Below are positions 1 to 64,000 of a DNA stretch of 64,000 bases, in pieces. Within the stretch, counting starts at the first letter, position 1. Every line of letters begins with the position of its first letter. Made by a program: the position numbers and the translations under genes. Location of the stretch: positions 5,952,001-6,016,000 of the forward strand of contig NZ_RJJY01000001.1 of the NCBI RefSeq assembly GCF_003751085.1, read 5' to 3'. This DNA comes from Micromonospora sp. Llam0 (GTDB lineage: Bacteria; Actinomycetota; Actinomycetes; Mycobacteriales; Micromonosporaceae). Below the pieces are notes generated by a model, which saw only the letters and a list, made by a program, of their open reading frames with translations, did no database searches and was not told the origin of the DNA.

Positions 1-502
1 GTGTCGGATAGCGGTTGGCGATCAGGTGACTGTCGCTGCCGGGACGGAAAGATCGCCAGCCTGAGGCGCCGGCACCGGTGCCGACGTAGCGGGTGCCGTC
101 CAGGGTGAGATGGATCGGACCGTCCGGGGCCACGAGCTCGGCTCTGACGTGGGTGGCCAGCCGCATCAGCCAGTCGGCGTGCGGGTCCCCCGGGTTCCCG
201 AGACCGTCTGCGGCCACCCAGACTCGTCGGGCGCCCAACTTCCGTGTCGCGTGTTCGACGACGCCACGCAGCCGGGCGCCACAGGTGGGGTGGTCGAATG
301 CCCGGTTGGTGACCAGGACCAGTGCGTCGCCGCCGCGGCAGGCGGCAGCGTCCCGCAGCAACCGCCAGAGCAGTGCCGGCGGATCCTCGGCGTGCGTCAC
401 GACGGCGACGTGCCCGTACCACAGTGGATAGATCTGGTCCGGCGGCGGAACGTCCACGGCACCGGGCCGCCGTCGCCACCTAAACCACCGCGGCGGTGCC
501 AT
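1..502 (-). CDS. Unknown protein of type VII secretion locus, truncated by window edge
   Basis: An open frame runs from an ATG at 502 to the left edge without a stop, so only the N-terminal 167 residues are visible. A GGAGG-type ribosome binding site lies about ten bases before the ATG. The start is basic and Trp/Arg-rich (MAPPRWFRWRRRPG), followed by an acidic/hydrophobic globular sequence with motifs such as QIYPLWYGHVAVV and DALVLVTNRAF. No transmembrane segment is visible. It lies downstream of and co-directional with the mycosin-like gene, about 190 bases away, which suggests a role at the same secretion locus. I do not recognise the family. Confidence 0.6.
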   Translation of the reverse strand, partial: MAPPRWFRWRRRPGAVDVPPPDQIYPLWYGHVAVVTHAEDPPALLWRLLRDAAACRGGDALVLVTNRAFDHPTCGARLRGVVEHATRKLGARRVWVAADGLGNPGDPHADWLMRLATHVRAELVAPDGPIHLTLDGTRYVGTGAGASGWRSFRPGSDSHLIANRYPT

Positions 503-694
503 CCCCACCAGACCTCCAGATCCGCAAGGCCCGACCTCCTCGCGTTCGCCATCTGACAGATTGACGCGTCGGCCGCCGGCGATGCACCAGGCCACTCACC
601 ATCCGCACTTCTGCGGGATAACCCTTGCTGACGTGGCCGGCCGCGCGACAGGTGACCTGCCGGGCCTGGTCACCGGCCGTGCTTCCGGCCGTCA

Positions 695-1900
695 TCAGCC
701 GGATCGCCGGGCCGACGTACGCCATCTCCGACCAGCGATCAGCACACCCGCCAGGGCCGAGCCGGCCAGGACGAGCCCGATCAGGACGAGTCTCCAGTCG
801 GTACGGGTAAGGCTGCCCGTCGAGGGCGCGGCACCGTCGTCCACGACGTCCTCGCCTACGTCCGCGACGCCCTCGCCTACGTCGTCCGGCTGCACCTGGA
901 CCGCCCGCCCCGGGTTGATCAGACCCCAGCCACTGATCGGATCGGGCGGTACGTCGGCCAGCCCATCGGCCGTCCGCTGGATCTGCTCGGCGGTCGCGAC
1001 CGCCGACAGCCCGGCCGCCGACGAGCGGACGAGCGCGGCAAGCCCGGCCACGAACGCGACCGACAGGTGCGAACCGGTCCGGATCACCTCGCCCGAGCCG
1101 TTCGCGCTGAGCGTGACGACCGCCGAACCGGGAGCAAGGACGTCGACCGTGTCGGGTTGGTAGTTCCCCACCAGACGGTTCGCCGCGTCGACGGCGCCGA
1201 CCCGGAGCATCCCAGGTATCCGGCCGTCGCCGACGAGTTGGTCTGCGGCGACCACGACGACCACGTCACGGGCGGTTGCCGCGCGAACCGCCCCGGCCAC
1301 GTCCGCGTCGGTGAGGTCCACGCCCCCGGCGATCATGACCACGTCCGCACCTGCGGACACCGCTACCTGCAGACCCAAGGAGAGTTGGGCGGAGCGCAGC
1401 GGACCGTCGGTGGCTTCGATCCGCACCGGGAAGACGGTCGCCTCCGGTGCGATTCCCACCAGGTCGCTGCCGGGCCGGGAACGGGCGACGGCCACCCCGG
1501 CCATCTCCGTACCCTTGCCGAGACAGTCGGTGTTGGCGAAGCTCTTCCCGGTGACGATGTCGGCACCTGCGGCAACCTGACCGGCCAGCGCCGGTGCGGC
1601 CGAGTCGACGCCTGAACCGATCACCCCGATGGCGATCCCCCGGCCACGCCCGCTCGGCCATGCCGCGTCCGGCGCGAGCCGCAACTGCGCCCAGGAAACC
1701 GAAGTAACAATCTGGTCGACCGGTGTCGCGCAGCCGGTGCCCGGTGCGGCCGTGGTTGGTTCCGGGGCGGGCGCGGCCACCGCCGGGGCTGATCCGACGA
1801 CGACACCTGCCGCAACCGCTGCGACGAGTCCGGCCGGCCATCGGCCGAGCGCCGAGGCCGCAGCGCGCCAGGTCAAGACACCGATGGCGATCGGCATCAT
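695..1900 (-). CDS. mycP: Mycosin-like subtilase (MycP family) with degenerate catalytic triad
   Basis: This 401-residue protein has the architecture of type VII secretion mycosins: an N-terminal signal/hydrophobic segment (about 20-45), a subtilisin-like S8 domain (about 60-335) and a C-terminal transmembrane anchor (about 365-390). The S8 motifs are recognisable but inactive. The Asp motif reads VIGSGVD with Gly95 in place of Asp. The GHGT motif reads GKGT with Lys129 in place of His. The GTSFA motif reads GSHLS with His278 in place of Ser. The oxyanion Asn region also lacks its Asn. It is therefore probably a structural pseudoprotease; mycosins are known to stabilise the ESX membrane complex independently of proteolysis. 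It overlaps the upstream LysM-like gene by ATGA, so the two are translationally coupled. Confidence 0.8.
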   Translation of the reverse strand: MMPIAIGVLTWRAAASALGRWPAGLVAAVAAGVVVGSAPAVAAPAPEPTTAAPGTGCATPVDQIVTSVSWAQLRLAPDAAWPSGRGRGIAIGVIGSGVDSAAPALAGQVAAGADIVTGKSFANTDCLGKGTEMAGVAVARSRPGSDLVGIAPEATVFPVRIEATDGPLRSAQLSLGLQVAVSAGADVVMIAGGVDLTDADVAGAVRAATARDVVVVVAADQLVGDGRIPGMLRVGAVDAANRLVGNYQPDTVDVLAPGSAVVTLSANGSGEVIRTGSHLSVAFVAGLAALVRSSAAGLSAVATAEQIQRTADGLADVPPDPISGWGLINPGRAVQVQPDDVGEGVADVGEDVVDDGAAPSTGSLTRTDWRLVLIGLVLAGSALAGVLIAGRRWRTSARRSG

Positions 1901-2466
1901 CTCGCGCCCCGCCAGAGCAGCACCAACGCGCCGCCGGCCAGGCCGGCCACCGTGATCAGCAGCGCCGCGCTGATCAGCCGACGGAGCAGGTCTGGTGCGA
2001 GGTAACGTGACTGTCGATCGGCCGGCTGCGGCTCGACGGCTACGGCTTCCGGCGAGGTGATGGCCGGAGGATCTCCGACCATCACGCCGGGACCAGAGGC
2101 GTCCGGTGGGAGCAGGAGCACCCAGCCAGGTTCGATCCGGGTGGGATCCACCAGCCGGTGGCCGTGCGGCTGCGGGCGTCCCTGATTCAGGTCGAAGATC
2201 TCCTGTAGCCGGTTGCCGTCGCCGAGCGTGGCTGCCGCGATGGCGAACAGGAACTCGGGTTGGCCGTTCACCGGCGGGCCAACGATGTAGTACTTGACGG
2301 GCCCGGTACTGGCCGGCGCCGCCATGAGATCCATCACGTCCCGGTGTGCTATCGACGCTGAGACGGGGGCCGACAACAGGACGGCGCAGAGCACGAAACC
2401 GGGGACCCTGCCTCGCAAAGTGTGGACCTCCCCGGACAGCTCACGCGCCCTTCGACGACAGCTCAT
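1897..2466 (-). CDS. Membrane-anchored LysM-like protein of type VII secretion locus
   Basis: The 189-residue protein has a hydrophobic segment near residues 23-40 that could be a signal sequence or first membrane span. A LysM-like core follows at about 58-122 (VKYYIVGPP, FAIAAATLGDGNRLQEIFDLN, EPGWVLLLP). A second transmembrane segment lies near 163-187, followed by a short basic end. Such a protein beside a mycosin is common in actinomycete type VII loci, and a cell-wall-binding role at the secretion machine is inferred. The exact start is uncertain because the first residues are Arg-rich and an internal start is possible. Its stop overlaps the mycosin start. Confidence 0.6.
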   Translation of the reverse strand: MSCRRRARELSGEVHTLRGRVPGFVLCAVLLSAPVSASIAHRDVMDLMAAPASTGPVKYYIVGPPVNGQPEFLFAIAAATLGDGNRLQEIFDLNQGRPQPHGHRLVDPTRIEPGWVLLLPPDASGPGVMVGDPPAITSPEAVAVEPQPADRQSRYLAPDLLRRLISAALLITVAGLAGGALVLLWRGAR

Positions 2467-2586
2467 GCGTCCTTCGACGTGGCTCCGGCCGCCGGCAGCC
2501 GGAGCCGCTCAAGGATAGCGTCACGACCCTGCCCAGCCTGCTCCAGCGGCAGGTCCGACCGGATCGCGTCCGATAGGCTTCGGCGG

Positions 2587-3330
2587 ATGGAGCCGGACGG
2601 AAGGCCACGCAGCGGATCGACCCGCCACCGACCGCTTGCCATGCTCTGGGCCGCGGTGCCACTATCCGTCGCCCTGGTCTTCATCCAGATCGTCGAACCT
2701 GACGGTGCGGCCATGCCCGATGCCAGCACGGCGGAGAGCGGAGCTGTCACGACACCGGGCGATCCCCTGCCGCAGTGGCCCAGAGCACAGCTCGCGCAGG
2801 CCCAGTCGGACCAGGCCCAGTCTGAGCAGACCAGCCAGCCGCAGGAGCAGGCCAGCCCTTCGCCGACGGTCGGGAACCCGGTGTCATCGACCACGCCCTC
2901 GGTGCGGCCCACCGGGTCGGCCGAGGCCAGCGCGCCGGGAGCCACACCGGCCACCCCACCCGTCACCACGGTAAGCGTCGAAGCAGAAGCATCGAGCAAT
3001 CTCCTGGGCGGCGATGCCAAAGTAGCCAGCTGTGCCACTTGCGACGGCGGAGCCCGGGTTCAGTACGTCAATGACGAGAACTACCTGGAGGTGTACGTCG
3101 ACCTGCCGGTCCCCGGTACCCGTTCGGTAGCGGTCCGCTACGAATCCGACGGGCTACGGAAGATGGGGGTCCAGATCAACGGCGGTCCGACGCTGACGTA
3201 CCCGGTGGCCGGCTCCGGCGGTTGGGAGACCCCGGCGACCTTCACCTTCGAGGCTCACCTGTCCGCAGGCCGCAACGCGCTACGGTTCTCCGGACACTCG
3301 CCAGACATCGACCGGATTGTCGTTGGCTGA
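2587..3330 (+). CDS. Secreted/anchored protein with CBM6/35-like carbohydrate-binding domain
   Basis: The ATG at 2587 gives 247 residues: a basic N-terminus, one hydrophobic signal-anchor (about 20-36), a low-complexity Gln/Ser/Thr/Pro linker (about 45-125) with SDQAQSEQ-type repeats, and a beta-rich C-terminal domain (about 128-247). The domain opens with VSVEAEASSN and contains CATCDGGARVQYV and RNALRFSGHSPDIDRIVV, the pattern of carbohydrate-binding modules of the CBM6/CBM35 type. The frame is open further upstream, but that part overlaps the divergent gene and looks non-coding. Likely an extracytoplasmic glycan-binding protein; the ligand is unknown. Confidence 0.65.
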   Translation: MEPDGRPRSGSTRHRPLAMLWAAVPLSVALVFIQIVEPDGAAMPDASTAESGAVTTPGDPLPQWPRAQLAQAQSDQAQSEQTSQPQEQASPSPTVGNPVSSTTPSVRPTGSAEASAPGATPATPPVTTVSVEAEASSNLLGGDAKVASCATCDGGARVQYVNDENYLEVYVDLPVPGTRSVAVRYESDGLRKMGVQINGGPTLTYPVAGSGGWETPATFTFEAHLSAGRNALRFSGHSPDIDRIVVG

Positions 3331-3368
3331 CTCACCCGACTCAACGAGGTTGACAGGTTGCGGTGCGG

Positions 3369-3911
3369 CTATTTCCGCCCAGCACGCCGTACCTCCTCGA
3401 CCAGGTCGACCTCGCCCTCAACGGCCGCGGCGGCGAAGCGAACCCTTTCGCCGGACCACAAGGTGAATTTGTAGACGGTGAACGCCGCCACCGGGAACAC
3501 CCGGTCGTGGTGCCACGGGGCCACCACCTTCAATCGGCCGGCGACGCCGCTCACCGCGATCCCGCCGGTGTAGAGCAGCAACATCGCGTTGCGGCGCATC
3601 AAGAGCGAGGTCGCGGCGATAGCCGCTCCGGCAAGCACCAGCGCCGCACCGACAAGCCACGACACCAGCGTCATGATGGCTCCCTGAACGATCAGGGTAA
3701 CGCCGGCCAGGATGACAAATGCAACAACCGGGCGGTAATGCCACCGAAAGTCACCAAGGTTCGCGTCGCGGGCCGCCTTCTCGACCAGTTCGTGTGGGCT
3801 CGGCACCCTGCCCTCCGTTCCTTGTTGCACGTCGATCCATCCCGGTGCCGACAAGCTTGCAGCGGCTGGATGGCTGAGGTCGGTAGCCGGCGCGGGTTGG
3901 TCACATCCCAT
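3369..3911 (-). CDS. Small two-TM membrane protein of unknown function
   Basis: The ATG at 3911 gives about 180 residues. A hydrophilic N-terminal half ends in a short amphipathic stretch (VPSPHELVEKAARDANLGD). Two adjacent transmembrane helices follow (about 83-103 and 108-128), then a cytosolic-looking tail of about 50 residues rich in beta-prone sequence. It is tail-to-tail with the CBM gene. No family is recognised. Longer readings of this frame run into the aminotransferase region and are probably not coding. Confidence 0.5.
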   Translation of the reverse strand: MGCDQPAPATDLSHPAAASLSAPGWIDVQQGTEGRVPSPHELVEKAARDANLGDFRWHYRPVVAFVILAGVTLIVQGAIMTLVSWLVGAALVLAGAAIAATSLLMRRNAMLLLYTGGIAVSGVAGRLKVVAPWHHDRVFPVAAFTVYKFTLWSGERVRFAAAAVEGEVDLVEEVRRAGRK

Positions 3912-4021
3912 GACTGTGTGTCCGTCGATCGTGGCCAGTCTACGCCCGGGTATGCCGAGAGCGAGCCACAGCCGCGTTCGTCGAGGCTGGACCCGAGGAA
4001 CAGACTCGGGGGCCGGGCCGG

Positions 4022-5326
4022 CTACCGCGCGCCGAGGTGCTCGGCGGCGTACGCGGTGATCGTCTTGCCGAGGATCGCGGCGAGTTCGGCGCACTCGTCG
4101 GTGTCGATGGTCAGCGGCGGCAGCAGCGGCATCACGCCGTCGGAGTAGCTGGTCAGCAGCCCGTTGTCCCGGCAGGCCAGCCGGAGCCGGTAGACGTCGC
4201 GCACCGTCCACGGCGTACCGTCGTCGCGGTAGCGCAGCTCCAGGCCGAGCAGCATCCCCTCACCACGTACGTCCCCGACGTGCGGATCGTCGGCCAGCGT
4301 GTCACGCAGGATGTCGCACAGCTGCCGGCCACGGTCGCGGACGCCGTCGAGGAAACCGTCGGCGGTGAGGACGTCCAGGACGGCGAGGCCGGCGGCGGCA
4401 CCGAGCGGGTGCCCGTCGGTGGTGCTGCCGTTCGGGAAGCCGAGCCGGAACGGCGGCTCGGCGAGCGCGTCGAAGATCGGGTCGGCTACCGCGAGCACGG
4501 CGAGCGGGAAGTATCCGGCGCTGAGGCCCTTGCCGAGCACGATCATGTCGGGTGGCTCGGGCAGCCGCTCGCTGACCGTCATCGCCGCGACCCGACCGGC
4601 GCCGGTGGTCACCTCGTCGGCGACGACATGGATGTCCCGGGCCCGGCAGTAGTCGATCAGCGCCGCCAACTGGTCGACGCTGGCGGCGTGCAGATAGTTG
4701 CCCATCACCGGTTCGACGATGACGGCGGTCACCTGCGCCGCGCCGAGCCGGTCGACGACGGCAGCGACGGCGTCGAGCAGCCCGTCGCCCCCGGCGACGT
4801 GCACCACGCGGTCGTCCAGCGGCGTCGACCACTCGTGCAGGATCTGCTCACCGGTGAGCGCGGTGGCCAGCGGCCCGGTGCCGTGGTAGCTGCCGTGCAC
4901 CGCGATGATCCGGTCACGGCCGGTCTCGCCGGTCATTCTCCGGTAAAAGCGGGACAGCATGCCGGCCGCCTCGGTCATCTGGCTGCCGGTGTTGCCGAAC
5001 CGGATGTGCCGCAGGGTCGGCGGCAGCGTCGCGGCGAGGGCGGCCGCGTACCGCACGGTGACCCGGGGCGGGTGCTCGTAGCGCATCACCGTCCCGGACG
5101 GCAGCTCGTCGAGCTGGCGGCGCATCGCCGCCTTGACCGGCTCGCACGAGTAGCCGAGGGTGACGTTCCACATCGACGAACGGGCGTCGAGGTAACGTCG
5201 GCCGGCCTGGTCGACGGCGTAGCTGCCGTCGCCGCCGACGAGGAACATGTCCGGGTCGGACTCGGCGAGGAACTCGCCCATCGGGGTGATGCCGTGCCAG
5301 GCGTGGTAAGTGGACCGGTCGATCAT
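4022..5326 (-). CDS. Class III PLP-dependent aminotransferase (RiPP cluster 1)
   Basis: The 434-residue protein is a fold-type I class III aminotransferase. It shows a glycine/Thr phosphate-binding region (NTGSQMTEAA, about 112-121), HGSYHGTG (about 144-151), the PLP-ring Asp in VVADEVTTG (Asp237) and the Schiff-base lysine in VLGKGLSAGY (Lys266). Length is normal for the family. Its ATG overlaps the stop of the E1 beta gene by four bases, so it is the last gene of an MFS-E1alpha-E1beta-aminotransferase operon. Substrate cannot be predicted. Transamination of an amino or keto acid handled by the TPP enzyme next door is the simplest hypothesis. Confidence 0.85.
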   Translation of the reverse strand: MIDRSTYHAWHGITPMGEFLAESDPDMFLVGGDGSYAVDQAGRRYLDARSSMWNVTLGYSCEPVKAAMRRQLDELPSGTVMRYEHPPRVTVRYAAALAATLPPTLRHIRFGNTGSQMTEAAGMLSRFYRRMTGETGRDRIIAVHGSYHGTGPLATALTGEQILHEWSTPLDDRVVHVAGGDGLLDAVAAVVDRLGAAQVTAVIVEPVMGNYLHAASVDQLAALIDYCRARDIHVVADEVTTGAGRVAAMTVSERLPEPPDMIVLGKGLSAGYFPLAVLAVADPIFDALAEPPFRLGFPNGSTTDGHPLGAAAGLAVLDVLTADGFLDGVRDRGRQLCDILRDTLADDPHVGDVRGEGMLLGLELRYRDDGTPWTVRDVYRLRLACRDNGLLTSYSDGVMPLLPPLTIDTDECAELAAILGKTITAYAAEHLGAR

Positions 5327-6276
5327 CGGGCGGCTCCTCGGCGGGCGGCGGACACGACGTGTTCCTCGTCCGGCAGCAGGGCGGCGCTCAGCGGCGGGCT
5401 CACCGGGGCCGGCACCGGGGCACCGGCGACCACGTCGAGCCGCTGCGGCGCGACCGCGCCGGTGCGTACCAGGTGCAGGCCGAGCGCGGACATGACGCTG
5501 ACGCCGGCTGGGGCCTCGTCGACCAGGATCACCTGACCGCCGGCGGTGCGGACCATGGCGGTGACGCCGTCGAGGTCCAGCGGGGCGGCGGTACGCAGGT
5601 CGACCACCTGGGCGTGCAGCCCGTCCCGGTCGAGGACGGCGGCGGCCCGCAGGCAGGTGGCGACGGTGTTGCCGATGCCGACGAGGGTGAGGTCGCGGCC
5701 GGGGCGGGCGCGGCCGGCGACGCCGAACGGCAACGCGGCGTCGGTCGGCTCCGGTTCGGGCAGCGACGCCCAGTCGGCGGCGTACAGCCGGGGCGATTCC
5801 AGCACCACCACCGGATCCGGATGCACCAGCGCGGTACGCAGCAGCCCGGCGGCGGCGTTCGGTGACCCGGGCACGGCGACGACCAGCCCGGGAATCTGGC
5901 TGAGCAGGCCGTGCGCGGCGTGTTCGTGCTGGGCGCCGAGTTGCTCGCCGCCCTGGGTCAGCCCGCGCACCACCACCGGTACGGTGAACTGCCCGTCGGA
6001 CATGTACCGCCACTTGGTGGCCTCGTTCACCAGCTGGTCGAAGGCGGTGAACAGGAAGGCGGCGCGGGCGATGCTGACCAGCACCCGGCGGCCGAGCAGC
6101 GCCATCCCGACCGCCATGCCGAGCATGGTGTTCTCGGCGATCGGCAGCCGGACCATCCGCTCGGCGCCGAACAGTTCGATGAGGTCGGGCTGCTGGTACG
6201 TACAGAACATGCTCATTGTGGGCTGGTCGGCCAGGGCGCCGCGGACCGCGCCGACGGACGGGTGCCGGCGGGTCAT
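5323..6276 (-). CDS. TPP-dependent E1 beta / transketolase C-terminal-type subunit
   Basis: This 317-residue protein matches the beta subunit of 2-oxoacid dehydrogenase E1 enzymes. A pyrimidine-binding domain occupies about 1-185, including the ENTMLGMAVGMALLG segment with the Glu that activates TPP. A transketolase C-terminal domain follows at about 190-317 (LTLVGIGNTVATCLRAA, QVVDLRTAAPLD). It is translationally coupled to E1 alpha upstream (ATGA overlap) and to the aminotransferase downstream. No E2 or E3 gene is nearby, so the pair more likely acts as a stand-alone decarboxylase or carboligase for a dedicated substrate than as part of a dehydrogenase complex (inference). Confidence 0.82.
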   Translation of the reverse strand: MTRRHPSVGAVRGALADQPTMSMFCTYQQPDLIELFGAERMVRLPIAENTMLGMAVGMALLGRRVLVSIARAAFLFTAFDQLVNEATKWRYMSDGQFTVPVVVRGLTQGGEQLGAQHEHAAHGLLSQIPGLVVAVPGSPNAAAGLLRTALVHPDPVVVLESPRLYAADWASLPEPEPTDAALPFGVAGRARPGRDLTLVGIGNTVATCLRAAAVLDRDGLHAQVVDLRTAAPLDLDGVTAMVRTAGGQVILVDEAPAGVSVMSALGLHLVRTGAVAPQRLDVVAGAPVPAPVSPPLSAALLPDEEHVVSAARRGAAR

Positions 6277-7367
6277 GCCGCCGGCTCCCGCACCGTGACG
6301 GCTTCCGGCCAGGTGGCGCCGGGCGGCCAGGTCGCGGCGGTGACCGCGGTGACCGCGCTCGCCGGGTCCGGCCGGTCGGCGGCCAGGGCGTCGGCGAAGA
6401 CCTCGGCCAGCTCCGCGGTGGCCTGCTCCCGGACCGTGGCGGCCCGCTCCCGGCCGGTGGCGGCCTGCTTCCGGATCGCGGCGGACGGTCCGGCGAGGGT
6501 CGCCTCGACGCGGGTCAGCGGATCCCGGGCCAGCCAGCGCTCCCGCTCGGCGGCCGGTCGGTACTCGCCTGGCGGCTGCGGTCCGAGCTGGGCGTGGAAG
6601 TGCCGCAGGTAGGTGTGGGCGACGAGGACCTGCGGGCGGCCCGCCCGACAGTGGGCCAGGGCCGCCGCCGCGGCCCGGTGCACCGCGGTCACGTCGTTAC
6701 CGTCCACCTCCGCGCAGTCCAGCCCCAGGCCGCGGGCGGTCTCACCGGGTGTCCGGTGCCGCACCAGGTCGCTCGGGGTGTGGTCCTGCCAGCCGTTCTC
6801 CTCGCAGACCAGCAGCAGCGGCAACCCGAGCACGGCGGCGACGGTGAGCGTCTCGTAGGCGGCGCCGGCGCCGAACGCGCCGTCACCGCAGAACGCGATG
6901 ACCGCCCGGCCGCTGCCGGCGGTCTTCTCCGCCAGCGCGGCACCGGCCGCGATCGGCAGCTGCGTGGCCACGATGGAGCTGGCACCGAGCAGGTAGCGGG
7001 ACCGGTCGGCGATGTGCATCGACCCGGCCTTGCCGCCGCAGACCCCGCCGACCCGGCCGAGGATCTCCCGGGCCAGCCCGGCGGCGGCAACCCCGGCGGC
7101 CAACGCGTGCCCGTGGCACCGGTAGAAGCTCACCACCCACTCGTCGGGCTGTCGGGCGGCCAGCACCCCGACCGCGACAGCTTCCTGCCCGGTGTACGGG
7201 TGGACCGATCCGGGCACCTGGCCGGCGGCGGCGCATGCCAGGACCTGCTCCTCGAAAACCCTGATCCGAACCATCTCGCGGTACGCGTCCGACAGGTCCA
7301 TCGTCTGGGTGTTCCCCGTCCCTGCGCCGGCGGAGATCCGTGCACCGGCCGCATCGGAAGCAATCAT
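6273..7367 (-). CDS. TPP-dependent E1 alpha subunit
   Basis: The 364-residue protein carries the E1 alpha fold. The TPP motif starts at GDGAFGAG (161-168) and closes at EEN (189-191), 28 residues after GDG, the classical spacing. GSVHPYTGQEAVAVG (about 53-67) and HGHALAAG (about 85-92) are also family-typical. The last 60 residues are Ala/Arg/Glu-rich, helical and absent from standard E1 alpha proteins. It is adjacent to the MFS gene in the same direction and coupled to E1 beta. Being split in two chains and lacking E2/E3 partners, it looks like a biosynthetic TPP enzyme dedicated to this cluster. Confidence 0.82.
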   Translation of the reverse strand: MIASDAAGARISAGAGTGNTQTMDLSDAYREMVRIRVFEEQVLACAAAGQVPGSVHPYTGQEAVAVGVLAARQPDEWVVSFYRCHGHALAAGVAAAGLAREILGRVGGVCGGKAGSMHIADRSRYLLGASSIVATQLPIAAGAALAEKTAGSGRAVIAFCGDGAFGAGAAYETLTVAAVLGLPLLLVCEENGWQDHTPSDLVRHRTPGETARGLGLDCAEVDGNDVTAVHRAAAAALAHCRAGRPQVLVAHTYLRHFHAQLGPQPPGEYRPAAERERWLARDPLTRVEATLAGPSAAIRKQAATGRERAATVREQATAELAEVFADALAADRPDPASAVTAVTAATWPPGATWPEAVTVREPAA

Positions 7368-7453
7368 GATCGCCTGCTGAATGCCGCCAATTATGGTGCC
7401 GGATCGACGCCGGTCGCAATACTGGAATTGGTCGGGGTCCGGTCAGGATATGG

Positions 7454-8680
7454 TCAGGATGTGGGTGCGGTCACTCGCCGGGAAACCACGGTGACGGTGC
7501 CGAGGAAGGCCACGGCTGCGAAGCAGATCAGGGTGGGCAGCACCCCCCAGAGTTGCGCCGCGACGCCAGCGAGCAGCGATCCGACCGGCACCGCCAGCAC
7601 CGCGAGCGCCCGGCTCAACGCAAGCACCCGGCCCAGCAGCGGGCCGGGGACCACGGACTGCTGCAACGACACCGAGGCGATCAGCCAGACCGTGGCGCAG
7701 TACCCGAAGATCGTCTCGTAGACGATCAGGGTCAGCACCGACGGCGTGACGGCGGCCAGCGGGATCAGCATCAGGGCGGCCCCGGCGAGCGGGGCGAAAA
7801 CCGGGACCACCCGGGGGTGGCCGAGCCGGGCGATCACCCGTCGCGCGGTGGCCACGCCGGCGACGGCGGCGACGCTGTTCACCGCGAAGGTCAACCCGAG
7901 CACCCACGGCGACAGGTCGAGGACCCGGTAGGCGTACAGCACGTAGAGGCCGCCGATCGCGGACCCGCCGAGGTTCAGCGCGGCGGCGGTGACCGCGATC
8001 CGGACCAGCTCCGGGCGACCGCGCAGCGCCGCCACCCCGTCGCGCAACGCCCGTAGTGGATGTTCCGGCACCGGCGGTGTCCCGCCCGGCCGGGGCCGCA
8101 GTGCGGCGAAGCCGACGGCGGCCAGCGCCTGCGCTGCGGCGTTCGCCGACATCGCCAGCGCCCCGCCGAGGGTCTGCACCAGCCAGCCGGCCAGCGCCGG
8201 CCCGGCGATCTGGCCGGCCGACTGGGCACCGGCCAGCGCGGCGTTCGCCGGCACCAGCCGGTCCGGTTCGACCAGTTGCGGCACGGTGGCCTGCAGGCCG
8301 ATGGTGACCAGCCCACCGAGGATGCCGGACAGGCCGGCCACGGCGTACAGCAGCGGCAGGGAGAGCGCTCCGGCCAGCGCGGCGACCGGTACGGCCAGCA
8401 CCACGGCGGCGGTGCCGGCGCTGGCGGCCATGAGCAGCCGGCGCCGGTCGACGACCCGGTCGACGACCACCCCGAGCAGCGGTGCGGCGAGCGCCTGGGC
8501 GCCGTACTCCAGGGCGAACAGGGTGGCCGCCGCCACCGGCGAGGCGTGCAGCGCCACCACCGCCACGGTCGGCAGGGCCAGCGCGGCGACGTGGGTGCCG
8601 ACGACGCTGGCGGCCTGAGCGGCGACGGCCGGGCGCAGCGGTCGATCAACCGCGATCGACGTGATGAGACGGCCGGGCAT
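7454..8680 (-). CDS. MFS transporter, probable exporter of RiPP cluster 1
   Basis: About 408 residues with roughly ten to twelve hydrophobic helices and the loop DRVVDRRRLLMAAS typical of the major facilitator superfamily after TM2. The ATG at 8680 is preferred because a GAGGAG ribosome binding site sits eight bases upstream; GTG codons at 8689 and 8686 are alternatives. The gene is the first of the minus-strand operon, divergent from the diiron protein and precursor genes, with repeats in the shared 5' region. Export of the cluster product or self-protection is inferred from context. Confidence 0.82.
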   Translation of the reverse strand: MPGRLITSIAVDRPLRPAVAAQAASVVGTHVAALALPTVAVVALHASPVAAATLFALEYGAQALAAPLLGVVVDRVVDRRRLLMAASAGTAAVVLAVPVAALAGALSLPLLYAVAGLSGILGGLVTIGLQATVPQLVEPDRLVPANAALAGAQSAGQIAGPALAGWLVQTLGGALAMSANAAAQALAAVGFAALRPRPGGTPPVPEHPLRALRDGVAALRGRPELVRIAVTAAALNLGGSAIGGLYVLYAYRVLDLSPWVLGLTFAVNSVAAVAGVATARRVIARLGHPRVVPVFAPLAGAALMLIPLAAVTPSVLTLIVYETIFGYCATVWLIASVSLQQSVVPGPLLGRVLALSRALAVLAVPVGSLLAGVAAQLWGVLPTLICFAAVAFLGTVTVVSRRVTAPTS

Positions 8681-8856
8681 GGGCACCACTCCTCGGCTCG
8701 GTCGGTCGAGTCACCTTCCCACAGCCACGGTCGCCATCGAAAGTCACGGTGATCAAGGTAAATACCCTTAGCCCGCTCCACTGGTCGCGAACCGACCACC
8801 GGCCGTCACGGTAATGCTTGCCGTTCCGACGTGAGGTCATTTATGCTCATCACATC

Positions 8857-8876
8857 GTGCGCCGCAGACGGCGCAC
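8857..8876. promoter_or_regulatory. Palindromic operator candidate (8-4-8)
   Basis: GTGCGCCG and its exact reverse complement CGGCGCAC are separated by CAGA. The site lies between the divergent MFS operon and the diiron-protein/precursor operon, 22 bases before a set of 16-bp direct repeats. A homodimeric regulator site is plausible; it could also be an RNA hairpin in the long leader of the plus-strand operon. Confidence 0.4.
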
Positions 8877-8898
8877 ATCCTCGCCGACGCACACGAAC

Positions 8899-8946
8899 CA
8901 GCGCACCGAGAAATCAGCGCACCGACGAATCAGCGCACCGAGAATC
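8899..8946 (+). repeat. Three tandem 16-bp direct repeats upstream of RiPP operon
   Basis: The 11-mer CAGCGCACCGA recurs at 8899, 8915 and 8931, exactly 16 bases apart, with near-identical AAT-rich spacers (GAAAT, CGAAT). The array sits 60-105 bases before the ATG of the diiron protein, within the 324-base divergent region. Spacing of 16 bases is not a whole number of helical turns (about 1.5), so alternate faces of the helix would be presented. Regulatory iterons or a leader-RNA element are possible. Confidence 0.55.
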
Positions 8947-9004
8947 TCCTGCTTGTCGTAATCCCGTGACCGACGCTGGGCGGCAAGCCTGTGGGGAGTC
9001 GCCA

Positions 9005-9763
9005 ATGGCACTCATCGATGCCGACGATCTTGATCGCAACGAGTTGGCGTACCGCGTCTTCGGCGTGACCCGCGACAAGACGCCGTGGCGCGCCGCGGAC
9101 ATCATCGCCGGCGGGCCGGCGGACCCCAGCTGGGAGCGGGCCGAGCTGGCCTGGCGGATGTCCTCGCGCGGCTACTACGCCGAGCAGGCCGGGCTGGTCG
9201 CCGCCGCCACGCTGGCCGCGCAGACCGAGGACGCGCCGCTGCGGTTCAGCCTGGCCCTGGCCACCGCGGACGAGGCCCGGCACGCGGACGCGTTCTACCA
9301 GTACGCGAAGCTGGCCGGCGGCGGCGAGCCGGAGCCGGAGGCGCCCGAGCTGATGGAGCCGCTGGACACTGCGCTGGCCCGGCTGCCCTACATGGGCCGG
9401 GCGCTGGTGCACACCATGCTGGAGGGGTTCGCCGCCGACGAGTTCATCCTGCTGCGCGAGGTGTTCGCCGGTGACCCGCTCGGCCTGCTCTACCACCACG
9501 TACGCCGCGACGAGATTCAGCACGTCGCGATCGGCCTGAACTACCTGGCCCGCGAGTCCACCACGGGCGAGGGGCGCGAGCTGTGGCGCGAGTACGGGTC
9601 GCAGTGGCACGAGATCGGCATGCGACTGACCTACCTGGACAAGATCTCGGTGTCCCTCGCCGAACTGACCGGCCGTGAGCCCGACCGGCTGCGGCACTGG
9701 TTTCTCCGCCGGCACCGAGCCCGCCTGAGCGCCGGTGGAGTCGACATGGACGGAGGGAGGTGA
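9005..9763 (+). CDS. Ferritin-like diiron protein (R2-like), RiPP cluster 1
   Basis: The ATG at 9005 (GGGGAG upstream) gives 252 residues. The protein is almost wholly helical and has two ExxH signatures, EARH (90-93) and EIQH (170-173). Additional acidic ligand candidates lie near Glu75 and Glu140, the arrangement of ribonucleotide reductase R2/ferritin-like diiron oxygenases. It is far too short to be a housekeeping R2 and has no R1 partner. Its stop lies within the ribosome binding site of the 27-residue peptide gene, so the two are co-translated. Likely a tailoring oxygenase or oxidase acting on the peptide or on a small-molecule building block (inference). Confidence 0.75.
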   Translation: MALIDADDLDRNELAYRVFGVTRDKTPWRAADIIAGGPADPSWERAELAWRMSSRGYYAEQAGLVAAATLAAQTEDAPLRFSLALATADEARHADAFYQYAKLAGGGEPEPEAPELMEPLDTALARLPYMGRALVHTMLEGFAADEFILLREVFAGDPLGLLYHHVRRDEIQHVAIGLNYLARESTTGEGRELWREYGSQWHEIGMRLTYLDKISVSLAELTGREPDRLRHWFLRRHRARLSAGGVDMDGGR

Positions 9764-9768
9764 ACATC

Positions 9769-9852
9769 TTGACCATCAAGAAGGTCACTATCAAGACGCC
9801 GGCCCACGGCACCTGCAAGTACCTGGTCCCGACCCGGAAGGCCGAGAAGTGA
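9769..9852 (+). CDS. Candidate RiPP precursor peptide, 27 residues
   Basis: A TTG at 9769 follows GGAGGGAGG (9752-9760) at ideal distance and opens 27 codons ending at TGA 9850-9852. A GTG at 9760 would add three residues. The peptide is lysine-rich, with TIKKVTIKTP in its N-terminal half, a single cysteine in the middle (HGTCKY, Cys16) and a PTRKAEK tail. It sits immediately after the diiron gene and before a strong hairpin and a RiPP-type radical SAM gene, the usual place for a precursor. It resembles no precursor family I know and has no obvious leader/core boundary, so the assignment rests on context. Confidence 0.55.
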   Translation: MTIKKVTIKTPAHGTCKYLVPTRKAEK

Positions 9853-9905
9853 TCGCGGCCGGCGAGGCGCGGGTAAGACCGCGTGGAGGGCCGAAGACGT
9901 GATCG

Positions 9906-9935
9906 GCCGGATGGGGCGGTCCCGCCCCATCCGGC
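9906..9935 (+). terminator. Strong hairpin between precursor and radical SAM gene
   Basis: The 13-base arm GCCGGATGGGGCG (9906-9918) pairs perfectly with 9923-9935 around a GTCC loop. It lies 53 bases after the precursor stop and 42 bases before the radical SAM start. No U-tract follows, which is common for actinobacterial terminators. A partial terminator or 3'-stabilising hairpin here would keep peptide transcript in excess over enzyme transcript. Confidence 0.65.
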
Positions 9936-9977
9936 GTACCTCGGTACGACGCGCTCACCAGCTGAAAGGCCCGACCG

Positions 9978-11849
9978 ATGTCCGTATGTCTGGTCGCCAT
10001 GCCCTGGCAGGCCATCGAATCACCATCACTGCCGATCGGGTTGCTCAAGGCGATGACGGTCGCCACCGGGCGGCCCGCCCCGACGGCGTACCACGGCAGC
10101 CTGCGCTGGGCCGAGTTCCTGATGGAACGCAGCGACGGCGAGCTGAGCCCGGCCGACTACACCGAGGTCGCCGAGGTGGGCCTGTTCGACGGCCTCGGTG
10201 ACTGGGTCTTCGCCGGGGTGCTGCACGACGACCCCGAGTTCGGCGTGCAGACGCTGCGCCGCTACGCGGCCGAGTACGGCACCGGCATCGCCGGACCGAC
10301 CGCGATGCGCCAGTACGCCGCCGACTTCGTCGAGCTGGCCGCCGCCGAGATCCTCGCCACCGATCCCCGGCTGGTCGGCTTCACCACCACGTTCATGCAG
10401 AACGTGCCGAGCCTCGCGGTCGCCCGGCGGATCCGCCAGCTCGACCCGGGCGTACGGATCGCGTTCGGGGGCGGCAACTGCGACGGCGCGATGGGGATCG
10501 CCCTGCACCGCAACTTCCCGTTCGTCGACTTCGTGGTACGCGGCGAGGGCGAGGTCGCGTTCCCGATGCTGTTGGACGCACTCGACGCTGGCGACAACCT
10601 CGACGCTGGCGACGAGCGTGACGCCCGACTCGCGCGGATACCCGGGCTGTCCTGGCGCCGGGCCGACGGCAGCGCGCGGCACAACCCGCAGGGCGCGCTG
10701 CTGCCCCCGGCACGCATCCCCACCCCGGACTTCGACGACTGGTTCGACCAGCTCGCAGCCTCGCCGGTCGGCGAGTACATCGAGCCCAAGCTGGTCCTGG
10801 AGGGCGCCCGGGGCTGTTGGTGGGGCGAGAAGCACCACTGCACCTTCTGCGGGCTCAACGGCACCGCGATGACGTTCCGGGCCAAGCCCGCCGAACGCAT
10901 GATCGCCGAGATGACCGAGCTGGTCGGCCGGCACCAGACCCTCGACGTGATCATGGTCGACAACATCATCGACAACCACTACTACGCCGACTTCCTGCCC
11001 CGGGTCGCCGCGCTCGGCTGGGACCTGCGGCTGCACTACGAGGTGAAGTCCAACCTGCGGCCGGCCGAGATCGACGCGCTGCGCGCCGCCGGCGTGGCCC
11101 ACGTACAGCCCGGCATCGAGTCGCTGGTCAGCCCGGTGCTCAAGTTGATGGACAAGGGCGTCGCCGGCGTGCACAACGTACGGACCCTGCGCGACTGCGA
11201 GTCCGCCGGCCTCACCGTGTCGTGGAACTGGCTGTACGGGTTCCCCGGCGAACGCCGCGTCGACTACGACTCGGTGCTGCGCCAACTCCCCCGGCTGGTG
11301 CACCTGCAGCCGCCGGCCGGTTCGTCGCGGATCCTGCTCGAACGGTTCAGCCCGTACTTCGAGAACCCGGTGCTCGGCTTCCCGACCCGCCGCGCCGCCC
11401 GGCTCTACCAGCACGTCTACGACCTGCCCGAGAACGAGCTGGCCGACCTGGTCTACCTGTTCGACACCGAGCCCGCCGGACTGTCCGAGCAGGACGCCGA
11501 GCCGCTGAACGAACTGCTCAAACGCTGGACCGACGGCTATCCGGCCAGCGCGCTGCAGCTGCTCACCGGCCTGGACGCCGACGAGATCGTGATCGCCGAC
11601 CGGCGGGTCGGCTGGCCGGACCGCGAACACCGCATCGCCGACCCCCGGCTGCGCCGTGCCTACGCCGAGCTGGAGCACGGCCGTACCGTCACGGCCCTGG
11701 CCGGGCGGCTCGCCGCCGCCGGACTGCCGGTGGAGACCGACCAGCTGGCGCGGTGGCTGGCCGAACTCGACGACGCCGGGCTGGTCTTCGAGGAGAACGG
11801 CCGCTGGATCACCCTGGCGACCGCCGTCGAACCGGTCAAGGTGGCGTGA
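9978..11849 (+). CDS. B12-type RiPP maturation radical SAM protein (rSAM_ocin_1-like)
   Basis: The 623-residue protein has an N-terminal B12-binding-like Rossmann region (about 1-200, with IAFGGGNCDG and VDFVVRGEGE). The radical SAM core carries an unusual cluster motif, GCWWGEKHHCTFCGLN, with cysteines at 280, 288 and 291 (CX7CX2C). That motif is characteristic of the 'RiPP maturation radical SAM protein 1' family. A C-terminal winged-helix-like region (about 540-623) is also typical. Family members are thought to C-methylate or otherwise modify ribosomal peptides. A DUF5825-like gene follows one base after its stop. Confidence 0.85.
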   Translation: MSVCLVAMPWQAIESPSLPIGLLKAMTVATGRPAPTAYHGSLRWAEFLMERSDGELSPADYTEVAEVGLFDGLGDWVFAGVLHDDPEFGVQTLRRYAAEYGTGIAGPTAMRQYAADFVELAAAEILATDPRLVGFTTTFMQNVPSLAVARRIRQLDPGVRIAFGGGNCDGAMGIALHRNFPFVDFVVRGEGEVAFPMLLDALDAGDNLDAGDERDARLARIPGLSWRRADGSARHNPQGALLPPARIPTPDFDDWFDQLAASPVGEYIEPKLVLEGARGCWWGEKHHCTFCGLNGTAMTFRAKPAERMIAEMTELVGRHQTLDVIMVDNIIDNHYYADFLPRVAALGWDLRLHYEVKSNLRPAEIDALRAAGVAHVQPGIESLVSPVLKLMDKGVAGVHNVRTLRDCESAGLTVSWNWLYGFPGERRVDYDSVLRQLPRLVHLQPPAGSSRILLERFSPYFENPVLGFPTRRAARLYQHVYDLPENELADLVYLFDTEPAGLSEQDAEPLNELLKRWTDGYPASALQLLTGLDADEIVIADRRVGWPDREHRIADPRLRRAYAELEHGRTVTALAGRLAAAGLPVETDQLARWLAELDDAGLVFEENGRWITLATAVEPVKVA

Positions 11850-11850
11850 G

Positions 11851-12399
11851 ATGAGTACGGCGACGCTGCTCACCGACCGTACCGACCTGGCCGCCTGGTC
11901 GCTGCGGACGGTGACCCTGCCGGAGCCGCTGGACTTCGGTGACTCCCCCGAGCAGGACCTGGCCCAGTTGCGGTTCCTGCGCGCGGTGACCAGCCACGCC
12001 GTACGGCTGCGCTGGACCCTGCGCGGGCGGCCGTCGCTCCCGCTGGACACCCACGTGCACCTGGTCGCGCCGTCGGCCGGCACCGACCAGGCCAGCCGGG
12101 CCTACGCCGGTGAATGGGGCCTGGCCTACCGGTACGGCAGCTGCTACTACCGTCGCGGGCCGGGAATGGTGGTGGTCAAGGACGTCCGGCCCGGGGTCGA
12201 GGCCAGCCGGATGGTGATCACCGACGGGGCCGACGCGTTCCTGCGGCTGGCCGAGGACCCGTCCGGGGTGCCCGCACCGGGTGATGTCGACGCGGCGGCC
12301 GTCGCCGTCGAAGTCGGGCTGGCCTGCGCGGCCGGCGACGCGGTGCTGATCCTGCCCTACCGGATGCGGCACTGGCCGGTGCCGCACGTGGCGGTGTGA
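11851..12399 (+). CDS. DUF5825-like partner of RiPP radical SAM protein
   Basis: This 182-residue soluble protein starts one base after the radical SAM stop. It has a mixed alpha/beta composition with SRAYAGEWGLAYRYGSCYYRRGPGM-type central sequence (about 86-110) and no recognisable catalytic motif. Proteins of this size and context are annotated as DUF5825 beside the same radical SAM family, which is my reason for the name. A role as substrate-recognition or accessory subunit is plausible but unproven. Confidence 0.6.
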   Translation: MSTATLLTDRTDLAAWSLRTVTLPEPLDFGDSPEQDLAQLRFLRAVTSHAVRLRWTLRGRPSLPLDTHVHLVAPSAGTDQASRAYAGEWGLAYRYGSCYYRRGPGMVVVKDVRPGVEASRMVITDGADAFLRLAEDPSGVPAPGDVDAAAVAVEVGLACAAGDAVLILPYRMRHWPVPHVAV

Positions 12400-12411
12400 G
12401 GCAGCCCGGCG

Positions 12412-13665
12412 ATGACCGCGTCCGCACCACACGACCCGCAGCCGCACGACGAGCCGCAGCCGCACAAGCCGCCGCTGTACCCGTTCCGCGACTACGACGA
12501 ACTGGCGCTGGATCCCAGGTTGGCCCGGCTGCGCGCCGAATGTCCGGTGTCCCGGATCCGGCTGCCGTACGGCGGCGACGCCTGGCTCGCCACCCGCTAC
12601 GCCGACGTGACGACGGTGCTCGCCGACCCCAGGTTCAGCCGGGCCGCCGCCTGCGGCCCGGACGTGCCCCGGCAGACCGAGTCGCCGCCGGTGGCCACCA
12701 CCATCCTGGACCTGGACCGGCCCGAACACGGTCGGCTCAGACGCATCGCCGCCAGCGCGTTCGCCCAGTGGCGCATCGAGCGACTGCGCCCGTACGTCCG
12801 GCAGGTCGCCGCCGAGCGGATCGACGCACTGCTGGCCGGCCCCTCACCGGGCGACCTGTACGCGACGGTCGCGCTGCCGGTGCCGCTGACCGTGCTGTGC
12901 CACGTTCTCGGCGTACCGCTGGCCGACCGTGAGCGGTTCCGCGCCTGGACGCATGCGCTGCTGATGCCCGGGCCGATGCCGGCCGACGAGTTCCGGTCGG
13001 TCACCGCCGCGCTGGAGGACTACCTGCGGGAACTGATCGCGTACCGCCGCGAGTCGGCCACCGACGACCTGCTGAGCATGCTGGTCCGGGCCACCGACGA
13101 CGGCGACCGGATGACCGAGCAGGAGCTGGTGTCGTTCGGCGTGACCCTGCTCGCCGCCGGGTTCGAGACCACGGCCAGTCAGCTGGCCAGTTCGGCGTAC
13201 CTGCTGCTGCGCCGCCGGCACGTGTGGGAGTCGCTGTGCCGGGAGCCGGACCGGGTGCCGGCGGTGGTCGACGAGCTGCTCCGGTTCGTGCCGCTCAACG
13301 GCGGCAGCGGGCTGCCCCGGGTGGCGACCGAGGACGTGGTGCTGGGCGGCGTGACGGTCCGGGCCGGGGAGGCGGTGTTCGCCTCGACCATCTCCGCCAA
13401 CCGTGACGACGAGGTGTTCCCGGAGGCGGACACCTTCGACCCGGACCGGCGCCCGACGGCCCGGCATGTCACCTTCGGCTACGGCCCGCACCGCTGCCTC
13501 GGCGCCTGGTTGGCCACGATGGAGATCCAGGAGGTGGTCGGCGCGCTGGTCGCGGCGGCGCCGGGCCTGCGGTTGGCCGACCCGGACGGAGTACGGTGGC
13601 GCGCCGGGACCATCGTGCGCGGCCCGCTCGCGCTGCCGGTCGACTGGCGACGGTCACGAGGCTGA
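12412..13665 (+). CDS. Cytochrome P450 of RiPP cluster 1
   Basis: A 417-residue class I bacterial P450 with canonical motifs: the I-helix AAGFETTASQ, the K-helix ExxR in VDELLRF, and the heme-thiolate loop FGYGPHRCLGAWLA. The N-terminus is a His/Pro/Gln-rich extension (about 1-25) preceding the fold. It follows the DUF5825-like gene by 12 bases and ends the plus-strand operon. Hydroxylation or oxidative cross-linking of the modified peptide is the likely role. No ferredoxin gene is in the operon, so redox partners must come from elsewhere. Confidence 0.88.
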   Translation: MTASAPHDPQPHDEPQPHKPPLYPFRDYDELALDPRLARLRAECPVSRIRLPYGGDAWLATRYADVTTVLADPRFSRAAACGPDVPRQTESPPVATTILDLDRPEHGRLRRIAASAFAQWRIERLRPYVRQVAAERIDALLAGPSPGDLYATVALPVPLTVLCHVLGVPLADRERFRAWTHALLMPGPMPADEFRSVTAALEDYLRELIAYRRESATDDLLSMLVRATDDGDRMTEQELVSFGVTLLAAGFETTASQLASSAYLLLRRRHVWESLCREPDRVPAVVDELLRFVPLNGGSGLPRVATEDVVLGGVTVRAGEAVFASTISANRDDEVFPEADTFDPDRRPTARHVTFGYGPHRCLGAWLATMEIQEVVGALVAAAPGLRLADPDGVRWRAGTIVRGPLALPVDWRRSRG

Positions 13666-13789
13666 CCTGACGGCTGCTCGACCTCGCGCTGCGTCGCATT
13701 CGAGAGTACGGTGCAACCGTTGCCCGGACTCCCGGCGGCCGCAGGACGCTCAACTACTTCAGACAATCTGAGTTGGAGTCGGGTCGGCA

Positions 13790-14539
13790 GTGGGCAGGGA
13801 CACCCCGGAGTACGGCGATCCGATGCACTCCGGTCGTCGGATGCGGCTGTGGACCGCGGTACTCGAGGCGGCACGGGGACACACGGTCGAGGTCGATCAC
13901 GTCTGTACGGCGACGGTGTCGGTCGCCGGCGTCGACTCCGCCGCCCTCGCGGTGATCCTCAACGCCACCCCGCGTGAGCTGCTGCACGCCACGGCCCGGA
14001 CCGCGTCGGAGCTGGAAGACCTTACCCTCACCCTCGGTGAAGGGCCGGGCGCCGACGCGATGAGCGGCGGCCCCGTCCTGGTGGCAGATCTGACGGCGAC
14101 CGAGTGCCGGCACCGCTGGCCGGTGTTCGCGCCAGCGGCGCTGCTCACCGGGGTCCGAGCGGTGTTCGCTCTGCCGCTACGGATCGGCGGGATCCGGCTA
14201 GGTGTCCTGGACCTGTACCGGGCCCACGCCGGCGGCCTCGGGGCCGAGCAACTGGCCGATGCGCTGGTCCTGGCGGACCTGGCCTGCGCGGTGCTGCTCG
14301 GCCACCGGGTGGACCGCGATGATCCGCGGCCGGAACGGATCGGCTTGCAACATCCCGAGGTACATCAGGCGACCGGGATGGTAACCGTTCAGTTGGGAGT
14401 GACTGCGGAGGTGGCGCTCACCCGTTTGCGCGCCTACGCGTACTCCCATGACCGGCGCCTCCAGGACGTGGCAGCTGACATCGTCGCCCGGCGCTTGCGT
14501 CTCGAACCTGCCAGGACACATGGTGATCGGGGTGGATGA
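13790..14539 (+). CDS. GAF-ANTAR domain protein 1
   Basis: About 249 residues with a GAF-like sensory domain (about 25-175) and a C-terminal ANTAR RNA-binding domain (about 185-245; HQATGMVTVQLGVTAEVALTRLRAYA). ANTAR domains bind paired hairpins in nascent RNA to prevent transcription termination. The start is uncertain: GTG at 13790 or ATG at 13823. The next gene encodes a second protein of the same architecture, and a sigma factor follows, so the three may form a signalling group. Confidence 0.75.
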   Translation: MGRDTPEYGDPMHSGRRMRLWTAVLEAARGHTVEVDHVCTATVSVAGVDSAALAVILNATPRELLHATARTASELEDLTLTLGEGPGADAMSGGPVLVADLTATECRHRWPVFAPAALLTGVRAVFALPLRIGGIRLGVLDLYRAHAGGLGAEQLADALVLADLACAVLLGHRVDRDDPRPERIGLQHPEVHQATGMVTVQLGVTAEVALTRLRAYAYSHDRRLQDVAADIVARRLRLEPARTHGDRGG

Positions 14540-14621
14540 GCAACAAGGTGATGCGAGGGCGGCGCGTCCCAGACCCTCCGTCAGACGACCGGCGGAACCA
14601 CTGATCGACGAGGTGACTGAG

Positions 14622-15350
14622 ATGGCCGAGACCCAGCTAGCCGCTGTCTTCGTGGAGATGGCCGACACTCTCGTCGACGATTTCGACGTGATCGAGTTCC
14701 TGCACGTGCTCACCGAACGGTGTGTCGAGCTGTTGGGTGTGTCGGCGGCAGGGCTGCTCCTGACCGACGAGCGGGACACGTTGCAGGTGGTCGCCGCGTC
14801 GTCCGAACGCACCCGGTTGTTGGAGTTGTTCCAGCTGCAGACCGACCAGGGCCCATGTGTGGACTGCTTCCGTACCGGCCAACCGGTGTCGGTGACCGAC
14901 CTGCCTACCGCCGATCGGTGGCCGAGGTTCACCGCTGCCGCGGCCGAGGTCGGTTTCGCCGCGGTGCACGCCCTGCCCATGCGGCTGCGTACCGAGGTCA
15001 TCGGTGCGCTGAACCTCTTCGACGTCCGGCCGGGTGCCCTCGACGAGGGTCGGCTCCGTATCGGTCAGGCGCTCGCCGATGTCGCCGCCATCGGCCTGCT
15101 GCAACAGCGCGCCATCCTTCGACGCGACATCCTCACCGAACAGCTTCAGACCGCGCTGGACAGCCGCGTCCTGATCGAGCAGGCCAAGGGGGTCCTGGCC
15201 GAACGCCTCCAGGTGGATGTGGGCCAGGCGTTCGCGATATTGCGCGACGGCGCCCGCAGCCGCAACCGACGTCTGGCCGAGCTGTCCCAGGCGGTCCTCG
15301 ACGGCACCGAGCAGCTGTTTCCGGGACCGGTCGCCAACCGGCCCGGCTGA
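14622..15350 (+). CDS. GAF-ANTAR domain protein 2
   Basis: An ATG at 14622, ten bases after GAGG, gives 242 residues. The GAF domain spans about 15-165 (ERCVELLGVSAAGLLLTDER, QTDQGPCVDCFRTG). ANTAR follows at about 178-236 (RVLIEQAKGVLAERLQVD, the strongly conserved ANTAR core). Upstream in-frame starts would overlap the preceding gene. The gene is very similar in plan to its upstream neighbour, suggesting duplication or a paired regulatory system. Confidence 0.82.
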   Translation: MAETQLAAVFVEMADTLVDDFDVIEFLHVLTERCVELLGVSAAGLLLTDERDTLQVVAASSERTRLLELFQLQTDQGPCVDCFRTGQPVSVTDLPTADRWPRFTAAAAEVGFAAVHALPMRLRTEVIGALNLFDVRPGALDEGRLRIGQALADVAAIGLLQQRAILRRDILTEQLQTALDSRVLIEQAKGVLAERLQVDVGQAFAILRDGARSRNRRLAELSQAVLDGTEQLFPGPVANRPG

Positions 15351-15498
15351 CGACCAACGCAACAGCCGACCCCCGCTTCCGGAAGCGCGGCTTCCAGGGG
15401 TGTCGGTCGGGGAGCTGAGGGCGTACGGTGGCTGTGTCGCCCGGGTCCCCGGTGGCTGCCGATCTCGCCGCCACCAGCCCGTGAGGGGTGCACAACAG

Positions 15499-16278
15499 AT
15501 GGCTACCCCCATCGCGACAGCAACCGCCCTTTCACCGCCCGCGACCAGCGAACAGTTGCTGCGCCGACGTGCGTCTCTGTCCCTGGACGACCCCGACCGT
15601 GCGCGGCTGCGGACCCGGATCATCGAGGCCAACCTGCCGCTGGCCGGTCGACTGGCCCGCCGCTACACCGGCCGCGGAGTGCCTTACGAGGACCTCGCGC
15701 AGGTCGGCGCGCTTGGTCTGATCAAAGCCGTCGACGGGTACGACCCCAACCGGGGCGTGCCGTTCGTCAGCTACGCCGTACCGACCATCCTCGGCGGCAT
15801 CCGTCGACACTTCCGCGATACGGCCTGGGCGATCCGGGTGCCGCGCTCGGCCCAGGAACTGAGTGCCCGGGTGCTCAGCGCCTGGGGCGAGTTCAGTCAG
15901 CAACGGGGCCGTCAACCTACTGACGACGAACTCGCCGACCATCTGGAGGTGACCGTCGCCCAGCTCACGGCCGCTCTCGTCGCCGCCGAGGTCTATCGGT
16001 TGCCGTCGCTGAACCAACCTCCGCCCCGCTCCGACGGCCCCGAGCGTGCCGATCTCATCGGCACCGATGATCCGGGATACCAAGCCGTGGACGACCACCT
16101 GACACTCCGGCTGGTCCTCGCGTCGCTTCCCCCGCGCGAGCGGCTGATCCTGGCCATGCGCTTCTACGGCGACCTGACCCAGGCGCAGATCGCCACCCGG
16201 GTGGGCTTGTCCCAGATGCACGTCTCACGGCTGTTGAGACGCTCCCTGGCGCAGCTCAGAACAGGGATGCCCCGTTGA
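15499..16278 (+). CDS. SigB/SigF-type RNA polymerase sigma factor
   Basis: The ATG at 15499 gives 259 residues. Region 2 is seen at ANLPLAGRLARRYTGRG and YEDLAQVGALGLIKAVDGYD, region 3 at RVPRSAQELSARV, and region 4 at LPPRERLILAMRFYGDLTQ with the helix-turn-helix IATRVGLSQMHVSRLLRRS. This order and size match group 3 general-stress/development sigma factors of actinobacteria. No anti-sigma kinase gene is adjacent; the GAF-ANTAR genes upstream are the only signalling partners in view. Confidence 0.88.
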   Translation: MATPIATATALSPPATSEQLLRRRASLSLDDPDRARLRTRIIEANLPLAGRLARRYTGRGVPYEDLAQVGALGLIKAVDGYDPNRGVPFVSYAVPTILGGIRRHFRDTAWAIRVPRSAQELSARVLSAWGEFSQQRGRQPTDDELADHLEVTVAQLTAALVAAEVYRLPSLNQPPPRSDGPERADLIGTDDPGYQAVDDHLTLRLVLASLPPRERLILAMRFYGDLTQAQIATRVGLSQMHVSRLLRRSLAQLRTGMPR

Positions 16279-16399
16279 CCGGGCGTCGTCGTCTCGGGCT
16301 ACGGCTGCGGCGGACCCTCGGGCTTCGACTCCGGTGGGCCGTCGAGGGCCGCGCGCTGCCGCAGGTGTTCACTCCGAACGGCTTCATGAGGAGCATCCC

Positions 16400-16573
16400 T
16401 TGAGCATCGCCAGGCAACGAATCGTCACGGCTCTACGCGAGCGCGGTCAGCAGATCAGGGCCGACTGGGTCGAGCGGGAACTGCCCGAGCGGGTCGATCC
16501 CGACAAGCATGTCGGGCTCCTCACGACCCTGCGTCTCGATCCGGCCGACCTCACCGACCGGTCAGCGTCGTGA
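16400..16573 (+). CDS. Small conserved-looking protein upstream of GT4
   Basis: A TTG at 16400 preceded by GAGGAG at 16387-16392 opens 57 codons whose TGA overlaps the GTG start of the glycosyltransferase (GTGA). The sequence is charged and helical (RQRIVTALRERGQQI, ELPERVDPDKHVG). Translational coupling supports a real gene. Function unknown. Confidence 0.5.
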   Translation: MSIARQRIVTALRERGQQIRADWVERELPERVDPDKHVGLLTTLRLDPADLTDRSAS

Positions 16574-17586
16574 GGGTGGCTCTGCTCGGGCCGGTAGCCT
16601 GGCGGACACCCCCGTACCACTACGGCCCCTGGGAGCAGGTGACCGGTCTGCTCGCCGAAGGACTGGTCGCGCGCGGGGTGGACGTGACTCTGTTCGCGAC
16701 GCTGGACTCGGTCAGCTCAGCCGCCCTCGACGGTGTGTGCCCACGGGGGTACGCCGACGACCCGGTTATGGACGGCCGAGTGTGGGAGGCGATGCACGTC
16801 TCGCACGCGTTGGCTCGCTCCGGCGACTTCGATGTGGTGCACAGTCACCTCGACTGGCTGCCGCTGGCCTTCGCCGGACACTGGCGCTCCCCGCTGCTCA
16901 CCACTGTTCACGGCTTCTCGGGGGCCGGTAGCTTGCCCGTCTACGCCTCGGCGCGCTCGTCCTACGTGTCGACGATCTCCGACGCGGACCGGCGCGCCGG
17001 TCTGGACTACCTCGCCACGGTGTACCACGGTGTCGACCTCACCGGATTGCCGTTCACCCGGGACCCCGGTCCCGGACTGGTCGTCTTCGGACGTATCCAT
17101 CCCGACAAGGGCATCCGCACCGCGATCGAGATCGCCCGCCGCGCGGGCCGGCCGCTGACCATCTGCGGCGTCGTGCAGGACGAGCGATACTTCGCCGAGC
17201 AGGTGGCCCCGCACGTCGACGGCGACCAGGTCGTTTTCCTCGGCTCGGTCGGCCCCCGACGACGTGCGGAGATTCTGGGCTCGAGCACCGCCCTGCTCCA
17301 CCCGATCGCCTTCGACGAACCGTTCGGACTTTCCGTGGTCGAGGCGATGGTCTGCGGCACACCGGTCGTCGCGTACCGGCGGGGGTCCATGCTGGAAGTC
17401 GTCGACGAAGGCGTGACGGGACGTCTCGTCACCACCGTCGATCAGGCCGTCGCAGCCGTCACCGAGGTCGCCGCCCTCGACCGGGCGGACTGCCGGAAGC
17501 GGGCCTGCCAGCGCTTCGGCGCAGACCGGATGGTCACCGACTACCAGGCTGTCTACGACGAACTCACCCGTCGGCAGCGCCCCTGA
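16570..17586 (+). CDS. GT4-family glycosyltransferase
   Basis: From the GTG at 16570 the 338-residue protein has two Rossmann halves. The N-terminal half carries FDVVHSHLDWLP; the C-terminal half carries VFGRIHPDKGIRTAIE and the donor-binding FDEPFGLSVVEAMVCGTPVVAY, whose Glu-x7-Glu element (E257-E265) marks family GT4. It heads a co-directional island of glycan genes (GT4, broken GT4, (alpha/alpha)6-like protein, GH130), suggesting synthesis or turnover of a mannoside or other surface/storage glycan. Confidence 0.85.
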   Translation: MRVALLGPVAWRTPPYHYGPWEQVTGLLAEGLVARGVDVTLFATLDSVSSAALDGVCPRGYADDPVMDGRVWEAMHVSHALARSGDFDVVHSHLDWLPLAFAGHWRSPLLTTVHGFSGAGSLPVYASARSSYVSTISDADRRAGLDYLATVYHGVDLTGLPFTRDPGPGLVVFGRIHPDKGIRTAIEIARRAGRPLTICGVVQDERYFAEQVAPHVDGDQVVFLGSVGPRRRAEILGSSTALLHPIAFDEPFGLSVVEAMVCGTPVVAYRRGSMLEVVDEGVTGRLVTTVDQAVAAVTEVAALDRADCRKRACQRFGADRMVTDYQAVYDELTRRQRP

Positions 17587-17744
17587 GAAGACCGAGCGAC
17601 CGCAGGTGTACCCGACCACACGGTCACGGGCGTATCCCGCCGATGAATCCGTTCCGTCGGCCACACACGCTGGCCGACGTGCGCCGTCACCGCGTGAAGG
17701 CCGCCACCGTACCCGGCGGCCGACAACCGAAAGGCCCGACGCTC

Positions 17745-18881
17745 ATGCCCAGCTACGGGTTCCTCAGCACCCACCCGCCGACCCGGTGCGGCCTGGCCAC
17801 TTTCAACTCCACCCTCGCCGCCCACCTGACCGCCGACGGCACGCGCGGCGGCATCGTCCGGGTTATCGACCGCGGCGGCGACCAGCGGGCCGGGCCCGAG
17901 GTCGTGCACACCTGGTCGACGCACGGTTCGGCCGGGTGGCGGGACGCCTCCGACGTCCTGAACACCTTCGACGTGGTGATCGTCCAGCATGAGTACGGCA
18001 TCTACCCCGGCGCCGACGGGGAGGACGTACTGCCGTTGCTGCGCTGCCTCAAGGTGCCGAGCATCGTGGTCCTGCACACCGTGCTCCGCCGGCCCTCCGC
18101 CTGACAGAAGTTCCTACTGGAGCAGATCGTCACGGCCGCCGGGGCGGTCGTCACGATGACCGGCACCGCTCGTGCACGGCTGCTCGTCGGCTACACCGTA
18201 CGTCCGGAAAAGGTCACGGTCATCCCGCACGGCGCCGCCGAGCACGTCGGCGTGCCCGCCGACCGCCGTACCCGCCCGCACCTGCTGACCTGGGGACTAC
18301 TCGGTCCCGGCAAGGGCATCGAGTGGTCGTTGCGGGCCCTCGCGCGGTTGCAGGACCTGGACCCGACCCCCACCTACACTGTGGCGGGCCGGACCCACCC
18401 GAAGGTGGTCGAGCACCGCGGTGAGGCGTACCGGTCGGGACTGCACCGGCTCGGTGCGCAGCTGGGCATCGCGCACACAGTGGACTACCAGGACGCCTAC
18501 CACGACCAGCTCACCCTCGGCCGGTTGATCCGTTCCGCCGACGTGGTCGTGCTGCCCTACGACTCTCACGAACAGGTCACCTCCGGCGTGCTGATCGAGG
18601 CGGTGGCCGCCGGGATTCCGGTCGTCGCGACGGCGTACCCACACGCCGTCGAGCTGCTCACCGACGGACCCGGTCTGGTCGTACCTCACCAGGACCCAGC
18701 GGCGCTGGCCGCCGCCATCCGACGAATCCTCACCGAACCGGGCCTGGCCGCCCGGCTGGCCGGCCGCGTCCGACCGCTGGCCGCTGACCTGCGGTGGCCG
18801 GCGGTGGCTGCCCGCTACGAAGCCCTCGCCGAGCGGCTCGTCGCCGCCCGTGCCGCCACGGTCGGCGCGGTGTCGGCGTGA
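17745..18881 (+). pseudogene. GT4-family glycosyltransferase interrupted by in-frame TGA
   Basis: An ATG at 17745 starts a GT-B glycosyltransferase (YGFLSTHPPTRCGLATF, VIVQHEYGIYPG). The frame reaches VVLHTVLRRPSA and then hits TGA at 18102-18104. The same frame continues without loss of similarity as QKFLLEQIVTAAGAVV and on through the donor domain (LLTWGLLGPGKGIEWSL, GVLIEAVAAGIPVVATAYP) to 18881. Relatives generally have Arg or Gln there, so a CGA-to-TGA change is the simplest explanation. An ATG at 18156 could start a fragment containing only the C-terminal domain. The following gene still overlaps the original stop by GTGA, so the operon was intact before the lesion. Confidence 0.8.
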
Positions 18882-19930
18882 CCGCGACCGTCGACCCTCC
18901 CCGCCCGCCGGTGCGCGGTCTCCGGCCCGCGCCGCCCCGGCCGAGTTTCACCCATCTGAGCCGGATGAGCGACGACACCGGCCTGTTCGAGCACGCCCGG
19001 CACGCTATCGTCCGCCGCGGGCACGGCTACTGCACCGACGACGTCGCGCGCGGCCTGGTCGTCACCAGCCGCGAGCCGGAGCCGACCGAGGCGGTGCTCA
19101 GGCTCGCCGAGTGCTACCTCGCCTTCCTGACCCATGCGCAGGACGGTGGCGGCGCCTTCCACAACCGGCTCGGTCACGACCGGCGCTGGACCGACCAGCC
19201 CGGCCTCGGCGACTGGTGGGGACGAGCGTTGTGGGGGCTGGGCACCGCCGCCGCGCGCAGTCCCGCAGCCTGGATCCGCGAGGAGGCGCTGGTCGCGTTC
19301 AGCCGGGGCGCCGTACGGCGCTCCCCGGCACCGCACGCGATGGCCTTCGCCGGGCTCGGTGCCGCCGAGGTGCTGCGTCGCCATCCGGCCCACGCCGCCG
19401 CGGCCACGCTGCTGACGGACGCGGCCACCACGGTCGGCGCCCCCGGACCGGATCCGCAGTGGCCCTGGCCGCAGCAGCGGCTCACCTACGCCAATGCGGC
19501 CTTCGCCGAGGTCGTCATCGCCGCGGGCAACCTGCGCCACGGCGGTCGACGCCTCGACGCCGGTCTGCGGATGTTGGCCTGGCTGCGCGACATTCAGGTC
19601 CTCGATGGGCGGCTGTCGGTCGTCCCCGCCTGCGGGTTGCGGCGCGGCGCGGCGCGGCTGCGCCACGACCAGCAGCCGATCGAGGCCGCCGCCTTCGCCG
19701 ACGCCTGCGCGACCGCCGCCACGGTCACCGGTGACCCCGGCTGGGAGACCGGGGTGAACTTGGCGGTCGGGTGGTTCCTCGGCGACAACGACACCGGCGT
19801 GGCGATGTGGGATCCGGCGACCGGCGGCGGCTACGACGGGCTGACCGCGCACGGGCCGAACCGCAACCAGGGTGCCGAGTCCACCCTCGCCCTCATCTCC
19901 ACCCTGCAGCACGCCGGCCGGTGGTCATGA
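18878..19930 (+). CDS. (alpha/alpha)6-barrel glycosidase-like protein
   Basis: A GTG at 18878, overlapping the previous stop, gives 350 residues. The protein is helical with repeated aromatic/Gly motifs (GYCTDDVARGLV, RRWTDQPGLGDWWGRALWGLG, RNQGAESTLALI) as in helical-toroid glycosidases and related proteins. Genes of this type often sit between GT4 and GH130 genes in actinobacteria, sometimes annotated as glycosyltransferases. The catalytic role is not established. Asp and Glu residues in the DDVAR and NQGAEST motifs are candidate active-site residues. Confidence 0.6.
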   Translation: MTATVDPPRPPVRGLRPAPPRPSFTHLSRMSDDTGLFEHARHAIVRRGHGYCTDDVARGLVVTSREPEPTEAVLRLAECYLAFLTHAQDGGGAFHNRLGHDRRWTDQPGLGDWWGRALWGLGTAAARSPAAWIREEALVAFSRGAVRRSPAPHAMAFAGLGAAEVLRRHPAHAAAATLLTDAATTVGAPGPDPQWPWPQQRLTYANAAFAEVVIAAGNLRHGGRRLDAGLRMLAWLRDIQVLDGRLSVVPACGLRRGAARLRHDQQPIEAAAFADACATAATVTGDPGWETGVNLAVGWFLGDNDTGVAMWDPATGGGYDGLTAHGPNRNQGAESTLALISTLQHAGRWS

Positions 19931-21423
19931 CCCTGACCGTCCGGCAGGACATTACCCTCACCCCGGACCCACGCCGGGTCATCGTCAAGCTCTTCGTCCC
20001 CGGTGAGGACGACGCCGTGGTACGCAGCCGGGCGCGGGCGCTCATCGACCGCGTCGCGCACCTCGACGACGCGGAGACCGGCCGGCTGCTGAGCGACACC
20101 TACGACCGCTTCGGCGGCCGGCACCGCGACCTGGATGTCACCTTCCACCACCACTACGACCTCGTCCGGCACCGGATCGCCCGGGCACAGGACCTGTCCC
20201 CCACCACCCGGCTCCTGGTTGGTGCCTACTTCAGCCACGAGTACGCGGTCGAGGCCGCCGCGCTGTGCAATCCGTCAGTGGTCGATCATCCAGACCAGAC
20301 CGGTCTAGGCGCGGGGCAGTTGCGTGTCGCGGTGAGCCTGCGCCAGATCGGTGAGGGGCACCTGTCGTCGATCGGGTTCGCCGTCGCCGTCCTCGGACCC
20401 GGCCGCCGGCTCACCATTGTCGACCGGTCCGGTCCGTTGGTCGTCGGGCAGCGGGTAGGCGTACGGCACCGCCGGGATCTGCTCGCCGCCGGCCTCGCCG
20501 AGGAAGACTGCGACAACGAGGTCACCGCCACCGTCCTGGACACGCTGCCCGACCGGTACGACGAGGCCGCCTTCGAGCGGGTGCTCGGCCAGTTGCCACC
20601 GGACCTGCTGGCCCGCAGCACCGGCCCCGGAACTCTCGAACGTCTGCGCCGTACCAACGCCGCCAGCTACGCCACAGCCTTCCCCGCCGACACGGCACTG
20701 CACCAACGGGTGCTCTGGCCCACCACCCCGGCGGAAAGCAACGGCTTGGAGGACGCCCGCTTCGTTCGGTTCACCCACGAGTCGGAAGCGGTGTACCGGG
20801 CCACCTACACCGCTTTCGACGGACGGCGCATCGTCACCCGCATGCTGGCCAGCTGCGACCTGCGCCGCTTCGAGATCACCCCGATGCGCGGGCCGGGCAC
20901 CCGCAACAAGGGCGTCGCGCTGTTCCCCCGTACTGTCGGCGGGCGGCACCTTGCCCTGTGTCGCACCGACGGTGAGACCATCGGCCTGACCTGCTTGGCC
21001 GCAGACAACCAGTGGCAGGCTCCGGTTCCGTTGCACGCCCCCCGCGACAGCTGGGAACTCGTCCAGGTCGGCAACTGCGGATCTCCGATCGAGACCGACG
21101 CCGGTTGGCTCGTGCTCACCCACGGGGTCGGCCCGATGCGCCGGTACGCCATCGGCGCGCTCCTGCTCGACCTGGATCGACCGGAACGGGTCGTCGCGCG
21201 GCTCCCCGGCGCGCTGCTGGCCCCCGAGGAATCCGACCGGGACGGGTACGTGCCCAACGTCGTCTACTCCTGCGGCGGGCTGATCCATGACGGCGATCTG
21301 TGGCTGCCGTACGGAGCGAGCGACGCACGGGTCGGGTTCGTCACAGTGCCGGTGGCCGACCTCCTCGCGGCGATGACGGCGCCACCGCTGCTCCGGGACG
21401 GACCGGCAGGGGAAGCTGGTTGA
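19927..21423 (+). CDS. GH130-family glycoside phosphorylase (mannoside-type)
   Basis: The 498-residue protein has an N-terminal region of about 230 residues, then a five-bladed propeller domain with GH130 signatures: NGLEDARFVRF containing the presumed proton-donor Asp, NKGVALFPR, GNCGSPIETDAGWLVLTHGVG and DGYVPNVVYSCG. GH130 enzymes phosphorolyse beta-mannosides, and some hydrolyse them. The ATG overlaps the previous stop (ATGA). Together with the two GT4 genes this suggests turnover of a beta-mannose-containing glycan, a prediction only. Confidence 0.85.
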   Translation: MTLTVRQDITLTPDPRRVIVKLFVPGEDDAVVRSRARALIDRVAHLDDAETGRLLSDTYDRFGGRHRDLDVTFHHHYDLVRHRIARAQDLSPTTRLLVGAYFSHEYAVEAAALCNPSVVDHPDQTGLGAGQLRVAVSLRQIGEGHLSSIGFAVAVLGPGRRLTIVDRSGPLVVGQRVGVRHRRDLLAAGLAEEDCDNEVTATVLDTLPDRYDEAAFERVLGQLPPDLLARSTGPGTLERLRRTNAASYATAFPADTALHQRVLWPTTPAESNGLEDARFVRFTHESEAVYRATYTAFDGRRIVTRMLASCDLRRFEITPMRGPGTRNKGVALFPRTVGGRHLALCRTDGETIGLTCLAADNQWQAPVPLHAPRDSWELVQVGNCGSPIETDAGWLVLTHGVGPMRRYAIGALLLDLDRPERVVARLPGALLAPEESDRDGYVPNVVYSCGGLIHDGDLWLPYGASDARVGFVTVPVADLLAAMTAPPLLRDGPAGEAG

Positions 21424-21511
21424 CCTGATGGTCGTACTCGGCCGCTGAACCGGTCGGTGGGGGCGTCCGTCAGGCGACAGCCGTCACGCCGGGTGGCTTC
21501 GAGCAGCCCGG

Positions 21512-22058
21512 TCAGCTCCGAGACACGGGCGGGCGAGGGTTAGGTATGGCCGTGCTCCCGCCCTCGTTGTCCCATACTGCGCTCGGATCGGTCGCCGCTG
21601 TCGGCGGCGGTGGCGCGGATGTGCCGGTGAGAACCTCGGGCGCGTGCAGGGTGTTCATCGGGTCGGCTGCGGCGGTCATCGCCTGCTCTGCCGCTGCGGT
21701 TGTGCTGCCCGGCGGTACGACGAGCAGGTCGAGTTGGTCTCCGCGGTCGGTGGTGGCGATCAACAAGGCGGTATCCAGTGATGCGAGCCAGCCCACCCGG
21801 ACCGCGTCCGTGCCGACTGCGAAGTCGACGGAATCGGCTGCCCCAAACGTCGTCGTTGAGCATCACGTTCCGGATGCGTCCGTAGCGGCTGGACAAGGCC
21901 AGGAGGAGCCCGGGGAGTTCGGCCATCGGGTCCCAGGAGCGGGGCCACCACCCGCCGTCCAGGACGGTCCGGCTGGCTCGGACAGGGGCGAGTACCAGTC
22001 GAGGTCGCGAGGGCGGCGAGGACGAGGTCACGGTGGCCCGCTGTATGGCGGTAAGCAT
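21512..22058 (-). pseudogene. DUF5994 family gene split by a one-base frameshift
   Basis: From an ATG at 22058 the frame encodes a DUF5994-type sequence (LDGGWWPRSWDPMAELPGL, SSRYGRIRNVMLN) up to about 21823. It then loses similarity, while the family sequence resumes one base out of register (VRVGWLASLDTALLIATTD, LDLLVVPPGSTTAAAEQAM) to a stop at 21512. Removing one T from the CTTCGC run (opposite the AA at 21822-21823) restores FRRLAVGTDAVRVGW. Either a real frameshift mutation or a sequencing indel. The gene follows the desaturase by two bases. Confidence 0.75.
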
Positions 22059-22060
22059 GG

Positions 22061-23128
22061 TCAGCTCTCCTGCGCGCGGAGTGGGGGGTCGGCGGATTGC
22101 CGTCCGACCTGGTGCAGGTGGCGTAGGACCTGCCGGTACGAGGCGAACACGCCGGTCTCGGCGTAGCTGACGCCGTGCTCGGCGCAAAACCTGCGGATCA
22201 GATGCTGCGAGCGGCGCAGGTTGGGCCGCGGCATGCTCGGGAACAGGTGATGTTCGATCTGGTAGTTCAGCCCGCCGAGAACGAAATCCGTCAGCCGGCC
22301 GCCGCGGATGTTGCGGGAGGTGAGCACCTGTCGACGTAGGTAGTCCAGGTCGTCGTCGGCGGTCAGCACGGGCATGCCCTTGTGGTTGGGGGCGAACGAG
22401 CAGCCCATGTAGAAGCCGAACAGTGCCTGGTGGACCGCGATGAACGCGATCGCCTGCCAGGGTGGGAGCACCAGGAACACCACGGCCAGATAGGCCACGG
22501 TGTGCACGGCGAACAGGGTGGTCTCCAACGCCCGGTCGGCGCGCGACCGCACCGTCGGCCCGGCGAGTGCCCGCACGCTGGCAACGTGCAGATTCAGCCC
22601 TTCCAGCAGCAGCAGGGGGAAGAACATGTACGCCTGCGCCCGCCGCCAGAGCCGGAGCGCCCTGCTGCGCAGTGGGGCGTGCCACCCGGTGAAGACCAGC
22701 ACGCCTGGTTCGATGTCGGGATCGCTGCCGACTTCGTTGGGATGAGCATGGTGACGGTTGTGCTTGTCGATCCACCACCCGTAGCTCAGCCCGACGCCCA
22801 GGTTCCCCAACGCCACGCCGAGCAGGTAGTTGGCGCGCCTGGTCCGGAAAATCTGCTTGTGGCCGGCGTCATGGCCGATGAACGCGACCTGGGTGTAGAC
22901 CACCGCCAGCAGTGCTGCGACACCCGGTTGCCACCAGGACGGACCGACCACCACGAACGCTACCCATGTTCCGGCGAACGCCAGCACGGTGAGCGTGACC
23001 TTGAGTGTGTAGTAGCCCGGTCTCCTGTCCAACAGACCAGCGGCCTTGACTCGTTTCAGAAGCTTCCCGTAGGCGCTACCCCGCGCCGCGCTGGCAGGCC
23101 GGCCGGTGACCGAACCAACGGTCGTCAT
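22061..23128 (-). CDS. Membrane fatty acid desaturase
   Basis: 355 residues with the three histidine boxes of acyl-lipid desaturases: HDAGH (about 90-94), HNRHH (about 123-127) and the Gln-type QIEHH (about 294-298). Four transmembrane helices are visible. The Q in the third box is characteristic of front-end or delta-6-like desaturases, although bacterial members of other regiospecificity share it. It would use di-iron and an external electron donor at the membrane. It is followed closely by the frameshifted DUF5994 gene. Confidence 0.88.
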   Translation of the reverse strand: MTTVGSVTGRPASAARGSAYGKLLKRVKAAGLLDRRPGYYTLKVTLTVLAFAGTWVAFVVVGPSWWQPGVAALLAVVYTQVAFIGHDAGHKQIFRTRRANYLLGVALGNLGVGLSYGWWIDKHNRHHAHPNEVGSDPDIEPGVLVFTGWHAPLRSRALRLWRRAQAYMFFPLLLLEGLNLHVASVRALAGPTVRSRADRALETTLFAVHTVAYLAVVFLVLPPWQAIAFIAVHQALFGFYMGCSFAPNHKGMPVLTADDDLDYLRRQVLTSRNIRGGRLTDFVLGGLNYQIEHHLFPSMPRPNLRRSQHLIRRFCAEHGVSYAETGVFASYRQVLRHLHQVGRQSADPPLRAQES

Positions 23129-23439
23129 GGTCGTTCCTTCCGGTCAGTCACTGGCGCCACGACAGGTGGGACGTAGCGGCACCACCCTTGTCCAGACGAG
23201 TACGACGTACCCACCGCTCCCGTGCCGAAGGTTCCGAAGGCCCAGCTGGCCCAGATCCCGCGTTCGACGTCGGTGTTCCTTCCCCGTTCCAGGTCTTGTA
23301 CACATCGAAGAAGAGGTTGGATAGCCAGCCCTTGGAAGTCACGGCAGACGCGGTCTCCGGCGCGGCCACCGGTCAGGCCCTAGGTATGCAGCCGAGTGGT
23401 CGTCGGTCAGCTCTGTGCTGGGGTAACGGAAGCTGCAGC
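23129..23439. other. Gap without a convincing gene
   Basis: The 311 bases before the desaturase start contain only short open frames with poor codon bias, including a 73-codon minus-strand frame at 23148-23369 that I do not credit. The desaturase promoter is presumably here; no clear -35/-10 pair was found. Confidence 0.4.
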
Positions 23440-24018
23440 TCAGGTCAACCGGAGCGACCGCTCCCAGTCCACCGCCACTCGGTCGGGGTCGACTGGATCC
23501 ACCTTGACCTGCAGCACCCGGCCGGGGGCCACCGACCCGGCAGACGAGGCATCCAGGTACTCGCCGGTCTTGACCAGGTATCGGGCACCGTCCGGTCGGA
23601 CGACCTCCAGCTCCAGGTAGACCAAGTGGCGGAACTGACTGGCCCGGTGTGCGGACGCGAGGAACTGCACCACCGCTGTGGTCGGCACCCCAGCGGCGAG
23701 CACCGCCTTCTTGTGCCGGGTGGCACGCTGGGCGATCCGGGAACGTTCCAACGGCCGCCCGACCGTGTCGCGCCGCGCCGCCATGGCCTCGACCGCGCGT
23801 GGACGGGACTCAGGCGAGCGGTGACGTAGCCGGAACCGCAGCCAGACGAACACCAGCAGCCCGCAGCAGACCGCCAGTGGCGCACCCACCAGCACCCACC
23901 ACAGCGGCGCGTCGTCGACCACGATCGCCGCCGCCGACAGCGCGAATCCGGTCACCGCCCCGCCGTAGACCACCACTCGGAGCGTCCACGTGCTGATCCG
24001 GCTCGGTTCGTCGACCAC
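23440..24018 (-). CDS. Two-TM membrane protein of unknown function
   Basis: The GTG at 24018 gives about 192 residues. A short N-terminus (VVDEPSRISTWT) precedes two transmembrane helices (about 12-36 and 42-64), then a cytosolic domain with basic linker and beta-rich end (YLELEVVRPDGARYLVKTG, APGRVLQVKVDPVDPDRVAVDW). The C-terminal pattern resembles actinobacterial DUF3592-like membrane proteins that carry an OB-like domain. The frame is open upstream to 24297, but that part has low coding character. The precise start is uncertain. Confidence 0.55.
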   Translation of the reverse strand: MVDEPSRISTWTLRVVVYGGAVTGFALSAAAIVVDDAPLWWVLVGAPLAVCCGLLVFVWLRFRLRHRSPESRPRAVEAMAARRDTVGRPLERSRIAQRATRHKKAVLAAGVPTTAVVQFLASAHRASQFRHLVYLELEVVRPDGARYLVKTGEYLDASSAGSVAPGRVLQVKVDPVDPDRVAVDWERSLRLT

Positions 24019-24746
24019 GACGCAGCAGCGTAACGACTGTACGCAAGCGAGGCCGGCGAACCCGAGCGCCAGGGGTTCGCCGGCCGCTGGAGCACGGCCA
24101 CCAAAGATCCAATACAAATAACGTTGACCAGATAGATCATCGGCAATCTTGCAAAACGAGACAAGGCGCGCAGCCTTGGATTGCGACTCAGTCCACTGGG
24201 ATACCATCGGACCAGTCGGCCGCAACCTGGGTAGCGCCACGATGCCACTCAGCGGACTCCCGCCGCAGTGAGGACAGACCAGCCGAAGCGCGGCCAAGGC
24301 CCAGAGCCATACAGCCGAAGCGTCACCGAGGCACCGCAGAGGGTTACCCCCCTGCCGATCGGGTGCTATGGTCGAGGAGCGTTGCCGACGGGGGTGCCTG
24401 GAGAATACCGACGGGAGTGTTCAACTCGGGCTCTTTAGACAACGGCGTCTTATGCCCGTCGAAATGCATCGAAATCGATCTTCTGGCGACCGGCACCACG
24501 ACACGTACGACCATTCTGTCGGATCGACCGGTGCGGCTTCGCAGGGACCAGTGATGGCGGGGGAGCCTGACGCCACCCGTCCAGATCTAGATACCGCGGT
24601 GGCCGCCCGCGCTGTGGCTTTTTGTGGTGTCGGTCGGGTTCTCGCCGCGAGATGTGCGTTCGAGTCTTCCAGCTCGGACCGTGCCGCCGACACGAATTCT
24701 CGCAGACCGAGAGCTGGTCCGCGTTCTTTGCACTTGGGGAGTGACC
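24019..24746. other. Intergenic region left of thiopeptide cluster
   Basis: About 730 bases with lower GC and no convincing gene on either strand. Frames such as 24368-24859 have untypical codon use and run into the SARP gene in another frame. The region must contain promoters for the divergent membrane-protein gene and the SARP gene; a TATGGT box at 24367 is the best -10 candidate but lacks a good -35. Confidence 0.4.
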
Positions 24747-25661
24747 GTGCGTATTGCAATCCTAGGCCCGCTAGCTGCGACTCACCACGGTCAGCCCGTC
24801 GTTCCCACCGCCATCAAACCACGAACAGTTCTTGCCGTGTTGGCGGCGCATGCCAATGACGTAGTTCCGGTGGACATTCTGATCTCCGAACTTTGGCCCG
24901 AGTCGCCGCCCAGACATGCCCGTACCACCATCCAGACGTACATTCTGGGCCTTCGCAAACTGATGCAGAGTGCCGCCGCCGCCGCAGGAGAAGCTGACGA
25001 TGCCAAGCAGGTCCTCGTGACGACTCCGGCCGGCTATCTGCTCCGCGTACGCCGCGACTCGGTCGACGCCGGCCACTTCGAGCGGCTCGCCAACATCGGG
25101 TACCGGACGCGGGAACGGCAGGAGCATGCAGCCGCCGCCCGGGCCTTCGCCGAGGCGCTCAGCTGGTGGCGGGGGCCCGCCCTCGCGGACGTCCAGGCCG
25201 GCCCGCGACTACGGCTGTACGCGCAGAACCTGAGCGAGGGTCGGCTCAACGCCCTCTCCTGCCGGATCGAGGCCGATGTACGTCTCGGGCGACACCACGA
25301 ACTCATCGGCGAGCTGTCCGTGGTCACCTCGCAACACCCCACCCATGAAGGCCTAGTGGCGCACCTTATGCTCGCCCTCTACCGGTCGGGCCGCCGGTGC
25401 GAGGCGCTGGAGGCATACCAGCGACTCCGCGCCAACCTCACCGACAAGCGCGGTTTGGAACCCTCGCCAGCTCTGCGTCGCCTGCACCGTTCGATGCTGA
25501 GCGCCGACCAGGCGACGACGAACCTGATCGAGCCCTGGCAGGGCACCCTGGGGACACTGGGTGCGCCCGGGGCGCAGGGCACGCCACAGCGGTCCGTACC
25601 ACAGCAGCGGATCCCGACCGACGTCGCAACCGCACCGTGGTCGGTGGGTGGCCCGGGCTAG
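24747..25661 (+). CDS. SARP-family pathway activator of the thiopeptide cluster
   Basis: A GTG at 24747 after GGGGAG gives 304 residues. An OmpR-type winged helix DNA-binding domain (about 1-100; KPRTVLAVLAAHANDVVPV, RTTIQTYILGLRKLM) precedes a bacterial transcriptional activation (BTAD) domain (about 110-255). A Gln/Pro-rich tail of 50 residues follows. There is no ATPase domain, so this is a small SARP. In the nosiheptide cluster the single regulator NosP is also a SARP. The gene converges on the first P450 with a four-base tail overlap, marking the left border of the cluster. A GTG at 24741 is an alternative start. Confidence 0.85.
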   Translation: MRIAILGPLAATHHGQPVVPTAIKPRTVLAVLAAHANDVVPVDILISELWPESPPRHARTTIQTYILGLRKLMQSAAAAAGEADDAKQVLVTTPAGYLLRVRRDSVDAGHFERLANIGYRTRERQEHAAAARAFAEALSWWRGPALADVQAGPRLRLYAQNLSEGRLNALSCRIEADVRLGRHHELIGELSVVTSQHPTHEGLVAHLMLALYRSGRRCEALEAYQRLRANLTDKRGLEPSPALRRLHRSMLSADQATTNLIEPWQGTLGTLGAPGAQGTPQRSVPQQRIPTDVATAPWSVGGPG

Positions 25662-26923
25662 GCCCTGCCCGTGCTCCCCCGCTCGGACCCCGGGTCGGCT
25701 CGGCCTCCCGTCGGCCGGTCCGCCACGCGGTACGGAAACGCCCGGGCCGTCTGCGCGAACCCGTCGTCAGTCAGCCGAAGGCCCGACACATCCGGGTGAA
25801 CGCGAACGGCGCCTACCAGACCAACCAGCCCTGCCACCACCTGCAACCTGGCACTGGCCGCACCGAGGCAGTAATGGGCACCCTTGCCGAAGGTGATATT
25901 GAGGTTGCGGCTACGTCCCGGGCAGAAAGCGAGGGGATCGGTCATTCGGCCCGCATCGCGATTGACGGCCACCAAATCGACGACCACCGCCTCACCGGGA
26001 CGCAGCCGGACACCGAGACAGTCGCAGTCCCCCAGCACCCAGCCGTACACACCGAGGAAGGGCGGCGACAGCCGCATCGCCTCCTCGGCCACGTCCGCAG
26101 CGTCAACCGTGCCCTCTCGCAACAAGGCCAACAGCGCGGGATCGCCATACACGGAACGGCAGGCCACGGCAGTGCCCGTCGTCACCTGGGGCACACCGGC
26201 CGCCAGCAGCTGCGCCACCGCAGCCACGTCGCCCCACGGGTCCGGTCCCTCCGCCGCGGCGTGTGCCTGGAAACTCGCCACCACCGGCGTCACCGCCGCG
26301 CCGGCCGTCAACTCGTCCATGGCCGCCCGCAGATAGCGCAACGCGGTGCTGAACGCCGCCGCCTGGCGAGCTGGCAGATCCAGGACACCGCGCGAGCGCG
26401 CATGGATCACCAGCATGATGACCCGGTAGACCTTTGCCAGCATCGGCCACCGGGCAGGGGGGAAACCCATCAGCCGCAACGTGCTGTCCAGGCAGAACGG
26501 CTCGATGAAGTCGGCGACCAGGTCGCCAGCGGACGGCAGCGCAGCGGCCCGGGCCGTGGCCAGGTCGACGAAGGTTGTGGCGAAGTCTGCGACCGCAGCG
26601 GGGGCGTACGCGCGACGCAGGTGCCGGCCAAAGGCCGGATGGTTCGCCCCTCGTTGGTACCACAGCTCGAAGAACTGGGTCACGGACGGAACCTCTTCGG
26701 GCGTAGGCAACGGTACGGGCACCCGGTCGGGCGCCAGCTCCATCCCGACGTGCGAATCCCGCAACACGATGTCGGCGAGGTCGTGGCTTCGGACCAGCCA
26801 TTGCTTCGTGTCGGCGCGCCAGGACAAACCGGCGGGCAGGGCCGGTGCACCGTCCGTGGGGTCGCCTGGTGCGCCGACCGGAGAAGCCGCAGCTGCCGGG
26901 CACTGGTCCGGTTCAGGCGGCAT
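25658..26923 (-). CDS. Atypical cytochrome P450 A (thiopeptide cluster)
   Basis: An ATG at 26923 gives 421 residues. The heme loop is intact (FGKGAHYCLGAASARLQ) and the ExxR motif is present (EEAMR). The I-helix reads LLAAGVPQVTTG and lacks the usual acidic residue-threonine pair, which suggests unusual oxygen activation or a peroxide or non-hydroxylating reaction. It is clearly a paralogue of the next gene: they share TQFFELWY/TQFFEMWY, a CDCLGV element after the K-helix and the same heme loop. It overlaps the upstream P450 by 11 bases and is the last gene of the minus-strand operon. Confidence 0.82.
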   Translation of the reverse strand: MPPEPDQCPAAAASPVGAPGDPTDGAPALPAGLSWRADTKQWLVRSHDLADIVLRDSHVGMELAPDRVPVPLPTPEEVPSVTQFFELWYQRGANHPAFGRHLRRAYAPAAVADFATTFVDLATARAAALPSAGDLVADFIEPFCLDSTLRLMGFPPARWPMLAKVYRVIMLVIHARSRGVLDLPARQAAAFSTALRYLRAAMDELTAGAAVTPVVASFQAHAAAEGPDPWGDVAAVAQLLAAGVPQVTTGTAVACRSVYGDPALLALLREGTVDAADVAEEAMRLSPPFLGVYGWVLGDCDCLGVRLRPGEAVVVDLVAVNRDAGRMTDPLAFCPGRSRNLNITFGKGAHYCLGAASARLQVVAGLVGLVGAVRVHPDVSGLRLTDDGFAQTARAFPYRVADRPTGGRADPGSERGSTGRA

Positions 26924-28082
26924 CGTCGCTCCCGATCCGGTAGGGGATCGCCCGTACCTCCTTGAGGTTGTTACTGGTGTCGATGCGGACAGCCGCAATG
27001 TCCACTTCCAGTTCGGGCGCCCCGTGGATCAGCTGGCGCAGACCGGTGGCGATCTGCAGCCGTGCGCTGTGCGCGCCCAGGCAGTAATGCGTGCCCTTGC
27101 CGAAGGTGAGCAGCTCGCTGGGCCGGACCGGGCAGCCCTGGGCCGGGTCGGCCGCAGGGTGGTGGCTGAGGTTGACCGCAGCCGTGTCCACCGCGACGAT
27201 CGTTCCGGGCTGCAGTTGAACGCCCAGACAGTCGCAGGGCTGGCTGACGAACCGGAAGATGTTGCCGAACGGTGGGTTCTGTCGCAGCACCTCCTCGGCG
27301 ATCTCGCCGGTGTCCACCATCCCGCGCAGGATCGACTCCCGCAGGTGCGGAGACGACCAGACCTCGCGGCACGCGATGCTCGACCCCACGATCATCGGCT
27401 CGATTCCGGCCATCAGGAGTTGCCCGATCAGGGCGGCGATGGGCCAGCTGCTGGAATCGACTGTGGCGAGCTGGCGGGCCGCCGCCAGGAACGGTTGGGT
27501 GCCGGGGCCGGCGAGTAGCTCATCGGTCAGTCTCTTGAGATAGAGCATGGTGGTGGCAAAGGCTGTCTGCTCCCGATCACCGTACTCGGTGACGCCCAGC
27601 AGTTGCTGTTTGAACAAATGGATCACGAGCCGAGAGACCTTGCCCAGGCGGCTCCACTCCTGCTCAGGTACGCCGAGCATCAGGAAGGTGCTGTGCGTCA
27701 GGTAAGGCGACAGGTAGTCACGAGACAGGTCGCCCCGGGCAGGCATACCGGCCACCAGCCGGTCCGCCTCGGCCCGGAAAGCCGCATTGAACTCCTGCAC
27801 CGTCCGAGGAGTGAACACCTTTCGTAACTCGCTGTTGAACACAGCGTAGTGCTCACTGACCGTGTACCACATCTCGAAGAACTGCGTGATCGTCGGCGCA
27901 TGTCCTGGTGGGGGCAGCTCGGCCGGCCGGCCCGACTTGCCGTGGTCGACGCCCGTGATGATGTGCTGGTCGCGAAGCACGATCTCAGCCAGCCGCGGAT
28001 CACGGACCTGCAGCCGGCCCCGGACGTCGTCCCAGAGCAAACCGGCCGGGAGCGTACTGCCGGCCAACGGCGTGGCGTTCAT
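26913..28082 (-). CDS. Atypical cytochrome P450 B (thiopeptide cluster)
   Basis: An ATG at 28082 overlapping the upstream stop (ATGA) gives 389 residues. The heme loop is FGKGTHYCLGAHSARLQ and ExxR is EEVLR. The I-helix reads LLMAGIEPMIVGSS: the Glu is kept but the catalytic Thr position is Pro, so the acid-alcohol pair is broken. It has diverged from its paralogue but keeps the same unusual helix. In nocathiacin-type pathways extra P450s beyond NosB/NosC-like enzymes are thought to make the ether bridge and N-hydroxyindole; one of those roles is possible here. Confidence 0.82.
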   Translation of the reverse strand: MNATPLAGSTLPAGLLWDDVRGRLQVRDPRLAEIVLRDQHIITGVDHGKSGRPAELPPPGHAPTITQFFEMWYTVSEHYAVFNSELRKVFTPRTVQEFNAAFRAEADRLVAGMPARGDLSRDYLSPYLTHSTFLMLGVPEQEWSRLGKVSRLVIHLFKQQLLGVTEYGDREQTAFATTMLYLKRLTDELLAGPGTQPFLAAARQLATVDSSSWPIAALIGQLLMAGIEPMIVGSSIACREVWSSPHLRESILRGMVDTGEIAEEVLRQNPPFGNIFRFVSQPCDCLGVQLQPGTIVAVDTAAVNLSHHPAADPAQGCPVRPSELLTFGKGTHYCLGAHSARLQIATGLRQLIHGAPELEVDIAAVRIDTSNNLKEVRAIPYRIGSDDAA

Positions 28083-29317
28083 CGCTCGTCCCCAGAGGTG
28101 GTCAGCCGTAGTTCCCTCGGGTAGTACGTGAACAGATTGCTGGCCAGGACCACGTCGGAGAGGTCCTCTGCGGGGCGGAGGTACGGGAACCGCGCCAGTA
28201 CCCGGGAGATGCACTCCTGCATCTCGCTCCGGGCGAGGGCCGCGCCGAGGCAGTAGTGCGGGCCATGGCTGAAGGCGAGCTGGTTGGTCGCCGACGGCCG
28301 AGTGAGGTCCAGCACGTCGGCGTTCACGCCGAAGACTGAAGTGTCACGGTTGCCCGACCCGAGCGAGACGAAGACCGTGGCACCGGCCGGGATTGTCGTT
28401 CCGCCGACCTCGATGTCGGCGGTGGCGTACTTCGCCACCGCGAACCCGGTGCCCATCTGTGCCCATCGCAGCAGTTCGTCCACTCCGGTGCCGATCAGCT
28501 CGGGACGTTCCCGTAGCAGGGCCAGCTGGGTGGGGTTGAGGAAGAGTGCGAAGAAGGCGTTGCCCAATTGCACGGCGGTGCTCTCGTACCCGGCCATGAG
28601 CAGCAATATCACAGTGGAAATCAGCTCCTCGGTGGACAACTGTGACTGGTCCTCGTCTCGAAGCGTGATGAGCCGGCTCAGCAGGTCTTCGCCGAGGTCG
28701 CGGCGCTTGCGCGAGATGAGCCGGGCCGCGTACCGGCCGATACCGCTGATCGCCTCGCCGAACTCGACGAACGACGACTGCATGTCCCGGCGGGTGATCT
28801 TGGCCGCGAGCTCCACGAACTCGGGCCGATTCTCGACCTCGATGCCGAGCAGGTCGCTCATCACCCGGATGGGCAGCTCGTAGGCGAAGTCCGCCATCAG
28901 GTCGAACTGGTCACTCCGCACGGAGATCCCGTCCAGGATCTCTTCGACATGCGCGGCGATACTCGGCCGCATCGCGTCCGCCTGCCGCTGGGTGAACGCT
29001 TTCGCTACGATCCGCCGCCAGCGGGTGTGTCCCGGTGGCTCGGAAATCGAGGATCCGAACGTGAACGTGGGACTTGACCGGTCGGCCTGGTATCCCGTGT
29101 CGACCCGAGCCGCGCCCGCCCGGTTGATGGAACGGCTGAAGCGGGGATCGACCAGGGCTGTCCGGACATCCTCGTACCGGGTGACCACCCAGGCCGGGTC
29201 GCCGCTGGCCAACTTCACCCGGGTCACCGGGGCATGTTCGCGGATCCATGCCCACTGTGGTGGCTCCACGAATGGCTTGGTGCGGGTGAACGGGTAGGGG
29301 GTGGCGGTCACGTCCAT
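28079..29317 (-). CDS. Canonical cytochrome P450 (NosB/NosC-like)
   Basis: An ATG at 29317 gives 412 residues. All hallmarks are present: I-helix LLMAGYESTAVQLGN, ExxR in VDELLRWAQMG, and heme loop FSHGPHYCLGAALARSEMQE. It resembles the P450 at 45401-46690 through the substrate-recognition regions (RRIVAKAFTQRQADAMRP versus RRHVNQVFNVRQAEAMRP). Together they look like the NosB/NosC pair, which hydroxylate the Glu6 gamma carbon and the pyridine ring in nosiheptide. Which does which cannot be told from sequence. Confidence 0.88.
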   Translation of the reverse strand: MDVTATPYPFTRTKPFVEPPQWAWIREHAPVTRVKLASGDPAWVVTRYEDVRTALVDPRFSRSINRAGAARVDTGYQADRSSPTFTFGSSISEPPGHTRWRRIVAKAFTQRQADAMRPSIAAHVEEILDGISVRSDQFDLMADFAYELPIRVMSDLLGIEVENRPEFVELAAKITRRDMQSSFVEFGEAISGIGRYAARLISRKRRDLGEDLLSRLITLRDEDQSQLSTEELISTVILLLMAGYESTAVQLGNAFFALFLNPTQLALLRERPELIGTGVDELLRWAQMGTGFAVAKYATADIEVGGTTIPAGATVFVSLGSGNRDTSVFGVNADVLDLTRPSATNQLAFSHGPHYCLGAALARSEMQECISRVLARFPYLRPAEDLSDVVLASNLFTYYPRELRLTTSGDER

Positions 29318-29337
29318 GATCGTCCTCCGGCTTGGGG

Positions 29338-30348
29338 TCAAGAAACGGGGTGAGTCAGGGCACTGAACCGCTGTGCCCGTTCGGCGCGGGTCTGCTGGAG
29401 CAGATCCTGGTCCGCGACGGTGCCGGCATACTCGGCGAGCACGTGGTGCCCCAGGTAGCCCAGGAACGCCTCCTGCTCCGGGGTGAGACCGAGCCGGTTG
29501 TTGTGGGTGTGTAGGTAGCTGACCAACAGCACCCGGCGGCGGCGTGCCGGGTCGGCGTCCGGACCGGCCAACGTCACCGCCCGCAGCACCGTCGCCTCGG
29601 CTGCCACTGCGGCGACGGCCGTCCGTACCGCCGTGCTGTAGCCGTCGGTCAGCGGTCGGGCGGCGAGCAGCCGCCCGGTCTGGGCAGTCACCTGGCCTCG
29701 GCGTTGTGCCAGGAGCTGCGGCCAGGTGTCGAGGAACTCGTCGAAGACGTAGGGCGACCACATGAGGCAGTAGTGGCGCAGGAACGCCGCCGCCTCCGCC
29801 AGCGACAACCCCGCCGCGTCGAGACCTCGGAGCATCATCGTGAAGCCCAGGCCCAGACGGCGGCCGGGGCGTTCGATCACCTGCGGTAGTACGCTCAGCG
29901 CCAGGCTGGCACTACGGTCGAAGAACTCCTCGGCTACGGCCACCCCGGCCGGTCCGCCGTATTTGTCGTACTCGGGGACGTACGGTGCCTCGCGGACAGT
30001 GCCCGGTGGGTACGTGCTTCCCGCCGGTATTCCCTCCAGCGCGGCCATCGTGGGTTGTGCGATACGCGCGAACTCGTCGAGGTCGAACGAATGGTCCTCC
30101 GGGTGTACGCGCAGGTACCGGGTCAGCACCCCGGCCAGGTCCGCTACGACGGCATCGGCGTCCGTCGACGCGCACCGGACCCGCACCCGGACGTGGTGTC
30201 CGCCCTCCCAGTACCGCAGAAAAAACGCCCGGCGGACGCGGCATTGCGCCCGCAGGGCGGCCAGCGCGGGACCCAGCCCATCGGTCAGGAACGCGTCCTG
30301 CCCACCGAGCCGGTGCACGTGCACACTGCGCCAGACATCACCCGACAT
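29338..30348 (-). CDS. nosD: Split LanB elimination domain protein (NosD-like)
   Basis: A 336-residue protein of the thiopeptide-type bacteriocin biosynthesis domain (SpaB C-terminal family). It eliminates glutamate from glutamylated Ser/Thr to give dehydroamino acids. Recognisable features are RRAFFLRYWEGGHHVRVRVRC near the N-terminus, which shapes the glutamate-binding site, and the C-terminal SYLHTHNNRLGLTPEQEAFLG. It overlaps the LanB glutamylation gene by 11 bases, as expected for the split two-protein dehydratase of thiopeptide clusters. Confidence 0.88.
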   Translation of the reverse strand: MSGDVWRSVHVHRLGGQDAFLTDGLGPALAALRAQCRVRRAFFLRYWEGGHHVRVRVRCASTDADAVVADLAGVLTRYLRVHPEDHSFDLDEFARIAQPTMAALEGIPAGSTYPPGTVREAPYVPEYDKYGGPAGVAVAEEFFDRSASLALSVLPQVIERPGRRLGLGFTMMLRGLDAAGLSLAEAAAFLRHYCLMWSPYVFDEFLDTWPQLLAQRRGQVTAQTGRLLAARPLTDGYSTAVRTAVAAVAAEATVLRAVTLAGPDADPARRRRVLLVSYLHTHNNRLGLTPEQEAFLGYLGHHVLAEYAGTVADQDLLQQTRAERAQRFSALTHPVS

Positions 30349-32950
30349 CGGTCACCCTCCGGTTGAACTCCACGAAGAACTCTTCGGCGCCGCCCGCCCC
30401 GTCCTGGTCCGCCGTCTGGGGCAGGCACTCGTGGAGCACCACGGATCCGCCGCGAATCGCCCTCGCCTGCTTCGCGAAGACGTGTGCCAGGAAGGGATTG
30501 CGGGTATCCAGGTAGTGCGGTTTGTGCAGTCGGGCGCTGCGCGCTTCCAACGCCCACTGCCGGGTTTCGGCGAGCAGGTCCCGCTCGCCGTGCGGCACCG
30601 CCCGTGGCGGAACCAGCCGGAAGAACACCTGTCGCGGCAGGCCGACGGATCGGCGCCAGGAGTCGAAGTCCGCCAAACCGCTGGACTCGTACCGTTCGAG
30701 CTGTGCCAGGGCCGGCAGGTCGTCGATGTCGAACCGCCACGACCGGCGGTCCAGCACGAGATCGCCGAGGAGCAGGCGGGGCCGTGGGCCGACGTACGGC
30801 CCGTCGGCGCGGTCCAGTTGGTCCCACAACCCGCCCCGGTACGTCCGGGTCGGCGCGAAGACGCATAGGAACCGGTACAGCATGGGTGCCGCCGCCGGGT
30901 AGAGGAAGTTCAACGGCACCAGGTCGATAGGCTGTCCGTCCCGGTCGGACACCAGCACCAGGCGGTGCCGCTGCCGGTCAGCCCGTACGCTGAGGTCGCC
31001 CACGGTCAGCGGTGCGGCACCGCCGGGTGCCGCCACCGACCCGGGGTACACCAACTCCATCGGACTCAACCGGGGATGAAGGTTGAAGTTCAGGCCCAGC
31101 ACCACCGTGAGGTCGGTCTGCCTGGGTGCGGTGCGGGCGACGTGCCGCCGCAGCACCGTTGCCAGGCTCCAGCCGTCGGAGTCCTCGGGCTCCAGCAACT
31201 CGCAGAAGCGGGAAAAGAACACCCCGCGCCCGGTGGTCATCCCGTTGACGACGGCGGTGCCAGTTTCAACATCGAACTGCACCCGGTACGCGGCCGAACG
31301 CCACGGTGCCACGGAGGGCGGGAGCCGGTCCACGAACGCCGCGAGTTCGGCCGGGGCCAGGACCAGCCGCTCGGCCGCCGGATCGGCGGCCAGCCGGGAC
31401 CGCAGCAGGCCGAAGAAGTCCTCCCGCAGCCTGTGTACCGTCGCACTGGTGGGATCGTCCACGCCGCACATCACCGCGCTGGCCGCAGCCGGCGGCAACT
31501 CGGCGAACCGCCGGTACACCTCGACGAGGGGCACCTGCGCGGTGGACCCGAACTGCTGGACGAAGAATCCGTACAGGCCCAGCTTCTCGATCGTGGCGTC
31601 GTCCAGGACGGGGACCAGCCGCTGCAGCAGGTCGAGGTTGTCGCAGTTGGCGGCGAGAATCTGCGGCCGCCAGGTGTTGGGCCGGCCGGTGGTGCCGACG
31701 TCCTCGTAGAGCGCCGCCCGCATGGCCTCGGGGGTGGGTGGTGGGCCGCTGCACACCTCGGCGAAGCGGTGCACCAGCGTTCTGAGCTGGGCAAGCAGGT
31801 CGGTCCGACGTCGGGCACTCGCGGCGCCGTACGTCCGCTCGATCGCTCGCAGGCCTTCGAGGATCTCGGCGCACGCCGCAGCTTGCGGGGTGCCGAGGCG
31901 GCGCAGCCGGACGGCGGCCTCCCCCGCCAGGTCGGTGGTCTGGTCCGGCAGCCCGAGCCCGCGGTGGCACAGCCCCAGCCGAATCAACTTCTCCACAGTG
32001 TCCCGGACGGACGCTGCCGGCAGCCCCACGGCGACCAACCGGTCGCACAGCTCGGTGACGGTCAGATCTCCCGCGCCGAGGATCGTCGTCAGGGCCCGCA
32101 CCAGGTCGGTGTGCCGGGCAACGACCACCTTGTCCGGCTCGAACCCGTCCTCGGACCCCTCGATGGGTCGGCGGACGAAGACAGCACGGCCGTCCTGGAC
32201 CCGCAGCGAATTGTTCAACCGGACCCGCAGTAGGGCGTCCGCCCCGTCGATCCGGTGCAACTGATGCAGCATCCACATGACCAGCCCGACACTGAGCCGG
32301 ACCTGGGTACGCCGAACCGCCGTAGTGGGCACCGGCGCCCACGGCCCGGCACCGATTTCGGTGAAGGCGCCGAATGGCGAGGGTTTCAGTGCGACCCGGT
32401 AGGCGAAGCTGGTCACCGTGCTCTCGGCCCGGCGCGTCCGGCTGGCCTTTCGCCGGGCTTCCAGCGGATTCCCGGCATAGGCCATCACTTCCCGGTAGAC
32501 GTCCTCGCCGGACAGTTGCACCCCACGCTGGAAGTCCTCGCCTCGGGCGACCTCGGCCAGCGCCTGCCGTCCCGCGCTCAGCTCCGCTGCCAGTACCTCC
32601 TCGGTCCGCGCCGCCAGCCCTTCGGCGATGCCGCGTTCGGCGCGCCATTCGTCGAGCAGGCCTCGGAGCGGGTCGGAAAGCAAATCGGGGCAGGACGGCG
32701 AGGGCGGCATCCGGTCGTTGTGCACCGCCCGCCTGATGGCGAGCAGTTCCCTCCGATACTCGGTCGCGCTGAGCGGGACGGCGGCGTACAACGCGTCGGC
32801 GAGCTTCTGGCGCAACGGCGCTCGCCGTCGGGCTGTCTCCTCCGCCTCGTCCAGCAGTGCCCAGAACCGCTCGGGCACCAGACCTCGCAGCGCGGGCAGG
32901 CCGAACGCGCCCCGCCGGAACAGCACGTACGGGCTGAAGTCACCGGTCAT
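30338..32950 (-). CDS. nosE: Split LanB glutamylation protein (NosE-like)
   Basis: The ATG at 32950 gives 870 residues, the usual size for the N-terminal glutamylation half of a thiopeptide LanB. It carries family segments SPYVLFRRGAFGLPALRG at the start, TVTSFAYRVALKPSPFGAFTEIG (about 160-182) and HPRLSPMELVYPG (about 630). The enzyme transfers Glu from glutamyl-tRNA to core Ser/Thr side chains; the product is resolved by the elimination protein encoded next. Translational coupling with the SagB-type gene (ATGA). Confidence 0.9.
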   Translation of the reverse strand: MTGDFSPYVLFRRGAFGLPALRGLVPERFWALLDEAEETARRRAPLRQKLADALYAAVPLSATEYRRELLAIRRAVHNDRMPPSPSCPDLLSDPLRGLLDEWRAERGIAEGLAARTEEVLAAELSAGRQALAEVARGEDFQRGVQLSGEDVYREVMAYAGNPLEARRKASRTRRAESTVTSFAYRVALKPSPFGAFTEIGAGPWAPVPTTAVRRTQVRLSVGLVMWMLHQLHRIDGADALLRVRLNNSLRVQDGRAVFVRRPIEGSEDGFEPDKVVVARHTDLVRALTTILGAGDLTVTELCDRLVAVGLPAASVRDTVEKLIRLGLCHRGLGLPDQTTDLAGEAAVRLRRLGTPQAAACAEILEGLRAIERTYGAASARRRTDLLAQLRTLVHRFAEVCSGPPPTPEAMRAALYEDVGTTGRPNTWRPQILAANCDNLDLLQRLVPVLDDATIEKLGLYGFFVQQFGSTAQVPLVEVYRRFAELPPAAASAVMCGVDDPTSATVHRLREDFFGLLRSRLAADPAAERLVLAPAELAAFVDRLPPSVAPWRSAAYRVQFDVETGTAVVNGMTTGRGVFFSRFCELLEPEDSDGWSLATVLRRHVARTAPRQTDLTVVLGLNFNLHPRLSPMELVYPGSVAAPGGAAPLTVGDLSVRADRQRHRLVLVSDRDGQPIDLVPLNFLYPAAAPMLYRFLCVFAPTRTYRGGLWDQLDRADGPYVGPRPRLLLGDLVLDRRSWRFDIDDLPALAQLERYESSGLADFDSWRRSVGLPRQVFFRLVPPRAVPHGERDLLAETRQWALEARSARLHKPHYLDTRNPFLAHVFAKQARAIRGGSVVLHECLPQTADQDGAGGAEEFFVEFNRRVTDVG

Positions 32951-34395
32951 CGGGGCCTCACCGCCACCTCCCACTCGTCGCCGGCATGTACAGCTCCGAC
33001 ACAGATCTGTGCCTGCGCGCCGCTGTCCTGCCCGTCCAGGCCGTACGCCGCGTCCACCGCACCGGCGTCGAAGCCGAGGAAGGGGTGGTTGCCCAGGTCC
33101 ACAGCGGTCGCGGCGAGGACGGTGGCTTCGATCGCCACGCCTACCGCCAACTGCTGGGTGCGGTAGTGCCGGGCCGACCGGCACCCGTGGCGGGGGGAGG
33201 CCACGACGTGGACGGTGAACGCCGCCAGTTCGGCGTTCACACCGCTGCCGAACAGGGCTTCCTGCAGGCGGGGACCGAGTCCGGGGTCCGGGCCCCGGCC
33301 GGCCGGGGCAAGCAGGTCCGGACGGTACGCATACCAGCCGGTCGGCACGCCCCGCACCCGGTGTACCGCCACGAACAGTCGGATGTCCGGCACAGCCGGA
33401 TCCGCTCGGTCGCGCAGTTGCGCGCCAGCGGCCTCGGCGTGACATAGCACGGTGGACAGCGTCGCCGGGTCGACGGGGTGGCCGGTGAACGCCCGTCCGC
33501 CGGAGCGTCGACGCACGATGACCCGGGGGTCGTTGAGGTCCACCGACGCTGCCGCAGGCAGCGCCACCGCCCCGACGCGGGACGCCACCTCCGGCGCGGC
33601 GCGGAACGCCACCGGGTCCGGCGGCAGCACCTGAGCGCTCGCCTGGACGAAGTCGAACATCAGGGACCGCTTGACGCGCCGGGACCGCTCCAAGACGCTA
33701 GGTGCCTCGATCGGTGCCGGATCGACCCGTCCGGCCGCGCCGTCCGCCTCCACAGGGCCGCAACCGACGACGGCGTACACGCTTTCGTCCCGGCCGTCCA
33801 GGCCCAAAGCGGCGTTGACGGTGGCGTCGACGAAGTCGGTGCGGACCAGGGCGGTCCCGAACTCCGCCTCGGCCAGCCGGAGCACGCGACCGAGCACGAC
33901 GCCGGCATCGACGGCGCCCAGTCGGAAAGAAAAGTTCCCGTACTTGTAGAAGTTTTTCCAGAATCGGCTGGTCAGGACCAGCACGACGGGCGGCAGGGCG
34001 GCCCCGGGCGCGAGCCGCAGACCCACGCACAGGAGACGGCTCGGTCGGTCCGCCGGCAATGCGAGCAGTTCCATCCGGTACGGGTCGACGTGCCAGAGCC
34101 GATCGGTGTGGGCGCACAAGACGTACACCTCGGTGGGGTGCATCGCACCACCGGATGGCACGGCGCGACGCAGCGTAGTCCGAGGGCCCCGTACCGCAGT
34201 GACCGCGACCGATCCGCCCAACACCCGCGCCAGTGGCCCCTCCGGCGACACCCGGGTCCCACTCTGGTGCACCTTCACCGGCCACGGCCCGTCCGGATAG
34301 TCCACCCGCCAGTCGGGTGCGTTGACCGACTGCGGATCCTCGCGTAGCCGCCGCAGGTACTCGGTGATCCGGTCAGGGGAAGGGGTGCGGTACAT
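32947..34395 (-). CDS. nosF: SagB-type FMN azoline dehydrogenase (NosF-like)
   Basis: 482 residues with two nitroreductase-like halves. The N-terminal half contains SGGAMHPTEVYVL (about 81-93) and KNFYKYGNFSFRLGAVDAG (about 145-163), both typical of SagB/McbC dehydrogenases that oxidise thiazolines to thiazoles with FMN. The second half (about 290-482; RRRSGGRAFTG, GNHPFLGFDAG) is a repeat of the fold with its own RRRSxR-like start. It overlaps the YcaO gene by 23 bases. Confidence 0.88.
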   Translation of the reverse strand: MYRTPSPDRITEYLRRLREDPQSVNAPDWRVDYPDGPWPVKVHQSGTRVSPEGPLARVLGGSVAVTAVRGPRTTLRRAVPSGGAMHPTEVYVLCAHTDRLWHVDPYRMELLALPADRPSRLLCVGLRLAPGAALPPVVLVLTSRFWKNFYKYGNFSFRLGAVDAGVVLGRVLRLAEAEFGTALVRTDFVDATVNAALGLDGRDESVYAVVGCGPVEADGAAGRVDPAPIEAPSVLERSRRVKRSLMFDFVQASAQVLPPDPVAFRAAPEVASRVGAVALPAAASVDLNDPRVIVRRRSGGRAFTGHPVDPATLSTVLCHAEAAGAQLRDRADPAVPDIRLFVAVHRVRGVPTGWYAYRPDLLAPAGRGPDPGLGPRLQEALFGSGVNAELAAFTVHVVASPRHGCRSARHYRTQQLAVGVAIEATVLAATAVDLGNHPFLGFDAGAVDAAYGLDGQDSGAQAQICVGAVHAGDEWEVAVRPR

Positions 34396-36271
34396 TTCCT
34401 ACCTCCTCTCCAGCGGCCAGTTGACTGCGGTAGGGCAGGCTCGTCCCGTCGGTGAGGCGCGGCAACCCTTCGGTACGCCGGTTCAGATGGCCGAATGTCA
34501 TCGGCACCAGGCCAGGCACGATCACCCGGGTACAGTGCAGCCCGTTGCGGGCCAGCTCGGGCATCGTCTGGTCGACGACCAGCACGTCCAGTCCGACGGC
34601 CAGGAGATCACCGACAGCCTGATGCAGGTCGCTCCGAATGTCCGGATCGTGCACGGCGACGGTGGCCACGACCTCGTCCAGCGCAACAGTCGGCTGGACG
34701 GTGTCGAGCAGGAACGAGTAGCGGTCGCGTGCCTCGGGCAGGGCACCTACCAGCGAGTGGTCCTCCATCCGCCGGACAAGTGTGGGGTCGGCCAACATCC
34801 GCAACGCCTCCGGCCGCCGCTGTGGATAGCTGTGCCGGGTGGCCAGGATGCTGCCGACGAGTTCGTGGAGTCCGCCAGTGACTGCCTGCCGGGGGTCCGG
34901 ATGGGCTCCGGAGCCAGCGAAGACAACTGGCCCGACACCTGGCTGCGATCGGTACGCCATCAGCCAGAACGTCGGCAGCCGATATTCCATCGTAGACTGA
35001 AAGCAACGGACGTCGAAGCCGGTAAAGAGCTTGGCCTTGCGCAGCAGCACGCCGAGATCCCCATCGGTGGGCAGCTCTACCTCCGGCAGGGCCAGGCGTC
35101 GGTACCAGGTGAGCAGGAACGAGTCGCGTTCAGCTACCTCCCGCAGTCCGTGCAGCACCGCTTCCTCGACAGAGTTGCCAAGGGCGCACCCGTTGGAGGT
35201 GTCGTAACAGAACGACACCTCCTGGTCGTGCCGCGGCCCCCAGAACGCGGACCGTTCGGGTACCAAGATCCGGTCTCCGGTCCGGAACGAGTACGCCCAC
35301 ACCCAGTCGACGACGATGTCCGGATCGAAGGCCTGGTAGCGAAAGTTTTCCCGGGCGTACGAACTCGCGGGGTGCATGCCCAGCCGGGGTGGGTGGAGGG
35401 CCTGGTCCGCGACATCGGCGTAGGCCGCGCGCACCGGTGCCCGCCGACCGCCGCGATGCAGGCCGGCGTAGCGTTCCAGGCCTTCCAGCACGGCGATCGT
35501 GCGGCTGTCCGCGTAGCTGCGGGCCCGGCCGATGGCCGGCTCCCGCCGCCCCCAGCGAGTGGTCAACTCGACGGAGCAGGCCCCGTACGGGCTCTGCAGG
35601 TCCTGCCGGAGCTCCTTGAACAGCCCCAATCCCGAGAACAGATAGTCTCTGCCGAGGGTAGCGGCGTCCAATTGTCGGGTACGCAGGGTCACCGGTGTCA
35701 GTTTGGGCATGGCGGTGTCGGTCGGGGTGAACGATGGCACCGTCGTCGACGCGGGCCGGCCGCAGCCAGCGCAGGTCGAGTCGGGCAACAAAACCTGGGG
35801 CTCGGCCGTCCCGACCTCGGTGTCCAGCACGAGCACCCGGCCCGGGGGCAGCAGCGCGCCGTCCAGGGCAGCCTGGACGTAGCGCTCGACCATCCCCAGC
35901 GCAGCCGGGCGCAGCGACCAGATCCGCGAGTCCTGGCTCGACGACTCCGGCATCGTGTCGCCGTCCACGTCCGGACCGAACGGAGAGTTCGCCACCCGGA
36001 TCACCAGGCAGCGGGGACAGCCGGCCCGGGTGGGCGTCCACATCGGCCCTATGTACACCAGGGCGCGCCACATGCCCACGAACAGCAGGGACTGGCCGAG
36101 CCCGACGCATTCCACCATCGTGTCGTGATGACTGTCGACGTCGTCGAGTTTGGCGACCAGGAGGCGGACCCCGGTGCCCGGGCCCGCCGGCCAGGTCAGC
36201 CGCGCCGCGAGGTGACGGGCCAGGAAGCCGGTCCCGACGACGTCCATCGATGCAATCGCCATCGCCGTCAT
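34373..36271 (-). CDS. nosG: YcaO cyclodehydratase (NosG-like)
   Basis: 632 residues from an ATG at 36271. The N-terminal part (about 1-200) is an E1-like domain with a zinc site suggested by CPRC (85-88) and CAGC (167-170). The YcaO ATP-binding domain follows (about 225-632; SYADSRTIAVLEGLERYAG, SNGCALGNSVEEAVLHGL, EVAERDSFLLTWYR). The protein ends in PHPFP, matching the C-terminal proline-rich motif important in YcaO enzymes. It converts core cysteines to thiazolines together with the leader-binding partner encoded upstream. Confidence 0.9.
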   Translation of the reverse strand: MTAMAIASMDVVGTGFLARHLAARLTWPAGPGTGVRLLVAKLDDVDSHHDTMVECVGLGQSLLFVGMWRALVYIGPMWTPTRAGCPRCLVIRVANSPFGPDVDGDTMPESSSQDSRIWSLRPAALGMVERYVQAALDGALLPPGRVLVLDTEVGTAEPQVLLPDSTCAGCGRPASTTVPSFTPTDTAMPKLTPVTLRTRQLDAATLGRDYLFSGLGLFKELRQDLQSPYGACSVELTTRWGRREPAIGRARSYADSRTIAVLEGLERYAGLHRGGRRAPVRAAYADVADQALHPPRLGMHPASSYARENFRYQAFDPDIVVDWVWAYSFRTGDRILVPERSAFWGPRHDQEVSFCYDTSNGCALGNSVEEAVLHGLREVAERDSFLLTWYRRLALPEVELPTDGDLGVLLRKAKLFTGFDVRCFQSTMEYRLPTFWLMAYRSQPGVGPVVFAGSGAHPDPRQAVTGGLHELVGSILATRHSYPQRRPEALRMLADPTLVRRMEDHSLVGALPEARDRYSFLLDTVQPTVALDEVVATVAVHDPDIRSDLHQAVGDLLAVGLDVLVVDQTMPELARNGLHCTRVIVPGLVPMTFGHLNRRTEGLPRLTDGTSLPYRSQLAAGEEVGNVPHPFP

Positions 36272-38187
36272 GCCGGCACCCCCGGAACGGCCACAACGAA
36301 CGCCTGGTCGTCGAGGAAGCCCAGGAGGTGGCCGAGGTCGAGACCGTCCGCCCACCGGGTCCGCCGGTCGAGCCAGGCCAGGGCCTCCGGCCAGGTACGT
36401 ACCGGCGGGGCCAGATGGGCGGCCCGGACCGGCCCGTCGTCGGCAGCGCACGCAAGGCCGTCGGCCACCGCCCGCAGCAGGGCGTTGTCCCGGGCGTGGC
36501 CGGCGGTGAGACCCTGGCCGGTGACGATCCCCGTCGTGGTGTCGAGCACGACCCGGACGAAACCCGTCGCGTCGTCGGTCACGGCAGCCGTCCGCCAGGA
36601 GCCGCAGGTGGCGAGTTCGCTGGCGAGGAACGTACCCACCGGTCCTGTCGTGTCGTCCAGGGTGGGGAAGGCGCGGGTCGGCGCCACCTCCGCTGGGACG
36701 GCTTGCGTCACGGTGGGCACGGCCTGCGCCGCAGCGAGGCGGGCCCGGTACAGGGACTCCGCCCGGGACCAGCCCGCACCGACGTACCAGCCCTCGGCGA
36801 GCAGCCCGGCGCGGTCGGCCAACTCCCGGGCCAGCTCTTCCCACGCCGCCAGGACGACCTGGTTGCGGGCCTCCCTGGGGGACACCGCGCGGCAGACGAT
36901 GCGGACGACACGGGGCACCCGGGCACTGTTGTCGGGCCGGGCGACCCGGCACGCGCTACCTGCCAGCGGAGCCTGGTCGATGTCTTCCTCGCCGAGGGCC
37001 AGCACTGGCCCGACGACAGGGTCGGTCCACCCCGCGCATGCAACGACGATCCGGTCCGCGACGGCGAGGACGTCGGCCGTGTCCTCGGGAGTCGGGACGT
37101 CGGGACGAACCAAATCGTCCTCGTCACCGGCGGGCTCCAGTCGGGTTCCGTGCGCGGCGTGCTGCGCGGTGGCCGGGTCCGCCCGGTGTGACGGGCAGCG
37201 CGGGTGCCGGCGCGGCTGGTGGGACCGCACCACCGGGGCGATCGGTTCGATGGTCGCGATCCGCTCGAACGCGGGTTGCGGCACTCCGGCCAAAACGGCG
37301 AAGGCGTGCTGTGCCAGATGCAGTGCGGCGATCGCGGCGGGTGCCGCAGCCATCGGCAGCGGTTCACCGGTGGTCGCCACCGCCCGAGCCGCCGTCCAGC
37401 GGTGCATACAATCCCAACAACTGCGGGAACCGCCGGGCAGAGCCACCGTGAAGTCGCCGCATCGGCCGAGAACCGACAGGAACCGTCCCTCGTCGCGCAG
37501 CCGGGCCTGAGCGTCGGCAAGGCGGGAGACCGCCGCTGGATCATCGTCCGCCTCGTCGGCAAGCAGCACCATCGGCGCGTTCAACTGCTCCGCTCGGTCG
37601 ACCAGTTCCGCCGGCTGGACCTGGTCGACCTGTTGGACGTCGTACCGCACCTGGTCGTCCCGTCGTTCGGCGGTGGCGAGGACCTGCGCGACCCGCTCGT
37701 CGTCCGACTTGGCCACCACGACGTGCAGTCTGGCCAGCCCGAAATCGGTCAGCGCGCCGAGCAGCGCGGTGAGCGCGACGCCACGACCGGCCACGAGCAG
37801 CGGTGTCGACCGGGCACGGTGGAACCGCGCCACCGGCCGTTCCTCCGCGTGCAGTTCGAGGAAGTCCAGCTGGGCCGGGTAGTACCGGCGGAGCCGGTCC
37901 GGCACCGGCTCCGCCGGATGCCGGACCTTGGCGAGAAAGCCGTTCGCGTCCAGGGTCGCGACCAGTTCCAGCACAGAACGGCGGGCCGCGTCGGGCAGTC
38001 CACATACCAGGTCGTCCAGCGTGCGTTCGCCGTCAAGGCTGCCGAAGAGCGCGGCGACGAGCCGGTAGGCGCCAACACCGCGGATTGTGAACGAACCGGA
38101 GTTGTTACTCAGCCGCACCCCGTCGGGCCGTCGTACGAAAAACGCGTCAGGCCGGATGCGGAACCGACGCGAGTCAGCTGCCGTCAT
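36268..38187 (-). CDS. nosH: Ocin-ThiF-like leader-binding partner of YcaO (NosH-like)
   Basis: 639 residues. The N-terminal 90 residues resemble a PqqD-type RiPP recognition element (SNNSGSFTIRGVGAYRLV, GERTLDDLVCGL). A ThiF-like Rossmann region follows (PLLVAGRGVALTALLGAL, about 128-145), then a CWDCMHRW pair near 256-263. In thiopeptide systems such as TbtF this protein binds the leader peptide and presents the core to the YcaO enzyme. Coupled by ATGA overlaps on both sides. Confidence 0.85.
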   Translation of the reverse strand: MTAADSRRFRIRPDAFFVRRPDGVRLSNNSGSFTIRGVGAYRLVAALFGSLDGERTLDDLVCGLPDAARRSVLELVATLDANGFLAKVRHPAEPVPDRLRRYYPAQLDFLELHAEERPVARFHRARSTPLLVAGRGVALTALLGALTDFGLARLHVVVAKSDDERVAQVLATAERRDDQVRYDVQQVDQVQPAELVDRAEQLNAPMVLLADEADDDPAAVSRLADAQARLRDEGRFLSVLGRCGDFTVALPGGSRSCWDCMHRWTAARAVATTGEPLPMAAAPAAIAALHLAQHAFAVLAGVPQPAFERIATIEPIAPVVRSHQPRRHPRCPSHRADPATAQHAAHGTRLEPAGDEDDLVRPDVPTPEDTADVLAVADRIVVACAGWTDPVVGPVLALGEEDIDQAPLAGSACRVARPDNSARVPRVVRIVCRAVSPREARNQVVLAAWEELARELADRAGLLAEGWYVGAGWSRAESLYRARLAAAQAVPTVTQAVPAEVAPTRAFPTLDDTTGPVGTFLASELATCGSWRTAAVTDDATGFVRVVLDTTTGIVTGQGLTAGHARDNALLRAVADGLACAADDGPVRAAHLAPPVRTWPEALAWLDRRTRWADGLDLGHLLGFLDDQAFVVAVPGVPA

Positions 38188-39464
38188 CGCAACTTCCCGT
38201 GCGCGTTGTATACGGTGCCGGCCGCCTGATCAGCGAATACCTGGACGTCGATCGGCCGTTCCAGCTCGTCGAGCTCCAGGCAGTGCGCCCGAACCGCGGC
38301 CGGTTCGACGTCGCCAACGATCCGGGCGACGAGCCGCTCCAGACCGGAGTCGCGGCGCTCGACCAGTACCCGCACGTCCGACACGCCGGGCAGTCGCAAC
38401 AGGTGGCGTTCGATCGCCCGGGGGTAGATGAGCACACCGTGCAGCTTCTCGCCAGCGTCGACCCGGCCCTCGAGACACAGGTTCCCGGCGGCGTCGAACC
38501 GGCCGTAATCCATGCCCTCGACATGATCGCCGGTGGCACGCGGCGACTCCCCGGGCCGCCAGAGATAGCGGCAGCAGTCCGGTCCGGCCACCGCGACCCT
38601 GCCCACCCCCCGCTCGTCCGGTTCGTCGATCCACACGGTCTTGCCGAGAATGGGCCGACCGACATGCTGGTTGTGGCCGGGATCATGGTCCACGGTGATG
38701 GCCCCGGTCTCGGCCGTCCCGTACAGGTTGGCCAGCGAGACCCCCCGGAACCGATCCCGGATCAGGTCGACCCGGGTCTTGGTTACATGGCCGCCGCCGA
38801 GAAAGAGGCGGACGTGCCGCATGTCGACGGGTGCGGCGGTGCCGGCACAGGCCGCTGCGGTCACCGCTGGCACGCCCAGCACGAAGGTGTCGCGCGACGA
38901 CTCCGACACCGGCGCCCAGTCGTGCGTCGGGAAGACGACCATGTCCCGCTGCAGGAACAAGCTGGGCAGAACGACCATGAAGAACGCTGCCGAGAACTGC
39001 AGCGGCAGGCAGGTGGCGAGAACCGCCGGGGTGCGACCGTCAAACGCGGGCTGGAACATTGCCCGCTCGTAGTGCAGTGCGACGAGTTCCCAGGCGTCGG
39101 CGTGACCGATCGCGATCTTCGCGGCCCCAGAGCTGCCGGAGGTGGCCACGCCCCAGATCGGGCGGCCGGTGGGACCCGGCAAGGGTGGATCGATCTCGTA
39201 AAGACCGGTGGCGAGCTGCCGGCGTGCGCCAATGGAGCCGGGAGTCGCCCACAGCAGGGTGGTGTCCGGGACCGACGCCACCGCGAGGAGTGCCGCCACG
39301 GATGCCAGACCGACGGACGGATCAACCACGTAGGCCCCGCCCGGTCGGACCTCGGCGACCCGATGGGCCGCGAGGTCCCGCCAGCTTGCGTGCTCGCCGC
39401 CCCAGTACACCCCGGTGGTGGCGGACGATGTGGTCAGGAAACGGTGGAATGCTGCTCGACCCAT
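38184..39464 (-). CDS. nosI: AMP-dependent acyl ligase for indolic acid (NosI-like)
   Basis: An ATG at 39464 gives 426 residues (a GTG at 39473 is possible). The adenylation motifs are the P-loop TSGSSGAAKIAIG (about 107-119), NLYGTAETG, and the C-terminal NAHGKLR with the catalytic lysine. In nosiheptide, NosI activates 3-methyl-2-indolic acid and loads it on the discrete carrier NosJ. The gene order ligase-carrier-hydrolase-lyase is identical here. Confidence 0.87.
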   Translation of the reverse strand: MGRAAFHRFLTTSSATTGVYWGGEHASWRDLAAHRVAEVRPGGAYVVDPSVGLASVAALLAVASVPDTTLLWATPGSIGARRQLATGLYEIDPPLPGPTGRPIWGVATSGSSGAAKIAIGHADAWELVALHYERAMFQPAFDGRTPAVLATCLPLQFSAAFFMVVLPSLFLQRDMVVFPTHDWAPVSESSRDTFVLGVPAVTAAACAGTAAPVDMRHVRLFLGGGHVTKTRVDLIRDRFRGVSLANLYGTAETGAITVDHDPGHNQHVGRPILGKTVWIDEPDERGVGRVAVAGPDCCRYLWRPGESPRATGDHVEGMDYGRFDAAGNLCLEGRVDAGEKLHGVLIYPRAIERHLLRLPGVSDVRVLVERRDSGLERLVARIVGDVEPAAVRAHCLELDELERPIDVQVFADQAAGTVYNAHGKLR

Positions 39465-39628
39465 GCCACCCACCCCTCGATGGTCAGCGGCCCGTCCTCG
39501 GCGGGCGTGCCGTAGCCCTGATTCGTCAGGTACGTCCGGATGACCACCGACTCCAGCGAGTCAAGAGTGCGACGGGCGTCTTCTTCCTGCACCAGATGGG
39601 AAAGCTGAGCTCGCACGTCATCGCTCAC
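39434..39628 (-). CDS. nosJ: Discrete acyl carrier (thiolation) protein (NosJ-like)
   Basis: A GTG at 39628 opens a 64-residue frame overlapping both neighbours (11 bases with the hydrolase, about 31 with the ligase). The phosphopantetheine site is LDSLESVV with the Ser in the conserved DSL context. The sequence ends in a helix typical of a carrier domain (LTIEGWVAWVEQH). It should carry 3-methyl-2-indolic acid as a thioester between ligase and acyltransfer steps. Confidence 0.85.
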   Translation of the reverse strand: MSDDVRAQLSHLVQEEDARRTLDSLESVVIRTYLTNQGYGTPAEDGPLTIEGWVAWVEQHSTVS

Positions 39629-40337
39629 TGCCGTGCTCCTTCCGCCAGAACGCCTCGACGGCGCTGTTGAACTCATCCGGCGCGTCGTGGCTGGCGATGT
39701 GTCCCGCGCCGTCGATGACATGTCCGTGCACCCGTGGTCCGTACCGATCCGCATCGCGCGCGGCCGCCAGCTCCACTGACTTGAGCGTCCCATTGATCAG
39801 CAGCGTGTCGGTGTCGAGCGCGGCCAGGGCCTCTGGACGGACCAGTGCGGTGTCCTCGTACGCCCGCTCGACGTGCTCGGTGAAGGCGGCCAGCGTCGCC
39901 CTCCACCGGGTGCCGTGCAGGCGGTCGTACTCGACGACCAGGGCGAGGTCCGCTTCCACCAACGTGCCGAATCCGGCGAGCAGGGTGACAAAGGCGTCCC
40001 GCCGCAGGCCGGGCGCGAAGCCGGTAAGGACCAGCGAGTCGACCAGGTCCGGTCGACCGGTCGCGCACCGCACGGCCAGGGGTCCGCCGAGGTACGAGGC
40101 GGCGACCAGCCGTCCGGGGCCGCCGAACCGCTCGATGACCGTCGTGACGTAGTTCAACGCGGTGTCGAGGTAGTCGGGGCCAGCGTCGAGCCGGCACCGG
40201 CCGTGTCCGGGAAGGTCGACGGGTACCACCCGGTGCCGCCCCTCCCAGGCCCGGATCTGCCCGCTGAAGTGTCCGTACCCGGTGCCCAGCAGCCCATGCA
40301 GCAGGTACACGGGCAGCTGGTCTGCCTGCCGGTTCAA
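39618..40337 (-). CDS. nosK: Alpha/beta-hydrolase-fold acyltransferase (NosK-like)
   Basis: A TTG at 40337 overlapping the preceding stop gives 239 residues. An HGLLGTG oxyanion segment, DLPGHG and a nucleophile-elbow-like AASYLGG (Ser in a modified GxSxG) identify the alpha/beta hydrolase fold; the late GAGHIASHDAP supplies the catalytic His. In nosiheptide, NosK moves the indolyl group from NosJ to the linear peptide. In this cluster the acceptor would be Ser8 rather than Cys8, so its acceptor specificity should differ. Confidence 0.83.
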   Translation of the reverse strand: MNRQADQLPVYLLHGLLGTGYGHFSGQIRAWEGRHRVVPVDLPGHGRCRLDAGPDYLDTALNYVTTVIERFGGPGRLVAASYLGGPLAVRCATGRPDLVDSLVLTGFAPGLRRDAFVTLLAGFGTLVEADLALVVEYDRLHGTRWRATLAAFTEHVERAYEDTALVRPEALAALDTDTLLINGTLKSVELAAARDADRYGPRVHGHVIDGAGHIASHDAPDEFNSAVEAFWRKEHGSER

Positions 40338-41524
40338 CCGATCGCGACGGTCGGCACGCCGGCGGGGTCGACGAAGTGATCGACCCGCATTCCGCTGGCC
40401 TGCAACCGGCTGAGGATGTGCCGAGGGCGGCGCAGGTCGGCGACCAGGAATTGTGAGGTGTTCACATCGTTCTGCGCCTGGGTGCCCGCGCGGTACGGTG
40501 CCACGTCCGGGCTGCCAGGGCTGAAAACTCCGGCCAGACCGACGGCCTTGTCCTGGAAGTCCTGCGGCTCTCGGGTGGTGAGTACGAGACGCTGCTCCGG
40601 GCAGGTGAATGCGACGACTGCGAGCATCCGCAGGTAGTCGTCGTCGTTTACGCGGGTGGTGTCGCGGGAGGCGTTGGCAGGACGCATCCGTGGTAGCGAC
40701 AGATCGACCACGGCGCCGCGTTCGTGCAGGTGGGCACCGTGCGCGACGAGGTCCACGAGTTCGGCGGCCAGATCGTCGTGCAGGCCGACCAGCACTCCTG
40801 GGTTGACGTACCGGAACCCGGCGTCGAGCCAGCGGTCGAAGGAGACGACTCGGCGGTCGAAGTCGGCCTTCGGCACCTCCTGCGGCGTCCGGCCCATGAA
40901 CCGCTTGTACGTCTCTCGGTCGTAGGACTCCTGGAAGACGCACATGGTGACGGGTTCGGAGGGGCGGATCCATTCCCCGAGGACGTCGATCTCGTCTGGT
41001 TCCATGCTGCCGATGTTGAAGTAGATGCGCTCGAAGCCCATGTCGAGCGCGGCTCGCATTGCCCAACCGATCCGGAACGCCGTGCTGAGCCGTGTGTACT
41101 TGTCCTGGTACTCGCCGGTCAGCAGGCCGACCCCGCGGACGCCTTCATGGGTGTAGAGGATGTCGAGCTGCTCGAGGATCTCGTTTCGGCCGGAGAACTT
41201 GCGATCCATCCGGGTGTTGCCCTTACGCATCGAGCACATCTTGCATTCGGAGTCGCAGTGGTTGGTGGTGTAGAGCGGCACGAACGTGTGCAATCGCGGC
41301 TCGCGAGTCGCGCACCGGGCCTCTGCGGCGGCGATGAGCTCTTCCGTGGAGATCGTCCGGTCCTGCCACAGGGCCAGTGCGACGGCAGGTCGGCCTGCGG
41401 CGGGAACCTTACCGACGGGCGACGCCAGCGCGGCCCTCGCGTCGACCGCCTCGGCCTCCTTCTGCACAGCGCCGAAGTCCGGTTTCACGAAATCGGATGT
41501 GGCTGTGGCGCTCTGATCCCTCAC
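40334..41524 (-). CDS. nosL: Radical SAM tryptophan lyase, 3-methyl-2-indolic acid synthase (NosL-like)
   Basis: A GTG at 41524 with an AAGGGGAA ribosome binding site gives 396 residues. The radical SAM cluster is NHCDSECKMCSMRKGNT, CX3CX2C at 90, 94 and 97. Conserved stretches such as IYFNIGSMEPDEI, YVNPGVLVGLHDDLAAE and LSLPRMRPA match NosL/NocL, which rearrange L-tryptophan to 3-methyl-2-indolic acid. It is the first gene of the long minus-strand operon. Confidence 0.92.
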   Translation of the reverse strand: MRDQSATATSDFVKPDFGAVQKEAEAVDARAALASPVGKVPAAGRPAVALALWQDRTISTEELIAAAEARCATREPRLHTFVPLYTTNHCDSECKMCSMRKGNTRMDRKFSGRNEILEQLDILYTHEGVRGVGLLTGEYQDKYTRLSTAFRIGWAMRAALDMGFERIYFNIGSMEPDEIDVLGEWIRPSEPVTMCVFQESYDRETYKRFMGRTPQEVPKADFDRRVVSFDRWLDAGFRYVNPGVLVGLHDDLAAELVDLVAHGAHLHERGAVVDLSLPRMRPANASRDTTRVNDDDYLRMLAVVAFTCPEQRLVLTTREPQDFQDKAVGLAGVFSPGSPDVAPYRAGTQAQNDVNTSQFLVADLRRPRHILSRLQASGMRVDHFVDPAGVPTVAIG

Positions 41525-41603
41525 GACTTCCCCTTCCGACAGTCGGTGGTGGCGCAATTTCCCGTTGCTGCCAACATACGAAATTGACGCATCCCACTGG
41601 GTG

Positions 41604-41626
41604 ACCTCGGTGAGGCTACCTCGGTG
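41604..41626. promoter_or_regulatory. Direct repeat ACCTCGGTG x2 upstream of nosL-like operon
   Basis: ACCTCGGTG occurs at 41604-41612 and 41618-41626, 14 bases start to start. The first copy is part of the palindrome CCTCGGTGAGG. It lies 80-100 bases before the nosL-like start. It could be a binding site for the SARP, but spacing differs from the usual 11 or 22 bases. Confidence 0.35.
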
Positions 41627-41809
41627 CAACCACAAGACGCAACCACACTTGACAACACAAAAACACCCCGGTAAAAGCCATCCGATTGCCCAAGGCCAAG
41701 GGGTCTAGCTGCAACAACAGGTCCGGACCATGGCTATCCTTGACGTCAACGATGCCACCCGTAGAGCCGGATCATAACAAGGTTTTAGCACCCTTGTAGT
41801 CAGAATCTA

Positions 41810-41834
41810 CTTTGCCAAGGATTGTTTGGCAAAG
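41810..41834. promoter_or_regulatory. Perfect inverted repeat abutting precursor promoter
   Basis: CTTTGCCAA (41810-41818) and TTGGCAAAG (41826-41834) are exact reverse complements with a seven-base spacer. The right arm ends one base before the -35 hexamer of the precursor promoter. This position is typical of an activator or repressor operator for the most highly expressed gene of the cluster. Confidence 0.55.
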
Positions 41835-41835
41835 C

Positions 41836-41865
41836 TTGACAGAGCCGCCCATCGATCAATAACTT
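41836..41865 (+). promoter_or_regulatory. Promoter of precursor gene
   Basis: TTGACA at 41836-41841, 18-base spacer, TAACTT at 41860-41865 (TAnnnT). The predicted transcript starts near 41872 and carries an AAAGAGG ribosome binding site about seven bases before the ATG at 41915. Confidence 0.55.
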
Positions 41866-41914
41866 CACCTTCGGGGCCGCATCCGGAACCACTTTCAGAG
41901 AAAGAGGTGGCAAA

Positions 41915-42064
41915 ATGGAGAACGAACTCTCGACGCTCGACATCGACGACCTGGAGATCTCGGAGTTCCTGGACGAGAGCCGGCTCGAGGACAGCGAGGT
42001 CGTCGCGAAGGTCATGTCGGCGTCCTGCACCACCTGCGAGTGCAGCTGCAGCTGCTCCTCCTGA
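41915..42064 (+). CDS. nosM: Thiopeptide precursor peptide, nocathiacin-type core
   Basis: The 49-residue peptide starts at ATG 41915. The leader is about 36 residues, acidic, with the conserved LEISEFLDESRLEDSEV stretch and ending in VAKVMSA. The 13-residue core is SCTTCECSCSCSS. As I recall them, nosiheptide's core is SCTTCECCCSCSS and nocathiacin's precursor also has Ser at core position 8. Ser1 and Ser10 supply the central pyridine, five Cys (2, 5, 7, 9, 11) supply thiazoles, Glu6 and residue 8 hold the indolic acid, and Ser12-Ser13 form the dehydroalanine/amide tail. The gene stands between the divergent nosL-like operon and the nosN-like gene. Confidence 0.95.
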   Translation: MENELSTLDIDDLEISEFLDESRLEDSEVVAKVMSASCTTCECSCSCSS

Positions 42065-42131
42065 TCACCCTCGACCGCCTGGGTTCGCCAGTGAAGTCCG
42101 GTGACCCGGCGTAGAGAACGCTCGCACGACT

Positions 42132-42176
42132 GAGCGTGTCCCGTGGTCGACGGCCCCACCGCCACGGGACACGCTC
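42132..42176 (+). terminator. 15-bp perfect-stem hairpin after precursor gene
   Basis: GAGCGTGTCCCGTGG (42132-42146) pairs perfectly with 42162-42176 around a 15-base loop. It lies 68 bases after the precursor stop and 41 before the nosN-like start. As an attenuator or partial terminator it would give high precursor and lower enzyme transcript, the same layout as in RiPP cluster 1. Confidence 0.7.
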
Positions 42177-42217
42177 GGACGGCAACCAACCCGCAGACTG
42201 CTCGAAAGGACCGGCTG

Positions 42218-43456
42218 ATGAGGACCGCCCCCGCCGCCGACAACCAGCTCGGCCTTCCCAGCAGCACTGCGGACAGGCGCGTCCTGCTGCTGTACGTACA
42301 CGTACCTTTCTGCCACTCACGCTGCACGTTCTGCGACTGGGTGCAGGCGATCCCCAACAAGGACCTCCTCCGCAAACCCGGCGACTCCGTCCGGGAGAAG
42401 TACATCGACGCGCTCTGCCGGGAGATTCGCGAGCGCGGTGCCGAGCTCGCCGGGAGCGACACGATGTCGTACGTCATCTACTGGGGTGGCGGAACCGCGA
42501 GCAGCCTCGACAACGACGAAGCCACCCGCGTCATGACAGCCCTGCGGGACGCGTTCGACCTCAGCATGGTCGCCGAAGCAACGATCGAGTGCAGTCCGGA
42601 CACGGTAGACGCGGAAAGATTGGCCTTCTTCCGCAAACTCGGCTTCAACCGAGTGTCCAGCGGGGTGCAGTCCTTCGACGACGACCGGCTGCGGCGGCTG
42701 GGCCGCCGGCACACCGCCGACCAGGCCATCCGACTCACTCACGCCGCCCGCGAGGTGGGGTTCGACGACGTGTCGATCGATATCATGTCCGGCTTTCCGG
42801 ACCAGCGTCTCGACGAGTTACGGTACACCGTCGACCACGCGGTACAACTGCCAGTCAACCATCTGTCCCTCTACTCGTTCCGCCCCACACCCGGCACGTT
42901 CATGCGACGTCGGATGAACCCCGAGGAGAAGCGCGGCTACCTCCGCGATCAGAAGCACCTGTTCACGCAGGCCCGACGGCTCATCACCACGGCCGGGCTG
43001 AGTGAGTACGCGTCCGGCTACTTCGGGAAGGTGTCACCGTTCGCGGCGATGTACTTCCAACTGCGCGCCGACACGGTGGGCTTCGGATCCGGGGCGATCT
43101 CACTGGTCAACCAACAGTTCCTGGCGCATCGCAAGGGCCTGCTGCACAGCTACGTCGACGCCCCTACCAAGTTCGACGTCGCGGTCCCGGCCAGCCAGGA
43201 CCGTGTCCTGATCTCCTTCCTTCAGGCCGGCCTGGCGATGTTCGACGGCATCCTGCGCGACGAGTGGCTCGTCTCCACCGGCACCGACCTCGACGAGGTG
43301 CTCACCCGTCCGGCCATCGCGCCGCTGACCGATTTCCTGCGGGGACGAGGGCTCATCTGTGACGAACGTGGCATCCGTTTACCAGTACGCAACGTCGGAG
43401 TGACGCTCATCGAGCTCGCCTTCGAGATGGCGATGTCGCAGCCGGAGTTGGCGTGA
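42218..43456 (+). CDS. nosN: Class C radical SAM methyltransferase (NosN-like)
   Basis: An ATG at 42218 after GAAAGGA gives 412 residues. It has a HemW-like radical SAM core with VPFCHSRCTFCDW (CX3CX2C at 32, 36, 39), YWGGGTASSLD, ECSPDTVDAERL and NRVSSGVQSFDD. In nosiheptide NosN, this family adds a one-carbon unit to C4 of the indolic acid and forms the ester to Glu6. The same side-ring closure is expected here. Confidence 0.9.
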   Translation: MRTAPAADNQLGLPSSTADRRVLLLYVHVPFCHSRCTFCDWVQAIPNKDLLRKPGDSVREKYIDALCREIRERGAELAGSDTMSYVIYWGGGTASSLDNDEATRVMTALRDAFDLSMVAEATIECSPDTVDAERLAFFRKLGFNRVSSGVQSFDDDRLRRLGRRHTADQAIRLTHAAREVGFDDVSIDIMSGFPDQRLDELRYTVDHAVQLPVNHLSLYSFRPTPGTFMRRRMNPEEKRGYLRDQKHLFTQARRLITTAGLSEYASGYFGKVSPFAAMYFQLRADTVGFGSGAISLVNQQFLAHRKGLLHSYVDAPTKFDVAVPASQDRVLISFLQAGLAMFDGILRDEWLVSTGTDLDEVLTRPAIAPLTDFLRGRGLICDERGIRLPVRNVGVTLIELAFEMAMSQPELA

Positions 43457-44607
43457 CCCACGCCGATTGGCAGTGGTGGGAGCTGGAGCTGGTCGTTCCG
43501 GCGGACTACTGGTGCGCGACCGTCGTCGAGGTCGGTGGACCGCTGCTGCGTACGGTCTCGGAAGTAGCGGCGCCGATCGCCGACACCGTACTCGTCCGTG
43601 ATGTCACCGTACACGGATCGACCGCGCTGTACCTGCAGGCACGAGCGGCCTCCGGCAGCGACCTGGCCGAGGCTTACCGGGCCGTACGCGGCGGCATCCA
43701 GCGGTCGCTGCCGGTCGCCGCCGACGCCACCGTCGACCCGTCGGGTCCGACGGCGCGCGCCCACTCGGGCCGCGGAATCGTGGCGACCCCCGACACCGCA
43801 GTGGTGCGTCCCGCCAGCCTCGTCCCGCTTGCCGGTCCGGTTTTCGGCGGACGGGCCCTGCCCGCCCTCACCCGCTCCTTCCTGCGACAGGTCGGACCGG
43901 CGCTGGTTCAGCTGGCCGTCGCCGGCCGTCGACAACGGCAGTCTCTCGTCAAGGAAGCCTTGTCCGTCATGGCGGCGCAGCTGGCGGCGCAGGGACCGTC
44001 GGCCGCGCCCGGCGCGTCGGAACTGCCACTCAACGGCGTACCGGTAGGTTTCGTCAGTTTCCGGTCTCACGCCGAGGCGTTCCTCAGCACCTGCCGTGAT
44101 CCGCACGCCGCGCGTGCGTCAATGGACGAGCGCTACCAGCGTGCGCGATCCGTCGTCGACACGTCGGTCGAGGGCGTCCTCCGAGCGGCTGATGGCGGCC
44201 TGCTGACGGACGGGCCGGCAGGGCTGTGGTACCGGACCGCCCAGGCGGCGAGGCAGGAGTTCGAGGCGGCCTTCCGATCGGGGGAGATTCAGGTAGCCGC
44301 ACCGGTCGATCCCAGCACGCACGACAACGAGCTGGCCCGGAGCGGATTCCACCGCAAGGCGGCGGCCTCCGCAGCACTCCAACGGTACGTGCAGAGCGAC
44401 CCGGCCTTCCTGGCGGTTCGCCTCGGTACCAGCCTGCTCTATCTCGGACTACACACAGCCGGTCTGACCATGGCCGAGCGGTACCTGCTCTGTTACCTGG
44501 TCAGCCGCAGCTGCGAATCGTTGAGTGGCACCGACGCGCTGTCGGTCCTGGACACTCTGTCGGCACCGGAGTCCTCGGCAACGGATCCGGCGGCTACCGG
44601 CCGGTGA
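43453..44607 (+). CDS. nosO: Thiopeptide pyridine synthase / [4+2] cyclase (NosO-like)
   Basis: A GTG at 43453 overlapping the nosN-like stop gives 384 residues. The position directly after nosN, the size, and a bipartite structure match the macrocyclising enzymes NosO/TbtD. The structure is an N-terminal half that begins WQWWELELVVPADYW, as in the 'thiopeptide-type' domain, and a helical C-terminal half. It joins two dehydroalanines (from core Ser1 and Ser10) to the central pyridine and removes or retains the leader according to series. No catalytic motif is diagnostic; sequence divergence in this family is high. Confidence 0.8.
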   Translation: MTHADWQWWELELVVPADYWCATVVEVGGPLLRTVSEVAAPIADTVLVRDVTVHGSTALYLQARAASGSDLAEAYRAVRGGIQRSLPVAADATVDPSGPTARAHSGRGIVATPDTAVVRPASLVPLAGPVFGGRALPALTRSFLRQVGPALVQLAVAGRRQRQSLVKEALSVMAAQLAAQGPSAAPGASELPLNGVPVGFVSFRSHAEAFLSTCRDPHAARASMDERYQRARSVVDTSVEGVLRAADGGLLTDGPAGLWYRTAQAARQEFEAAFRSGEIQVAAPVDPSTHDNELARSGFHRKAAASAALQRYVQSDPAFLAVRLGTSLLYLGLHTAGLTMAERYLLCYLVSRSCESLSGTDALSVLDTLSAPESSATDPAATGR

Positions 44608-44640
44608 GGCTGCCGCGCGGGCGCGGAACGGTCTCAGCCG

Positions 44641-45126
44641 TCAGGACCGTTCGCCCGGATCGCCCTTGGTCGTCGGAATGACCAACGCGTCAGGCTCGGG
44701 GACGTACTCCCTGGGCCGGCTGAGCGGTTCCACCGCAGGTTCCTGGAATGCCAGTCCGAGGCCGGCCATCAACGCGCCGACCGCACTGATGCCCTCGACC
44801 GCAGCTTCGACCGAGAAATACTCCCTCCTGGTCGGCCGGTAGCCGATCAACTCCCCCACCCGGGATACGGCCGGCGGTCTGCCGTACGCGGCCTCCTCGT
44901 TGTCCCACAGGTAGACCGCACCCCAGAGCTCGCCCTCCGGACCGGTCGACGAGATCCAGAGCTTCTGCCTCAGCCCGACGATCTGCGAATACGCATCGAC
45001 AGCGTAGTCACGAAGGTAACCCCGCAACGAGGTGATCGTCTGTTCCGACTGGGAGAGATTCCAGAGGATGATGGAGCAGTACAGGCGCTTCGCCACCACG
45101 GCGTCCTCCTCATAAACTGTGGCCAC
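44641..45126 (-). CDS. nosA: NosA-like terminal amide-forming protein
   Basis: 161 residues with an alpha+beta dimeric-barrel look (SIILWNLSQSEQTITSLRGY, KLWISSTGPEGELWGAVYLW, EELIGYRP-like region). NosA of nosiheptide is of similar size and dealkylates the terminal dehydroalanine to leave a C-terminal amide. The cluster context and the presence of a C-terminal Ser12-Ser13 in the core support the same role. The gene is convergent with the nosO-like gene and divergent from the next P450. A start inside the first 13 residues is possible. Confidence 0.65.
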   Translation of the reverse strand: MATVYEEDAVVAKRLYCSIILWNLSQSEQTITSLRGYLRDYAVDAYSQIVGLRQKLWISSTGPEGELWGAVYLWDNEEAAYGRPPAVSRVGELIGYRPTRREYFSVEAAVEGISAVGALMAGLGLAFQEPAVEPLSRPREYVPEPDALVIPTTKGDPGERS

Positions 45127-45400
45127 CGATAATCCTAGAAGATGAACGGGCGAACGGACAGTTCCGGGAGGTGACCCGAAGGTCCCGACACAGCCTCACT
45201 TCGGATGGTGCGGGCGATCGCCTAAAGGTTCGGTCTAATCTCGCTACAGCGGTGTTCTATTCGACTTGACCAGAAGCAAGACACCTTGCGAAGCACGGAT
45301 GTCCACGCTATCTTTTGAGCCACCGGTGGGCAGCCCATCCACTCGTCCGTCGCGCGGATTTCATGACCAGAGGATCCACCCTCCTGTCAGCGGAGTTGAG

Positions 45401-46690
45401 ATGAACACCGAAACGGACAAGACCTCAGCAGACGGCGGCACCTCGGTATCCACCGGTTCGGGTTCACCGGCAGATCCGCCGACGTATCCGTTCGCCGCCG
45501 AATGCCCCTTCCGACTCCCGCCGGAGCTGGGCCGGCTGCGCCGCGAAGCCCCAGTCGCTCAGGTTCGGCTTCCCACCGGCACACCCGCGTACCTGGTCAG
45601 CAGCTACCAGCACGTTAGGCAGGTGCTGACCGACGAGCGGTTCAGCCGGCGGCCGGTGCGTGCCCGGGCCGTCTCCGGCCAGGCCGGTGGGTCACCCGAC
45701 GGCCGGACCCGGCCCGCCACACCCGCCTTCGACTTCGGGCTGTCGATAGCCGATCCGGCGGACCACGCCCGCTGGCGCCGACACGTCAACCAGGTGTTCA
45801 ACGTCCGCCAGGCCGAAGCCATGCGACCCCAGGTCGCACAGCTCGTCGAGGAGTTGCTCGACGAGCTGGCCAGTACCCCACCGCCAGTGGACCTGATGGC
45901 GCACTTCGCCTTCCAGCTGCCGCTGCGGGTGTTGTACGCACTGTTCGAGGTGCCCGACAACATCCGTCCCGCCTTCGGTGAGTGGGCGGTCTCTCTGCTG
46001 GATAGCGGCGCGTCGATGGCGACTTTCGGCGCCGTGATGTCCCGCCTGCACCGCGCCGCCGTCGAGCTGCTCGACGTCCGACGCGCCCAGCCCGGTGACG
46101 GTCCACTGTCCCAGCTGATCCGACAGCCGGGTGAGCTCTCCGACGACGATCTGGTCTCCACGGTGCTCCTGCTGGCGATCGCCGGTTACGAGACCGTGGC
46201 GACCCAGCTCGGCAACGGGTTGCTGGCACTGTTCCAGCACTCCACCGAGCTGACCCGGTTGCGGTCGGGCGAGGTGGCTCTCGACGCTGCCGTCGAGGAG
46301 ATCCTCCGGTACGCCCAAGCCAGCACCGGATTCTCCGGCATGATGTACGCCACCTGCGACGTCACCGTCGCTGACGTCGTGATCCCGGCCGGCGCGGCGG
46401 TGCTGGTGTCGATCGACTCGGCAGGCCGCGACGAGATGCGGCTGTCAGCTCCCGAGTCGTTCGGCCTCTCCCGCGGATCGACCAACAGCCACCTCGTATT
46501 CGGCGCTGGTGCCCACTTCTGCCTGGGCGCGCCGCTGGCCCGGGTCCAGCTACAGGAGTCCATCGGCCGGTTGTTCGGCCGGTTCCCCGACCTCGCGCTG
46601 GTCACTCCGGTCGCGGACGTGGCCATTGTCAGTAACCGGTTCAGCCGGAGGCCGGCCCGACTCGAGGTGCGGCTGCGACCTCGCGACTAA
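45401..46690 (+). CDS. Canonical cytochrome P450 (NosB/NosC-like)
   Basis: An ATG at 45401 preceded by GGAG gives 429 residues. Motifs: I-helix LAIAGYETVATQLGN, ExxR in VEEILRYAQAS, heme loop FGAGAHFCLGAPLARVQLQE. Its N-terminal 30 residues are Ser/Thr/Gly-rich. It is related to the P450 at 28079-29317 and separated from the operon P450s by the whole cluster. Expected to hydroxylate the peptide at Glu6 or the pyridine, or the indole nitrogen. Confidence 0.88.
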   Translation: MNTETDKTSADGGTSVSTGSGSPADPPTYPFAAECPFRLPPELGRLRREAPVAQVRLPTGTPAYLVSSYQHVRQVLTDERFSRRPVRARAVSGQAGGSPDGRTRPATPAFDFGLSIADPADHARWRRHVNQVFNVRQAEAMRPQVAQLVEELLDELASTPPPVDLMAHFAFQLPLRVLYALFEVPDNIRPAFGEWAVSLLDSGASMATFGAVMSRLHRAAVELLDVRRAQPGDGPLSQLIRQPGELSDDDLVSTVLLLAIAGYETVATQLGNGLLALFQHSTELTRLRSGEVALDAAVEEILRYAQASTGFSGMMYATCDVTVADVVIPAGAAVLVSIDSAGRDEMRLSAPESFGLSRGSTNSHLVFGAGAHFCLGAPLARVQLQESIGRLFGRFPDLALVTPVADVAIVSNRFSRRPARLEVRLRPRD

Positions 46691-46703
46691 CCCGGACGGG
46701 CGC

Positions 46704-47540
46704 TCAGATCTCCTTACGCCAGTACACGCCGCACTGGTCGATGGTGGTCAGATCCGGCTCCGGCGTACCGGAGGCCTTCAGATAGTCGTGTACGGCCTGC
46801 CGACACTCGTCCAGGAAGTGATAGTCATCCACGACGACGTACCCGCCGGGCGAGACCCGGGGATACAGGTGTTCCAGGGTCAGGTAGGTGGAGTCGTAGA
46901 GATCGTTGTCCACCCGCAGGATCGCCAGTTGCTGCACCGCTGCCGTTGGCAGCGTGTCGGCGAGCCATCCGGGTAGCAGGTTGACCTGCTCGTCGAGCAG
47001 GTCGTACCGGCGGAAGTTCTCCCGTACGTCGTCGGCCGAACCGCCCCGGAGGAACAGCGCCTTCATCGCCTCGGCGGCCTGCCGGCGCCCCTCGTCGGCC
47101 TCGCCGGCCAGCTCCGGGTACACGTCCCGCAGTTGGTACCGGACTTCGGCGGGAGGCTCCGGGAATCCCTGGAACGAGTCTGCCAGCCACACCCGGCGGT
47201 CCGTGACCCCGTACGCCTTGAGCACGCCACGCACGAAGATCATGGCACCGCCGCGGCCGACGCCGGCCTCCAGGAAATCCCCGGGTACGCCATCGCGCAG
47301 CACTCGCTCGGTGAGCTCGCGCAGATTGTCGAGCCGGGCGAAGCCCACCATCGTGTGCGCCTGGCTCGGGCAGTCGAGCCCTTCGACGCGGGCCTCGAGC
47401 CCGAACGGTACCTGCGGCGCCCACGGCGGAGAGATCGGCGGGTCCTGGTAGATCACGTTCGTCACGCAACGCTTGAGTAGGTCCAGGTAGAGCTGGACTG
47501 GGCTGTGGTGGCCCGTCCCAGGTGGCGGGAGGTCTGTCAC
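46704..47540 (-). CDS. TylF/MycF-family sugar O-methyltransferase
   Basis: A GTG at 47540 gives 278 residues. The SAM-binding motif is DFLEAGVGRGGAMIFVRG, and WLADSFQGFPEP and YVVVDDYHFLDEC (metal-binding acids) are typical of macrocin O-methyltransferases, which methylate sugar hydroxyls on glycosylated antibiotics with Mg2+. Its neighbours are a sugar epimerase/dehydratase and a glycosyltransferase, so it most likely methylates the sugar of the thiopeptide. Confidence 0.85.
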   Translation of the reverse strand: MTDLPPPGTGHHSPVQLYLDLLKRCVTNVIYQDPPISPPWAPQVPFGLEARVEGLDCPSQAHTMVGFARLDNLRELTERVLRDGVPGDFLEAGVGRGGAMIFVRGVLKAYGVTDRRVWLADSFQGFPEPPAEVRYQLRDVYPELAGEADEGRRQAAEAMKALFLRGGSADDVRENFRRYDLLDEQVNLLPGWLADTLPTAAVQQLAILRVDNDLYDSTYLTLEHLYPRVSPGGYVVVDDYHFLDECRQAVHDYLKASGTPEPDLTTIDQCGVYWRKEI

Positions 47541-47576
47541 GGTCGTTGATCCTCTCTCGGCGTGTGGGCGGGCCGG

Positions 47577-48524
47577 TCAGCCGGCGCGGCGTAGACCGTT
47601 CGGCGCGGTCCAGTGCTCGCCCTCGGTCTTGATGAACCAGTCGACTGTTTCGGCCAGGCCGTCGGACAGCTCCCGCAGGGTGCCGGGATCGATGCCGATC
47701 CTGCGCAGCGTCTGCGCGTCCGCCCTGACCGGCACCTGCGGATCCTCACCCGGTCGCATCGGCAGATCGACGATGGGGACCCGGCTGAAGCCCTGTTCGG
47801 CGGCCAGGTCGATCGCGATCTCGGCCAACTGACGGATGGTGGCCGACCGGACGGGGCCCACTTCGACCACGTCAACGATCCGTCCTGCCGCCACCGTCTC
47901 CAGGGCGGAGACCAGGGCTCGGGCGACGTCGCCGACCCACACCATGTCCGACACCTGGTGCCCACCGCCGTACAACTCGACAGGCATGCCGGACAGCGCC
48001 CGGCACACGACGGCCGGGGTGATCTTCCGGACCTTGCTCGACCCGAACGGCGCGGCCGCGAGCTGGCGCGGCCCGTACGCGTTGACGACCCGTACGCTGC
48101 TGACCCGGGTCGCGCGTTCGACGCTGTACATCCGGACGAACCGCTCGATGGTCGTCTTGGTGATCGAGTACGAGTTGTTCATGGTGTGGTTGCCCACACA
48201 GATGTAGACGCCGGGCAGGTCGTACTGGGTGATCGCATCGAGGAAGTTCAGGCCACCGAAGATGTTGATCTCGGCAGCAGGGCGTGGATTGCCGATCGTC
48301 TCCTGCGTACCGAGAACAGCGGCCAGGTGGATGACGGCGTCGCAGTGGGCGGCCAACTCGAACATCGCGGTGGCGTCCCGGACGTCACCGAGCATCACCT
48401 CCCATGGCGGTGCCGACGCTCGGCGTTGGCGGTCGAATGCCACCGGTTCGTGGCCCCGCTGTGCCAGCTCCTCGCAGACGTAGGTGCCGATGAATCCGCA
48501 AGCTCCGGTCACTCCGACCTTCAT
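47577..48524 (-). CDS. NAD-dependent epimerase/dehydratase (extended SDR)
   Basis: 315 residues of the extended short-chain dehydrogenase family. It has the nucleotide-binding GACGFIG (7-13), DVRDATA, HLAAVLG, and the catalytic pair in NNSYSITKTT (Tyr-x3-Lys). Extended SDRs of this type epimerise, reduce or dehydrate NDP-sugars. No NDP-glucose synthase or 4,6-dehydratase is in the window, so its substrate must be made elsewhere in the genome. Confidence 0.83.
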   Translation of the reverse strand: MKVGVTGACGFIGTYVCEELAQRGHEPVAFDRQRRASAPPWEVMLGDVRDATAMFELAAHCDAVIHLAAVLGTQETIGNPRPAAEINIFGGLNFLDAITQYDLPGVYICVGNHTMNNSYSITKTTIERFVRMYSVERATRVSSVRVVNAYGPRQLAAAPFGSSKVRKITPAVVCRALSGMPVELYGGGHQVSDMVWVGDVARALVSALETVAAGRIVDVVEVGPVRSATIRQLAEIAIDLAAEQGFSRVPIVDLPMRPGEDPQVPVRADAQTLRRIGIDPGTLRELSDGLAETVDWFIKTEGEHWTAPNGLRRAG

Positions 48525-48572
48525 GGCGGTCCTTTCAAAGTCCGGCTGATACTCACAACCGATCGGGTCAAG

Positions 48573-49775
48573 TCACCGGGCCGCAGCCGCGACATGCGAT
48601 TGCAGGTCGGCGGCCAGACGGTCCAGCGGGGGCAGAGCCCGCATCTGGCGGCGCAGGTGCACGGCGCGGGTCCGGTAGCCGGGATCGCGTAGGACAGTGG
48701 TCACCGCCGCGCGCAGCGCCGCCGGGGTGACGGTGTCGGCGTTCAACTCCAAGGCCAGCCCGAGCCGGGAAAGGCGAGCGGCGGTGGCGGGGTGGTCGCC
48801 GAACAGGGGCAGGGTCACCATCGGAACCCCGGAGCCGATAGCCTCCCGGACGCCGTTGAATCCACCGTGGGTTATGAAGAGATCACAGAAGGGCAGCAGT
48901 TCCTGCTGCGGAACGAACGACTCCAGCCGTACGTTGGTCGCCCGCGCTCCGCCCCATCCGTCTGGATCCTGATCCGATCCGATCGCCACCACAGCCCGCA
49001 CTGGAAGCTGCCCCAGTGCCTCGACGGCGGCATTGAGCAAGTCGACGGCCCGAGGGTCGAAGCGTGGCGCGTTCATCCCCAGGCTCATCAGCACGAGGGG
49101 CCCCTCGCCGTCAGGCAGGGAGACGTCGACGGCCCCCGCCGGGTTCTTCTGCTCGTCCGCTGCGGACGGGCGGTAGTAGGAAGCGCCGGACCAGCGCAAC
49201 TCGGCCGGGTAGAACGCGGCTGGGATTAGCCCCACCCGGAACGGTCGTACCGGGTGCCAGGGATCGTCGGTCGCCGGCAGATCGACCTCGGCACGCAGAC
49301 GATTGAGTTCGTCGTGGGCGCCGGGCCGGGCGCACGGCGACAGCGGAGCTATATCCACTGTGACGTACGGGACCTTCAGAGACTCAGCTGCCAGGTAACC
49401 GCCCAGTTCGGTGCACTCCCGTAGGACGCAGGTGGGTCGCCACTGCCCGAGCAGCTCGATGATCTCGGTCGCCTGTCGACCGGTGTACGGAGTGATGAAG
49501 GGATGGGCGGGCATCCGCGACGTCCTCCCTCCGGCCGGGCGCGGGACCGCTGGCGCCGGAGCCTGCCCGGCGGCTGCCCGGGCGCTGAGCAGTTCGTCTA
49601 TCGTCCGCATGCTCGGCACGGTCAGCGCGTGGAATCCCGCCGCTTCGATCAGTTCGCTGACCCCGGGTCCCGACACGACGGCCACCTCGTAACCTGCGCG
49701 CCGGGCGACGCGGGCTGCGGACAGGGCACCGACCAGGTGGCTCGGATTCGGGTGAGTGGTGACAGCCACGCGCAT
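48573..49775 (-). CDS. GT1-family glycosyltransferase of the thiopeptide cluster
   Basis: An ATG at 49775 gives 400 residues. The C-terminal donor signature THGGFNGVREAIGSGVPM with PLFGDHPATA matches antibiotic glycosyltransferases of the GT1/EryCIII-like class; the N-terminal half begins MRVAVTTHPNPSHLVGAL. It lies three bases from the methyltransferase stop upstream and in the same operon as the epimerase and TylF-like genes. It should attach a deoxy- or methylated hexose to the thiopeptide scaffold. Confidence 0.87.
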   Translation of the reverse strand: MRVAVTTHPNPSHLVGALSAARVARRAGYEVAVVSGPGVSELIEAAGFHALTVPSMRTIDELLSARAAAGQAPAPAVPRPAGGRTSRMPAHPFITPYTGRQATEIIELLGQWRPTCVLRECTELGGYLAAESLKVPYVTVDIAPLSPCARPGAHDELNRLRAEVDLPATDDPWHPVRPFRVGLIPAAFYPAELRWSGASYYRPSAADEQKNPAGAVDVSLPDGEGPLVLMSLGMNAPRFDPRAVDLLNAAVEALGQLPVRAVVAIGSDQDPDGWGGARATNVRLESFVPQQELLPFCDLFITHGGFNGVREAIGSGVPMVTLPLFGDHPATAARLSRLGLALELNADTVTPAALRAAVTTVLRDPGYRTRAVHLRRQMRALPPLDRLAADLQSHVAAAAR

Positions 49776-49776
49776 G

Positions 49777-50607
49777 TCAGAAGCCCACCATCTGGGGTGC
49801 GGACGCTCCCCCGTCGGCGGCGTAAAGCTTGGAGTAGACCGCACGCAGACCGGCGTTGTACCGCTGCCAGTCGCCCAGTGTCATGGTGACGCTGGCAGCG
49901 ACATACCGGCCGAGTCGGACGACGCTCCTGACCTCGATGCCCGCACGGTCGGCCACCGCGTCCGCCACCTCCCCGGCCGTCAGGCCAGCCGGGTCCCAGG
50001 TGGCGTAGAACTTGCCCTTGGTGAAGGCCAACGGAGTCAACTCGCCACTCAGGTACTGCTCCCAAAGCGCCATCGCCACGCCTGGAATATGGGCGCTCGA
50101 CCAGTCGTCGACCACTACGACCCCGCCGGAACCGAGTGCCCGGCGGGCGGTCTCCATGTCGGCGCGGGCGACCTCGTAGGTGTGCCCACCGTCGATGTGC
50201 ACGAGCCGGCACGAACCCGCAGCGACAACCTTGCCGAGCTCTTCGGACGGCCCGACATGCACGCGTGGCAACCGATCGTGAAACCGCAGGTAGTTCTTCT
50301 CGAAGTCCGCCTGGTGCAGGCCGGGGTAGAACGCCGCGTTCTCCTGGGCGTTCCCGTCGCTCACCATGGCACCGGAGTCGAAGATGTCGCAGACCGTGAG
50401 CGATTCACCCGCTGCGGGGAAGAACCCCAAAAGGATCGCGCTCTTTCCTTTGTAGGCACCGATCTCGACGATATCGCCACGGAACCCGTGGCCAGTCTGC
50501 AGATCATTGATGACGCCCATCAGGTAGGCGTCCGTGGGATAGAGCCATCCTTCCACGTCGTCCCGGCCGGGGTCGCAAACAAAGTCGAGATAGTCGGCCA
50601 GCCTCAT
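49777..50607 (-). CDS. Class I SAM-dependent methyltransferase
   Basis: 276 residues with DIVEIGAYKGKSAILLG (SAM motif I), CRLVHIDGGHTYEVA and VVVDDWSS (acidic metal or substrate site), features shared with sugar O-methyltransferases and cephalosporin hydroxylase-like methyltransferases. It is the first gene of the GT operon, with a good promoter about 110 bases upstream. It may methylate a second hydroxyl of the sugar or the peptide scaffold. Confidence 0.8.
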   Translation of the reverse strand: MRLADYLDFVCDPGRDDVEGWLYPTDAYLMGVINDLQTGHGFRGDIVEIGAYKGKSAILLGFFPAAGESLTVCDIFDSGAMVSDGNAQENAAFYPGLHQADFEKNYLRFHDRLPRVHVGPSEELGKVVAAGSCRLVHIDGGHTYEVARADMETARRALGSGGVVVVDDWSSAHIPGVAMALWEQYLSGELTPLAFTKGKFYATWDPAGLTAGEVADAVADRAGIEVRSVVRLGRYVAASVTMTLGDWQRYNAGLRAVYSKLYAADGGASAPQMVGF

Positions 50608-50716
50608 GTCAGCACTCGGTTCCTCTCACGACGGATTCCGGCAGCGCACCGGACGTCGTTCCAGCTCTCCCTTGCAGTCGACGGAGAAGCTGGTGGAACA
50701 GTTCGGTGTGCGGGCG

Positions 50717-50746
50717 AGCCTAGGATCACGCTCAGAACTATGTCAA
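50717..50746 (-). promoter_or_regulatory. Promoter of the glycosylation operon
   Basis: On the minus strand TTGACA (50741-50746), 18-base spacer, TAGGCT (50717-50722). Transcription would start near 50710 and read into the methyltransferase at 50607. This is the best consensus promoter in the window. Confidence 0.6.
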
Positions 50747-50890
50747 CCAGCGTCTATTTTTGTGGCCGTAGTAAAGCACGATTCAAGCGCCCCTTGAGCG
50801 AGACTGTGTCGAGCAGCGGATTCCAGCGTCGCGAGCAGCCCGCCTGCGCGATCTGGATCCAGTCGACACGGAGCAGGTCGGGAAAGATCG

Positions 50891-51667
50891 CTACATCTGG
50901 TCCCGGTGTCCGGCGGTCGTCGCCGTGGCTGCCGTCACCTGGACGGCGATCCCCTCGGCGCTGGACAACAACCGGCGTGTGGAAGGTGGCTGCGAGCCGG
51001 GGACGGGTGGTGCGAGGTTGCCGCCGGATCGGGCGGCACGCTCGCCGAGTGCGTCAAGGTCCTCGTCGACGGCGACGACGAGTTGCCATTGGGTGGCGAC
51101 CGCTCCGCCGCGAACCCGGATCAGGTCGGCGGAGTGCAGGGCCGCGCCGAGTGTCTCCTGGTAGAAGCGGCGGGTTTCGTCGGGTCGTGGGCAGCCGAGA
51201 ATCATCCGGTGTGGGGCGGTGATGACGCCTGCCGGATGTCGCCAGCCGTGGCTGCCCTTGCGGTGCCACAGCGATACGGGCGTACCGGAGGGGTCGATCA
51301 AGGTGGCGATACGCCCCTGGTCGGCGATGTCGAAGGGTGCGACGACGAGTTGGGCGCCTGCGGTGGTGGCCGCCGAGGTCCGGTGGTCGACATCGTCGAC
51401 GGCGAGGTAGTAGGCGACGTGCGGCGGGGTGCCGGGTGGGTAGATCGGGGCGGCCAGGTCGCTGACGGTGCCGATCCGGTGGGTGCCGACGGTAATCGTG
51501 GTGGCGCGGCGCCAGTCGTCGTCGTCCACCGCGAAGCGCCAGCCGAGCGTGGCGGAGAAGAACCGGGCGGTGTCGGCGACGTCGCGGGTCTTGATGTCCA
51601 TCCAGCAGAATTCACCGTCGGCGCCGAGGTGCGGCGGCGTACCGGCAGCGGGATTGCGCATGTTCAC
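50891..51667 (-). CDS. VOC-superfamily (glyoxalase-like) protein
   Basis: A GTG at 51667 overlapping the TetR stop gives 258 residues with two VOC modules: DGEFCWMDIKTRDVADTARFF at the N-terminus and a second one beginning GVITAPHRMILGCPRPDETRRFYQ (about 135-160). Such proteins bind or detoxify small molecules. Regulated with the TetR gene; no direct link to the thiopeptide beyond proximity. Confidence 0.75.
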   Translation of the reverse strand: MNMRNPAAGTPPHLGADGEFCWMDIKTRDVADTARFFSATLGWRFAVDDDDWRRATTITVGTHRIGTVSDLAAPIYPPGTPPHVAYYLAVDDVDHRTSAATTAGAQLVVAPFDIADQGRIATLIDPSGTPVSLWHRKGSHGWRHPAGVITAPHRMILGCPRPDETRRFYQETLGAALHSADLIRVRGGAVATQWQLVVAVDEDLDALGERAARSGGNLAPPVPGSQPPSTRRLLSSAEGIAVQVTAATATTAGHRDQM

Positions 51668-52332
51668 GACAGTTCCAGCGTCAGGCTGGCCGGGATGGCG
51701 TCGAACGCGTCCTCGACGAGGCGAGCGAGCATCGGGAGTCCGCCGTAGCCGATCTGATGTTCCTGGCCGGGTTCGCCGTTGCTGCGGCCGGCGACCCAGT
51801 TGCGGGCACCGCACCGCCAGGCGCTGAGGGCGAACTCGCCGAGCAGTCGCAGGCGTACGTCGTAGCGGCTGTCGGCATTCAGCCGGGTTTCGAGGATCTC
51901 GACGAGGCGTTGCTGCACTTTCATCGACGACAGGACGCTGTGGTCGCGCAGCACGGGCGTACCGGCCGCGAGCCGGCGGGTGGCCAGGAACCGGCGTTCC
52001 CAGTCGTCGGGCATTCCCACGATGGCCGCGACCAGGCTGGCGCGTAGGGCGGGTAGGGCGGGTCCGGGCTCGTCGTGGTCCTGGAAGTGGGCGATGTACG
52101 CCTGCCAGAGCTCGCCTTCGGCGGCCATCGCCACGTCTTCCTTGCTCGGGTAGTAGCGGAAGAACGTGCTGCGGGCCACTTCCACGTGGGCGGTGAGCTC
52201 CTCCAGGGTGACCCGATCGAAGCCGCGCTCGGTGAACAGTCGCAGCGCGACGTCGGCCAGCGCCCGCCGGGTGCGCTGTTTCTTGCGCTCGCGCAGCGGC
52301 AGGGCTTCCAGCCGGTCTGGATCGGCAGTCAC
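51664..52332 (-). CDS. TetR-family repressor
   Basis: A GTG at 52332 gives 222 residues: a TetR helix-turn-helix (about 18-65; ADVALRLFTERGFDRVTLEELTAHV, RSTFFRYYPSKEDV) and a helical ligand-binding domain. A TATGAT box lies six bases before the GTG, so the transcript could be leaderless. It is divergent from an MFS transporter and coupled to the VOC gene, the common arrangement for a drug-sensing efflux system. Confidence 0.85.
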   Translation of the reverse strand: MTADPDRLEALPLRERKKQRTRRALADVALRLFTERGFDRVTLEELTAHVEVARSTFFRYYPSKEDVAMAAEGELWQAYIAHFQDHDEPGPALPALRASLVAAIVGMPDDWERRFLATRRLAAGTPVLRDHSVLSSMKVQQRLVEILETRLNADSRYDVRLRLLGEFALSAWRCGARNWVAGRSNGEPGQEHQIGYGGLPMLARLVEDAFDAIPASLTLELS

Positions 52333-52422
52333 CAGAGGATCATAGCGGAGCAAGCCTGAGACGCATTTCACACTTGATGCCAAACAAAACTCGACCCAAT
52401 ATAAGACTCGATTTACTTTTCG

Positions 52423-53718
52423 ATGGCGCTGGGGGTCGCTGTGGTCGTGCCGGTCGATCCGCAGCCCCGACCCCAGTCCAGGCCGGGTCGACCCGTCCTC
52501 GCCGTGCTACTGCTGGCGTCCACTCTCGGCGTGATGGGTGGGGCGACGATCGCCCCGGTCATCGAGGTCGTCCGACAGGAATTGGCGGTCGGCGGCACCG
52601 AGGCCGGTCTGGTCCTCACCTCGCACAGCCTGGCTATCGCGCTGGTCAGTCCGCTCGCCGGGCGGGCGGCGGACCGGTTCGGCATCCGCGTACCGCTGGC
52701 GGGTGGGCTGCTGTTGTACGGCGTCGGCGGTGCGGCGGGGATGCTCACCGCCACCTTGCCGACGCTGCTCGCCACCCGGCTGGTCCTTGGCACCGGAGCC
52801 GCCGCCATCTTCACCTGCTCGGCGGTGGCGATGCTGGCGCTGTACCAGGGCCCCGACCGCGACCGCGTCATGGGCTGGCGCACGACCGCCGTCACCGTCG
52901 GTGGGTTCGCCTATCCCCTGGCGGCAGGGATGCTCGGACACGTGTCCTGGCAGGCGCCGTTCGCCATCTACCTCGTCGGCGTACCGCTCGGAGTGGCCGC
53001 CCTGCTCACCGTCCCGGCCGGCGCTGCGGCCTCGATCCGCCCGGCCCGAGGCACCACGTCGCCAACGTCCAACAGCCGCCGGGGCGCCGTGCGGTTGCTG
53101 CGAGACCGTCCGCTGCTGCTCGGACTCTGCGGGATCTGGGTCGCGACCGCCGGGCTGATGATGGTCCTCGCGGTCTTCCTGCCACGCCGGCTGGACCAGC
53201 TCGGCGTCCAGGACACGGTGCTCGTCGCGGTCTACTCGATGGTGGTCTCCGGTGCCACCGCCAGCCTGGCCGGCCTATCCTACGCGCGGCTCCGCGCCTG
53301 GCTGTCCTATCCGGCGCTGCTGCGCGGGGCGGTGCTGTGCTGGACGGGCGCATTCGTCGTCTTCGCCGTCGCGGACCATCCGCTGCCGCTGCTGCTCGTG
53401 CCGGCCCTCACCGGTCTCGGCAGCGGTCTCGGCAGCGGTCTCGCCATGCCGACCTTGACCGTTCTGATCGATCACGCCGCGCCGCCCGGGCAGCGCGGAA
53501 CGGCCACTTCGCTGCAGGGCAGCGCGCTGTTCGGCGGCCAGTTCTTCTCCCCGCTGGTATTCGGGCCGTTCATCGAGGCGACGTCTATCGCCGTCGGTGC
53601 GGCGACTGCAGCCGCCGGCACCGCGATCATGTTCGTCGCTCTGCTCCGGCTCGCCGACCCGGAAGGGTCGGCGGACCGGACGTCCACCGGTCAGGCCGGC
53701 GGCGCTCCGCCGGCCTGA
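52423..53718 (+). CDS. MFS efflux transporter controlled by TetR
   Basis: 431 residues with about 12-14 transmembrane helices, RAADRFGIRVPLAGG (the MFS loop 2-3 signature) and a Gly/Ser-rich helix repeat LTGLGSGLGSGLAMP. It is divergent from the TetR gene across a 90-base AT-rich region with two ACTCGA repeats. It may be a drug exporter and could serve the thiopeptide cluster, which lacks its own exporter, though the VOC/TetR unit intervenes. Confidence 0.8.
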   Translation: MALGVAVVVPVDPQPRPQSRPGRPVLAVLLLASTLGVMGGATIAPVIEVVRQELAVGGTEAGLVLTSHSLAIALVSPLAGRAADRFGIRVPLAGGLLLYGVGGAAGMLTATLPTLLATRLVLGTGAAAIFTCSAVAMLALYQGPDRDRVMGWRTTAVTVGGFAYPLAAGMLGHVSWQAPFAIYLVGVPLGVAALLTVPAGAAASIRPARGTTSPTSNSRRGAVRLLRDRPLLLGLCGIWVATAGLMMVLAVFLPRRLDQLGVQDTVLVAVYSMVVSGATASLAGLSYARLRAWLSYPALLRGAVLCWTGAFVVFAVADHPLPLLLVPALTGLGSGLGSGLAMPTLTVLIDHAAPPGQRGTATSLQGSALFGGQFFSPLVFGPFIEATSIAVGAATAAAGTAIMFVALLRLADPEGSADRTSTGQAGGAPPA

Positions 53719-53724
53719 CCGGTG

Positions 53725-55224
53725 TCAGTGGCCGACCCTGAGCTGCCCGGCGAGGGTGTCGTGGATCCGGGCGCTGGGCTGGTTGAGCTCGATGATCTCG
53801 ACGCTCTTGCCGCGACTGGCGTACTTGGTGGTGATGGCGTCGAGCGCGGCCACCGACGAGGCGTCCCAGATGTGTGCGTGCGTCATGTCGATGATCACCC
53901 GGTCCGGGTCGCCGGCGTAGTCGAACTGGTAGACGAGGTCGTTGCTGGAGGCGAAGAACAGTTCGCCGTGCACCGAGTAGATCCGGGTAGTGCCGTCGGG
54001 GTCGAGCACGCTGGTGACCTCCACCATGTGCGCGACTCGGCGGGCGAAGATCACCATGGCGACGAGGACACCGATGATGACGCCGATCGCGAGGTTGTGG
54101 GTGATCAGCACTGCGGCGACGGTGGAAACCATCACCGCGAGTTCCCCCCACGGCATCCGCTTCAGCGTGGCCGGGGCGACGCTGTGCCAGTCGAACGTCG
54201 ACACCGCGACGATGATCATCACGGCGACCAGGGCGGCCATCGGGATCCGGGCCACGATGTCGCCCAGGGAGACGACCAGGATCAGCAGGAACACGCCGGA
54301 CAGGAACGTCGACAGCCGGGTCCGGGCACCGGCCGCCTTAACGTTGATCATGGTCTGGCCGATCATGGCGCAGCCACCCATACCGCCGAAGAAACCGGTG
54401 ACGATGTTGGCCACCCCCTGCCCCCACGACTCGCGGGTCTTGTTCGAGTGGGTGTCGGTGATGTCGTCGACCAGCTTCGCGGTCATCAGCGACTCCATCA
54501 GCCCGACCAGGGCGACCCCGAAGGCGTACGGAGCGATCAACTGCAGGGTGGCCCAGGTGTACGGGATCTGCGGCAGACCGAGCACCGGCAGACTGTTCGG
54601 CAGTGAGCCCTGGTCACCGACGGTCGGCACGGCGAAACCGGCGACGACCGTGACGACGGTCAGCACGACGATCGCGACCAGCGGCGCGGGCACCGCCTTC
54701 GTCAGCCGGGGCAGCCCGACCATGATCACCAACGCGACGGCGACCATCGGATAGACCAGCCACGGCACCCCGATCAGGTACGGAACCTGCGCGGCGAAGA
54801 TCAGGATCGCGAGGGCGTTGACGAAGCCGACCATCACGCTGCGCGGGATGAACCGCATCAGCCGGGCGACGCCGAGCGCGGCGAGCAGCACCTGCAGCAT
54901 CCCGCCGAGGATCACCGCCGCCAGCAGATAGCCGAGCCCGTGGTCGCGGGCCAACGGGGCGACGATCAACGCGATCGCGCCGGTCGCCGCGGAGATCATC
55001 GCCGGCCGGCCGCCGCAGATGGCGATGGTCACCGCCATGGTGAACGAGGCGAACAGCCCGACCCGGGGGTCGACCCCGGCCAGGATCGAGAACGAGATCG
55101 CCTCCGGGATCAGCGCGAGGGCCACCACCAGGCCGGCGAGGACCTCGGTACGGAACACCTTCGGCGACAACCACGACGGGCGGGACAGACGCGGCCGGAA
55201 CGCCGCAGGGGAGAACGCAGACAT
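53725..55224 (-). CDS. SulP-family anion permease with STAS domain
   Basis: The ATG at 55224 gives 499 residues: about ten to twelve membrane helices (FRTEVLAGLVVALALIPEA is the SulP opening; NIVTGFFGGMGGCAMIGQT a core motif) and a C-terminal STAS domain (about 395-499; DPDRVIIDMTHAHIWDASSV). Substrate may be sulfate or bicarbonate. The STAS domain places it in the SulP family; no carbonic anhydrase is adjacent. Confidence 0.88.
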   Translation of the reverse strand: MSAFSPAAFRPRLSRPSWLSPKVFRTEVLAGLVVALALIPEAISFSILAGVDPRVGLFASFTMAVTIAICGGRPAMISAATGAIALIVAPLARDHGLGYLLAAVILGGMLQVLLAALGVARLMRFIPRSVMVGFVNALAILIFAAQVPYLIGVPWLVYPMVAVALVIMVGLPRLTKAVPAPLVAIVVLTVVTVVAGFAVPTVGDQGSLPNSLPVLGLPQIPYTWATLQLIAPYAFGVALVGLMESLMTAKLVDDITDTHSNKTRESWGQGVANIVTGFFGGMGGCAMIGQTMINVKAAGARTRLSTFLSGVFLLILVVSLGDIVARIPMAALVAVMIIVAVSTFDWHSVAPATLKRMPWGELAVMVSTVAAVLITHNLAIGVIIGVLVAMVIFARRVAHMVEVTSVLDPDGTTRIYSVHGELFFASSNDLVYQFDYAGDPDRVIIDMTHAHIWDASSVAALDAITTKYASRGKSVEIIELNQPSARIHDTLAGQLRVGH

Positions 55225-55662
55225 ACAGCCTTTTCCGATCAGGGCGCGCGGCGGCGCGCAGGGGTCTCGTGACGGGATCCGCAGACCAGCACCGATCCCG
55301 GTGATCATGGCGGCACGATCCGTCACGATCACGATGACCCGAGAAGATGACCTGGTTGTTTCCTGGCGTCGTCGCCTCGGAAACCATCCCCCGCCGTGCT
55401 GGTCGAACAGCACGGGCAGCAGGGGTGAATCTACCGTTGCGGAAGGGTAGGGATGGCGCAGAGTGGCAATCGTCACCATTGGCGGATGGTGAAGCCGCGG
55501 CGGCGACGGGGTGCCGAACCTGTCCCGCCCCGGTCGCCGAGCAGCCCTCGGACTCTACCCTGACGTCACGGTACCCTGGCGGACAGGCGTCTTGCGCCGG
55601 CACCCGGCCCTGGCGAGCAGGACGTTCGAGTCGTTCCACGGCAACCTGATCCGGAGATTGCT
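55225..55662. other. Divergent intergenic region between SulP and HelD-like genes
   Basis: 438 bases with GC-rich sequence and no convincing gene. I looked for the inverted repeat known as the rifamycin-associated element before HelR-type genes and did not find a match. It must contain both promoters. Confidence 0.4.
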
Positions 55663-57825
55663 TTGACAGACGCGCAGCCACGAGACGAAGAACAAGAGCG
55701 CAGGCATCTGGCCGAGACGGTCCGGCTGCTGACGACGGAGCTTGATCGTTTCACCACCACCATCGGCAGTTCCGCCAGCGCCATCCGGGCGCAGAAGGAG
55801 CAGATGTGGGCGAACTGGCGCGACATGGATGGTGCCGAGAAGGCCAACGTCCGCGTCGAAGTAAACACCTCCGTCGCCTTGGCTGACCATGCCGTGACAG
55901 CGCGAAAGCGGATCCAGCGGCTGCTGGCGACTCCCTACTTCGGGCGCGTCGACTTCCATGTGCGAGGCGCAGCCGACGCCAGCGCCCACTACATCGGGGT
56001 GCACAATCTGACGGACCCGAGAACGCAGCAGATAGTAGTACACGACTGGCGCGCCCCTGTGTCCAGCCTTTACTACGACTTCGAATCAGGGGACGCGCAC
56101 TTCGAGGCACCTCAAGGGATCATCCACGGCGAGATCATCGGCAAGCGCCAGTACAAGATCCGGGATGGGCACCTGGAATACATGTTCGAAAGCGCGCTGA
56201 ACATCGGCGACGACGTCTTGCAGCGGGAGCTCAGTCAATCCGCCGACGACAAGATGAAGAACATTGTTGCCACCATCCAGCGCGAGCAGAACGCGGTGAT
56301 CCGGAACGAGACCGCCCAGATACTTATCCTGCAGGGCGTGGCCGGCTCCGGAAAGACATCGATCGCCCTACACCGGGTGGCGTTTTTGCTCTACCGCTTC
56401 AAAGACACCCTTTCGTCCGACAACGTGATGATCCTCTCCCCCAACAAGGTCTTCGGTGACTACATCGCCAACGTCCTCCCCGAGTTGGGGGAAGAGCAGA
56501 TAGCTGAGATCGACTTCGGAACGATCGCGGACAGGTTTCTCGCGAAGATCACCGACTACGAGACCTTTAGCGAACAGGTCGCCAACCTACTCGATCACGC
56601 CGACGAAGCGGCGACCGAGCGCATACGTTACAAGGCGACGCCGGAGTTCGTCGCCGATCTTGGAGCGTGGATCGACTCACGTGCCGACGAAGACTTCACG
56701 CCTCGCGAGATCGAGCAGAAGAACGAACGGCTCTCAGCGAGGTGGGTTGCAGCCACCTTCGCAGATGCACCGACACTTCCGATCTTCACGCGGCTCGATC
56801 TGCTGACCAACAGCGCCGTCCATCTGTTCAAGCAGCGGGTGCTGGACAGAGGCGGCAAATGGACAGCCGCCGACACGGCCAGCATCCGCAGGCAGGTCCG
56901 CGCCATGTTCCCACACAAAGACGCACTCGCGTTGTACAAGGCGTTCTACTCCGACCCAGCCCGCCGCAACCTGTTCAAGCCGCTCGGCCGGAAAAAGATT
57001 GAATATGCCGATGTCTTTCCCCTGATCTACACCATGATCAGGACAGCTCGCCAGGAGAATTACGGCAGAATCTTGCATCTCGTGGTTGACGAGATGCAGG
57101 ACTACACACCCATCCAGTACGCCGTGGTCCGCGAACTGTTCTCCTGTAAAATGACGATCCTGGGAGACTCCAACCAGTCGGTGAATCCGTTCAGTTCGTC
57201 CACGCCTGCGACGATCCACAACATCTTCCCGGAGGCTGACTGTCTCGAGTTGCGCAAGAGCTACCGGTCGACAATCGAGATCACGAATTTCGCCCAGCAT
57301 ATCTCCAGAAACAGCAAGACCATACCTATCGAGCGCCACGGGCGTCCGCCCCAGATTATTAGCTGCGCAGACCCCAAGGACCAGGAGTCACGGGTCCTGG
57401 CTCTCGTCGAGGAACACCAGCGCACCACACATCGATCCATGGGGATAATCTGCAAGACCGCCCCTCAGGCTGAAGAAATTCATCGCGCGCTGTCGGCGGC
57501 CGGCGTCGAACTGACTTTTCTTGACTACGACAGCACGGAGTTCGTTGGCGGCATCATCGTCACCACAGCACATATATCGAAAGGACTAGAGTTCGATTCA
57601 GTCATCGTCCCTAACGTGAGCGACGCGAACTACTCCAACGACATGGACAGAAGCATGCTCTACATCGCGTGTACCAGGGCGATGCACGAACTCCACCTGA
57701 CTCACCACGGGCCCGTCTCACGCTTCCTACGATTCGCCGACGAGCACCCGGGTACCGGCACAACCGACGTCAACGCCGACGCTGCGGAGATCCACAACCG
57801 CGCGCCCGGCGTCCAGGTGGGCTGA
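55663..57825 (+). CDS. HelD/HelR-type UvrD-like ATPase acting on RNA polymerase
   Basis: A TTG at 55663 gives 720 residues. An N-terminal helical arm (about 1-130, with the long coiled segment of HelD proteins) precedes a superfamily 1 helicase core: Walker A GVAGSGKT (225-232), VVDEMQDYTPIQYAV (Walker B), GDSNQSVNP and YIACTRAM near the C-terminus. HelD proteins recycle stalled RNA polymerase and in actinobacteria can confer rifamycin tolerance. Codons are less GC-rich than in neighbours (many A/T third positions), which suggests recent acquisition. Confidence 0.82.
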   Translation: MTDAQPRDEEQERRHLAETVRLLTTELDRFTTTIGSSASAIRAQKEQMWANWRDMDGAEKANVRVEVNTSVALADHAVTARKRIQRLLATPYFGRVDFHVRGAADASAHYIGVHNLTDPRTQQIVVHDWRAPVSSLYYDFESGDAHFEAPQGIIHGEIIGKRQYKIRDGHLEYMFESALNIGDDVLQRELSQSADDKMKNIVATIQREQNAVIRNETAQILILQGVAGSGKTSIALHRVAFLLYRFKDTLSSDNVMILSPNKVFGDYIANVLPELGEEQIAEIDFGTIADRFLAKITDYETFSEQVANLLDHADEAATERIRYKATPEFVADLGAWIDSRADEDFTPREIEQKNERLSARWVAATFADAPTLPIFTRLDLLTNSAVHLFKQRVLDRGGKWTAADTASIRRQVRAMFPHKDALALYKAFYSDPARRNLFKPLGRKKIEYADVFPLIYTMIRTARQENYGRILHLVVDEMQDYTPIQYAVVRELFSCKMTILGDSNQSVNPFSSSTPATIHNIFPEADCLELRKSYRSTIEITNFAQHISRNSKTIPIERHGRPPQIISCADPKDQESRVLALVEEHQRTTHRSMGIICKTAPQAEEIHRALSAAGVELTFLDYDSTEFVGGIIVTTAHISKGLEFDSVIVPNVSDANYSNDMDRSMLYIACTRAMHELHLTHHGPVSRFLRFADEHPGTGTTDVNADAAEIHNRAPGVQVG

Positions 57826-57877
57826 CGGTACTCGGCGTGCTGCCTGGCACGCGGCCGCTGCCTGGCACGCGGGACGG

Positions 57878-58900
57878 TCAGCTGCCGTCGACCGGACCGC
57901 CCGGGGTGACCGCCGCCAGCGCACTCGCCACGTGCCACAGCCGCCGGGTGTCCGCCACCCGCAGCCCCCACAACACCGGCAGGCCCTGCTCCCCGCACCG
58001 GGCGCCGCACACCGCAGCCGCCATGGCCGCGATCGTGTCGGTGTCCCCGCCGACCCGGATGGCCGATCGGACGACGTCGTGCGGCCGCTGCGGGCCGGCC
58101 AGGAACACGGCCAGCGCCGCCGGCACCGACTCGACAGCGGCGACTCCGTTGCCGACCGCCTCGGCGATCTCCGCCGGGGTCGCCCGTCGCCGGGCCAGTG
58201 CCCGCACGATGGACAACGCGGCCCGGAACTGCGGCGTCTGTAGCTGCGCGGCGACCGCCGCGATGAGCAGGTCGGCGTCGATCGGCGTGTCCTGGCGAGA
58301 TCTGGCCGCGACCGCGACCGCCACCGCCTGTGCGACGGCACCGTCCTGAGCCAGTGGATGAGCATGGGTGATCTCGGCGGTGCGACGGGCGCGGCGCGCC
58401 ACCTCGGCCAGTGGCAGACCCGGTAACAGACCGACCGGGGCGACCCGCATCGCGGCCCCGTTACCGTAGGAGCCCGCACCGCCGAAGGCCCCCCGTGACG
58501 TCGCCACCCAGGATTCACCGGCGACGATACGGCCGAACTGTTCGGCCACCCCGGCGCCGTACCCGAGGTCGGGGCGGGCGGACCACTCGGCCGCGAACGC
58601 CGCAGCCAGCTGGTCCTGGTCGACGTCCCCACCTCGGCGCACCAGGTGCTCCGCCAGGGCCAGGGTCAACGCGGTGTCGTCGGTCCATCGCAACTGGGGC
58701 GGTGTCTCCAGCAGGTGATCCACCGCGGCCTCGTCCACCGCCGTCACGCCCTCGAAAGGAGCGCCCAGCCCGTCGGCACAGGCGCTGAGCAGGATCGCAC
58801 CACGGACCCGCAGCGACCATGGGTCGGGCCCACTGGCCGGCAGGTCCAGCCCGCTGGCCGGCGTCGCTGGCGACACCGGCTCGTCCTCCCGAAACGCCAC
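57878..58900 (-). CDS. ADP-ribosylglycohydrolase family protein
   Basis: 340 residues of the DraG/ARH fold. Metal-binding motifs RWTDDTALTLALAEHL (about 70-85) and the C-terminal VGGDTDTIAAMAAAVCGA are both present, with RGAILLSACADGLGAPFEG at the N-terminus. It would remove ADP-ribose from protein or DNA or hydrolyse related substrates. The gene stands alone, tail-to-tail with the HelD-like gene. Confidence 0.88.
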   Translation of the reverse strand: MAFREDEPVSPATPASGLDLPASGPDPWSLRVRGAILLSACADGLGAPFEGVTAVDEAAVDHLLETPPQLRWTDDTALTLALAEHLVRRGGDVDQDQLAAAFAAEWSARPDLGYGAGVAEQFGRIVAGESWVATSRGAFGGAGSYGNGAAMRVAPVGLLPGLPLAEVARRARRTAEITHAHPLAQDGAVAQAVAVAVAARSRQDTPIDADLLIAAVAAQLQTPQFRAALSIVRALARRRATPAEIAEAVGNGVAAVESVPAALAVFLAGPQRPHDVVRSAIRVGGDTDTIAAMAAAVCGARCGEQGLPVLWGLRVADTRRLWHVASALAAVTPGGPVDGS

Positions 58901-59141
58901 CTCGGCATCCTACCCTCACGCGAAGGTAGAGTCCCGCCCGTCCCGCCCGGCACGTCGGTTCGATCCGGCACCATCGGCTCTGTTAGCCGCACCACTGGGC
59001 GCCACCCACAAGGCTTCCCGCACGTTAGGTTCGAGATGGTGGCCGCAGGGCCCGACCGCTGACCGCCCGGCGCCGCAGTTGGCATTGAAGCCGCACGTCC
59101 GACACCCCGACTCCGCGGTGTTCCCGACCGAGGAATGGACC

Positions 59142-60461
59142 GTGACCAGCAACCGCGAGCCCTCTTCGTCGGAGTCGACCGCCGCGCCGCCGGTGCGCTT
59201 CCACGGCTGGCGCATCGTCGGGTACGCCAGCGTCGCGCTCGCGATGACCGCCCCCGGCCAGACCCTCGCCGTGTCGGCGTTCATCGACCCGATGATCGCC
59301 GACCTGGGAATGACCCGGTCCACCGTCTCCACGGCCTACCTGGTCGGCACCCTCGCCGGTGCCGCCGCACTGCCCGGCATCGGCATCCTGATCGACCGCT
59401 ACGGTGTCCGCCGCTGCATGGCGGTCATCGGCGCGGTGTTCGGCACCGTACTCATCGCTCTCTCGCTCGTCACCGGGATCGTCGGCCTGACCGCCGGATT
59501 CGTCGGCATCCGCCTCGCCGGCCAAGGCGCCCTCGGCATCGCCGCCACCACCGTCACCGCGCACTGGTTCCTACGCCGACGCGGCACCGCCCTCGCCATC
59601 GTCTCCGCCGTCGGCACCACCGGTATCTCCCTGGCACCGCTCCTCCTCGAACGCCTCATCGCACTCCAGGGCTGGCGCACCGCGTGGCTGATCGAAGGGC
59701 TGGTGGTCTGGGCCGTCGTCATCCCCATCGCCCTGCTCGGCATCCGCGACCGGCCCGCCGACGTTGGCCAGTTCGTCGACGGCCAGCCACCCACCAGGGC
59801 CGGCGGGGACAGCGGACCGGTCGGCGTTACCCGGGCCAGGGCGCTGCGGACGCCGTACTTCTGGATCCTCGCCGCAGCGGTCGCCACCGCCGGCATGCTC
59901 ACCACCGCCGTCGGCTTCCACCAGATCAGCCTGCTCACCGAACGAGGACTGAGCACCACCGCCGCAGCCGCGAACTTCCTGCCGCAGACCGTCGCCGGAC
60001 TCGCCGCCACCCTGCTGGTCGGCCCGCTCGTCGACGGCCGGCACCCGCGCGCCCTGCTCGCGGTCGCGATGGCCGGCCTCGGTACGGCGCTGACCTGGGC
60101 GACGCTGGTCACGCCAGGCTGGTCCGCGATCGGCTTCGGCGTCGCGATCGGGGCCGCCTCCGCCGCCATCCGTACGGTGGAGACCGCGCTCACGCCCCGG
60201 CTGTTCGGCACCGCCCACCTGGGTGCCATCCGGGGTCTGCTGACCGCGATCACCGTCGGCTCCACCGCCTTCGGTCCGCTGCTGTTCGCCCTGGTCCACG
60301 ACGCCACCGGCGGCTACCAGGCCGCCCTGCTCGGCTGCGCCGCGCTACCGGTGGCGGTCGGGCTCGCCGCCCTGGCCACCCCACTACCCACACCCCCCGC
60401 CAACGGCGGCGCACCCACGCCGGCCCGATCGACCACCACCAGCGGCGGACGCGACGGCTGA
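59142..60461 (+). CDS. MFS transporter (oxalate/formate- or monocarboxylate-like)
   Basis: A GTG at 59142 with GAGGAA upstream gives 439 residues with about 12 membrane helices and the loop DRYGVRRCMAVIG. The arrangement GWRIVGYASVALAM, MTRSTVSTAYLVGTLAGA resembles monocarboxylate-type MFS proteins. It is isolated; no partner gene reveals the substrate. Confidence 0.75.
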   Translation: MTSNREPSSSESTAAPPVRFHGWRIVGYASVALAMTAPGQTLAVSAFIDPMIADLGMTRSTVSTAYLVGTLAGAAALPGIGILIDRYGVRRCMAVIGAVFGTVLIALSLVTGIVGLTAGFVGIRLAGQGALGIAATTVTAHWFLRRRGTALAIVSAVGTTGISLAPLLLERLIALQGWRTAWLIEGLVVWAVVIPIALLGIRDRPADVGQFVDGQPPTRAGGDSGPVGVTRARALRTPYFWILAAAVATAGMLTTAVGFHQISLLTERGLSTTAAAANFLPQTVAGLAATLLVGPLVDGRHPRALLAVAMAGLGTALTWATLVTPGWSAIGFGVAIGAASAAIRTVETALTPRLFGTAHLGAIRGLLTAITVGSTAFGPLLFALVHDATGGYQAALLGCAALPVAVGLAALATPLPTPPANGGAPTPARSTTTSGGRDG

Positions 60462-60566
60462 CCTCCGGTCGGTCGTCGATGCGCCCCTTGCCAAGCCTCG
60501 GACCACCGGCCGAGAAAATCTGGTCTCCGTCGACTAGACATTCTCGGTGCGGCTGGGTAGTGTTAC

Positions 60567-60583
60567 CTCCGTTGACAACGGAG
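60567..60583. promoter_or_regulatory. Palindrome CTCCGTTGACAACGGAG
   Basis: Exact 8-base arms around one base, containing TTGACA on the plus strand. TTACC and GGTAA flank it and extend the symmetry loosely. A dimeric regulator overlapping a -35 is plausible. Confidence 0.4.
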
Positions 60584-60696
60584 ATCGGTAAAAGACGCCG
60601 ACGAGACAGGCCGAGGGTCAAGCATGGCCCGGTTCCCTTCGTGGCCCCCTCGGTAACTGCGGTGGAACCACATCACCGCATGCAGTAGGGCAAGTG

Positions 60697-60730
60697 CAGG
60701 TCAAGACCTTGACGTAACTCCAGGTCAAGG
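60697..60730. promoter_or_regulatory. MerR-type operator candidates
   Basis: CAGGTCAAG occurs at 60697-60705 and 60721-60729, 24 bases apart. An inverted copy, CCTTGAC, lies between them at 60707-60713. Paired CTTGAC/GTCAAG elements are typical of MerR-family operators. The MerR gene starts about 390 bases downstream, so this may be the site of another gene's promoter. Confidence 0.35.
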
Positions 60731-61068
60731 CAGCGCAGGCAGGGCCGATGCAGGTTCGGGGCTCCGCCTGATGTGGGACAGATCCGCCGCACGTGTACGG
60801 GGTCGTGAAGTTGCGTGGGCCCCGACACCGGCGGTCAGTGCCAGGTAAAGGCAACAGAGGAAAGGGAGGGCGGTACGCCGTTGGATCGCCCGCCGGCAGG
60901 ACGTAGTCGCAGTCCTGCCGCGGACACCGTAGTCCCATCGAACGTGAGGTGGTGGTCTCCGGTCACGCTTATGCGATCCTCGCATCCCCTGTCGCAGATG
61001 GCGGCACGGTGCGGAAGCGAGAACCCGACGAACCTGTCGGTAGATGGTGTATTCAACCCGTAACCCTG

Positions 61069-61095
61069 GGCCCCGGCGCGCTCTGCGCCGGGGCC
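61069..61095. terminator. 11-bp perfect hairpin before MerR gene
   Basis: GGCCCCGGCGC (61069-61079) and GCGCCGGGGCC (61085-61095) enclose GCTCT. It ends 12 bases before the ribosome binding site of the MerR gene. It is either a terminator of upstream transcription or a 5' leader structure. Confidence 0.5.
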
Positions 61096-61117
61096 CTCGT
61101 TCATGAAAGAGGTATGC

Positions 61118-61429
61118 ATGGCCCCACCCGACGACATGCTCGACGACGACGACTACCCCGCCTACACCATGGGCCGAGCCGCCGAGATCGTAGGCACCTC
61201 GCAGGACTTCCTGCGCCGCCTCGACGAAGCGAAACTGATCATCCCGTTCCGCTCCCCCGGCGGGCACCGCCGCTACTCCCGCTACCAACTGCGCCTGGCC
61301 GCACGAGCCCGGGAGATGGTCGACCACGGCACCGCCCTCGAAGCCGCCTGCCGGATCATCGTCCTCGAAGACCAACTCGAGGAAGCCCTCCAGCACAACC
61401 AGCGCCGCCAGCAAGCCGGCACCGCCTGA
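61118..61429 (+). CDS. MerR-family transcriptional regulator (small)
   Basis: An ATG at 61118 four bases after AAAGAGGT gives 103 residues. The winged HTH is visible (YTMGRAAEIVGTSQDFLRRLDEA, PFRSPGGHRRYSRYQL), followed by a short helix with LEAACRIIVLEDQLEEAL. No effector domain is present, so it is of the HspR-like or BldC-like short class. Confidence 0.82.
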   Translation: MAPPDDMLDDDDYPAYTMGRAAEIVGTSQDFLRRLDEAKLIIPFRSPGGHRRYSRYQLRLAARAREMVDHGTALEAACRIIVLEDQLEEALQHNQRRQQAGTA

Positions 61430-61632
61430 CCCCACGCCCTCACGGTCCTTCTCCCCCACGAGAGGGACCGTCGGTCGTACCCGAATCCCGTCGCCGGACC
61501 GCACAGTTGCGGGGCCTCGCCTGTCGCGTGGCGCGTTGACGTCGCCGAGTTCGGCACTGCGGCGCCGGCCGAAGTGGATGACGGTATCGGCTGCCTCGTG
61601 GCGACCACCTCGTCCACCACCGCCCAACCCGA

Positions 61633-62979
61633 CTACGCCCAACCGGCGCAGGTGCCATCCGCCGATGTCAGCAGCGCAAAGGTAGCTGATGGGCAGGGCG
61701 GCAGTGTGCCACTCATTGACATCCTCTCCGCCCTAAACTGAAGGACGGAGATTCCCTCCACGCTGCGCGTGGAACACGCAGCGTCCGGGTGGGTTACCGC
61801 TTCACTGCGCACCGCCGGGACAAGTCCCGGTCTTACGTGCGCTCGACGGTCGTTGAAGTCCGCCTGTCCGGCGGCCTTGATGTTGATGGCGGCGTTGATG
61901 TCCCGGTCGTGGTGACTGCCGCACGGGCAGTCCCACTCCCGGACGTTCAACGCGATCTTCTCGTTGATCCGGCCGCAGTCGCAGCACATCCGGGTGGACG
62001 GGAGCCACCGGTCCACCCGGGCGAACGCGCGCCCGTACCGCTTCCCCTTGTACTCCAGCATGCCGGTGAAGGCGGCCCAGCCCGCATCGTGCACGGACTT
62101 CGCCAGCCGAGTCCGGCCGAGACCAACAACGCACAGGTCCTCGACGTACACCGCTTGGTTCTCGCGGATGATCGCCGTGGACAGCTTGTGCTGCCAGTCC
62201 CGCCGGGTGTCGGCTACCCGCGCGTGAGCGCGGGCCACCTCGATCACGGCCTTCTTGCGGCGGTTGCTGCCCCTCTGCTTGCGTGAGAGTGCCTGCTGCA
62301 ACCGCTTGAGCTTGCGGGCCGCGCGGCGCAGGAACTTCGGTGCGGTCACCTTCGTGCCGTCGGACATGACCGCGAAGTGGGTCAGGCCCAGATCGATGCC
62401 GATCTCGGAGTCGACCGGCGGCAGCGTCTCGTCCTCGCCGATCCGCACGACGAACGAGGCGAAGTACCGGCCCGCTGTGTCCTTGATCACGGTGACCGAG
62501 GTGGGATCCGACGGCAGGCCGCGCGACCAGCGCACCGGAACGTCGCCGATCCTCGGCAGCCGCAGGCGGCCGTTGTCACAGACCTTGAACCGGGAGTTCT
62601 CCGTGAACCGGATCGCCTGCCGGTTGTCCTTACGGGACCGGTACCGGGGCGGGGCCACCTTGCGGCCCCGGCGTTTGCCGGACAGCGAGTTGAACAAGTT
62701 GCGGTACGCGGTGTTCAGATCGGCGAGGGCCTGCTGCAACACCACGGCCGACACCTCACCCAGCCAGGCCCGGTCCTCGCTGGCCTTGGCCGCTGTGATG
62801 ACCAACTTCGACAGGTCGCCGTCGGAGATGTACTTCTCGCCCGCCTCGCGGGCCTGCTGACGCAGCCTGAGTCCGTCGTTGAAAACCACCCGGGCACACC
62901 CGAACGCCTGCGCCAGCGCGGTGCGCTGGGCGGCGTCCGGGGTGATCCGGTAGTTGTAACGGAGCTGCACGGCCATCAC
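61633..62979 (-). CDS. tnpB: IS605-type TnpB RNA-guided nuclease
   Basis: 448 residues, full length. The N-terminal helical/beta-barrel part (1-180) is followed by split RuvC motifs: IGIDLGLTHFAVMSDG (Asp196), VYVEDLCVVGLG (Glu280) and HHDRDINAAINI (Asp360). A zinc finger of CCDCG...CPCG type (332-353) lies between the last two. All catalytic residues are present, so it should be active with its guide RNA. The C-terminus extends past the element's right-end hairpin (61726-61750) into flanking DNA. Confidence 0.9.
   Translation of the reverse strand: MMAVQLRYNYRITPDAAQRTALAQAFGCARVVFNDGLRLRQQAREAGEKYISDGDLSKLVITAAKASEDRAWLGEVSAVVLQQALADLNTAYRNLFNSLSGKRRGRKVAPPRYRSRKDNRQAIRFTENSRFKVCDNGRLRLPRIGDVPVRWSRGLPSDPTSVTVIKDTAGRYFASFVVRIGEDETLPPVDSEIGIDLGLTHFAVMSDGTKVTAPKFLRRAARKLKRLQQALSRKQRGSNRRKKAVIEVARAHARVADTRRDWQHKLSTAIIRENQAVYVEDLCVVGLGRTRLAKSVHDAGWAAFTGMLEYKGKRYGRAFARVDRWLPSTRMCCDCGRINEKIALNVREWDCPCGSHHDRDINAAINIKAAGQADFNDRRAHVRPGLVPAVRSEAVTHPDAACSTRSVEGISVLQFRAERMSMSGTLPPCPSATFALLTSADGTCAGWA
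61726..61750. repeat. Right-end subterminal hairpin of the IS605 element
   Basis: CTCCGCCCT pairs with AGGACGGAG (one mismatch) around AAACTGA. It lies at the tnpB 3' side and should be part of the guide RNA scaffold; the guide would be encoded just beyond, in DNA below about 61715. Confidence 0.6.
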
Positions 62980-62995
62980 TGTATCATGTTGGTTT

Positions 62996-63466
62996 ATGGT
63001 CGAACTTCAAGGCGTCCGCACCGGCAGGCACTGCACCTTCGCGATGCATGTCCACTTGGTTTTCGTGACGAAGTTCCGACACAACGTGTTCGCCGACCGG
63101 CACCTGACCCGGATGGAGGCGATCATGCGAGACGTGTGCGCCGACTTCGAGGCCGAACTGGTCGAGTTCAACGGCGAGAACAACCACGTCCACCTGCTGG
63201 TCAACTTCCCGCCCAAGGTCGCCGTGGCCAGGCTGGTCAACAGCCTCAAAGGGGTCTCCTCGCGCCGCCTCCGGCAGGAGTTCCCCGACCTGGTGCGCCA
63301 CTACTACCGGGCCAACAAACTCTGGTCCGGCTCGTACTTCGCCGGGTCTGTCGGCGGCGCACCCTTGAGCGTCATCAAGCAGTACATCGAGCAGCAGAAC
63401 CGTCCCGGTCAAGGCACTGCTCGGGCCTGGCGGCCCTCCCAGCGCGGGCCTTCACCCCCGGCCTGA
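62996..63466 (+). CDS. tnpA: IS200/IS605-family Y1 transposase TnpA
   Basis: 156 residues of the HUH single-strand transposase type. The HVH histidines are in ENNHVHLLVN (64 and 66) and the catalytic tyrosine in LSVIKQYIEQQN (Tyr130). The reading frame is intact; its TGA falls in the loop of the left-end hairpin. The last 20 residues are encoded by the terminal repeat and may not matter. Confidence 0.9.
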   Translation: MVELQGVRTGRHCTFAMHVHLVFVTKFRHNVFADRHLTRMEAIMRDVCADFEAELVEFNGENNHVHLLVNFPPKVAVARLVNSLKGVSSRRLRQEFPDLVRHYYRANKLWSGSYFAGSVGGAPLSVIKQYIEQQNRPGQGTARAWRPSQRGPSPPA

Positions 63467-64000
63467 AGGCCGGAGCACTGGCCCGCATTCCGGTAGCCGA
63501 GGGCCGCGCCGTCACCGCGGGGATCCGCGCCAGCCTCCAGCAGTCCTCGTTCGTGGTCGATCCGGATGGCGTGGGCATGGCCCATGTTGTCGTCCCAGTT
63601 GGGCAGCATCCGCACCGGCTGGCCACGGCGCTGCAGCTCGCGGATGACCTCGTCGCCGATGCGTCCCTCCAGCGACAGGTCCTGCGCGGTCGTCCCCCAG
63701 GTACGCCCCATCAGCCAGCGGGGCGCCTCGATGGCCTGCTGGACGTCGTACCCGAAGTCGATCATGCGGGTCAGGAGCGCGGCGTGGGTCTGTGGCTGGC
63801 CCTCACCACCCATACTGCCGAAGGCCAGCCAGGGTCTGCCGTCCTGGCAGGCAAGACCGGGGATGAGGGTGTGGAAGGTTCGCTTGCCCGGCTCCATCCG
63901 GTTGGGATGGTTGTCGTCGAGGGAGAAGAACGAGCCGCGGTTCTGCGGGATGATGCCGGTGTCCCCGGCGATGATCGCACTGCCGAAGTCGTGGTAGATG
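63409..64000 (-). CDS. ggt: Gamma-glutamyltransferase, C-terminal part; 3' end altered by IS605
   Basis: The frame enters from the right edge and shows the C-terminal small-subunit sequence of gamma-glutamyltransferases: AGDTGIIPQNRGSFFSLD, NRMEPGKRTFHTLIPGL, FGSMGGEGQPQTHAAL and the near-terminal AGADPRGDGAALGY. The natural end is normally a few residues after that motif. Here the frame continues into the IS left end (from about 63480) and stops at 63409, adding about 25 foreign residues. The catalytic Thr lies upstream beyond the window. Activity may be retained. Confidence 0.85.
   Translation of the reverse strand, partial: IYHDFGSAIIAGDTGIIPQNRGSFFSLDDNHPNRMEPGKRTFHTLIPGLACQDGRPWLAFGSMGGEGQPQTHAALLTRMIDFGYDVQQAIEAPRWLMGRTWGTTAQDLSLEGRIGDEVIRELQRRGQPVRMLPNWDDNMGHAHAIRIDHERGLLEAGADPRGDGAALGYRNAGQCSGLQAGGEGPRWEGRQARAVP
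63458..63473. repeat. Left-end subterminal hairpin of the IS605 element
   Basis: Perfect stem CCGGCC/GGCCGG with TGAA loop, next to the tnpA stop. TnpA recognises such hairpins as single strands. Confidence 0.6.

Follow-up and report, generated by a model that had tools for sequence, protein, structure and literature searches.

A candidate RiPP cluster in Micromonospora combining a GxC[KR]Y precursor peptide, an R2-like diiron protein, a B12-type radical SAM protein and an E1 pair without a linked E2

Positions 4022-13665 of the window (the whole 64,000-nucleotide stretch of Micromonospora sp. Llam0 DNA analysed here, contig NZ_RJJY01000001.1) carry two divergent operons. The best overall explanation of them, mechanism included, is one biosynthetic cluster of an undescribed RiPP class, and we consider it moderately probable. 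That the cluster is one conserved unit is well supported by sequence comparison, and we hold with high confidence that it is a RiPP unit to which the E1 genes belong; its chemistry is inferred. Pairing of radical SAM (rSAM) and DUF5825 proteins in RiPPs and stand-alone E1 enzymes in natural-product pathways are already known, but the combination of a GxC[KR]Y core with a diiron protein, an E1 pair and an aminotransferase (AT) is not described in the literature searched. The features of the locus are:

4022..5326, minus strand: PLP-dependent class III aminotransferase (AT), 434 aa (PF00202, 3.4e-57)
5323..6276, minus strand: ThDP-dependent E1 beta subunit, 317 aa (PF02779 and PF02780)
6273..7367, minus strand: E1 alpha subunit, ORF of 364 aa (PF00676, 2.8e-49)
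7454..8689, minus strand: predicted MFS exporter, 411 aa (PF07690, 5.1e-25)
8690..9004, no strand: divergent intergenic region separating both operons (by position)
9005..9763, plus strand: ferritin-like / R2-like diiron protein, 252 aa (ligand pattern, modelled fold)
9769..9852, plus strand: gene for the 27-aa precursor peptide, starting at TTG (position kept in 17 loci)
9808..9822, plus strand: core motif G-T-C-K-Y, precursor residues 14-18 (GxC[KR]Y invariant in 17 loci)
9978..11849, plus strand: B12-type radical SAM protein, RiPP C-methyltransferase family, 623 aa (TIGR03975)
10815..10850, plus strand: iron-sulfur motif CX7CX2C in the radical SAM protein, CWWGEKHHCTFC (motif read)
11851..12399, plus strand: 182-aa DUF5825 protein that may partner the rSAM in leader binding (PF19142, 1.8e-22)
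12412..13665, plus strand: cytochrome P450, 417 aa, optional tailoring gene (PF00067, 7.5e-30; FGYGPHRCLG)

The families to which an earlier note on this DNA had assigned the AT, E1beta, E1alpha, MFS, diiron, rSAM, DUF5825 and P450 genes were all confirmed, as was its layout, with the MFS, E1alpha, E1beta and AT genes on the minus strand and the RiPP genes diverging from them on the plus strand. A 4-base overlap joins the AT start to the E1beta stop, and another of 4 bases the E1beta start to the E1alpha stop. The E1alpha ORF is possibly over-long at its 5' end, with the true start near 7301, because the annotated lengths of relatives mostly lie around 305-345 aa, although the nearest ones also measure 362-364 aa. 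A PADLOC run on three of the proteins gave no match.

The 27-residue peptide was correctly placed by the earlier note between the diiron gene and the CX7CX2C rSAM gene; its start was set at TTG 9769, behind GGAGGGAGG. That reading had been made to depend on a conserved peptide at this position, and there is one: a GxC[KR]Y core is present in all 17 diiron-positive loci (L100, L101 and L109, with distant diiron proteins, are not counted) and in 0/29 diiron-negative loci with the same rSAM family (L065, with a partial rSAM match, is not counted), within 450 bases upstream of the rSAM gene. Script scanning recovered 16 of the 17 peptides; that of L062 was missed because the rSAM frame of this locus is broken, and was read separately. 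As a background rate, the motif occurs in 14 of 4396 tiles, true sites among them. The leader is basic, typically M-x-I-K-K-V-x-I-K, a pattern drawn up post hoc from sequences already seen. The synonymous rate exceeds the nonsynonymous rate in eight of nine precursor pairs compared, with few changes per pair. Given this rate pattern and the distribution of the core, we reject the idea that the peptide is a chance ORF. A gene-encoded precursor with a conserved core thus lies beside a maturation enzyme that scores above its family cut-off, as in a RiPP locus.

That enzyme, the rSAM protein, reaches 570.7 bits against TIGR03975 (cut-off 281.85), whereas its B12-binding domain, at 30.8 bits, falls slightly below the cut-off of 32.1. 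Its description as a B12 radical SAM thus stands by family membership, from which B12 dependence would follow. The CX7CX2C motif is found in 45 of 46 rSAM loci (the match in L062 is a fragment). A DUF5825 protein was found in 17/17 diiron-positive loci; its model, built from 31 of the 39 relative frames found plus the window, bears a weak resemblance to the RiPP recognition element (RRE), and neither Foldseek alone nor a PDB profile search gave anything significant for it. The DUF5825-like gene and P450 said to follow the rSAM gene are both present, but the P450 is not constant (8/17 diiron-positive loci) and was dropped as a defining gene. The MFS gene is present in all 17, with 26 % identity in L035.

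No Pfam or NCBIfam family matches the diiron protein at E 0.1. Among 30 aligned relatives (of 112 found), residues E60, E90xxH93, E140 and E170xxH173 never vary, and the structural model is an R2-like helical bundle; sequence and model together place the protein among R2/ferritin-like proteins. The fold and the E, ExxH, E, ExxH ligand pattern are shared with R2-like ligand-binding oxidases, RNR R2 and aldehyde-deformylating oxygenase, from which the window protein differs in its length (252 aa), its 8-22 % identity in fold matches and its RiPP context. With a diiron profile at E 1e-20, matches were obtained in 1/394 genomes of the wider 'class' sample (the window's own), in 2/297 genomes of the family of G591 (L035 and L102), in 1/297 of the family of G592 (that of L062) and in 2/180 of the family of G593, one of which was examined and is L109. 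A plasmid search with the protein gave no match. In L109, a 37 % diiron relative adjoins an NRPS-like ORF, and the distant diiron proteins of L100 and L101 (36-37 %) have no rSAM gene within the stretches retrieved.

Strong diiron matches and strong E1alpha matches pick out identical sets of genomes, 6 of 200 in Micromonosporaceae and 8 of 160 in Micromonospora. In the latter sample, E1alpha scores go from 376 bits for the eighth match to 215 bits for the next. The earlier note would have been contradicted by E1 genes that never accompany the rSAM operon; these shared genome sets show that they do. The co-occurrence of the whole set, which it proposed to test, held in part: E1 is present in 15/17 diiron-positive loci (absent from L035 and L062) and AT in 13/17. 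The arrangement is divergent in the window, L066-L070, L032, L033, L098 and L099; in L094-L096 it is changed, with E1alpha-E1beta-AT convergent, and likewise in L097 without AT. In L102, a divergent relative, the genes run E1alpha-E1beta-diiron-peptide-rSAM-DUF5825-MFS on one strand, and the E1beta and diiron genes overlap. Contig sizes were also matched, counting only contigs of at least 6 kb because very short ones (e.g. 1402 bases) can match by chance. Among the best 120 of 609 E1alpha matches, 16 of 38 representatives equal a diiron representative's contig in exact size, against 0/26 of the next E1alphas listed; among the best 120 of 136 AT matches, 20 of 34 equal diiron or E1 contigs, against 2/35 of the next ATs listed. 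The rows used (102 of 112 diiron, 77 of 79 nearest E1alpha, 62 of 63 nearest AT) leave out rows that lack a contig, together with nine that were fragments or distant diiron proteins. A reading in which the two operons are chance neighbours, or the peptide a chance ORF, can appeal to the loci without E1, but it is contradicted by the co-occurrence, the rearrangements and the core-motif data, and we find it scarcely credible; chance neighbourhood of the operons is rejected on the shared genome sets and the single-strand gene string of L102. A noisy all-against-all search for further shared genes gave a sole lead, a TrmB/LuxR-like regulator near five Micromonosporaceae loci.

PDH-type thiamine-dependent E1 enzymes normally serve central metabolism. 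The closest solved chains of E1alpha are PDH E1alpha, and the solved relatives of E1beta are 2-oxo acid dehydrogenase E1beta subunits. Among the 15 E1-positive loci, the E1alpha motif GDG...N and the E1beta motif AQHE are kept in all and PIAEN in 14. The Micromonospora E1alpha outgroups, viewed as ORFs only, do not label the E1 type. When the window, 18 relative loci and two outgroup loci were searched by tblastn with two E2 frames, a single marginal match appeared (7e-4), at the diiron gene of L069. In having no linked E2 and in keeping the ThDP-binding and active-site motifs, the pair agrees with the alphaKADH2 type. The AT carries the lysine motif GKGL in 12 of 13 AT-positive loci. Its best NCBIfam match is daptide_amino, at 239.2 bits (450 required); daptide membership was rejected on this score and on the GxC[KR]Y precursors, none of which ends in Thr in the 17 loci. 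Aminopyruvatide membership was likewise rejected (ApyD 80.3 of 750 bits, ApyO 78.1 of 525 bits).

On these grounds we propose the following scheme, in which the substrates of E1 and AT are inferred. A putative RRE-like domain of DUF5825 would hand the leader to the rSAM protein, which, together with DUF5825, would C-methylate the peptide. The diiron enzyme may oxidise the core on its Cys or Tyr side and so expose a carbonyl. E1 would use ThDP to decarboxylate pyruvate or a different 2-oxo acid and add the two-carbon carbanion to this carbonyl, with no transfer to a lipoyl E2; AT would then convert the resulting ketone to an amine, as in branched-sugar pathways. The P450 may carry out further tailoring in some members, and the MFS protein would export the product. 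The parts of the scheme differ in strength. E1 is probably an E2-free carboligase or acyl transferase; that it acts directly on the peptide we put at even chances. The full reading, a RiPP class in which an E2-free PDH-type E1 joins a C2 unit to a diiron-made carbonyl on the GxC[KR]Y core and transamination follows, is tentative, its chances somewhat short of even.

E1 could instead be an ordinary 2-oxoacid dehydrogenase component that borrows housekeeping E2 and E3 to make acyl-CoA. The good alignment of the window E1 with PDH E1 fits this, and the genome has five E2 (PF00198) matches elsewhere, the nearest on the same contig 2.1 Mb away. The strict co-occurrence with the diiron gene, the lack of a linked E2 and the gap from 275 to 227 bits between the window E1alpha family and the next (among the best 120 of 609 E1alpha matches) argue against it, and we regard it as very doubtful. 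A small building block or separate small molecule (e.g. an amino ketone or amino alcohol), made by E1 and AT and joined to the peptide or released beside it, would agree with the gene order: outside L102, every E1-positive locus keeps E1, and AT if it has one, in a separate operon that runs divergent or convergent to the RiPP genes. No ligase, carrier protein or NRPS was found among the nine window proteins scanned, and in L102 the E1beta and diiron genes overlap within a single gene string; this account is unlikely.

The order of steps might also be reversed, with AT first converting the Lys side-chain amine of GxCKY to an aldehyde, on which E1 would ligate the two-carbon unit. Class III aminotransferases often use omega-amines, and omega-transaminases are among the closest solved relatives of AT. 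The core is CKY in 13/13 AT-positive loci, and the two CRY loci, L102 and L035, lack AT in the cluster, while a search of their genomes at E 1e-50 finds none either. Yet in L102 E1 persists although the core has Arg and AT is missing, so allysine cannot be its substrate there. L097 and L062 have a CKY core without a cluster AT; the genome of L097 holds only a 47 % AT paralogue, elsewhere, and that of L062 none. These two loci break a strict one-to-one rule between AT and a CKY core, which was dropped, and the correlation reflects few independent events. We think it improbable that AT acts first.

If E1 does act on the peptide, as in the preferred scheme, ThDP umpolung C-C bond formation would enter RiPP chemistry, where no description of it was found in the literature searched. 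Such chemistry could be tested in a compact genetic system of one 27-aa substrate with 5-8 enzymes. For searches, the locus offers a handle: a GxC[KR]Y peptide with an R2-like diiron gene on one side and on the other a TIGR03975 rSAM gene. The data also suggest, as a role open to testing, that DUF5825 may bind the leader as a partner of B12-rSAM RiPP methyltransferases. The earlier statement that no described pathway has this gene set agrees with the literature searched, where none was found.

Several known systems share part of the set; they are compared here as the cited sources describe them. The alphaKADH2 E1 pairs of aldgamycin, kosinostatin and kibdelomycin (KbDH-alpha/beta) use pyruvate to put C2 branches on keto sugars, and the branch ketone is transaminated in the case of kibdelomycin (PMC12247030). 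They resemble the window in placing an E1alpha/E1beta-type enzyme in a natural-product pathway, in kibdelomycin also with transamination; the likeness drawn here is one of gene type, and the nine window proteins include no sugar genes but a linked RiPP precursor and its maturases. The view that an E1 pair without E2/E3 is unusual in a RiPP setting is qualified by these stand-alone, sugar-branching enzymes, which give such pairs a precedent in natural products. Daptides (MpaABCDM) are RiPPs which likewise have a class III aminotransferase, its substrate there being a ketone on the peptide (PMC10036551), whereas the nine window proteins include no alcohol dehydrogenase or DUF-RRE protein and the precursor has no C-terminal Thr. 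Clavusporins (Zhang et al. 2025), compared by description only, have a homologous B12-rSAM/DUF5825 pair in a RiPP cluster, stated to C-methylate (PMC12257519); the window has the same adjacency of a B12-type rSAM and DUF5825, and adds the GxC[KR]Y core, the R2-like diiron enzyme, the E1 pair and AT. Biphenomycin-type MNIO/B12-rSAM clusters, whose YHxYxY variants also occur with DUF5825, share with the window an iron oxidase with a partner protein, a B12-rSAM, a short core and an MFS gene (PMC12257519). The window is not of the MNIO type, since PF05114 has no match among its nine proteins: an R2-like diiron enzyme stands in place of the MNIO oxidase, the core is different, and E1 and AT are added.

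Each gene named in the earlier note is present in the window, and family matches were obtained. The diiron and peptide genes adjoin one another (window coordinates):

end 9763, plus strand: diiron gene
start 9769 (TTG), plus strand: peptide gene, preceded by GGAGGGAGG

The plus-strand order continues with the radical SAM (rSAM) gene, one intervening base, the DUF5825 gene and then the P450 gene. The rSAM protein, in which CWWGEKHHCTFC is present, matches TIGR03975 with 570.7 bits (cut-off 281.85); its B12-binding domain is weak and falls just under the cut-off (30.8 bits against 32.1). On the minus strand, four-base stop-to-start overlaps at E1alpha/E1beta and E1beta/aminotransferase (window coordinates) suggest that these three genes are translationally coupled. 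The closest named relatives belong to Solwaraspora, the aminotransferase being 97 % identical to that of Solwaraspora sp. WMMD792. Two more radical SAM matches lie in the window apart from the cluster, at 42293-42835 (plus strand; 79.9 bits, above the Pfam cut-off) and at 40757-41272 (minus strand; 22.1 bits, under it).

Seventeen diiron-positive loci with an rSAM gene, the window counted in, were compared. The rSAM search led to L032, L033, L035 and L062 and the diiron protein to all others; L100, L101 and L109, with a distant diiron gene and no rSAM gene, were excluded. A peptide conserved at the diiron-rSAM position, as the earlier note anticipated, was found: a short ORF with the core motif GxC[KR]Y occurs there in all 17. 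The automated count gave 16, because the best rSAM match in L062 begins late, and the L062 peptide was found by reading its sequence. The motif is absent from the 450 bases upstream of rSAM in all 29 diiron-negative loci of the same rSAM family and occurs in 14 of 4396 background tiles, the true sites being among these tiles. An N-terminal pattern near M-x-I-K-K-V-x-I-K, formulated after the sequences had been inspected, is found in 16/17 diiron-positive loci, in 13/29 diiron-negative loci (Streptomyces MEIKKVVVRE... peptides) and in 21/4396 background tiles. This distribution suggests that the leader is an element recognised by the common rSAM/DUF5825 and that the core is particular to the diiron/E1 branch. 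Nine pairs of peptide genes were compared, each pair differing by few changes: eight show a synonymous rate above the nonsynonymous one, and L070 versus L032 is the exception. L094 and L095 carry, alongside the GVCKY precursor, a second precursor-like ORF between the diiron and rSAM genes, identical in leader type and with a core altered to THGVS[QK]HC, which is either an additional substrate or a decaying copy.

The rSAM, DUF5825 and MFS genes are present in 17/17 loci, both E1 genes in 15, the aminotransferase in 13 and P450 in 8. The divergent-operon form is found in the window, L066-L070, L032, L033, L098 and L099. L094-L097 are rearranged, with diiron-peptide-rSAM-DUF5825, P450 and then MFS, and a convergent E1alpha-E1beta-aminotransferase unit; P450 is missing in L096 and the aminotransferase in L097, in whose genome the sole aminotransferase relative is a 47 % paralogue located elsewhere. 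L102 has E1alpha, E1beta, diiron, peptide, rSAM, DUF5825 and MFS genes on a single strand, with a four-base overlap between E1beta and diiron genes; its exporter is followed by a SAM-dependent methyltransferase (5285-5911, minus strand) and a NIPSNAP protein (4918-5247, minus strand). E1 is missing from two loci, L035 (Actinopolyspora) and L062 (Streptacidiphilus, broken frames), and neither whole genome holds an E1alpha relative at E 1e-60; the genomes of L062, L035 and L102 (G592, G594, G856) hold no aminotransferase at E 1e-50. In two Micromonospora species a second radical SAM match, 32-34 % identical, lies downstream of the cluster, at a distance of about 8.5-9 kb, and extends to the end of the stretch examined (L032:20389-21822 and L033:20992-21822, both minus strand).

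Genome surveys show that the E1 genes accompany the RiPP genes, contrary to the refuting condition set in the earlier note. Among 200 Micromonosporaceae genomes, 23 have a diiron match of some kind and six, including the window's own, a strong one (at least 368 bits, the remaining matches reaching at most 49.5); E1alpha at E 1e-70 or better is found in the identical six, and three more genomes of the same genus have neither. Among 160 Micromonospora genomes, the diiron profile matches 11 (eight strong, two intermediate at 1e-67 to 1e-66, one weak), and E1alpha at E 1e-40 or better occurs in 100, scoring at least 376 bits in eight and 215 in the next; these eight are the strong-diiron genomes. 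The relatives behind such counts are non-independent, although gene arrangement varies among them. Among the matches listed from the protein database, 16 of 38 representatives of this E1alpha family (contigs of at least 6 kb) lie on a contig sized exactly as a diiron representative's, against 0/26 for the next E1alphas, and 20/34 aminotransferase representatives lie on contigs sized exactly as diiron or E1 contigs, against 2/35 for the next aminotransferases.

In a tree of the rSAM sequences, which takes in 45 of the 46 rows and leaves out L062 as too broken, the Micromonosporaceae members cluster with Actinoplanes L034, a locus without a diiron gene, and L102 and L035 stand separate from them, with diiron-negative loci in between. 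This interspersion argues that the history of the diiron/E1 set includes more than one event of loss, exchange or gain. L034, whose rSAM is nested among diiron-positive ones, retains DUF5825 and has a different peptide upstream of rSAM (MKIKVENVKRPDETRT...), possibly a case of core exchange. Relatives also occur in other settings. A distant diiron relative (37 %, L109:9346-10143) adjoins an NRPS-like ORF, which suggests that the wider family also serves further natural-product pathways. Micromonospora E1alpha genes of 43-45 % identity (L141:7421-8422, minus strand; L142:7712-8713, plus strand) lie in what looks like another natural-product cluster; a PLP enzyme near that of L141 has GntC as best NCBIfam match (260 of 415 bits).

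No published description of this gene set was found in the literature searched, which covers few subscription papers, so one may exist elsewhere. Known systems offer precedents for some of the proposed steps. According to PMC12257519, pairs of B12-rSAM and DUF5825 proteins perform C-methylation in clavusporins; a methylation at some site of the peptide would be the counterpart here. In daptides, a class III aminotransferase is able to aminate a peptide ketone (PMC10036551), and daptide_amino is the top, sub-threshold NCBIfam match of the cluster aminotransferase. The alphaKADH2 pairs, according to PMC12247030, are natural-product E1-type enzymes attaching a pyruvate-derived C2 unit to keto sugars; the resulting ketone may later be reduced, methylated or oxidised, and is transaminated in kibdelomycin. 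The E1 and aminotransferase pair of the cluster fits the same logic: E1 would add a C2 unit to a putative carbonyl on the peptide, and the aminotransferase would then aminate the resulting ketone, if the steps follow this order. The acceptor is a sugar in alphaKADH2 systems, whereas here, by analogy, a peptide would take its stead.
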